A stretch of DNA of 29,548 nucleotides from Dehalococcoidales bacterium (GTDB lineage Bacteria; Chloroflexota; Dehalococcoidia; Dehalococcoidales; RBG-16-60-22): assembly GCA_016926115.1 (NCBI GenBank), contig JAFGPF010000007.1, positions 1 through 29,548 of the forward strand, given 5' to 3'. The notes beneath the pieces were generated by a model. It had not been told where the DNA came from. It worked only from the letters and a program-made list of their open reading frames with translations, and searched no databases. This document shows, piece after piece, positions 1 to 29,548 of this stretch. Numbering within the stretch: the stretch's first letter is position 1; each line of letters starts with the position of its first letter. The position numbers and the translations under genes are program-made.

Positions 1-333
1 ATGCCGGAATATTTCCGCCGGGTAGCCGGTCACGAGGACGAGCGCTGCCGCCAGTGCTTCGACCTGCGGCTGGCAAAGACGGCGGAAGCCGCCCGCGAGC
101 ACGGCTACGATGTCTTTACCACTACCCTGCTCATCAGCCCCCACCAGAAGCATGACCTGCTACGTGAAATCGGCGAAAAAATCGCCGCGGAACGGGGAGT
201 CGAGTTCTTCTACGCCGACCTGCGCAAGCGCTACTCGGACAGCCGCCATATCACCAAGCCGATGGACCTGTACCGCCAGCAGTACTGCGGCTGTATCTAC
301 AGCGAGTGGGAACGCTACGCCGAACAGGAATAA
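1..333 (+). CDS. queH: Epoxyqueuosine reductase QueH, 3' part
   Basis: C-terminal 110 residues of a QueH (DUF208) protein, which reduces epoxyqueuosine to queuosine in tRNA wobble-base modification. Visible family landmarks are the CRQC pair at residues 16-19, the FTTTLLISPHQKH block near residue 39, and the YCGC motif near residue 95; these cysteines belong to the iron-sulfur/metal site. QueH is usually about 170-200 residues, so the methionine at position 1 is almost certainly internal and the N-terminal third, with its own Cys-Cys motif, lies outside the window. The gene converges on the SIMPL lipoprotein gene, with two hairpins in the gap. Confidence 0.9.
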   Translation: MPEYFRRVAGHEDERCRQCFDLRLAKTAEAAREHGYDVFTTTLLISPHQKHDLLREIGEKIAAERGVEFFYADLRKRYSDSRHITKPMDLYRQQYCGCIYSEWERYAEQE

Positions 334-340
334 AGTAGTC

Positions 341-373
341 TAAAAAGAAAGAGCCCCGATAGTTCGGGGCTCT
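341..373 (-). terminator. Hairpin terminator for the SIMPL gene, possibly bidirectional
   Basis: A 10-bp perfect stem (350-359 with 364-373) with a 4-nt loop sits in the convergent gap. Read on the minus strand it is followed at once by a T-rich run (349 down to 341, TTCTTTTTA), so it is a good intrinsic terminator for the leftward gene. It could also stop queH, although the rightward T tract is poor. Confidence 0.75.
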
Positions 374-392
374 CCGCTTACTTTCCGTTTTT

Positions 393-415
393 ACAGGGCT
401 TTACCCTGTCTTTTC
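393..415 (+). terminator. Weak hairpin terminator for queH
   Basis: ACAGGG (393-398) pairs with CCCTGT (404-409) around a 5-nt loop, followed by CTTTTC. The orientation fits queH. The stem is only 6 bp, so it may act together with the stronger hairpin just upstream. Confidence 0.4.
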
Positions 416-422
416 TCGTTCA

Positions 423-1184
423 TCAGTCGGCTATGGCATAAGCTATCTGGACATTGGTGGTAATCTCGATTTCTCCGGGGCTGATGGGTGTCTCTACACC
501 AGGCGCTGCGGCCGCTTCCGCCACGCCTACCATGTCGCGGTAGATAGGTCCGGGCATATAGGAACTCTCGGAGATATAGGTGGCTTTGCCCAGCGTGACG
601 TCAGCTACTTCGGCAAGGGTCTTTGCCTTGGCGGCGGCATCGGCTACCGCCAGTTTTCTGGCTTCAGCCTGGTAAGGAGCCGGGTCGTCAACCGTGAAGC
701 TGATGTTGTTGATGCGGGTCAGGTCGCCGCCGGCATCCGCCACGGCATCGATAACCGCACCAGCATCTTCAACTTTCCTGATTTTAGCCGTGACAACGTT
801 GGTCACGCGATATCCGATGACTTCCTCCTGCCGCTTTTCGTCGTCCCAGCGGGTCACGCGATTGATATTGAAGTACTGCGTCTGGATATCCTCGTCCTTG
901 ATGCCCGCGTCCTTGAGGGCATTCATAACGTCATCCATGGCTACCCTGGCTTCATCATTCGCCGCGGCAACCGTGGTTTCCTGCGCCTCGATGCCCACGC
1001 TGATGATAGCCACATCGGGCACCGCCGTCACCTTGCCCTCGCCGTTGACCCAGATGCCTTCCTGCTGGCTGTTGAGCTGCCCCTTGAGTTCGAGGGTACC
1101 GTCAACGCCGCCGGAACATCCGGCGAGAGCCACCACCCCGATTACCATTACCACACCGATTACTGCCAACCACATCTTTTTCAT
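423..1184 (-). CDS. SIMPL domain (DUF541) lipoprotein
   Basis: Protein of 253 residues with an N-terminal hydrophobic signal segment and a lipobox (LAGC, Cys23), so it is predicted to be a lipid-anchored surface protein. Residues about 45-250 match the SIMPL/DUF541 fold: a GEGKVTAVPDVA opening, a central IGYRVTNVV strand and a closing block of repeated Ala-rich helix and strand. The molecular function of the family is not firmly known. The reading frame stays open upstream to 1409, but the start at 1184 is chosen because AAAGGAGG lies just before it and the signal peptide begins there. It lies downstream of the sigma/DUF5667 pair and is separated from it by about 170 bp with a possible terminator, so it may have its own promoter. 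Confidence 0.85.
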   Translation of the reverse strand: MKKMWLAVIGVVMVIGVVALAGCSGGVDGTLELKGQLNSQQEGIWVNGEGKVTAVPDVAIISVGIEAQETTVAAANDEARVAMDDVMNALKDAGIKDEDIQTQYFNINRVTRWDDEKRQEEVIGYRVTNVVTAKIRKVEDAGAVIDAVADAGGDLTRINNISFTVDDPAPYQAEARKLAVADAAAKAKTLAEVADVTLGKATYISESSYMPGPIYRDMVGVAEAAAAPGVETPISPGEIEITTNVQIAYAIAD

Positions 1185-1222
1185 CTTGTAGCCTCCTTTT
1201 TGTTTTTCTACTATATATAACG

Positions 1223-1247
1223 AAAAAGTCGCCGCGTGGTTAGCGGC
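1223..1247 (-). terminator. Possible terminator after the DUF5667 gene
   Basis: GCCGC (1231-1235) pairs with GCGGC (1243-1247). On the minus strand the stem is followed two bases later by TTTTT. It lies about 105 nt past the DUF5667 stop codon and before the SIMPL gene. The stem is short. Confidence 0.4.
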
Positions 1248-1353
1248 ATGCTTAAACTTTTTATTTAAGAATAAGGGAAAACAGACAGGAAAGATGTAAT
1301 TTATGTCACAAGACGGGGGATATTTGTGGAAGATAGATATGAGGGAGGGTAAA

Positions 1354-2355
1354 TTATTCCAGGTTCCGCAGGATTTCAGTGTACCGGATGACGGCAACAT
1401 CCAGAGCATGCTGTACCGCGCCTCTTTGAGATTCCGACACTCTCTGCAGTAGTTCCTCGAGTTCCCGTATATTTTGCCGCGCCTGGTCCAACACAGTTTT
1501 CATTAACTCCGACTGCTCGCCGACAGCGGCTGCTTCATACGCCCACAGGTTTTCCAGTCCTTCAAACGTTTCCCCGAGGTCTCCGTTCGCCCGGGGGGCA
1601 GACAGAGTAACAGGTTCATCGGCTGCTTTCGGCGGCGTCTCAATTACCGGCGCCGGGGCTTCTTCCTGCACCGGGGCAGGCATGGGTGCGGGTTCCGGTT
1701 CGGGCGACGGTGCAGGTACAGGCGCCATTGCCGGCGCCGGTTCTGCCGCTTCGTAGGTAGCTATTTGCATTTGCGCCTCACCTTTTTCAACAGTAGACAC
1801 CAAGCTCGCCATGGCAATCAGCTGGTCGTTCATGCGTTCGGTTGCCTCTTCCACCTGTTCGATTTTACCCTTGTCCGCCATCCTGATTATCTCGTTCACT
1901 CTTTCATCGGCAAATTCAGCGTACAACTCCGCCTTGCCCATGTCCGACGGCGTAAAGGCAAGCCTGACCGATTCCGTGGCTAGTTTCACCTGGTATAAAG
2001 ACTCTTCGGGCAGACTGCCGAGGGACGCGTACGCGGTGCCGGTAGCCGCCAGGAGGACAATTACAACTGCGGTTACGACGGTCGCCCAGCGCGGGAACAC
2101 CGCGAAGAAGCCCTGCCCTCTTGCCGGTTCCATATCACGGATAGCCGCCTGGAAATCACGGCTTGCCCTCTCGCGGAAGTCCGGTCGCGGCTCGATGGCA
2201 GCCGCTTCGCGGGCATCCGTAATCGTGCGGAGCAGCGGTTCGAGTTCATCGGCATGTTCGTGGTACGACGACAGGCATGCCTCGACTGTCTCGCCGCTGA
2301 TAAGCCGCTCCAGGCATTCGTTCAATATATTATCAAAATCGTTATTCTTGCTCAT
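1354..2355 (-). CDS. DUF5667 membrane protein, probable partner of the ECF sigma factor
   Basis: 333 residues. Residues 1-80 are cytoplasmic and begin with an acidic helical region (NILNECLERLISGE, typical of DUF5667-type proteins). A transmembrane helix at about 91-110 follows, then a helical extracytoplasmic domain with an EESLYQVKLATE motif near residue 117. Residues about 204-248 are a Pro/Ala/Glu-rich linker, and a final helical segment ends the protein. The start codon overlaps the sigma-factor stop by 4 nt (ATGA), so the two are translationally coupled. By position and topology it is probably an anti-sigma or sensor partner; that role is inferred from context, not from a recognised anti-sigma motif such as a zinc site. 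Confidence 0.75.
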   Translation of the reverse strand: MSKNNDFDNILNECLERLISGETVEACLSSYHEHADELEPLLRTITDAREAAAIEPRPDFRERASRDFQAAIRDMEPARGQGFFAVFPRWATVVTAVVIVLLAATGTAYASLGSLPEESLYQVKLATESVRLAFTPSDMGKAELYAEFADERVNEIIRMADKGKIEQVEEATERMNDQLIAMASLVSTVEKGEAQMQIATYEAAEPAPAMAPVPAPSPEPEPAPMPAPVQEEAPAPVIETPPKAADEPVTLSAPRANGDLGETFEGLENLWAYEAAAVGEQSELMKTVLDQARQNIRELEELLQRVSESQRGAVQHALDVAVIRYTEILRNLE

Positions 2356-2894
2356 GATGTCGCCTCTGCCGCGAGCACCTTACGCAGGGTTACCACGGCG
2401 CTGTGCTGTAAGGCCTTGACCGCCCCCACACTCCTGCCCATGACCCTGGCTACCTCGGCGATGGGCATATCGCCGGTAAAACGCAGCGAGATTACTTCCT
2501 GCTGCGCCGCGGTCAGCTGCTTCGCCGCCTGCGCCAGCTCCTCGATTCGCAGTCTCTCTTCAGTCGTCCGTTCGGGGTCGTCCCCGCCGCCGGCAATCGA
2601 CTCGTCGAGGGGGACGGTAGCACGCCGCGACCTTTTTCTATGGTAGTCGACCACCTGGTTATGAGCGATACGGTACAGCCAGGAGGAGAAGGGCATGCCC
2701 TTGAACCTGTAGGAAGAGATGGACTTCAGGGCGTTGAGAAACACCTGCTGCGTCAGGTCCTCCGCCTCCATCCTGTCACCTATCTTGAGAACTACATAGC
2801 GATAAATTTTATCGAAGTTCTCCTCGTATAATTGAGTTAAAGCCACCTGGTCGCGCTGCTGCGCTCTCCGGATAAGGCTTTCCTCTTCCTGCAC
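2352..2894 (-). CDS. ECF-type RNA polymerase sigma factor
   Basis: 180 residues, usual length for an extracytoplasmic-function sigma-70 factor. Region 2 spans about 22-90 (core-binding and -10 recognition; DLTQQVFLNALKS and SSWLYRIAHNQVVDYHRK are typical). Region 4 spans about 125-175 (LTAAQQEVISLRF, then a helix-turn-helix with IAEVARVMGRSVGAVKAL). The start is GTG with a G-rich stretch but no perfect Shine-Dalgarno sequence. It overlaps the DUF5667 gene by 4 nt. Target promoters cannot be deduced here. The gene is divergent from rimI. Confidence 0.92.
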   Translation of the reverse strand: MQEEESLIRRAQQRDQVALTQLYEENFDKIYRYVVLKIGDRMEAEDLTQQVFLNALKSISSYRFKGMPFSSWLYRIAHNQVVDYHRKRSRRATVPLDESIAGGGDDPERTTEERLRIEELAQAAKQLTAAQQEVISLRFTGDMPIAEVARVMGRSVGAVKALQHSAVVTLRKVLAAEATS

Positions 2895-3048
2895 GTGACA
2901 ACCCCCGTTAGAAGCCGGACTATCAGATTTTTACGCTCGCCCGGCCGGCAATTAAGGTGTTACCCTGTGCATATAGTATAACGAAAAAGGGGGTGAAAAG
3001 ATAGCTTTTACGTTTGGTAAACGTCGTGTGATGTACATTGGTAAAATA

Positions 3049-3057
3049 TGTTACAAT
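3049..3057 (+). promoter_or_regulatory. Candidate extended -10 promoter for rimI
   Basis: TGTTACAAT is an extended -10 element (TGn plus TACAAT) about 30 nt before the rimI TTG start. No convincing -35 box lies 17 bp upstream. The GGAGAGG ribosome-binding site sits between it and the start. Confidence 0.35.
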
Positions 3058-3087
3058 TGCTAAATCGATGTAACCGGAGAGGCAGTA

Positions 3088-3735
3088 TTGGCATACATCA
3101 TACGCCCCATGACCCAGGAAGACCTGGCGCAGGTGAACAACATCGACCGGGAGGCATTCCCCACCCAGTGGCCTCCCCCCAATTACCGCCAGGAACTCCA
3201 GAATAAGCTGGCGTACTACATCGTCGCTACCGATGATTCCAGGAGCGTTGATATATCTAAGGAGGAGCCGCGCCGAGGACTGCTGGGGGTGCTGTCGCGG
3301 ATGATACCATTCCACAGGCGCAGCTACTACCTGGACGCCACCCGCCCGGAATACACCCGCCAGTACATCATCGGTTTCTCCGGCATCTGGGTGCTGGTGG
3401 ACGAGGCACACATCACCAACATAGCCCTGCGCCAGAGATACCAGGGCAAGGGACTGGGGGAACTGCTGCTGATTGCCACCGTCGACCTTGCCAAGACGCT
3501 GAAAGCCAGAGTGATGACCCTGGAAGTGCGCGCCTCGAACGAGATAGCCCAGAAATTATACGGCAAGTACGGGTTCGAAAAGGTGGGACTGCGCCGTGGC
3601 TATTACCTTGATAACCGCGAAGACGCCGTCATCATGACCACGGAGAGCATCACGGCGCCGTCTTTCCAGGCGCGACTCGAGGAATTAAGAGAAGCTCTCG
3701 CTAAAAAGCTGAACAGTCCGCCGTCTGCGGAATAG
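3088..3735 (+). CDS. rimI: GNAT acetyltransferase, RimI-like
   Basis: 215 residues. The N-terminal IRPMTQEDLAQVNNIDREAFP and the acetyl-CoA loop (RYQGKGLGELLL, about 112-123) with the following NEIAQKLYGKYGFEKVGLRRGYY block match RimI-type ribosomal-protein alanine N-acetyltransferases. It starts at TTG, supported by GGAGAGG 6 nt upstream. Compared with the usual 150-residue enzyme it has an insertion of about 45 residues (about 49-95) between the early strands and a charged C-terminal tail, so substrate choice may differ. It is divergent from the sigma gene and convergent with the next gene. Confidence 0.82.
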   Translation: MAYIIRPMTQEDLAQVNNIDREAFPTQWPPPNYRQELQNKLAYYIVATDDSRSVDISKEEPRRGLLGVLSRMIPFHRRSYYLDATRPEYTRQYIIGFSGIWVLVDEAHITNIALRQRYQGKGLGELLLIATVDLAKTLKARVMTLEVRASNEIAQKLYGKYGFEKVGLRRGYYLDNREDAVIMTTESITAPSFQARLEELREALAKKLNSPPSAE

Positions 3736-3746
3736 GAAACCAACGC

Positions 3747-4211
3747 CTACCTGCGGAAAAGTCCCCGTTTCTTGGGCAGGTATGCTGGGTTATTCATGTT
3801 GGCGTAGACCCATTCCCGGAGACTATCCTTGCAGGAAGCCAGCGGCGCTTTTAGTTTTTCAACGTCGCCGGGCGAGACGTAGCCGGTCAAACCCAGCTTA
3901 CGGGCGGTATCAATGGTGACGTTAAGCTCGGATGCCTGTTCGAACAAATTCTTGAGGTCGTTCCTCAACTCGACGGGCAGGAAGTCCACCTTTTCTCTGT
4001 GCTTGTCCCAGGCGCCCGTCCGGAACCTGCCGGGTACGTGTCCCTCGTCGTAGTTCTCACAGAGTTTCTCGTTGTGCCTGACGTCGGAAGCTATGCCGAC
4101 GACCTTACCAATCGGCGCCCGCCGCGTACGCCATCCCTGGACGAAGACACTCAACACCAGCACCAGCACCAGCGCGACACCGATAAGTATCGTTGAGACT
4201 AAATCACTCAA
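3747..4211 (-). CDS. Small membrane-anchored protein of unknown function
   Basis: 154 residues with one N-terminal transmembrane helix (about 5-25) and a soluble, charged remainder that probably faces the cytoplasm (RTRR follows the helix). No family was recognised. The start is TTG at 4209-4211, supported by GAAGGA about 10 nt upstream and by a plausible promoter at 4252-4280. It is convergent with rimI, with 11 bp between the stops. Confidence 0.7.
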   Translation of the reverse strand: MSDLVSTILIGVALVLVLVLSVFVQGWRTRRAPIGKVVGIASDVRHNEKLCENYDEGHVPGRFRTGAWDKHREKVDFLPVELRNDLKNLFEQASELNVTIDTARKLGLTGYVSPGDVEKLKAPLASCKDSLREWVYANMNNPAYLPKKRGLFRR

Positions 4212-4251
4212 AGTAAAAATCCTTCCCGATTAATAACACGGATACATGAAA

Positions 4252-4280
4252 ATTATATTAGAACCGCTGCCCAAACACAA
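4252..4280 (-). promoter_or_regulatory. Candidate promoter for the small membrane protein
   Basis: On the minus strand, TTGTGT (4275-4280), a 17-bp spacer and a perfect TATAAT (4252-4257), about 40 nt before the TTG start. The -35 matches only in its first three bases. Confidence 0.5.
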
Positions 4281-4306
4281 GCCGAACAGATATCCGCGTA
4301 CCCTCT

Positions 4307-4335
4307 TTGACCGCTTTACAGGGACATGCTAGAAT
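4307..4335 (+). promoter_or_regulatory. Strong sigma-A promoter for yebC-ruvC-ruvA
   Basis: TTGACC (4307-4312), a 17-bp spacer and TAGAAT (4330-4335) preceded by TG (extended -10). Transcription should begin near 4342, giving a leader of about 30 nt that contains AAGGAGG. Confidence 0.8.
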
Positions 4336-4372
4336 TATCAGACAGGGGACCGAGAGGTCAAGGAGGCAGTCT

Positions 4373-5125
4373 ATGTCCGGGCATTCTAAATGGCACTCGA
4401 TTAAACACCAGAAGGGAGTCGCCGATGCCAGGCGGGGTCAACTTTTCACGAAACTGACGCGGGAAATCATCGTGGCGGCGCGCGAAGGCGGCGGAAACGC
4501 CGAGATGAATTTCCGTCTGCGCCTGTCGATACAAAAGGCGCGCGACAGTAATATGCCCATGGACAACATCGAGCGGGCCATCAAGAAAGGCACCGGAGAA
4601 ATCGAGGGCGGTGCCCTCGTCGAGCTTACGCTGGAAGGCTACGGGCCCAACGGCATAGCCATACTGGTCAGCGCCCTCACGGACAACCGCAACCGCACCA
4701 TCCAGGACGTCCGGAGCACGTTCACGCGGCACGGCGGCAGCCTGGGAGAAAGCGGCTGCGTTGCCTGGCTCTTCGATTCCAAGGGCGTTATCACCATCAA
4801 GGCAGAGGGCGTGGACGCCGACGAGCTAGCCCTGACGGCAATAGATGCCGGCGCCGAGGACGTCAAGGTGGAAAGCGACTACGTGGAAGTGTATACCGTC
4901 CCGGAGGAGCTGGAAAAGGTCAGGGAAGCCCTGGAAAAGAACGAGGTGGAAATAGAGTCCAGCGAGCTATTGAAAGTGCCGAAGTCGCTCATCGAACTCG
5001 ATGAAAAAGCCGCCATGCAGGCATTGAAGCTGCTGGACAAGATTGAAGATATCGACGACGTGCAGAACGTCTTCAGCAACGCGGATATCCCGGATTCCGT
5101 CGTGGAGGCATACCAGGCAGCCTGA
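4373..5125 (+). CDS. yebC: YebC/PmpR-family regulatory protein
   Basis: 250 residues, normal for the family. The start MSGHSKWHSIKHQKG and the conserved NMPMDNIERAIKKG, LEGYGPNG and ALTDNRNRT blocks are diagnostic. Family members act as cytoplasmic DNA-binding regulators or as ribosome-associated factors that ease translation of difficult peptides; which applies here cannot be read from sequence. The start at 4373 is chosen for the perfect AAGGAGG 6 nt upstream; the frame is open back to 4307 but that segment overlaps the promoter. It heads an operon with ruvC (8 bp gap) and ruvA, a pairing common in bacteria. Confidence 0.95.
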   Translation: MSGHSKWHSIKHQKGVADARRGQLFTKLTREIIVAAREGGGNAEMNFRLRLSIQKARDSNMPMDNIERAIKKGTGEIEGGALVELTLEGYGPNGIAILVSALTDNRNRTIQDVRSTFTRHGGSLGESGCVAWLFDSKGVITIKAEGVDADELALTAIDAGAEDVKVESDYVEVYTVPEELEKVREALEKNEVEIESSELLKVPKSLIELDEKAAMQALKLLDKIEDIDDVQNVFSNADIPDSVVEAYQAA

Positions 5126-5133
5126 GATGTGAG

Positions 5134-5640
5134 ATGAAGATATTAGGAATCGACCCGGGCACGGTGGTGATGGGCTACGGTGTGATTGAGAGTGAGAATG
5201 ACGAGATTTCCCTGGTCGATTTCGGAGCCATTACCGCCCGCCAGCGCACGGACATCAGCGAACGACTCCACCAGCTTTACACGGAACTCCTCGACGTTAT
5301 CCTGCGGCATCGTCCCGATGCCGTCGCCGTGGAGACACCTTTCGTTTCCAAGAACGTGAAGTCCGCCATGGCCATCGGGCGCGCCCAGGCGATAGCCCTG
5401 CTGGCCGCCGCGGGCAAGGGAATCCCCACCTACGAGTATGCCCCGGCGAAGGTCAAGCAGCGGGTCGCCAACTACGGCGCGAGCAGCAAAGAGCAGGTGC
5501 AGGAGATGGTGCGCCTGCTGCTGGGGCTGGCGGAGATTCCCAAGCCCAACGACGCCGCCGACGCCCTGGCGGTAGCGATATGCCACGCACAGGAGATGCA
5601 CCTGAAAGACGTCCTCGCCGGACAGAGGGAGGAACCATGA
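5134..5640 (+). CDS. ruvC: Holliday junction resolvase RuvC
   Basis: 168 residues. This RNase H-fold endonuclease cuts four-way recombination junctions. The four acidic catalytic residues are visible: Asp7 in GIDPGT, Glu67 in VETPF, and Asp140 and Asp143 in NDAADALAVAICH. It follows yebC by 8 bp and its TGA overlaps the ruvA start (ATGA), so translation is probably coupled. No clear Shine-Dalgarno sequence precedes it, which fits expression by coupling from yebC. ruvB is not in the window. Confidence 0.95.
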   Translation: MKILGIDPGTVVMGYGVIESENDEISLVDFGAITARQRTDISERLHQLYTELLDVILRHRPDAVAVETPFVSKNVKSAMAIGRAQAIALLAAAGKGIPTYEYAPAKVKQRVANYGASSKEQVQEMVRLLLGLAEIPKPNDAADALAVAICHAQEMHLKDVLAGQREEP

Positions 5641-6221
5641 TAGCCAGTCTCAGCGGTAAGCTCGAAGCGGTCAGCGCCGACGGGGCGATTATCAACGTGG
5701 GGGGAGTGGGGTTCCGCGTGTCCATGCCCACCACGACCCTGAGCACGCTGGGGAAGCCCGGCAACGAGGTCAAGGTCTTTACCCACCTGCACGTACGGGA
5801 GGACGCTCTCTCACTGTACGGGTTCGCCTCCGCCGAGGAACTGTGGCTCTTCGAGACGCTGCTGGGCGTGACGGGTCTGGGGCCCAGGCTGGCGCTGGCG
5901 ATGCTCTCGGCTTTAAGTCCGGAGCAGATTACCACGGCCATCGCCACCGGCAGCACGGACATGCTGGACATGATACCAGGTATCGGCAAGAAGGTGGCCA
6001 ACCGCATCGTGCTGGAACTCAAGGACAAAATCGGCGCGGCGTGGCTTGCGGCCCCGGCCACGCAGACGGCCCAGGAAAACACGGACGTGCTGTCCGCACT
6101 GACATCGCTGGGGTATTCCGCCGCCGAGGCCGTGAAAGCAGTCGCCACCCTGCCCACCGACGAAGACCTCAACCTTGAGGAGAAAATCAAGCTGGCCTTG
6201 CAGTACTTCGGGAGCAAGTGA
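5637..6221 (+). CDS. ruvA: Holliday junction DNA helicase subunit RuvA
   Basis: 194 residues. RuvA tetramers bind the Holliday junction and recruit RuvB. An N-terminal OB-fold (about 1-62), two helix-hairpin-helix motifs (GVTGLGPRLA near 77 and IPGIGKKVANRI near 113) and a small C-terminal domain (about 150-194) are visible. The start at 5637 overlaps the ruvC stop and has GAGGGAGGAA just upstream. It is followed directly by the DUF296 gene rather than ruvB. Confidence 0.95.
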   Translation: MIASLSGKLEAVSADGAIINVGGVGFRVSMPTTTLSTLGKPGNEVKVFTHLHVREDALSLYGFASAEELWLFETLLGVTGLGPRLALAMLSALSPEQITTAIATGSTDMLDMIPGIGKKVANRIVLELKDKIGAAWLAAPATQTAQENTDVLSALTSLGYSAAEAVKAVATLPTDEDLNLEEKIKLALQYFGSK

Positions 6222-6661
6222 TGAAAGCAGCCGAGGGGAAAATGGGGCGGGTGTTCGTGCTCCGGCTGGAGGACGGTGACAGCGTGCCGGACTGCATCGA
6301 GAAGTTCGCCGCGGAGAAGTCCATCGCCTGCGGGCACGCGGTATTAATCGGGGGAATCGGCGGCGGCAGCGTCGTGTCCGGTCCCAGGAAGACTGACGAA
6401 ATGCCCCCCGACCCCATATACCTCCCCGTGGAGGGCGCGCACGAGGTCGTCGGGGCGGGCATCATCGCCCCGGACAAGGACGGCAAGCCGGTGCTGCACA
6501 TCCACGCCGCGCTGGGACGGGCGGGCAAGACCCTGACCGGCTGCCTGAGACCGGACGTGACCACCTGGCTGGTGGGCGAGGCGATAATTTATGAAATTAC
6601 GGGGGCATCTGCCAGACGCCTGCCGGACGATTCCAGCGGGTTCGATTTGATGGAGGTGTGA
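6221..6661 (+). CDS. PPC/DUF296 domain protein
   Basis: 146 residues forming one PPC (DUF296) domain, the fold also found in plant AT-hook proteins and in stand-alone bacterial proteins. The family features seen are RLEDGDSVPDCIEKF, a GIGGG turn and the LHIHAALG strand with paired histidines that probably bind a metal. Its bacterial role is poorly known. The start is either GTG 6218 or ATG 6221; ATG is preferred because the GGGAG at 6210 is better spaced. The ATG shares one base with the ruvA stop, so the gene is the last of the yebC operon. The GC-rich sequence ends abruptly after it. Confidence 0.8.
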   Translation: MKAAEGKMGRVFVLRLEDGDSVPDCIEKFAAEKSIACGHAVLIGGIGGGSVVSGPRKTDEMPPDPIYLPVEGAHEVVGAGIIAPDKDGKPVLHIHAALGRAGKTLTGCLRPDVTTWLVGEAIIYEITGASARRLPDDSSGFDLMEV

Positions 6662-6713
6662 AGCTGCTACTAGTATTATGTCAATAATTATTAATAGAGA
6701 GCTTAGGGCTATC

Positions 6714-6742
6714 TAGACACTTTTTCTAAACTAAGATAAAAT
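6714..6742 (+). promoter_or_regulatory. Candidate promoter of the restriction-modification pair
   Basis: TAGACA (6714-6719), a 17-bp spacer and TAAAAT (6737-6742) in the AT-rich gap, about 30 nt before the methyltransferase start. GAGGAAA serves as ribosome-binding site. Confidence 0.5.
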
Positions 6743-6773
6743 ATTGGAGAATAAAATCGTTAACTGAGGAAAA

Positions 6774-7634
6774 ATGATTTTACATACTTCTATTGAATCA
6801 AATGAACGAAAACCTTGTATAATTATTCCTGGTGATGCAAGGAAGCAACTGAAAACAATACCAGATGAAAGCGTTCAGTCTTGTATAACTAGCCCCCCTT
6901 ATTGGGGTACAAGGGACTACGGTGTTAACAATCAGATAGGAGCCGAAGAATCCTTAGAAGAATATATTAAAAATCTCCAAAAAGTATTTAAAGAAATTCA
7001 CCGAATACTCAAAATTAATGGCACCTTGTGGCTCAATTTAGGTGATACATATACAAGTGGCAACCGAGGCTGGCGAGCACCAGACCGTAAAAATCCTTCT
7101 AGGTCAATGGGATACCGTCCTCCTACACCTACAGGTTTAAAACCCAAAGATTTAGTAGGATTACCATGGCACGTGGCTTTTGCTCTACAAAAAGATGGCT
7201 GGTATTTACGGTCTGACATTATATGGAATAAACCCAATGCACAACCAGAATCTGTCAAGGACAGACCTACACGTTCACATGAATATTTATTTCTATTTTC
7301 AAAATCCAGCGTATATTTTTATGATTACGAGTCTAGCCAAGAAAATTCAAATGGTGGAAATAATAAAAGAAATCGACGAAGTGTATGGTCTATCTATACG
7401 GAAGGAAAGCACCCTCCGCACCTTGCTGTATTTCCGCCAGAATTAGTAAAAATATGTTTGTTAACAAGTTCTAAACGGGGCGACACTATAATTGATCCCT
7501 TCATGGGGTCCGGCACAGTCGGACTAGTTTGTATAGAAAACAAACGTAATTTCATCGGAATTGAAATAAAGCCAGAATATGTAAAAATAGCCAGTGATAG
7601 AATAGGGGTGGATAATGGGGAAAAAGCAGAATAA
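6774..7634 (+). CDS. Type II DNA methyltransferase, N4-cytosine type (beta class)
   Basis: 286 residues. The catalytic motif TSPPYW (39-44) comes before the AdoMet-binding motif DPFMGSGT (241-248), the beta-class order; a Ser/Thr-Pro-Pro-Tyr-Trp motif is characteristic of N4-methylcytosine enzymes such as those of the Cfr9I/XcyI systems. It would protect host DNA from the endonuclease encoded next, whose start overlaps it by 20 nt. Base composition is clearly AT-richer than the flanking genes, which suggests acquisition by transfer. The recognition sequence cannot be read directly. Confidence 0.88.
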   Translation: MILHTSIESNERKPCIIIPGDARKQLKTIPDESVQSCITSPPYWGTRDYGVNNQIGAEESLEEYIKNLQKVFKEIHRILKINGTLWLNLGDTYTSGNRGWRAPDRKNPSRSMGYRPPTPTGLKPKDLVGLPWHVAFALQKDGWYLRSDIIWNKPNAQPESVKDRPTRSHEYLFLFSKSSVYFYDYESSQENSNGGNNKRNRRSVWSIYTEGKHPPHLAVFPPELVKICLLTSSKRGDTIIDPFMGSGTVGLVCIENKRNFIGIEIKPEYVKIASDRIGVDNGEKAE

Positions 7635-8595
7635 TAAGTTATTTCCAATCATACAGCCTAGTTTACAAATTTCTTTTTACAACAGATTACAGACTATACG
7701 CCACTTGTATCTTGGTGAGGCACTAAGTGTCACAGTACAAAAACTCGAAATTCCGCAAATTGACAGTGAACTTGCTACTTTTGTAGGACGAAAATACCTG
7801 AAAATAATCGCCTCATTTGGTTTAAGAGGTGAAGTATTTTTTCCAGTCCCCTGTTTACTCAGAGAAAGACCTTCGCTACTTGGATACTATAGATTATTAT
7901 GTGGAATTTCCCAGAAAGAATTTTATCGCCATAATCGCATATCAAGCTTCAAACGTCTAGAAGAAAAGAATGAGTTAACAAAAAATCTTGATAGTCAATT
8001 GATTGACCTTTGTAAGAGTCTTGTCTCTACCGCTCAAATAATGCTCGATGGAATTGACGATCTCAGTATACAAATAATAAGAGATTTACAGCTTCTTACA
8101 CTTGGCGCTCAACTCCGTGGCGGACAGAATACAAAGCTAGGAAAGGACGCAACAGCCGAGGTATTTAGTATTATTGAGAAATTAGTACATAGAAACCTAG
8201 TTGAGGAAGGTACTAGAAAATTAATTCTCAAGAACGCAGCGGGAAGGACGGTTACTGTAGCGTTTTCTAGTGACCCTGACATTTCAATAATAGAAGATAT
8301 TCCCTCAGGTGCCAGACCCATTGTCTCAATTGAAATCAAAGGAGGCACCGACGTTTCAAATATTCACAACAGGATTGGAGAAGCTGAGAAAAGCCACCAG
8401 AAGGCACGGAGTAAAGGTTTCTTCGAATTTTGGACTATAATAGGTACTAATGTAGACATTAGTGTTGCTAAACGCGAATCACCTACGACTAGTCGATTCT
8501 TTTACCTGTCTGACCTGCGGAAATCTTCTAGTAAAAAATACGAGGACTTCCGTAATATACTTCAATCCGTATTAGGAATACGTACGGCTAAATAA
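7615..8595 (+). CDS. Type II restriction endonuclease, XcyI/Cfr9I-like
   Basis: 326 residues, close to the length I recall for XcyI and Cfr9I (about 330). A PD-(D/E)XK nuclease site is visible: Pro-Asp at 221-222, then Glu240-Ile-Lys242 in SIEIKGG, followed by a conserved-looking TDVSNIHNRIGEAEKSH helix. It overlaps the methyltransferase gene by 20 nt, the usual pairing for a type II system. If the family call is right the target would be CCCGGG, with cutting stopped by N4-methylation. AT-rich codon use matches its partner and differs from neighbours. The XcyI assignment is from memory of the family; the nuclease call is firmer. Confidence 0.7.
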   Translation: MGKKQNNKLFPIIQPSLQISFYNRLQTIRHLYLGEALSVTVQKLEIPQIDSELATFVGRKYLKIIASFGLRGEVFFPVPCLLRERPSLLGYYRLLCGISQKEFYRHNRISSFKRLEEKNELTKNLDSQLIDLCKSLVSTAQIMLDGIDDLSIQIIRDLQLLTLGAQLRGGQNTKLGKDATAEVFSIIEKLVHRNLVEEGTRKLILKNAAGRTVTVAFSSDPDISIIEDIPSGARPIVSIEIKGGTDVSNIHNRIGEAEKSHQKARSKGFFEFWTIIGTNVDISVAKRESPTTSRFFYLSDLRKSSSKKYEDFRNILQSVLGIRTAK

Positions 8596-8643
8596 CACAT
8601 TATTTTAAAAATGCTACCCATTTCCCCTCCTTGCCCCCACGTT

Positions 8644-8649
8644 ATATAC
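8644..8649 (+). promoter_or_regulatory. -10 box just before the GTG start at 8657
   Basis: TATACT ends 7 nt before the GTG start codon. No good -35 is present. If used, transcription would begin at or next to the start codon (leaderless). Confidence 0.4.
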
Positions 8650-8656
8650 TGATAAA

Positions 8657-9460
8657 GTGAGAACGCATACCAATTCTAATATCTTACGCATGGGGATTGC
8701 CCTCATACTGGCGGCGGTGATGTGGGGGGCGTACGCCATCCCGGCGGGCGCCCTGGACCTCGACCCGGAAGACTACCTGGAACTCGAATACGACCCCATC
8801 ACCTTCGATAAAAGCGAGATAACCGGCGGCGAGGTCTTCCAGGTCACCATATCGGGGCGCGTCACCTGCCACCAGGACCTGCCCGCTATACTGCCGGTAC
8901 GTGAAGCCGAAATAGACTCGCAGGTCGTCGCCCGCCATGAGGAGACCGGCGCCCAGGTCACGCTCAACACCGGCTACACCGTCAAAATAAAGCCCTTCCC
9001 CGACGATGCCGGCGATTCCATAGATATCAGCCAGACCGTCCCTTCGCAGTTCCCCTCGCAGGCGGTCTCGGGCAACTATACGGTTATCGGCAGAATTATC
9101 AAAGCCAGGGTCAAATTCATCCTCGGCTCGATGGACGTCACGGAATTCCTCCCCGGAGAGCAACCAATGGGTACGATAACTTATACCGCCCCGTCAAATA
9201 ACCCCACACCCGCATCGCCTGCGCCACCGGAGCAGGAAACCACACCCGTGCCGGAACCGTCCGATACCACCTCGCCCGGCAATACGCCCGCACCCGCCGG
9301 AGAGTCCGCGCCCCAACCTGCCACCACCACTGCCACCATGCCGGAACCGGAGCAGGTAATTCCCTGGTGGGTAGGTCCGGTGGTCTTTATCGCCATCGCC
9401 GTCACCGTTCTCAACATTGCCTGGTTCATCAGCCAGCGACTTAAAAAGCGCGTAAACTAA
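8657..9460 (+). CDS. Secreted protein with C-terminal membrane anchor, unknown function
   Basis: 267 residues: a signal peptide (hydrophobic about 12-32, ending near AGA), an extracytoplasmic domain of probable beta-sandwich type (about 34-178, with EYDPITFDKSEITGGEVFQVTISG reminiscent of archaeal/Chloroflexi surface proteins; key residues spaced too loosely for a family call), a Pro/Thr/Glu-rich linker (about 180-233) and a transmembrane helix (about 235-258) closed by KKR. This layout suits a wall-less or pseudo-walled surface. The GTG start lacks a Shine-Dalgarno sequence but lies 7 nt after a TATACT box; ATG 8690 is the alternative. It begins where the GC-rich sequence resumes after the restriction-modification island. 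Confidence 0.75.
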   Translation: MRTHTNSNILRMGIALILAAVMWGAYAIPAGALDLDPEDYLELEYDPITFDKSEITGGEVFQVTISGRVTCHQDLPAILPVREAEIDSQVVARHEETGAQVTLNTGYTVKIKPFPDDAGDSIDISQTVPSQFPSQAVSGNYTVIGRIIKARVKFILGSMDVTEFLPGEQPMGTITYTAPSNNPTPASPAPPEQETTPVPEPSDTTSPGNTPAPAGESAPQPATTTATMPEPEQVIPWWVGPVVFIAIAVTVLNIAWFISQRLKKRVN

Positions 9461-9493
9461 CCACAATATCAACTTAACCAGCCCGACCCCGAT

Positions 9494-9537
9494 ATTCTTA
9501 CGTCGTCCCGATGTAATCGGGACTCCTCAGAATGACA
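9494..9537 (+). repeat. Dispersed palindromic intergenic element
   Basis: A perfect 8-bp stem (9505-9512 with 9516-9523, GTCCCGAT) lies inside outer arms ATTCT (9494-9498) and AGAAT (9529-9533), followed by GACAGG. I recall similar intergenic elements ending in CAGAATGACA from Chloroflexi genomes. There is only one copy in the window, so repeat status is inferred. It may also help terminate the gene before it. Confidence 0.45.
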
Positions 9538-9568
9538 GGGGATACTCGCCTCGCCCTGCCGAAAGGCA

Positions 9569-9574
9569 TATAAT
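9569..9574 (+). promoter_or_regulatory. -10 box upstream of the candidate selenoprotein gene
   Basis: Perfect TATAAT, 20 nt before the ATG at 9595, with AGAGGGA (9581-9587) between. No clear -35 box. Confidence 0.5.
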
Positions 9575-9594
9575 GGTAATAGAGGGAACAATTC

Positions 9595-9789
9595 ATGACG
9601 GCACTATGGCTGATAATCGGGGCGGCGGCGGGGGGAACACTGGGCTGGCTGCTCGGGCGTTTCAACAGTCGCCGGAACAAGGACTGCGCCACGCCCACCT
9701 GAGGCGCCACGGCAAGTCCCCGGGCGGGGACAATCACCGGTATTATCCTCGGGCTGCTGGTTGCTTATATCATTACTTTCACGGCATAA
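9595..9789 (+). CDS. Candidate 64-residue membrane selenoprotein (in-frame UGA at codon 36)
   Basis: Starting at ATG 9595 (AGAGGGA 7 nt upstream), the frame reads 35 codons to TGA at 9700-9702, then continues in the same frame for 28 codons to TAA at 9787. Both halves make sense together: a Gly-rich transmembrane helix (about 3-21), a short loop CATPT-U (Cys31 and UGA at 36), then a second Gly-rich helix (about 45-61). This resembles small two-helix proteins of DUF6132 type, which as I recall carry a Cys-x4-Cys pair in the loop; the UGA sits exactly where the second Cys belongs. A GC-rich hairpin 13 nt past the UGA could be a bacterial SECIS. It ends 7 nt before uvrB. The alternative is a 35-residue peptide or a broken gene. 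Confidence 0.6.
9698..9753 (+). other. Candidate bacterial SECIS for UGA at 9700
   Basis: Apical stem GTCCCC (9716-9721) with GGGGAC (9726-9731), loop GGGC beginning with G; the loop starts 19 nt after the UGA. A lower stem CCTGAGG (9698-9704, containing the UGA) can pair with CCTCGGG (9747-9753) with one G-U. Stem, loop and distance fit the published bacterial SECIS rules (loop 3-14 nt, G in the first two positions, 16-37 nt from UGA). Confidence 0.5.
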
Positions 9790-9790
9790 T
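9761..9790 (+). promoter_or_regulatory. Possible leaderless promoter for uvrB
   Basis: TTGCTT (9761-9766), an 18-bp spacer and CATAAT (9785-9790) ending 6 nt before the uvrB ATG, inside the end of the upstream gene. uvrB has no Shine-Dalgarno sequence, so it is expressed either from here or by coupling to the upstream gene. Confidence 0.4.
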
Positions 9791-9796
9791 AGTACC

Positions 9797-11845
9797 ATGC
9801 CGCAATTCAAAATAGTCTCCGATTTTCAGATGACCGGCGACCAGCCCCAGGCGGTGGACAAGCTGGTGGAAGGTCTCGGGAAAGGCTACAAGCACCAGAC
9901 CCTGCTGGGCGTCACCGGCAGCGGCAAGACCTTCACCATGGCTAACGTCATCGAGAGGGTGCAGCGTCCCACGCTGGTCATCTGCCATAACAAGACCCTC
10001 GCCGCCCAGCTCGCCAGCGAGTTCAGGGAGTTCTTCCCGGAAAACGCCGTCGAGTACTTCGTCAGCTACTACGATTACTATCAGCCGGAGGCGTATATCC
10101 CCCGCCGGGACCTCTACATCGAAAAAGACGCGGACATCAACGAGGAAATAGACAAGCTGCGCCACGCCGCCACCCACGCCCTGCTGTCACGTCGCGACGT
10201 GCTCATCGTGGCGTCCGTGTCCTGCATCTACGGACTGGGCGAGCCGGGCGAATACCAGGGGTTCGTCGCCACCCTGAAAAAAGGCGAGCGCTACGGGCGA
10301 CAGCAGCTCCTGCGCCAGCTGGTGGACATGCAGTACACCCGCAACGAGCTGGAACTGTCCCGCGGCAAGTTCCGCATCCGGGGAGATACCCTGGAACTCC
10401 AGCCGGCCTACGAAGAAATTGCCGTAAAAATAGAGTTCTTCGGGGACGACATTGAGCGCCTCCTATCAATCGACCCCCTCACCGGTGAAATCCTCAACGA
10501 CCTCGAGGAAATAAGCATCTACCCCGCCAAGCACTTCGTGACCTCCCGGGAAAGGATGGTCAGCGCCATCGAGTCGATACGCGTGGAACTGGCGGAACGC
10601 ATCAAAGAATTTAACAAAGAGGGCAAGATAGTGGAGGCGGCGCGCATCCAGGCGCGCACCGAGTACGACCTGGAGATGATGATGGAGGCGGGGTACTGCT
10701 CCGGGGTGGAGAACTATTCGCGCCACCTGGCGGATAGACCCGCGGGAAGCTCGCCGTCGACGCTGCTGGATTACTTCCCGAAAGACTGGCTGCTGTTCAT
10801 TGACGAATCGCACATGACCCTGCCCCAGATACGGAGCATGTACCGCGGCGACCAGTCACGGAAAAATACGCTCGTGGAATACGGCTTCCGGCTGCCCTCC
10901 GCCATGGACAACCGGCCCCTGAATTTCGACGAGTTTCAATCGTGCGTCAACCAGGTGATTTATACCTCGGCGACGCCGGCCCCTTTCGAGTACGAACACA
11001 GCCAGCAGGTGGTGGAGCAACTGGTCAGGCCTACCGGCCTTCTGGAACCGAAAATCGTGGTCAAGCCAACCAGGGGACAAATCGACGACCTTCTGGCTCA
11101 GATAAAAACGAGGGTTGACAAGGGGAGCCGCTGCCTGGTGACCACGCTGACCAAGCGGATGGCGGAGGAACTGGCGGACTACATCGCCGAGATGGGCGTT
11201 AAGGCGCACTACCTGCACTCGGAGGTGGACACGCTGGAGAGGGTGGAAATCCTGCGTGATTTACGCCTCGGCGTTTACGACGTAATCGTCGGCATCAACC
11301 TTTTAAGGGAGGGACTCGACCTGCCGGAGGTAAGCCTCGTCGCCATCCTCGACGCCGACAAGGAAGGGTATTTGCGGTCGAAGGGGGCGCTGATACAGGT
11401 GATGGGCCGCGCCGCCCGGCACGTCGACGGACAGGTCATCATGTACGCGGACAACGTCACCCGCTCCATGCGGGAGGCAATCGACGAGACAGAGCGCCGC
11501 CGCAAGATACAGGAGGACTTCAACCGCGAGCACGGCATCACCCCTCAGGGCATACGCAAGGCGGTCAGGGACATCACCGAGCGCGTCAAGGCCGTCGCCG
11601 AGACCCGCGCCGAGTACGAGTACGAAGTCCCCGTCACCCGCGAGGATACCCTGCGACTGGTGAAGGAACTGGAAACGCAGATGAAGCAGGCCGCCAGGGC
11701 GCTGGAGTTCGAGAAGGCGGCGTTAATCAGGGATAGAATCATCGAACTGCGCAAGGAACTGGTGATTGAGGATGGACAGCAGTTCACGCGAAAAGAACCG
11801 AAGGAGATAGCGCATGAGACCGAAGACCAGGGAAGAAGCGATTAA
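9797..11845 (+). CDS. uvrB: Excinuclease ABC subunit B
   Basis: 682 residues, full length. UvrB is the ATP-driven damage-verification subunit of UvrABC nucleotide excision repair. Walker A GVTGSGKT is at 38-45, the beta-hairpin [10 protein letters not shown] at 91-100, a DESH helicase motif near 340, helicase domain 3 with [13 protein letters not shown] and the [10 protein letters not shown] motif, and a C-terminal UVR domain that contacts UvrC. The start at 9797 is chosen by family alignment ([19 protein letters not shown]). No ribosome-binding site precedes it. It is flanked by two genes with in-frame UGA codons, the second overlapping its 3' end by 32 nt. Confidence 0.97.
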
Positions 11846-12329
11846 AACGGTACGCGAAAAAGCGGGCGAGAACATGCCGAAATACGGCAGTTGAGCTTAC
11901 GGCACCGTTCTTGCGTTGCAGGACACGTTCGATTTAAAAGACGAGGCGCTGCTGAAAGCCTCCGGCGCGCTGACGGGGGGCATCGGGGGGCTGGCCGATA
12001 CCTGCGGCTCGATGATTGGCGCCACCCTGGTACTGGGGTCGGTCTGCGGACGGGGACGGCATGACGGCGAGGCAGGCATGGAGAAGCTGCATGAGTCCGT
12101 CCGGCAGGCAGCCGATTTTTACAGGTGGTTCAAGGAAGAAATGGGTTCGGTGAACTGCCGCGAGCTCGTCACCGGCTACGGCAACGGCACTTTTTACGAC
12201 TTCGGTATACCGGAGCAGGCAAAGGCGGCACAGGAAGCCGGCGTGGCACAGAAATGCGACGAGCAGATACTGATGGTGGTCACCAGGGCGGCGGAGATAC
12301 TCTGGGACGAGCTTTACGGGGATAGCTGA
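11814..12329 (+). CDS. C-GCAxxG-C-C family redox protein, candidate selenoprotein (UGA at codon 27)
   Basis: From ATG 11814 (AAGGAGAT 8 nt upstream) the frame runs 26 codons to TGA at 11892-11894 and on to TGA 12327. The product would be 171 residues. It matches the C_GCAxxG_C_C family: a helical start, the [20 protein letters not shown] block with Cys64, and later Cys115 and Cys148. Family members have a Cys at the first motif position (often NCAQ, after Tyr-Asn); here the UGA replaces it (YGS-U-AYG). Selenocysteine forms of this family are known in public annotation, as I recall. A hairpin with loop GTT begins 11 nt after the UGA. It overlaps uvrB by 32 nt and the next small gene by 1 nt. 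Without readthrough only a 26-residue peptide is made, or a truncated start at TTG 11916. Confidence 0.78.
11906..11927 (+). other. Candidate bacterial SECIS for UGA at 11892
   Basis: TCTTGC (11909-11914) pairs with GCAGGA (11918-11923) with one G-U, and CGT (11906-11908) with ACG (11925-11927) past a one-base bulge. The loop GTT starts 20 nt after the UGA and opens with G-U, as in the E. coli fdhF element. Confidence 0.5.
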
Positions 12330-12484
12330 TGGCAGACGAGACTGAAAAGAACAACGGGGAAGACCTCCGCCAGGCGCGCCGCGAGGAGAAGAAGCGCAAG
12401 GAAAAAGAGCGCATGAAAAAGCACGGCAAGAGCCTGGGACAAATATACCGCGATGCGATGGAGAAGCGAAAGAAAGACACGTAA
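12329..12484 (+). CDS. Small, highly charged protein of unknown function
   Basis: 51 residues dominated by Lys, Arg and Glu, with a predicted single long helix (RQARREEKKRKEKERMKK) and a C-terminal SLGQIYRDAMEKRKK segment. Its ATG shares one base with the TGA of the preceding candidate selenoprotein gene (TGATG), so it is probably translated by reinitiation. The tight overlap and regular codon use support a real gene. No family recognised; a nucleic-acid-binding role is possible from charge alone. Confidence 0.6.
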   Translation: MADETEKNNGEDLRQARREEKKRKEKERMKKHGKSLGQIYRDAMEKRKKDT

Positions 12485-12488
12485 TTTA

Positions 12489-13766
12489 CTACCAGCAGGT
12501 CAACGAATTCAGGAAGAGCTGCTTCAGGTCGTCGGGGGTGAAGGGGCGGGGAGAAAGACTGATTACCCTCTGCTGCGGCAGCGTTCCTGCCACCAGTTTA
12601 TCGACATCGGCGGCGGTATAGCCCACCGCACCGAGACCGTTGGGAATCCCCGTTCTCCGCATCAATGCCACCACGGCATCGGCGAGTAAGTCGCCCGCGT
12701 CCTTTGCAGACACTCCCGACGTATCCACGCCCATGAGACGGGCGGCTTCCAGATGTCTTGCCGGGTTCGCCGACGCCGTAAAGCGGAAGACCGCCGGGGC
12801 GCAGAGGATTACCGACATCCCGTGCGGAATTATCGGGTGTCCGACATTATAGTCGTCGGGAAAGTAGTCGCGCACCATCCCGGACACGGGATAGGACATG
12901 CCGTGGGGCAGGTGGACCCCGGCGTTGCCGAAGCCGATGCCGGCAAAAGTAGCCGCCATGAGCATCCGGCTGCGGGCTTCATCGTCGGCGGGATTTTCAA
13001 TTACCCTGGTGATATTGCCGCTGACCACCTCGATAGCCTTCGCCGCCCAGATATCGCTGATGGGATTCGACCCCTGATAGGTGGGCCTGACGCGCGGGTT
13101 TTCCGGCGCGGGGCGGCTGTCGAAAGGGAGGGCGGTGTAGGACTCGATGGCGTGCACGAGGACATCGAAGCCGGTGCAGGCGGCGACCATCGGCGGGAGC
13201 GTGCGGGTATTATCGGGGTCGACGACGGCGAGCGTGGGCCGTATCGCCCGGCTGGCGATGCCCGTCTTGGCGTGCATGGCGAAGATGTCGAAGATGGCGA
13301 TGCCGGTCGTCTCGCTGCCCGTCCCCGCCGTGGTGGGCACGCAGGCGATTGGCTTGAGGGGCGCGGGCACGGGGACCGCCTTGCCGATGGGGGCGTTGAC
13401 GTAGTCCAGGAAATCGGCGGGGCAGGTTGAATAGAGGTTGGCGACCTTGGCGGTATCCATGCTGGAGCCCCCGCCCACACCCACGAAACCGTCGAACTTG
13501 CCCTTCACGGCGAAGTCGATTGCCTCCTTGAGGGAGGCGTCCGTGGGCTCGTTACGGGTATTATCGTACAGGACTGCGTCCAGCCCCTCGGCTTGCAGCG
13601 ACTTCATCACGTTACGCACGGGCGGCAGTCCGGCGAGATTGGCGTCCGTGACGACCATGACCCGGCGGGCGCCGAGCTCCTTCATGTCGAACCCGACCTC
13701 CCGGGTGGCGCCGAAGCCGTACTTGATATTCGCCGAGGTGATATTGATTACCGTTTCATTGGGCAT
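12489..13766 (-). CDS. Iron-containing alcohol dehydrogenase, hydroxyacid-oxoacid transhydrogenase-like
   Basis: 425 residues of the group III metal-dependent alcohol dehydrogenase family. The nucleotide-binding GGGS (98-101) with Asp104, and the metal ligands Asp201, His205, His288 (PHGM) and His315 (PHGM) are present. The RPTYQGSNPISDIWA segment after residue 226 resembles ADHFE1-type hydroxyacid-oxoacid transhydrogenases, which move hydride between 4-hydroxybutyrate and 2-oxoglutarate. The substrate cannot be fixed from sequence. The start has AGAGGGAG 5 nt upstream. It converges on the small charged gene with 4 bp between stops. Confidence 0.88.
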   Translation of the reverse strand: MPNETVINITSANIKYGFGATREVGFDMKELGARRVMVVTDANLAGLPPVRNVMKSLQAEGLDAVLYDNTRNEPTDASLKEAIDFAVKGKFDGFVGVGGGSSMDTAKVANLYSTCPADFLDYVNAPIGKAVPVPAPLKPIACVPTTAGTGSETTGIAIFDIFAMHAKTGIASRAIRPTLAVVDPDNTRTLPPMVAACTGFDVLVHAIESYTALPFDSRPAPENPRVRPTYQGSNPISDIWAAKAIEVVSGNITRVIENPADDEARSRMLMAATFAGIGFGNAGVHLPHGMSYPVSGMVRDYFPDDYNVGHPIIPHGMSVILCAPAVFRFTASANPARHLEAARLMGVDTSGVSAKDAGDLLADAVVALMRRTGIPNGLGAVGYTAADVDKLVAGTLPQQRVISLSPRPFTPDDLKQLFLNSLTCW

Positions 13767-13807
13767 GACGGCTCCCTCTTAAGGTATATACGCGGACAAC
13801 GCTGTGT

Positions 13808-13813
13808 ATTATA
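13808..13813 (-). promoter_or_regulatory. -10 box for the alcohol dehydrogenase gene
   Basis: Perfect TATAAT on the minus strand inside the palindrome TATTATAATA, about 40 nt before the start. The -35 match is weak (TTACCC at 17 bp). Confidence 0.35.
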
Positions 13814-13900
13814 ATACGTCAGCGGGGTGAGGGTAAAGGGGGGGATTACAAGGACGCGGTGGAGAAAAGGGGGAAATGAAACAAAAGTTCTTAAAAATGC

Positions 13901-13929
13901 TTGATATTTACATACTCCAGATGTATAAT
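13901..13929 (+). promoter_or_regulatory. Strong promoter for tcmP, near-leaderless
   Basis: TTGATA (13901-13906), a 17-bp spacer and perfect TATAAT (13924-13929). Transcription should begin near 13936, only about 4 nt before the ATG at 13940. Confidence 0.8.
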
Positions 13930-13939
13930 CTCAACCAGG

Positions 13940-14776
13940 ATGGCACTAGTATTTGATGAAATAGGTTACTGGTCTGAAATTAAATTAGAAATCATTGAAA
14001 AATACGCTTTGGCTTATTCCACTGTCTTTTCGAGCCCTAATTATAATTACCTTCACCATGTATATATAGACGCTTTTGCTGGTTCGGGCACACACATATC
14101 AAAAACCACCAAAGGCCAAGTACGCGGAAGCCCGCAAATAGCACTGGATATTCGCCCCCCTTTCAAAGAGTATTATTTCATTGATATTAACGGGGATAAA
14201 GTAGCTGAGTTAAATAAAATCGTATTAAACCGCCCCGAAGCCCACGTCCTTAAAGGCGATTGTAATAAAAGATTATTAGCGGATGTATTCCCGAAAGTTA
14301 AACGGGAAGACTACCGTAGAGGTCTTTGTCTACTAGACCCTTATCGTTTGAACTTAAACTGGGAAGTAATAGAAACAGCTGGCAAAATGGGGACTATTGA
14401 AATATTCTTGAACTTTCCTGTAATGGATATGAATCGAAATGTCTTGTTAAGTAATCCCAGATATGCCACTACTACTAATATAGAAAGAATGGATACTTTT
14501 TGGGGTGATCACACATGGACTAACATTGCCTATAATAAAACTCAAGACCTCTTTGGTGAAATAATAGATATAAAACAAAGTATTAAACTAATAACCGCAG
14601 CGTTTAGAAAGCGCCTCTTAGAAGTCGCACATTTTAAATATGTGCCCCAGCCCATCCCTATGCGTAACACCAGAAGTTCCATCTTGTATTTTTTATTTTT
14701 TGCTTCTAATAATGAAACTGGCGACAGGATACTGACAGGTATATTAAACAAGTATCGTGATAAAGGAATGAAATAA
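13940..14776 (+). CDS. tcmP: Three-Cys-motif partner protein TcmP
   Basis: 278 residues. TcmP proteins carry a methyltransferase-like Rossmann core: YIDAFAGSGTH near residue 42 is the AdoMet-type glycine loop, EYYFIDIN follows as the acidic strand, and LLDPYRLNLNWEVIE is the family signature block. TcmP is named for its constant neighbour, a protein with a three-Cys motif, which indeed follows (1-nt overlap, TAATG). The function is not established; DNA or RNA modification is likely. The frame opens earlier at 13901, but that codon lies in the -35 box, so ATG 13940 is chosen. The gene is AT-rich compared with its surroundings, suggesting transfer. Confidence 0.85.
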   Translation: MALVFDEIGYWSEIKLEIIEKYALAYSTVFSSPNYNYLHHVYIDAFAGSGTHISKTTKGQVRGSPQIALDIRPPFKEYYFIDINGDKVAELNKIVLNRPEAHVLKGDCNKRLLADVFPKVKREDYRRGLCLLDPYRLNLNWEVIETAGKMGTIEIFLNFPVMDMNRNVLLSNPRYATTTNIERMDTFWGDHTWTNIAYNKTQDLFGEIIDIKQSIKLITAAFRKRLLEVAHFKYVPQPIPMRNTRSSILYFLFFASNNETGDRILTGILNKYRDKGMK

Positions 14777-15507
14777 TGGCACAATCAACAACTATTGAAT
14801 GGACAGATTCAACCTGGAATCCGGTAACCGGATGTACAAAAATCAGCTCTGGATGTATAAACTGCTACGCTGAAAGGCTAGCTTTACGTCTAAAGGCTAT
14901 GGGCAATCCTAGTTACGTTAATGGTTTTTCAGTAACGTTACATGAAGAAACATTAATGTTGCCATTAAAATGGAAAAAGCCACAGACAATATTCGTTAAC
15001 TCAATGAGCGATCTATTTCATGAGGACATCCCGGTAGAGTTTATTTTTCGCGTATTTGATGTTATGTGTCGTGCGGATTGGCACAACTTCCAGATTCTCA
15101 CTAAAAGAGCTGATAGAATGCTTGAACTCAATCCTAGGCTAACATGGGCGCCACATATATGGATGGGTGTTACGGTAGAAGAACAAAATTATACTGACCG
15201 TATTAATCGCCTCCAAAAAACTAATGCAAGGGTTAAGTTCCTGTCACTTGAACCGCTACTAAGCCCTATACCCAATCTTCAACTAGAAGGAATAGACTGG
15301 GTAATTGTTGGTGGTGAATCTGGTCCAAAAGCAAGACCTATGAAAAAAGAATGGGCGCTTGATATTCGAAATCAATGTCAAGAAAAAAGAGTGCCGTTTT
15401 TCTTTAAACAATGGGGCGGTATAAATAAGAAAAAGACGGGGCGAGTTCTCGAAGGACGTACATGGGATGAAACCCCAATAATGGCAACAAGTCCACAGTT
15501 ATTATGA
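14776..15507 (+). CDS. Gp37/Gp68-type (DUF5131) three-Cys-motif protein
   Basis: 243 residues. The N-terminal EWTDSTWNPVTGC and the cysteines Cys20, Cys27 and Cys30 (C-x6-C-x2-C) define the phage Gp37/Gp68-like family, which probably binds an iron-sulfur cluster and resembles radical-SAM enzymes. Other family blocks are VNSMSDLFHEDIP, WMGVTVE, LSLEPLL and IVGGESGPKARPM, and FFFKQWGG near the end. It overlaps tcmP by one base, forming the usual two-gene unit found on phages, plasmids and defence-rich islands. Biochemical role unknown. The following gene converges with only one base between stops. Confidence 0.88.
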   Translation: MAQSTTIEWTDSTWNPVTGCTKISSGCINCYAERLALRLKAMGNPSYVNGFSVTLHEETLMLPLKWKKPQTIFVNSMSDLFHEDIPVEFIFRVFDVMCRADWHNFQILTKRADRMLELNPRLTWAPHIWMGVTVEEQNYTDRINRLQKTNARVKFLSLEPLLSPIPNLQLEGIDWVIVGGESGPKARPMKKEWALDIRNQCQEKRVPFFFKQWGGINKKKTGRVLEGRTWDETPIMATSPQLL

Positions 15508-15508
15508 T

Positions 15509-15814
15509 TTAAGCCCCCTCCTCCTTCTTAGCCGCTTCCTCCTGGCGCTTCTTTTCCAGCTCCTCAAGCTGTTTCTTCACCTTGTCCTCGCCGACTACCC
15601 GGTACTTGTATTTGCCGGTCAGCCAGCTCCCGAAGAAGAAGTTGGCACGCATGTTCCGTATCTCGTCCCATGGGTCGTACTCCCGCCGCTCCTTCTTCTC
15701 CTCCGTGTCGTCCTCCCCCGTCTCGATGCCGTACTTCTTACGCGCCGCTATCAACTCGGGGTCGTCCTTGTCGTACCCGAAGATTACGTGCTTCCAGAAT
15801 GACTTGAAACCCAT
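15509..15814 (-). CDS. Small charged protein of unknown function
   Basis: 101 residues. The N-terminal half is MGFKSFWKHVIFGYDKDDPELIAARKKYG, a segment with spaced aromatic residues. The middle is acidic, NFFFGSWLTGKYKYRVVG follows, and the end is a Lys/Glu coiled-coil-like helix (about 78-101). No signal peptide. The frame runs upstream to 15910 but ATG 15814 is preferred because GGAAGG precedes it. It follows the DUF4064-like gene on the same strand with a 23-bp gap, so the two may be cotranscribed. No family recognised. Confidence 0.65.
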   Translation of the reverse strand: MGFKSFWKHVIFGYDKDDPELIAARKKYGIETGEDDTEEKKERREYDPWDEIRNMRANFFFGSWLTGKYKYRVVGEDKVKKQLEELEKKRQEEAAKKEEGA

Positions 15815-15837
15815 ATCAACCTTCCCTGCTGTAAGAA

Positions 15838-16236
15838 TTACGCCGGCGCGTCCTGCCCCTCGAACTCCGGCTTGCCCATCACCGTAAAGATAATCGCCGG
15901 TATGCCGCACGGGAAAAACACCAGCGCGGCGGCAATCGACCCCGCCAGCGCAAGCCCCCAGTTCTTCCTCCTGACGGCAAAGGCGCCCCCGATTATACCC
16001 AGCACGCCCACCAGCGTGAAGAACCCGCCCATTATCGCGGATACAATTATCATTATTAAGAGTGCTTCATCCGGCGATGACGGGTAACCGTGATAATGAT
16101 CGCCGTAATAAAAGGACGTATCGGTGACGAACAGGGACATCATCAGGATGGAAAATACCGTGCCTATCAGCCACATCACACCGATGGCTCCGGAAATGAT
16201 GGACAGTATCCCGCCGACTTTCGCGTTATTCTGCAT
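15838..16236 (-). CDS. DUF4064-like integral membrane protein
   Basis: 132 residues with three or four hydrophobic helices (about 6-35, 57-88 and 94-118) and a polar, Tyr/His-rich loop (FYYGDHYHGYPSS) between the first ones. The GVLGIIGGAFAVRRKNWGLALAGS block resembles DUF4064-type proteins. Function unknown. ATG 16236 is chosen over the upstream open frame because the hydrophobic domain starts there. It is divergent from the DUF1893 gene. Confidence 0.7.
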   Translation of the reverse strand: MQNNAKVGGILSIISGAIGVMWLIGTVFSILMMSLFVTDTSFYYGDHYHGYPSSPDEALLIMIIVSAIMGGFFTLVGVLGIIGGAFAVRRKNWGLALAGSIAAALVFFPCGIPAIIFTVMGKPEFEGQDAPA

Positions 16237-16309
16237 ATCTCGCCGCCTTTCCGTCCGAATCACGCGATAACATGTTATCACTAAAGAGATTCGTACACAA
16301 CCGCCTCTT

Positions 16310-16338
16310 TTGACATTTCATACCCCGCCCGATATCAT
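16310..16338 (+). promoter_or_regulatory. Strong promoter of the DUF1893 gene, near-leaderless
   Basis: Perfect TTGACA (16310-16315), a 17-bp spacer and TATCAT (16333-16338). The predicted start near 16345 leaves about 5 nt before the ATG at 16350, and no Shine-Dalgarno sequence is present. Confidence 0.75.
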
Positions 16339-16349
16339 GAAAATAGACC

Positions 16350-16763
16350 ATGTCGAAAACCCTCTATGAAGATTTTATCTCCAGCGAAGACACCCTGCGG
16401 ATTTACGAAGGCGACAAGCTCGTTTTCAGTTCGCGGAAAGACCGCCTGCTGCCCCTCATGGAGTACATTGAAACGCGTGAATCGGTGGGGTTCGGGCTGT
16501 CCGTGTACGACAAGGTCATGGGCAACGGCGCCGCCCTGCTGGCGGTGATGATACACGCCGCGGAGGTCTACAGCCCCCTGGGCAGCGAGATTGCCGTCGG
16601 CACGCTGGGGAAATACGGCGTTAAATACAACATCGACGTAATAGTCCCCCGCATCAAGCGTCCGGACGGTAAAGGACTCTGCCCCATGGAGGAACTGTCT
16701 CTCGGGAAAGACCCGGAGGAGTTCTACCGGGCGCTCCGGGAACGCATCGAAGCAGGCACATAG
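16350..16763 (+). CDS. DUF1893 family protein
   Basis: 137 residues matching the DUF1893 family (TM1506 structure) end to end: LRIYEGDKLVFSSRKDRLLPL, a VYDKVMGNGAALL block, AVGTLGKYGVKY and GLCPMEELSLGKDPEEFY. The fold is deaminase-like in published structures, with no settled function. Its promoter lies so close that the mRNA would have almost no leader. Divergent from the DUF4064-like gene. Confidence 0.82.
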   Translation: MSKTLYEDFISSEDTLRIYEGDKLVFSSRKDRLLPLMEYIETRESVGFGLSVYDKVMGNGAALLAVMIHAAEVYSPLGSEIAVGTLGKYGVKYNIDVIVPRIKRPDGKGLCPMEELSLGKDPEEFYRALRERIEAGT

Positions 16764-16777
16764 AGTTATTTATGCGC

Positions 16778-16802
16778 TATTCCCGTCCTTGACCCGGGAA
16801 TA
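16778..16802 (+). repeat. Hairpin, possible dispersed-repeat remnant
   Basis: TATTCCCG (16778-16785) pairs perfectly with CGGGAATA (16795-16802) around a 9-nt loop. There is no T tract, so terminator activity is doubtful. It resembles small ATTCCCG/CGGGAAT palindromic repeats seen in many bacteria. Confidence 0.35.
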
Positions 16803-16850
16803 CAGACACCCCTCCTCCACTGGATTGGCAGAATACTCCTGACGGATTTC

Positions 16851-16879
16851 TTGAATATATACGGGGACAAAAGTATACT
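16851..16879 (+). promoter_or_regulatory. Promoter of the first cupin gene
   Basis: TTGAAT (16851-16856), a 17-bp spacer and TATACT (16874-16879); leader about 40 nt with AAAGGAG before the ATG. Confidence 0.72.
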
Positions 16880-16925
16880 AACGGTATATTAATTCCCCGC
16901 AAACTTCTGGAAAGGAGACGTTGAT

Positions 16926-17363
16926 ATGTCAAGAGCCGAACTGGAAAAATACCTTAGAAAAGGCGTCGTGACCGCAGAAACACCACATTCCGAGGTGTCC
17001 GCGCCGCGCCTGGGACTGCACAGCAACGAGGGTTTCGGCGGCAGGGACTTCTCGATGAGCTGGTGGGCAATCACCGAGCCGTTCGAGATGGTGACGGAGA
17101 ACCACGCCCACGACTTCGACCAGTTTCTTATCTTCGCGGGGGGAGACCTCACCAATATGCCCGACCTCGGCGGGGAGGTTGAACTCACCCTGAGCCTGGA
17201 CGGCAAAAACCTGGAGAAGTTCGTCATCACCGAAGCCACCATGGTCTACGTGCCCGCCGGACTGTACCACTGCCCGCTCAACTTTAAGAAAATCAACGAC
17301 CCCAAGAAGCCCATCCTCTTCCACGACCTCTTCTTCTCGCCGGAATACAAGAGGAAGGAATAA
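16926..17363 (+). CDS. Cupin-fold protein, member of a local paralogue family (copy 1)
   Basis: 145 residues. A cupin metal site is visible: His60-x-His62 in NHAHDFDQF (the usual Glu is replaced by Gln66) and His115 in YVPAGLYHCPL. Four further copies lie at 22.7-24.8 kb and share the endings xxPAxxxHxPLxx and GxxG-E-x-E-L/F. Cupins of this kind may be isomerases, oxygenases or binding proteins; nothing seen decides this. It has AAAGGAG before its start and its own promoter. DUF169 and DUF362 genes follow on the same strand. Confidence 0.78.
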   Translation: MSRAELEKYLRKGVVTAETPHSEVSAPRLGLHSNEGFGGRDFSMSWWAITEPFEMVTENHAHDFDQFLIFAGGDLTNMPDLGGEVELTLSLDGKNLEKFVITEATMVYVPAGLYHCPLNFKKINDPKKPILFHDLFFSPEYKRKE

Positions 17364-17420
17364 ATCGAATACAAGAATTAAAAGGATAGATAACAGCGGG
17401 TGTACGTCGATAGAGAGATA

Positions 17421-17450
17421 TTGGAGTATGCCCGTTTTTATCTATAGAAT
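17421..17450 (+). promoter_or_regulatory. Candidate promoter of the DUF169 gene
   Basis: TTGGAG (17421-17426), an 18-bp spacer and TAGAAT (17445-17450), followed by AAAGAGG and the ATG at 17469. Confidence 0.42.
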
Positions 17451-17468
17451 TTTAAAGAGGTAAATAGC

Positions 17469-18218
17469 ATGGATATGGATATCAAGGAGAAATTCCTGGC
17501 TCTCTGGGAAAAATACTTTAACAATGCCGAACTGCCCATCACCTTTTATTACACCGATGAGCCCGTACACGCCAAAGCGGTCAAGCCCGAATCGGGGCCG
17601 CGCTGCGTCATCGGGGCGCTGGTAAAGGTGAGGGAAGGACAATCACTGGCTTTCGACGGCGACGCCGTGGGCTGTCCCGGGGGCAAGAGATACCTCGGCT
17701 TTACCGAAGGAATCATGCCGGACTTCGAGTATTTTCTGTCCTGCGGCATACCCGGCAAGCTGGAAGGCGAACGATATAAAAAGACGCCGGAGATGGTGAA
17801 GGAGTTCATGGAGAAGTACTCACCCGCGATGAAAGCCCCGGCGAAATACATCGTCTTCAAGCGATGGGACAAGCTGGAAAACACCGATAACCCGGAGGTA
17901 GTTATCTGCTTCGCCAGACCGGATGTCCTCTCCGGGCTCTTCACGCTGGCAAGCTTCGACGAAGCGGAGCAGAACACGGTCATTGCCCCGTTCGGTTCCG
18001 GCTGCTCGTCAATCGTGCAGCACCCCTACCTTGAGGTAAAGTCGCCGAACCCGAAGGGGGTCATCGGCATGTTCGACGTCTCGGCGCGCCCTTACGTACC
18101 GGCGGATATGTTGACCTTCTCCACGCCGATGAGTAAATTCGTACGGATGATTTACAACATGGAAGAGAGCTTCCTCATCACGCCGTCTTGGGCAAAGGTG
18201 CAGAAAAGAATAAAGTAG
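17469..18218 (+). CDS. DUF169 family protein
   Basis: 249 residues matching DUF169 throughout: an N-terminal helix, the PRCVIGALVKVREGQ block, the VGCPGGKRYLGF cysteine-glycine motif near residue 72, and the C-terminal GSGCSSIVQHPYLE and MFDVSARPYVPADMLTFSTP blocks. The conserved cysteines suggest metal or cofactor binding; function unknown. DUF169 genes are common in anaerobes and often lie near redox genes. The start has AAAGAGGT upstream. The DUF362 gene follows after 28 bp, so they are probably cotranscribed. Confidence 0.85.
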   Translation: MDMDIKEKFLALWEKYFNNAELPITFYYTDEPVHAKAVKPESGPRCVIGALVKVREGQSLAFDGDAVGCPGGKRYLGFTEGIMPDFEYFLSCGIPGKLEGERYKKTPEMVKEFMEKYSPAMKAPAKYIVFKRWDKLENTDNPEVVICFARPDVLSGLFTLASFDEAEQNTVIAPFGSGCSSIVQHPYLEVKSPNPKGVIGMFDVSARPYVPADMLTFSTPMSKFVRMIYNMEESFLITPSWAKVQKRIK

Positions 18219-18246
18219 TCTACTATTTCATATAGAGGTAACAGCT

Positions 18247-19162
18247 ATGACCAATATAAGCCTGGTACGCACCAGGGATAGAACGGAGGGCGTACGCAAA
18301 GCCGTGGCACTGCTCGGGGTAAATCCCGTTAAGGGCAAGTCCGTCGTGCTCAAGCCGAACTTCAACACCGCCGACCCCGCCCCCGGCTCCACCCACAATG
18401 ATACTCTGCGGTCGCTGATTACGATTCTGAAGGAAATGGGAGCGAGCAGGATAACGCTTAGCGGAGCGCAGCGGCCCCGGCGATACCACCCACCACATCA
18501 TGGAAATCAAGGGAGTCCTGCACATGGCGAAGGAACTCGGTTTTGAAATCGTCGACCTCCAGGCAATGGACAGAGACGGCTGGGTGCTGGTCAAGCCGGA
18601 AGACAGCCACTGGAAGGACGGCTTCCTGTTCCCTAAAATTTACCGGGAGGCGGAATCAATCGTACAGACGTGCTGCCTCAAGACCCACCAGTTCGGCGGG
18701 CATTTCACGCTGTCGCTGAAGTGCTCCGTGGGCATGGTGCCGCCGGGCCTGGGACCGGACGGGGAATACCCCTACATGAACGAGTTACATAGCTCTAAGT
18801 ATCAGCGGCAGATGATTGCGGAAATCAACACCGCCTACTCGCCGGACCTGGTCGTGCTGGACGGCGTGGAGGCTTTTGTGGATGGGGGGCCGCACGTCGG
18901 CAAGCGCGTGAAAGCCGACGTCATACTGGCCGGCACCGACCGCGTGGCGATAGATGCCGTAGGCGTGGCGATACTGCGCCTGCTGGGCACCACGCCCGAG
19001 GTAAGCCGGGGTAAAATCTTCCAGCAGGACCAGATTGCCAGGGCGGCGGAGCTGGGACTTGGCGCAAACTCCGCCGACCAGATTCAGATTGTCACCGGCG
19101 ATAAAGACAGCGAGGCGTACGCGGAAAAGGTAAGGGAGATGCTTTATAATAAAGGGTATTAA
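18247..19162 (+). pseudogene. DUF362 domain protein with a +1 frameshift
   Basis: The start at 18247 (GAGGTAA upstream) gives the DUF362 N-terminus (KAVALLGVNPVKGKSVVLKPNFNTA). Near 18457-18464 the family sequence moves to the next frame: after ITL the expected AERSGPGDTTHHIMEIKG is encoded one base over, and this frame runs intact to 19162 with YREAESIVQTCCLKTHQFGG and DLVVLDGVEAFVDGGPHVG. One extra base corrected, the protein would be 304 residues, full length for a DUF362 without the ferredoxin tail. It could be a recent mutation, an assembly error, or recoding at CTT-A. DUF362 function is not established. Confidence 0.8.
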
Positions 19163-19176
19163 TAGGGGTTATGTAA

Positions 19177-19467
19177 TTACTTCTTAAATCCAATACCTGG
19201 TTTACCCTTATCTTCATTAAATTTCTTTACAGGTACTAATAGTAATTTTGCATGTATATTGATGTCATCTTTAGCTTTCGCCTGAGCTAAAGCTATATCA
19301 ATTTCATCCTCACCACGATTCTCATATGCCCAGATTTTATGATCAGAGCAGTTGCCTTTGATTTTGGCTGCAACATGTAGTGCAACAGCACGGACACTGG
19401 TGAAAGGTTCTCCTCGACTATTACGTACCGTACTGCAAACAGGGCATACAAGCTTAATATTATCCAT
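19177..19467 (-). CDS. Orphan small Cys/His protein in an AT-rich pocket
   Basis: 96 residues beginning MDNIKLVCPVC. Cys8 and Cys11 (C-x2-C) are followed by His31, Cys39 and His43 (numbers approximate), a possible zinc-binding set; the rest is Lys-rich. No family recognised. ATG 19467 is chosen over 19485 because AAGGAG lies 9 nt before it. AT-rich composition unlike its neighbours suggests recent arrival. It is convergent with the DUF362 gene. Confidence 0.6.
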   Translation of the reverse strand: MDNIKLVCPVCSTVRNSRGEPFTSVRAVALHVAAKIKGNCSDHKIWAYENRGEDEIDIALAQAKAKDDINIHAKLLLVPVKKFNEDKGKPGIGFKK

Positions 19468-19582
19468 AATATAAATCTCCTTCATGCTATTTTGATAAAT
19501 ACCAAACTTATTTATCTCCTTTTATTGGGTGTTATTGTATGTAAAATATAGCAGATTCACATTACTTCAACAAGGGGCGTCC

Positions 19583-19609
19583 AAGAGGGGCGAAGCCCCT
19601 CTTATTTTA
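19583..19609 (+). terminator. Hairpin, possible terminator
   Basis: AAGAGGGGC (19583-19591) pairs with GCCCCTCTT (19595-19603), loop GAA, then ATTTTA. It lies in the gap between the orphan gene and yifB. It has no obvious rightward gene to end except read-through from DUF362. Confidence 0.4.
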
Positions 19610-19610
19610 C

Positions 19611-19722
19611 CCTCCCCCTCTCCAACCAAATAATCCTGCGAGTTCATTTATAAAAACAGGTTGGAGAGGAAGACTAAGGGGGTGAGGTAGAAACGGATTG
19701 CTTCACTTCGTTCGCAATGACA
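19611..19722 (+). repeat. MITE-like inverted repeat and palindromic element
   Basis: CCTCTCCAACC (19617-19627) and its exact reverse complement GGTTGGAGAGG (19659-19669) enclose 31 nt and are followed by an AAGGGGGTGAGG-like tail. Immediately after is ATTGC (19697-19701) and GCAAT (19714-19718) around CTTCGTTC. Both halves resemble dispersed intergenic elements known from many bacteria. No second copy is in the window. Confidence 0.45.
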
Positions 19723-19730
19723 AAGCGGTT

Positions 19731-19760
19731 TTGCCATTCCCCCGCCCTTTAAGCTACAAT
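19731..19760 (+). promoter_or_regulatory. Promoter of yifB, apparently leaderless
   Basis: TTGCCA (19731-19736), an 18-bp spacer and TACAAT (19755-19760), ending 8 nt before the ATG. No Shine-Dalgarno sequence lies between. Confidence 0.65.
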
Positions 19761-19768
19761 AGGCTGTC

Positions 19769-21292
19769 ATGCTGGCTAAAGTAAGAAGTGGGGCAATCGT
19801 GGGGCTGGACGGGGCAGTGGTAGAGGTGGAGGTGGATATCTCGCCCGGCCTGCCCGCGTTCACCATCGTCGGCCTGCCGGACGCCGCCGTGCAGGAAGCT
19901 AAAGAGCGCGTGCGCGCCGCCATACGCAATTCCGGCTGCGCCTTTCCCATGAAACGCATCGTGGTCAACCTGGCGCCGGCCGACCTTAAGAAAGCCGGGC
20001 CCGCCTACGACCTGCCGATAGCCGTCGGCATATTATTGAGCTCGGAGCAGGTGGATGCCGATATCGCCGATACCATGGTGCTCGGCGAGCTTTCCCTCGA
20101 CGGCACCCTGCGCCATACCAACGGCGTGCTGCCGCTGGTCGCCCTTGCCCATGAGGAAGGCATCCCCACCGTCATCGTGCCGGAGGCGGACGCCGGCGAA
20201 GCGTCCCTTATCGACAGTATGAAGGTCATCCCGATAGCCTCGCTGGCGCAACTGGTGGGTCACTTGCAGGGAGAAAGCCCCGTCCCGGAATATAAAGCGG
20301 AAAAAACGCCCAAATACGACTCGCCGCTGATGAACCTCACCGACCTTTCCCACATCAAGGGACAGGAACACGTCAAACGCGCGCTGGAGGTAGCCGCCGC
20401 CGGAGGGCACAACATGATAATGTGCGGACCGCCGGGCAGCGGCAAGACCCTGCTCGCCCGCGCCCTGCCCTCCATACTGCCCCCGATGACCAGCGACGAA
20501 GCGCTGGAGGTCACCAAGATATACAGCGTCAGCGGACTGCTCCCCTCGGATACCCCGATGGTCAGGCAGCGCCCCTTCCGTTCTCCCCACTACACCATCT
20601 CCAACGCGGGACTGGTGGGCGGCGGGGCATGGCCCAGGCCGGGGGAGATAAGCCTCAGCCACCGCGGTGTTCTCTTCCTCGATGAACTGCCGGAGTTCGG
20701 ACATTCCCTGCTGGAAGTCCTGCGCCAGCCGCTCGAGGACAAGGTCGTTACCATCAGCCGCGCCCAGGGGAGGGTTACCTTCCCCGCCAGCTTCATGATG
20801 GTGGGGGCGATGAACCCCTGTCCCTGCGGCTATTACGGCGACCCCTTCCGCAAGTGCACCTGCCCGTCCAGCCTGGTCTCACGCTACCAGAGACGCATCA
20901 GCGGGCCTTTTATAGACAGAGTTGATATCTTTGTCGAAGTGCCGCATATCGACTACGAGAAGCTTACTGACGACCGCCTCGGCGAGTCCTCGTCAAAGGT
21001 GCAGGAGAGGGTCACCGCCGCGCGCCAGCGGCAGCTGGAACGTTTCCAGGGAACGAAGCTGACCAGCAACGCCGAGATGACGCCCGCCGAGATACGCGAG
21101 TTATGTCATGTGGAGGACGCGGCGCAGAGCCTGCTGCAGGCAGCCATGAAACAGCTTTACTTCTCCGCCCGTGCCTTCCACCGCATCCTCAAGCTGGCGC
21201 TGACCATCGCCGACCTCGAAAGCTCGGACGTTATCAAAGCCCATCACGTCGCCGAGGCTATCCAGTACCGCCCCAGAAGGACGGAAGATTGA
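19769..21292 (+). CDS. comM: YifB/ComM family Mg-chelatase-like ATPase
   Basis: 507 residues, normal for the family. An N-terminal ribosomal-S5-like fold (about 1-165) precedes an AAA+ domain with Walker A GPPGSGKT (220-227), Walker B VLFLDELPEF (301-310), and a four-Cys NPCPCGYYGDPFRKCTC zinc-like insert; a C-terminal Mg-chelatase helical domain closes it. ComM relatives are branch-migration helicases that help integrate foreign DNA during transformation; the role in this organism is inferred. The start lies 8 nt after a good -10 box. The next gene overlaps by one base. Confidence 0.93.
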   Translation: MLAKVRSGAIVGLDGAVVEVEVDISPGLPAFTIVGLPDAAVQEAKERVRAAIRNSGCAFPMKRIVVNLAPADLKKAGPAYDLPIAVGILLSSEQVDADIADTMVLGELSLDGTLRHTNGVLPLVALAHEEGIPTVIVPEADAGEASLIDSMKVIPIASLAQLVGHLQGESPVPEYKAEKTPKYDSPLMNLTDLSHIKGQEHVKRALEVAAAGGHNMIMCGPPGSGKTLLARALPSILPPMTSDEALEVTKIYSVSGLLPSDTPMVRQRPFRSPHYTISNAGLVGGGAWPRPGEISLSHRGVLFLDELPEFGHSLLEVLRQPLEDKVVTISRAQGRVTFPASFMMVGAMNPCPCGYYGDPFRKCTCPSSLVSRYQRRISGPFIDRVDIFVEVPHIDYEKLTDDRLGESSSKVQERVTAARQRQLERFQGTKLTSNAEMTPAEIRELCHVEDAAQSLLQAAMKQLYFSARAFHRILKLALTIADLESSDVIKAHHVAEAIQYRPRRTED

Positions 21293-22098
21293 TGGACAAA
21301 TATCTTAAACAAAACAAAAAAAGCTGGAACGAAATGACGCCGTTACATGAAAAGTCGGCATTCTACGATGTGGCCGGTTTTAAAGCCGGGAAAAGCATGA
21401 TGTTGATGCCGTTTGAATTGGAAGAATTAGGCGATGTTGCCGGGAAATCCCTGCTCCACTTACAATGCCATTTCGGGATGGACACGCTTACCTGGGGGAG
21501 GCGGGGTGCCAACGTAACAGGAGTGGATTTTTCCGATGAAGCTATCAAGACAGCTAAAAAGCTTAGTTGTGAAACCGGGATCAAAGCGGATTTCATCTGC
21601 TCGGATATCTACGCCCTGCCGGAGAAACTGAGCGGCAAGTTTGATATCATTTACACATCCGGTGGTGTACTATGCTGGCTGCCGGACCTCACAAAATGGG
21701 CGCAAATAATCAGCCATTTTCTCAAGCCGGGCGGGTTTTTCTATATCATGGAAGGGCACCCGTTCATGAATGTTTTCGACAACTCAACAACCGCGAAGCA
21801 ACTGAATATCACGCAATCATATTTCCATAAACCGGAACCGACTAAATGGGAACCGGAAGGTGATTATGCAGACCCTACCGTGGTTACACCAGCCACTTAC
21901 GAGTGGACACACAGCCTGGGTGATGTAATTAACGGGCTGATTCAGGCAGGACTGAAAATAGAGTTCCTACACGAATATCCAATGATTTTCTATAAAGTTT
22001 TTCCGTTTATGAAAAAGGGGAAAGATGGCTTTTGGCATTTAGAGGACGATAAAATACCGCTGACTTTTTCCATCAAGGCGTATAAACCCCGTACGTAA
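21292..22098 (+). CDS. Class I SAM-dependent methyltransferase
   Basis: 268 residues. The AdoMet-binding loop is LLHLQCHFGMDTLTWGRRG with GVDFSDEAI as the acidic strand; DIIYTSGGVLCWLPDL and LKPGGFFYIMEGHPF are the later motifs. The substrate is unknown. Its ATG shares one base with the yifB stop (TGATG), so it is translated by coupling, but function looks unrelated to yifB. Composition is slightly AT-richer than yifB. Confidence 0.85.
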   Translation: MDKYLKQNKKSWNEMTPLHEKSAFYDVAGFKAGKSMMLMPFELEELGDVAGKSLLHLQCHFGMDTLTWGRRGANVTGVDFSDEAIKTAKKLSCETGIKADFICSDIYALPEKLSGKFDIIYTSGGVLCWLPDLTKWAQIISHFLKPGGFFYIMEGHPFMNVFDNSTTAKQLNITQSYFHKPEPTKWEPEGDYADPTVVTPATYEWTHSLGDVINGLIQAGLKIEFLHEYPMIFYKVFPFMKKGKDGFWHLEDDKIPLTFSIKAYKPRT

Positions 22099-22115
22099 TC
22101 CTGATAACGACTTAT

Positions 22116-22145
22116 TTGGTACTTCATAATTAGGTATGGTATGCT
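22116..22145 (+). promoter_or_regulatory. Candidate promoter of the small lipoprotein gene
   Basis: TTGGTA (22116-22121), an 18-bp spacer and TATGCT (22140-22145) preceded by TGG (extended -10); start codon at 22169. Confidence 0.35.
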
Positions 22146-22168
22146 GATTTTGGAAGGCAGGTATTATC

Positions 22169-22663
22169 ATGAATCATTCCATATTCGGCAAAAAAGGGTT
22201 AAATATCATCTTCATCATCGGCATGCTGGCGGTCATGCTCCTGGCAGTCACTTCCTGCGAGGACATGTTTCCTACCTCTTCAACACCGCAGGAGACGCCG
22301 GAACCGGAACCGGCAACGCCCTCTACGGTTGTTAACACCCGGGACTCCGCCAAGCTGGCGGTCTACCAGCACCTGCTGGACCTCACTGGCTCTTACGACG
22401 CCAAGATGTACCTATCCGACTTCTATACCAACTGCGACAACTGGACGACGCAGTCGGACTACTTTAAGGACGGCACCAGCACCTGGCACGTCTCGGTAAA
22501 CATGACCGGGGTTGAAGACTGGGCGTTCCGCCCCTACTGGCAGCAGGCAAGCTGGCTGGTTTTCAAAGATGGGGAAGTCATACCCTCCAACCTCTACCGC
22601 GCCAACGCCTTAAGAATAGAGGCAGACCTCCTCGCCCTTAGCCCCGCTCCTGAAGCTGAATAA
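22169..22663 (+). CDS. Lipoprotein of unknown function
   Basis: 164 residues. Signal segment 10-27 and lipobox LAVTSC (Cys30), then a Thr/Pro/Glu-rich tether (about 34-52) and a globular domain (about 55-155) rich in Trp, Tyr and Asp, with TWHVSVNMTGVEDWAFRPYWQ and WLVFKDGEV resembling small beta-rich surface domains. No family assigned. GGAAGG and GGCAGG lie upstream, though somewhat far from the ATG. It is followed by the cupin cluster. Confidence 0.75.
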   Translation: MNHSIFGKKGLNIIFIIGMLAVMLLAVTSCEDMFPTSSTPQETPEPEPATPSTVVNTRDSAKLAVYQHLLDLTGSYDAKMYLSDFYTNCDNWTTQSDYFKDGTSTWHVSVNMTGVEDWAFRPYWQQASWLVFKDGEVIPSNLYRANALRIEADLLALSPAPEAE

Positions 22664-22715
22664 ACATCGCTATATCACATCGACAGTAATTATTCCGAAA
22701 GGAGTGAGAAATCAA

Positions 22716-23174
22716 ATGCCGAAAGTCGATTATGAGAAAAACCTGGTCAGGAAACCACTTTATGAAGTAGGCATCCAGGCGGTCGGCAAGCACAAGGGAC
22801 ACCAGGTGCCTTCGATGACGTACATGAGCAACTCCCTGGTGCCCGGCAGTAACACGTACGTAGAGGTCAGCTGGATATATGACGTGCCGATGCCCAATCC
22901 GTACGTCTTCGAGCACGCGCATAATTTTAACGAAATCGTCATGCACATCGGCAGCGACCCTGAAAACCCGGAAGCCCTCGGCGGCGAGATGACCATAGAG
23001 GTCGAGGGCCAGCCACTCACTTTCGACCAGACGACGGCGCTCTTCCTTCCCAAGGGGACGAAACATGGCCCACTCACCTGGAAAAAGGTCACCCGCCCCC
23101 ACATCGAGATGACCATTATGCTGGGCTGCGGCGACTTCGCCAAGGCGATGCCGGGCAGAAACCCGGACAGTTAA
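22716..23174 (+). CDS. Cupin-fold protein, paralogue copy 2
   Basis: 152 residues. The full metal set is present: His67, His69 and Glu73 in EHAHNFNEI, and His117 in LPKGTKHGPLTW. ATG 22716 is chosen because AAAGGAG lies 11 nt upstream; the GTG at 22704 lies inside that site. It opens a tandem run of four paralogues on the plus strand. A C-terminal tail GCGDFAKAMPG differs from the others. Function unknown; substrate-binding or isomerase roles are both possible. Confidence 0.75.
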   Translation: MPKVDYEKNLVRKPLYEVGIQAVGKHKGHQVPSMTYMSNSLVPGSNTYVEVSWIYDVPMPNPYVFEHAHNFNEIVMHIGSDPENPEALGGEMTIEVEGQPLTFDQTTALFLPKGTKHGPLTWKKVTRPHIEMTIMLGCGDFAKAMPGRNPDS

Positions 23175-23241
23175 GTAATTACTATTCCGGCAATCAAGCT
23201 GGAATATCCGGATAGCCCAATACGGAGAAAGGAAAAGGATA

Positions 23242-23763
23242 ATGGCAGAATCGAAATACGGAAAGTATATCTGCACGGAACTCAAGAAAAACATCCCGCT
23301 GCCTCCCTACCGGGAGTGGGAACGGGACATGATCGGGGACGGGCTGTGGGAAGGCTACCATCGCGGTCTGGAGCACATCGTCTGGACGGACGCCGAGGTA
23401 ATACCCGGTTCTTTCTACTCGGAAATGGTCTGGCAGTGGCCCCAGAGTTGGCCCAACCAGCGGCCGCGACCCAAGCTTACCCCGGAGCAAATCAAAGAGA
23501 TGGAGAAGAAACCGGGGGGCCAAGGCGTTCCCCCGCACGCGCACCCCTTTCCAGAACTTCTCTCCTTCTTCGGGACGGACATGGAACACCCGGAAGAGCT
23601 CAACGGCGAAGTGGAGTTCTGGATGGAGGACGAAAAATATATCTTTACAAAGAGCTTTGTCGTTTATATCCCCGCCAATGTCACCCACTGCCCATTGAGA
23701 GTCCACCGCATGGATAAACCCTTCTTCCACTATACCATCGGTCCCGGCGGTAGTTACGTTTAA
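23242..23763 (+). CDS. Cupin-fold protein, paralogue copy 3
   Basis: 173 residues, the longest copy. The N-terminus MAESKYGKYI is nearly the same as in copy 5 (MAETKYGKYI). Ligands His99, His101 and Glu105 (PPHAHPFPEL) and His149 (IPANVTHCPL) are present. The extra length is a basic, proline-rich insert (about 66-97) before the metal motif. AAAGGAAAAGG precedes the start. Confidence 0.75.
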   Translation: MAESKYGKYICTELKKNIPLPPYREWERDMIGDGLWEGYHRGLEHIVWTDAEVIPGSFYSEMVWQWPQSWPNQRPRPKLTPEQIKEMEKKPGGQGVPPHAHPFPELLSFFGTDMEHPEELNGEVEFWMEDEKYIFTKSFVVYIPANVTHCPLRVHRMDKPFFHYTIGPGGSYV

Positions 23764-23799
23764 TCCCGGATTATCGAGAGCAAGAGAAAGGAAACGCTA

Positions 23800-24234
23800 A
23801 TGGCGAATAAATACGAAAAAATGTTTGTAACACAGGACAAACCCGGCTATGAATATCCTCCTTACGAACATCCCGACTCCAAGACGACTAAGCGTCTCGC
23901 CTATATCGACGAGAGTACCGTAAACGGGGCGGAGTTCGGGTGCGAGAATATGTGGCTGCTGCCCGGCGGGCCTAAAGAACTAAAACTGCTGGACGCCAAC
24001 ACCCAGCCGTACGACAGATTTTTCGGCTTATATGCCTTCAACTACGATAATATCCGCGACCTCTGCGCTGAAGCGGAAGTCTATATCGGCGGGGAAAAGC
24101 ACATCGTCAAGAAGAGCTTTGCCATGTTCATTCCAGCCAACCTGGAAATAGGACCTCTGACCATTCGCGACATCACCAAGCCCATCTTCTTTACCATCGA
24201 ATTCCCCTGCGGGAAAGCCGTTAAGAAGAAATAA
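23800..24234 (+). CDS. Cupin-fold protein, paralogue copy 4, metal ligands lost
   Basis: 144 residues. It keeps the family's closing pattern (FAMFIPANLEIGPLTI) and spacing, but the His-x-His-x3-Glu segment reads NTQPYDRFFGLY and the last His is Ile (LEIGPL), so no metal ligand remains. A binding or structural subunit that partners an active copy is likely. AAAGGAAA precedes the start. Gap of 36 bp after copy 3. Confidence 0.7.
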   Translation: MANKYEKMFVTQDKPGYEYPPYEHPDSKTTKRLAYIDESTVNGAEFGCENMWLLPGGPKELKLLDANTQPYDRFFGLYAFNYDNIRDLCAEAEVYIGGEKHIVKKSFAMFIPANLEIGPLTIRDITKPIFFTIEFPCGKAVKKK

Positions 24235-24275
24235 GTCCCGTCCTATCCCGTAGTCATGATGGACTAAACGAAATA

Positions 24276-24310
24276 ACCCCTATCTCCGGTTTTCCATCAG
24301 AGATGGGGGT
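24276..24310 (+). terminator. Hairpin between cupin copies 4 and 5
   Basis: ACCCCTATCTC (24276-24286) pairs with GAGATGGGGGT (24300-24310), one T-G wobble, loop 13 nt, followed only by TTTG. It may be a weak terminator or a processing hairpin that lowers copy 5 expression. Confidence 0.45.
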
Positions 24311-24351
24311 TTGTCGTCCTACCCCCGTAAATATGTAAAGGAGAATGATTT

Positions 24352-24810
24352 ATGGCAGAAACCAAATATGGAAAATACATCATCAGCCGTCTCCAGCAAC
24401 CCGCTGCAGAAGCCCCCTGGAACCCGCCGATATCCGTTGCCGGCAAGGGTAAAAGCGGACGTGTCCTGTTCATGGACAGCGAGATTGTCCCGGGGGCTTT
24501 CTATATGGAGTGCGTCTGGATACTGCCCCGGCCTGCCGGCGCTCCACCACCCGACCCCTCCAAGTCCGGCGTCACCGAACCCCATGCCCATGACTATGAC
24601 GAAATCATCGGCTTCATCGGAACCGACAATGACGACCCCTACGACCTGGGCGCCGAGGTCGAGCTGCATCTGGGAGAAGAAAAACACCTCATCACCAAAA
24701 CCAGCCTGGTCTTTATTCCGGCGGGGCTGGTACACTGCCCGCTGCTTTTCCTCAGTGTAGACAGACCGGTGTTTCATTACACCACCGGCCCCGGCAAGAT
24801 GTATTTTTAA
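24352..24810 (+). CDS. Cupin-fold protein, paralogue copy 5
   Basis: 152 residues. Metal ligands His78, His80 and Glu84 (EPHAHDYDEI) and His128 (IPAGLVHCPLLF). N-terminus MAETKYGKYI links it to copy 3, and the ending GPGKMYF to copy 3's GPGGSYV. AAAGGAG precedes the start. It is the last gene before a bidirectional terminator. Confidence 0.78.
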   Translation: MAETKYGKYIISRLQQPAAEAPWNPPISVAGKGKSGRVLFMDSEIVPGAFYMECVWILPRPAGAPPPDPSKSGVTEPHAHDYDEIIGFIGTDNDDPYDLGAEVELHLGEEKHLITKTSLVFIPAGLVHCPLLFLSVDRPVFHYTTGPGKMYF

Positions 24811-24856
24811 AAAGGAGAGTCCCGCAGGTTCTATATTCTCTATACCTGCAGGACTC
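24811..24856. terminator. Bidirectional terminator between the cupin cluster and the 84-residue protein gene
   Basis: GAGTCC-x-GCAGGT (24817-24829) pairs with ACCTGC-x-GGACTC (24844-24856), one mismatch. Rightward it is followed by TTATTAT; leftward by TCTCCTTTTT. Confidence 0.65.
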
Positions 24857-24883
24857 TTATTATGCGTAATTCAGCCGGGTATC

Positions 24884-25138
24884 TTATATCAGCCAGAGAG
24901 TGAGCCCAATCACTATCATTAATACCCCCAGCGCTCCGGCAATCCATCCGCCTATTTTCAGCGCCCCAGGCTGCGGGGTTTCCACGTGCTCGAGGGAGAA
25001 CTCACGGAGGTCCGTCTGCTGCGCCAGGGCTTCGAAGATACGCTTTTCCTCGTGCCTACCCCAGAACAACCCGATGGCGCCCAGGACAACGAAAACCCCG
25101 CCTGCGATTATCAGTATATACCAGTCGCCTTGAGGCAT
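24884..25138 (-). CDS. Small two-helix membrane protein
   Basis: 84 residues: transmembrane helices at about 5-26 and 62-84 with a charged loop between them (WGRHEEKRIFEAL). No family recognised. AAGGAG lies 10 nt before the start. It is downstream of rplL on the same strand, after a terminator. Confidence 0.7.
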   Translation of the reverse strand: MPQGDWYILIIAGGVFVVLGAIGLFWGRHEEKRIFEALAQQTDLREFSLEHVETPQPGALKIGGWIAGALGVLMIVIGLTLWLI

Positions 25139-25203
25139 GTACCACCGACTCCTTGATATAGCTTGCTGGTGCTAAAACTATATTGCATCGGCGCGGAATT
25201 TGC

Positions 25204-25241
25204 AAACAGGCGGGTGTTGATTAACAGGTACCCGCCCGTTT
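25204..25241 (-). terminator. rplL terminator
   Basis: A 12-bp stem (25204-25215 with 25230-25241). One position pairs as G-U only when read on the minus strand (A-C on plus), so it suits leftward transcripts. The T tract is short. Confidence 0.55.
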
Positions 25242-25256
25242 GGTCCGGTTTGATAC

Positions 25257-25868
25257 TTACTTGATTTCGGCGGTGGCGCCGGCAGCTTCAAGTTTCTGCT
25301 TGGCAGTGGCGGCCTCTTCCTTACTGATGCCTTCCTTGACATTCTGGGGAGCGCCTTCCACCAGGTCTTTCGATTCCTTGAGTCCCAGCGTGGTCAACTC
25401 GCGGACAGCCTTGATGACGTTAATCTTGTTGGCGCCGATTTCCTTGAGAATCACGGTGAATTCCGTCTGCTCCTCGGCATCGGCTGCAGCCTCAGCCGCC
25501 GGTGCCGCCGCAGCCACGGCAACGGGTGCCGCGGCACTTACGCCGAACTCCGTTTCCAGGGCTTTCACCAGTTCCGCCAGCTCCAGCACGGACATCTTCT
25601 TGATAGACTCCATGATATCTGCGATAGCTTTGGAAGATACCTTGGGTTTCTCCGCCTTGGGTTTCTTGGCCTCTTCTTTCGCCGGGGCAGGCTCTTCAGC
25701 CTTCTTCTCCTCCGGGGCGGGTTTTTCGGCTTTAGGTTTTTCCGGCGCGGGTTTCTCTTCCTTCGACGCTTCGGCTTTGGGTTCTTCAGCCTTGGGTTCT
25801 TCCGCTGCAGGCTCTTCAGCCTTGGGGTCTTCTACCGCGGCTTCTTCTTTCTTCTCTTCGTCTGCCAT
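25257..25868 (-). CDS. rplL: Ribosomal protein L7/L12 with a long N-terminal extension
   Basis: 203 residues against the usual 120-130. Residues 1-77 are a low-complexity Lys/Glu/Pro/Ala extension built on [10 protein letters not shown] repeats. The normal protein follows: the dimerising N-terminal domain (about 80-112, which binds L10), an Ala-rich hinge (113-133) and the factor-binding C-terminal domain (134-203, [22 protein letters not shown]). The extended start is supported by GGAGGGAGAG just upstream, which lies over the rplJ stop two bases before; no in-frame ATG, GTG or TTG stands at the normal domain boundary. L7/L12 forms the stalk that recruits GTPase factors. Confidence 0.93.
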
Positions 25869-25870
25869 TA

Positions 25871-26395
25871 TTACTCTCCCTCCAGTTGTTGAATTCTAGC
25901 CTGCAGCACTCCCATGATGCCTCTGATAGGGCCTGCAAGCACATTTACCAGTCCGTAGATTGGACTCTGCATTCCAGCCAGTACCTGGCTTATTAATATT
26001 TCACGCGAAGGTAATTTCGCCAGCGATTCTACTTCCCTGGGGTCCAGGACTCTGTCCTCGAAGACCCCCCCCTTGATACTGAGTATCGATTTCGCGGTAC
26101 GGATATATTCGGTCAATACCCTGGCGGGTTCCGGTATCTCGCCATAACCAAACGCCACCGCCACGGGACCCGTAAAGGAGTCCGCCAGTTCCTCGATGCC
26201 GGCGTTTTTAGCAGCGAACTGCGCCAGCGAGTTCTTAACCACCCGGTACTCGATGCCGGCTTCCCTGAGCCTGCGCCGCAGTGCGTTCATCTCACCCGTA
26301 GTCAGACCGCGATAGTCCGTCAGGATACCGACATTACACCTGGAGAACATATCCTGCAGGCTCTCGACTATCTTTTCTTTCTTTTCCGTTGCCAT
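25871..26395 (-). CDS. rplJ: Ribosomal protein L10
   Basis: 174 residues: [34 protein letters not shown] is diagnostic, and the C-terminal helix (IQQLEGE end) carries the L7/L12-binding sites. L10 is the base of the ribosomal stalk and autogenously represses its own mRNA by binding the leader, which is present upstream. AGGAGGT lies 6 nt before the start. rplL follows after two bases. Confidence 0.96.
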
Positions 26396-26586
26396 ACTCG
26401 TACCTCCTGCAATACCACTCCCGATAACCCCCGCTCCCCATAAAGAGAAAGTCCCTGCGCCTGCTGCACAAGGACCCGATTATCCATACCTCAATGGTAC
26501 GGTATCTTTTCATCCTCGGCAGGCTCAATATTAAGTCCTCCACCTGTGAAGGACGCCCGCTGTCTCTGGACTCTTTATTCAGTTGA
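26396..26586 (-). promoter_or_regulatory. Ribosomal L10 leader RNA
   Basis: The 5' leader of rplJ-rplL. On the minus strand AGACAGCGGGCG (near 26554-26565), CCTGCCGAGG (26514-26523) and the downstream GGGTCC/GGGACT elements match the conserved L10 leader that folds into the L10(L12)4 binding site. No gene is on this stretch. Confidence 0.8.
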
Positions 26587-26592
26587 CACTAT

Positions 26593-26621
26593 ATTTTAGC
26601 ACAACGCTTCGTGCGTGTAAA
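26593..26621 (-). promoter_or_regulatory. Strong promoter of rplJ-rplL
   Basis: On the minus strand TTTACA (26616-26621), a 17-bp spacer and TAAAAT (26593-26598) preceded by TGC. It opens the L10 leader. Confidence 0.85.
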
Positions 26622-26642
26622 GCTATTCGGTACTCCGGACGT

Positions 26643-26831
26643 CTAACGCTCCTTGGTATACTTAATCCCTACCACCAGCACCACTATACCAAGCATCGCG
26701 CATGCCACGCCGGTATAAGCTAGCGGGTTGCCGATATATACGTGAAACACGCGATACAACACAGTCAATATCACACAGACTGCCAGTAGAAAAGTCCCCG
26801 TTGATAAACAGATAATAGCTGTCCTGTTCAT
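26643..26831 (-). CDS. Small membrane protein between rplA and rplJ
   Basis: 62 residues with two transmembrane helices (about 5-27 and 36-57) and a basic end. No family recognised. GCGGGGA precedes the ATG. It has its own promoter and separates the rplK-rplA unit from rplJ-rplL, where most bacteria have nothing. Confidence 0.6.
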   Translation of the reverse strand: MNRTAIICLSTGTFLLAVCVILTVLYRVFHVYIGNPLAYTGVACAMLGIVVLVVGIKYTKER

Positions 26832-26860
26832 TACTAATCCCCGCTAATTTTAGTTACCTT

Positions 26861-26889
26861 ATTATACACATTACTCATCATTTTTACAA
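26861..26889 (-). promoter_or_regulatory. Promoter of the small membrane protein gene
   Basis: On the minus strand TTGTAA (26884-26889), a 17-bp spacer and perfect TATAAT (26861-26866). It lies immediately after the rplA terminator. Confidence 0.65.
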
Positions 26890-26890
26890 T

Positions 26891-26916
26891 AAAAAAGAGG
26901 GGCTGACGCCCCTCTT
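26891..26916 (-). terminator. rplK-rplA operon terminator
   Basis: AAGAGGGGC (26895-26903) pairs with GCCCCTCTT (26908-26916) around a TGAC loop; on the minus strand a run of T follows. A good intrinsic terminator 27 nt after the rplA stop. Confidence 0.85.
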
Positions 26917-26942
26917 GTACAGCTTGGTATAAATTTGTAAAG

Positions 26943-27656
26943 CTAGCTGGCGGTTAAGGTCATTGCGGTGGCGAGGTCCAGCTTAATGCCGGGCCCCATG
27001 GTGGTGGTAATATAGGCGCTCTTGACGTATTGTCCTTTGGCGCCGCTGGGCTTGGCTTTTACCACTGCTTCCATGACCGCCGTCAGGTTTTCCATCAGCA
27101 TCTTGTCGTCGAAGCTTACCTTGCCGAGCGGCACATGAATAATCGCCGTCCTGTCCAGTTTGTATTCTACCCTGCCTTTGCGGGCGTCTTCGATAACCCG
27201 GGGCAGGTCGTTCATGGGAGCGACGGTCCCGGACTTGGGATTGGGCATAAGGCCCTTTCTGCCCAGGATTTTACCCAGCTTGCCGACCTTGCCCATCAAC
27301 TCGGGGATGGCGATGGCGGTATCGAATTCGGTCCAGCCGCCCTCGATTTTCTTGATAAGGTCGTCGCTGCCGACGACATCGGCTCCGGCGCCCTCGGCTA
27401 TCTTTTCCGCCTCTCCCTCGGCAAAGACCAGGACACGTACCTTCTTCCCCAGCCCGTGAGGCAACAGGGCTATCCCTCTTACCTGCTGCTGGGCATTACG
27501 CGGGTCGAGTCCCATCCGCAGGTGAAGCTCGACGGTCTCATCGAACTTGGCGGTAGCCGATTTCTTGACCAGATCAATCGCCTCCTGCGGCTGGTATGCC
27601 TTGGCCCGTTCTACCTGTGCGGCTACTTCTGTATATTTCTTACCGTGTTTTACCAT
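26943..27656 (-). CDS. rplA: Ribosomal protein L1
   Basis: 237 residues. The L1 signature is GKILGRKGLMPNPKSGTV near residue 130, with ELHLRMGLDPRNAQQQVRG earlier. L1 binds 23S rRNA in the mobile stalk. AAAGGTGG precedes the start; a single base separates it from the rplK stop. Confidence 0.97.
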   Translation of the reverse strand: MVKHGKKYTEVAAQVERAKAYQPQEAIDLVKKSATAKFDETVELHLRMGLDPRNAQQQVRGIALLPHGLGKKVRVLVFAEGEAEKIAEGAGADVVGSDDLIKKIEGGWTEFDTAIAIPELMGKVGKLGKILGRKGLMPNPKSGTVAPMNDLPRVIEDARKGRVEYKLDRTAIIHVPLGKVSFDDKMLMENLTAVMEAVVKAKPSGAKGQYVKSAYITTTMGPGIKLDLATAMTLTAS

Positions 27657-27657
27657 G

Positions 27658-28080
27658 CTATTCCACCTTTATACCCATACTCCGGGCAGTCCCTTCAACA
27701 ATACGCTCGGCAGCCTCGATGCTGTTGGCGTTCAGGTCCCTGGCTTTAAGCTCGGCGATTTCACGCAGCTGCTTTTTAGAAAGCGTACCTGCTTCTTCAT
27801 GACCAGCCTGGCCACCGGCTTTCTCAAGACCCAGGGCTTTCTTGACCAAATCGGACGTCGGTGGGGTCTTGGTGATGAAGGTATACGTCCGGTCTTCATA
27901 GACGGTTATCTCTACCGGTACGATAGAACCTGCCTGCTTGGACGTACGTTCGTTATACTCCTTGCAGAAACCCATGATATTCAGCCCGTGCTGACCTAAA
28001 GCCGGACCCACCGGCGGCGCCGGATTTGCCTGCCCGGCCGGAATCTGTAGTTTAATGATTGCTTTTACCTTTTTAGCCAT
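27658..28080 (-). CDS. rplK: Ribosomal protein L11
   Basis: 140 residues: [36 protein letters not shown] is the family N-terminus and the C-terminal domain carries the rRNA-binding helix ([24 protein letters not shown]). L11 sits in the GTPase centre of the large subunit. Same order nusG-rplK-rplA as in most bacteria. Confidence 0.97.
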
Positions 28081-28098
28081 CCTGTTTCTCCGGAAACG

Positions 28099-28632
28099 TT
28101 ACAGTTTATCTATCTGTAAAAAGTCAAGCTCCACCGGCGTTTCCTGACCGAATAAGGAGAGAAGCACCTTGACTTTGCCTTTTTCCACGTTTATTTCGTC
28201 GACGATTCCCACGAAGTCGATAAACGGTCCGTCGGTCACCCTCACACTCTGACCCTTGCGGAACCCGACCTTGACCTTGGGGGTATCCGCGGTCATCTGT
28301 TTTAATATCTCACTCACCTCTTTTTCTTCCAGCGGCGTGGGCGTATTGCCGCTGCCGACAAAACCGGTGACACCCGGAGTATTCCTGACGACACTCCAGC
28401 TGTTCTCATCCATCTTCATCTCGACGAGGACATAACCGGGCAGAATTTTTTTGGTTACCGTGCGGCGGCGTCCCCCCCGGACTTCAATCTCGTCCTCGGT
28501 AGGTATCACCACCTGGGTAATCTCTTTCCCCGTATCCATGAACTTGATACGCTGTTCCAGGTTCTTCTTGACCCGCTCTTCATGCCCGGAGTAGGTATGA
28601 ATCACGTACCAGTGTTTGTCATTTCCCGCCAC
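28099..28632 (-). CDS. nusG: Transcription antitermination/termination factor NusG
   Basis: 177 residues. The N-terminal NGN domain (HWYVIHTYSGHEERVKKNLEQR) and C-terminal KOW domain (GQSVRVTDGPFIDFVGIVDEI) are both present. NusG binds elongating RNA polymerase and couples to Rho or ribosomal S10. Start: GTG 28632 is preferred, with GAGGT spaced 5 nt; GTG 28644 would add four residues but its AGGT is only one base away. Confidence 0.93.
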   Translation of the reverse strand: MAGNDKHWYVIHTYSGHEERVKKNLEQRIKFMDTGKEITQVVIPTEDEIEVRGGRRRTVTKKILPGYVLVEMKMDENSWSVVRNTPGVTGFVGSGNTPTPLEEKEVSEILKQMTADTPKVKVGFRKGQSVRVTDGPFIDFVGIVDEINVEKGKVKVLLSLFGQETPVELDFLQIDKL

Positions 28633-28718
28633 AAGTAACCTCACTACCTGATTTATTGGAAAGAATAACGAATGTCCCGCACATCAGACAACCTCGATTC
28701 ATCCCGGGAGACAATCTT

Positions 28719-28937
28719 TTATCTACCCACGAATACTTTGTTTACAAGTTCGGTGAATCCAAAGTCGAGAGCCCCCAGAAATATGCCCGCGATAATGGTG
28801 ATTATCAGCACCAGTCCCGTCAGGTACACGGTTTCTCTCTTGGTGAGCCAGACCACCTTTTTCAACTCGTTGATAATCTCGCCCACGTAGTTGAAAAGCC
28901 GGAAACCTCTTCGCTTGGTCGTTGTCTGATGCGTCAT
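28719..28937 (-). CDS. secE: Preprotein translocase subunit SecE
   Basis: 72 residues: an amphipathic helix with the EIINELKKVVWLTKRET motif (about 20-37), then one transmembrane helix (about 39-60). It stabilises the SecY channel. Located directly after rpmG and before nusG, the classic bacterial order. Confidence 0.95.
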   Translation of the reverse strand: MTHQTTTKRRGFRLFNYVGEIINELKKVVWLTKRETVYLTGLVLIITIIAGIFLGALDFGFTELVNKVFVGR

Positions 28938-28969
28938 CGCCGGTTTACCCGTTCAGCCGCAGCGCCGGG

Positions 28970-29137
28970 CTATTTAGCCTCCCGATGCAGTGTATGTGTA
29001 TGGCAGCGGGGACAATATTTGTTCAACTCCAGGCGCTGTGTATCGTTTTTCCTGTTCTTCGTCGTCGTATAGGTCCGTTCCTTGCACTCCGTACAGGCAA
29101 GGTAAACCACACCACGCGCTTCCGCTTTCTTAGCCAT
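28970..29137 (-). CDS. rpmG: Ribosomal protein L33
   Basis: 55 residues, [18 protein letters not shown] at the start, then [18 protein letters not shown] at the end. Both Cys-x2-Cys pairs are present, so this is the zinc-binding form. Start 29137, with the tuf stop three bases upstream. Confidence 0.93.
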
Positions 29138-29140
29138 AGT

Positions 29141-29548
29141 TTATTCCAGAATCTTGGTAAAGGTGCCGGCCCCTACCGTCCTGCCTCCTTCACGAATAGC
29201 AAAGCGCAGACCCTCTTCCAGGGCGACCGGGTAGATGAGTTTAATCTTCATGTTGATATTGTCGCCGGGCATGACCATCTCTACACCTTCCGGCAGCTCG
29301 ATGGTGCCGGTGACATCGGTAGTCCGGATGTAGAACTGGGGCTTATAGCCGTTGAAGAAGGGCGTATGCCGGCCGCCTTCATCCTTGGTCAAAACGTAGA
29401 CCTGTCCCTCGGCGTAGGTATGAGGTTTGATGGTCCCCGGTGCTGCGAGTACCTGCCCGCGTTCGATGTCTTCACGCTCGACGCCTCTGAGGAGAGCGCC
29501 GACGGCATCACCGGCTTCCGCCTGGTCGAGCGTCTTGTGGAACATCTC
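29141..29548 (-). CDS. tuf: Elongation factor Tu, C-terminal part
   Basis: The last 135 or so codons, running off the window end; frame is open. Domains 2 (end) and 3 of EF-Tu: [50 protein letters not shown] and [18 protein letters not shown]-Tu delivers aminoacyl-tRNA to the ribosome. First gene of the leftward run seen here. Confidence 0.97.

Follow-up and report, generated by a model that had tools for sequence, protein, structure and literature searches.

The locus examined here raises the question of whether a short reading frame crossed by a UGA codon is a single gene in which UGA is read as selenocysteine (Sec), or a gene that ends at that codon. It lies in a stretch of 29,548 nucleotides, referred to here as the window, from a Dehalococcoidales bacterium (GenBank assembly GCA_016926115.1, contig JAFGPF010000007.1, forward strand). 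The frame starts with the ATG at 9595, stops at the TAA at 9787-9789 and contains a single in-frame TGA at 9700-9702, which is codon 36. The first-pass annotation of the window had described this single interruption and had held that TGA is the stop of other genes in the window. Sequence and translation confirm the former, and TGA ends six of the 15 window ORFs taken as genes, so it functions as a stop in this genome. The small gene at 9595-9789 nevertheless very probably encodes a selenoprotein, best read as a new family of such proteins in which DUF6132 occurs in its Sec form. This reading is based on the position of the UGA at the Cys of the relatives, a conserved SECIS-type hairpin, protein-like codon evolution and the presence of Sec genes in the relatives. 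The features concerned are collected in Table 1.

Table 1. Positions of the small UGA-bearing gene, its elements and its downstream neighbours in the window.
Feature	Position	Strand	Basis or remark
AGAGGGA, Shine-Dalgarno-like	9581..9587	+	7 nt upstream of the ATG; sequence reading
64-residue membrane protein with two helices, DUF6132-like candidate selenoprotein	9595..9789	+	Translation; 22 relatives with the same UGA; modelled helices
Cys31, first residue of the Cys-x4-Sec pair	9685..9687	+	Cys in this column in 18/23 UGA genes
UGA, candidate Sec codon, residue 36	9700..9702	+	UGA in 23/23 genes; Cys in homologues
SECIS-type hairpin	9716..9731	+	Stem 9716-9721/9726-9731, loop GGGC 9722-9725; published model, codon constraint, covariation
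uvrB	9797..11845	+	PF12344 and PF17757; ATG 7 nt past the stop of the small gene
C-GCAxxG-C-C family gene	11814..12329	+	UGA 11892-11894 at the first family Cys; overlaps the end of uvrB

The AlphaFold2 model of the window protein (mean pLDDT 76, pTM 0.52) contains helices at residues 2-30 and 42-63, with C31 and U36 (modelled as Cys) in the loop between them. Comparison of this model with PDB structures returned no match with E ≤ 0.001. The loop carries four Arg/Lys residues and one Asp. By the positive-inside rule it may be cytoplasmic, a weak inference because the loops of other members range from 0 to 6 basic residues.

A profile search of the protein databases retrieved 31 full-length proteins labelled PF19628 (DUF6132), along with short entries, and a second search with a Cys-type query gave 350 matches, the best 120 of which were used. 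In the alignment (A2), the UGA column is occupied by Cys in all 19 of the DUF6132 proteins included. The motif Cx4C is present in 146/146 full-length homologues fetched (144 by pattern, two by eye; best 120 of 350 from the second search), which form an uneven sample because the second search is biased towards sequences close to its query. The earlier proposals of a Cys-x4-Cys pair with the UGA at its second Cys, and of Cys at residue 36 in homologues, are thus borne out in every full-length homologue fetched. The proposed likeness to DUF6132 fits as well. Four UGA-bearing relatives (L010-L013), when read through, score 27.0-43.9 bits with PF19628, above the gathering cut-off of 23.2 bits, whereas the window protein remains below it at 10.4 bits and is therefore named DUF6132-like. 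It does possess the loop typical of the fetched DUF6132 members, in the form of Cx4U between two helices.

The UGA is not confined to the window. A homologue with TGA at the matching codon was found at 22 further loci in 21 Dehalococcoidia genomes. The first relative, L001 (the same gene as L009), was recognized by a scan of genome contigs in a Dehalococcoidales MAG, with 78% identity and TGA at the equivalent codon. Searching 393 genomes of the class yielded six matches, all of which contain a single TGA. L014 proved spurious, and the remaining five are genuine relatives. The total of 22, in which the window is not counted, includes added profile searches of the class (393 genomes) and the order (156 genomes). 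In a phylum sample of 400 genomes, the two matches at E ≤ 1e-5 were loci found before, and no Cys form occurs among the matches in the class (393), order (156) and phylum (400) samples. Genome G144 carries two loci (G144a and G144b), and the copy in G313 loses its start at a contig end. Repeat fetches of one place (L025, L026, L028, L029, L038, L039, L045-L047, L050 and others) were counted once. Loci left out of the count are L014 and L036, with translations unlike the family, the fragment L034, and L035 and L055-L057, with neither Cys nor Sec.

Across the set, the Sec column is invariant as UGA in 23/23 genes, and the second helix, the Pro and the Gly are likewise kept in all 23. The first Cys precedes Sec with four residues between them in 18 genes, stands immediately before it in three (G248, G456 and G465) and is absent from the loop in two (G144b and G479). 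A chance frame is ruled out by the 22 other loci with UGA at the matching codon, and a sequencing error at 9700 is excluded as the cause because the UGA is conserved in 23 genes.

Some more distant or incomplete loci were also observed. L035, L055, L056 and L057 (genomes G308, G442, G443 and G445) are weak relatives with neither Cys nor Sec at the site; Ala is found there, and a Cys lies near the C-terminus (DGCG). selA is present in three of these four genomes and tRNA-Sec in three. In G377, a family fragment (L034/L080, approximately 3984-4090) lacks the first helix and the UGA and retains the hairpin sequence. It sits directly 3′ of a thioredoxin gene and reflects either a deletion or an assembly fault.

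In bacteria, the UGA of a selenoprotein gene is followed by a SECIS element. The model published in the 2026 catalogue, as given in its available text, describes a 3-9 nt loop that has G in its first two positions, on a 4-16 bp stem, with a spacing of 16-37 nt and a free energy of at most -7.5 (PMC13188914). In the window, the loop of the hairpin GUCCCC-GGGC-GGGGAC lies 19 nt past the UGA, as the first-pass annotation had described. The lower stem that in its account could take in the UGA is not confirmed; the UGA is unpaired in the predicted fold. The hairpin loop lies 18-25 nt after the UGA in 23/23 genes, with GGUC as the commonest loop of the set. Of the 23 hairpins, 21 conform to the published model, that of the window among them. 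Since the position of loop and stem was set from the CCC/GGG anchor, this result checks the hairpins one by one and does not amount to a blind search. The two misses are G063 (a 3-bp stem by strict count) and G466 (free energy -5.5).

The anchor itself shows a constraint on codon choice. The Pro codon, which begins 18 nt (21 genes) or 24 nt (two genes) past the first base of the UGA, is CCC in 23/23 genes; the Gly codon that follows three codons later is GGG in 23/23. The seven other Gly columns common to at least 19 rows each use three or four Gly codons. In the 15 window ORFs, CCC accounts for 108 of 232 Pro codons and GGG for 66 of 300 Gly codons; products of these fractions are not true probabilities because the rows are related. 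Comparison with the other Gly columns of these genes suffers less from this objection of kinship.

Compensatory changes are seen in the stem. Across 21 distinct hairpin rows, 85% of cells are paired in the seven-pair stem. Two-sided changes are seen in four of the seven stem pairs, a level reached by 15 of 500 shuffles. None of 500 shuffles (mean 0.113) attains the covariation score of 0.193, and slid controls stay at or below 0.091; the number of further pair types is unremarkable (67/500 shuffles). The fold energy of the window hairpin region is ordinary for its composition (z = 0.13). In synonymous resamples only 6 of the 23 hairpin regions fall in the best 5%, and that of G466 folds worse than 99%. 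As fold energy is ordinary, the evidence that the hairpin exceeds chance comes from its conservation in other genomes, from codon constraint and from covariation.

The sequence past the UGA evolves as coding sequence. In ten of ten pairs of related genes the dN/dS after the UGA is below 1 (0.10-0.71), single values being rough because pS reaches 0.73, with several pairs near saturation, and the stretch spans 26-30 codons. Between the window and L009, dN/dS is 0.40 after the UGA and 0.16 before it. These values bear directly on the simplest alternative, in which translation ordinarily ends at the UGA and the rest of the frame is a remnant. Selection below 1 in all ten pairs, the retention of the second helix, the Pro and the Gly in 23/23 genes and the placement of the UGA in a Cys column all speak against such decay, even though 15 protein-database entries of 33-40 residues end at the UGA position (at the protein level), where gene callers have ended them, and TGA closes 6/15 window ORFs. 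The short entries appear to match what would be expected if gene callers stop at the UGA, after residue 35. An ordinary stop is rejected by the selection and codon evidence and is considered very improbable. It could also be envisaged that the UGA is used both ways, as a selenium-sensitive switch that yields a 35-residue, one-helix form when selenium is scarce and a 64-residue form when it is present, with the short form working too. In favour of such a switch, the N-terminal part is a complete helix ending in a conserved loop, but no sign of a role for the short form is seen here and the second helix is under selection, leaving this dual use improbable.

A further alternative concerns the decoding itself: the UGA might stand for another residue (Trp, Cys or Gly), inserted without SelB or under a variant code. 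Such codes do leave the frame open, but elsewhere in the window TGA ends genes in the ordinary way and the hairpin would be left purposeless. The carriers also encode components of Sec insertion; the first-pass annotation had looked to a complete Sec pathway in the genome for support. Of the 21 carrier genomes of the UGA form, 20 have at least one of selA, selB and tRNA-Sec and 11 have all three. selB scores above cut-off in 17/21 carriers (not in G405, G406, G422 and G486). With G144 set aside, selA is found in 16/20 carriers (not in G063, G342, G405 and G422; partial and below cut-off in G406) and tRNA-Sec in 14/20 (not in G313, G342, G405, G465, G467 and G486). The anticodon is TCA, as determined with ARAGORN, in the five carriers with fetched tRNA-Sec loci, and selD, itself UGA-bearing, is present in 5/5 carriers examined. 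This tRNA-Sec, together with the distribution of selB, further opposes a variant reading, which is held to be extremely improbable. G405 (0.9 Mb) has none of selA, selB and tRNA-Sec, though it carries the UGA form. Since selA occurs in 98 of the 156 genomes of the order, co-occurrence with the family (p = 0.044 for selA, 0.17 for tRNA-Sec) is weak evidence, because the carrier genomes are fragmentary and Sec genes are common in the order. Sec is mentioned in dehydrogenases of Dehalococcoidales in the available text of PMC4959059. Under the selenoprotein reading, SelB with Sec-tRNA would decode the UGA as Sec, using the hairpin.

The window holds a second UGA-bearing gene. When read through, it matches PF09719 with 73.6 bits and TIGR01909, named ‘C-GCAxxG-C-C family (seleno)protein’, with 49.0 bits against a cut-off of 47.4. 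A matching UGA is found in three related copies, in G001 and G461. A hairpin at approximately 11909-11923, with the loop GUU, lies 20 nt past the UGA and has an ordinary fold energy; the gene’s own stop is an ordinary TGA. PF09719 is listed as a selenoprotein family in Table 1 of the 2026 catalogue (PMC13188914). The second gene is separate, supporting evidence that the organism of the window decodes UGA as Sec.

Other features of the window were recorded. Two overlapping ORFs in different frames at 18247-19162 (+), the second of which is a DUF362 gene starting in mid-domain, look like one frameshifted gene. Five ORFs of approximately 145-175 residues at 16926-17363, 22704-23174, 23242-23763, 23800-24234 and 24352-24810 (+) are alike by eye, with ends of the type ...VxxPxGLxHCPL; four were scanned, with no Pfam match. 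An ORF without a Pfam match directly followed by a DUF5131 (phage Gp37/Gp68-type) gene at 13901-15507 (+) looks like a mobile or defence-type pair. A ribosomal protein L10 leader (RF00557, 55.2 bits) is located at 26436-26587 (-), upstream of an rplJ-type gene.

The surroundings of the small gene differ between genomes. It is possibly in one transcript with uvrB in the window. In 7 of 24 neighbourhoods, uvrB is among the next five ORFs downstream and shares the strand of the small gene, which it adjoins in three of them, at 7 nt in the window, 13 nt in G466 and 25 nt in G479; the gene of the window was identified by Pfam scan and the others were grouped with it by BLAST. A thioredoxin gene lies 34 nt before the G377 fragment and another 544 nt away in G486. 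AhpC/TSA is found 197 nt away in G465, MsrB 244 nt away in G467, glutaredoxin-PDZ approximately 0.9 kb away in G144b and G342, and rhodanese 4.2 kb away in G144a. An ArsR-type regulator is located 486 nt upstream in G040, and a relative of this gene at approximately 480 nt in G063. The gene 2 nt upstream in G040 has a ferredoxin-like Cys pattern when read by eye, with no match in a Pfam scan.

A membrane thiol/selenol redox role is tentatively favoured, at somewhat less than even probability. In this role, a selenenylsulfide/selenol site made up of the Sec and its Cys partner would lie at the membrane surface, perhaps facing the cytoplasm, as suggested by the richness of the window protein’s loop in Arg/Lys. 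The partners with which this site would exchange electrons would resemble thioredoxin, glutaredoxin or ferredoxin. Some copies do have a gene for thioredoxin, AhpC/TSA, MsrB or glutaredoxin nearby; against this, the neighbours vary between genomes, and G144b and G479 are without a partner Cys in the loop. The main rival, judged unlikely, also takes the product to be a Sec protein and proposes a relay for soft metals (Hg, Cu, Cd), with the Cys/Sec pair passing a metal ion across or along the membrane. Small mercury transporters hand on a metal ion in a comparable way, and a selenol binds soft metals strongly. The ArsR-type regulators approximately 480 nt upstream in G040 and G063 would suit such a relay, as would one Cys-type DUF6132 gene on a Riemerella plasmid, located 2 nt downstream of a heavy-metal-associated (HMA) gene with a TonB-dependent receptor close by. 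In contrast, a pattern scan of the 24 neighbourhoods detected no HMA-type motif close to the UGA genes, the nearest being a pump-like double motif approximately 4.9 kb away in G467, and two UGA genes lack the second thiol in the loop. The Riemerella loci amount to four plasmid records of one kind of plasmid; the plasmid search for Cys-type loci returned only Riemerella records, and no relatives were found on viral contigs.

It is likely that the small gene represents an unreported family, among the smallest membrane selenoproteins, Sec-only in the Dehalococcoidia samples searched and with its SECIS set in a fixed Pro-x-x-Gly codon block. Such a protein would be a minimal selenol device of the membrane that transfers electrons or soft metals. 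DUF6132/PF19628 is absent from the 119 families or subfamilies of Table 1 of the 2026 catalogue (PMC13188914); the families of Haft & Tolstoy 2025 were compared only as rows of that table. The available text of the deep-Sep paper (PMC12013277) gives nine new families, none named DUF6132; three are hypothetical and were compared by name only. A search of NCBIfam release 20.0, with E values up to 10 admitted, matched no selenoprotein model to the window protein or to four of its relatives. The literature search, with subscription papers and GenBank annotation outside its scope, gave no paper with both ‘selenoprotein’ and ‘DUF6132’, and the sole match to ‘DUF6132’ was irrelevant. The family is hidden in protein databases because gene callers appear to cut it at residue 35, and the fixed CCC and GGG codons offer a simple signature for finding more members. 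The finding would add a selenoprotein family in uncultured anaerobes to those of Table 1 of the catalogue (PMC13188914), with its 119 entries. DUF6132 also gains a chemical hint, as a position at which Sec can stand probably acts as a reactive nucleophile or a ligand; if true, this marks the Cys-type family as chemically active too.

Compared with known systems, the small gene shares with the bacterial selenoproteins described in the available text of PMC13188914 a UGA opposite the Cys of relatives, a SECIS-type hairpin directly after it and Sec genes in the carriers. The C-GCAxxG-C-C family (PF09719/TIGR01909), to which the second UGA gene of the window belongs, is a larger protein unrelated to the small gene. 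The putative mercuric transport protein PF02411, listed in Table 1 of the same catalogue (PMC13188914) as a membrane-type selenoprotein with a C/SxxU motif, likewise pairs Cys/Ser with Sec; family and spacing differ from the window protein, and PF02411 gives no match for it or for L010-L013 at E up to 10. The closest known relative is Pfam PF19628 (DUF6132, function unknown), with which two Gly-rich helices, the Cx4C loop and a T/S-x-P after the loop are shared, the UGA of the window family aligning opposite the second Cys. The window family differs from DUF6132 in having a Sec codon at this second Cys, and the window protein has a longer loop before the pair. Where DUF6132 has residues of the PWIS/PWRG type, most UGA members have PWSG, with fixed CCC and GGG codons.
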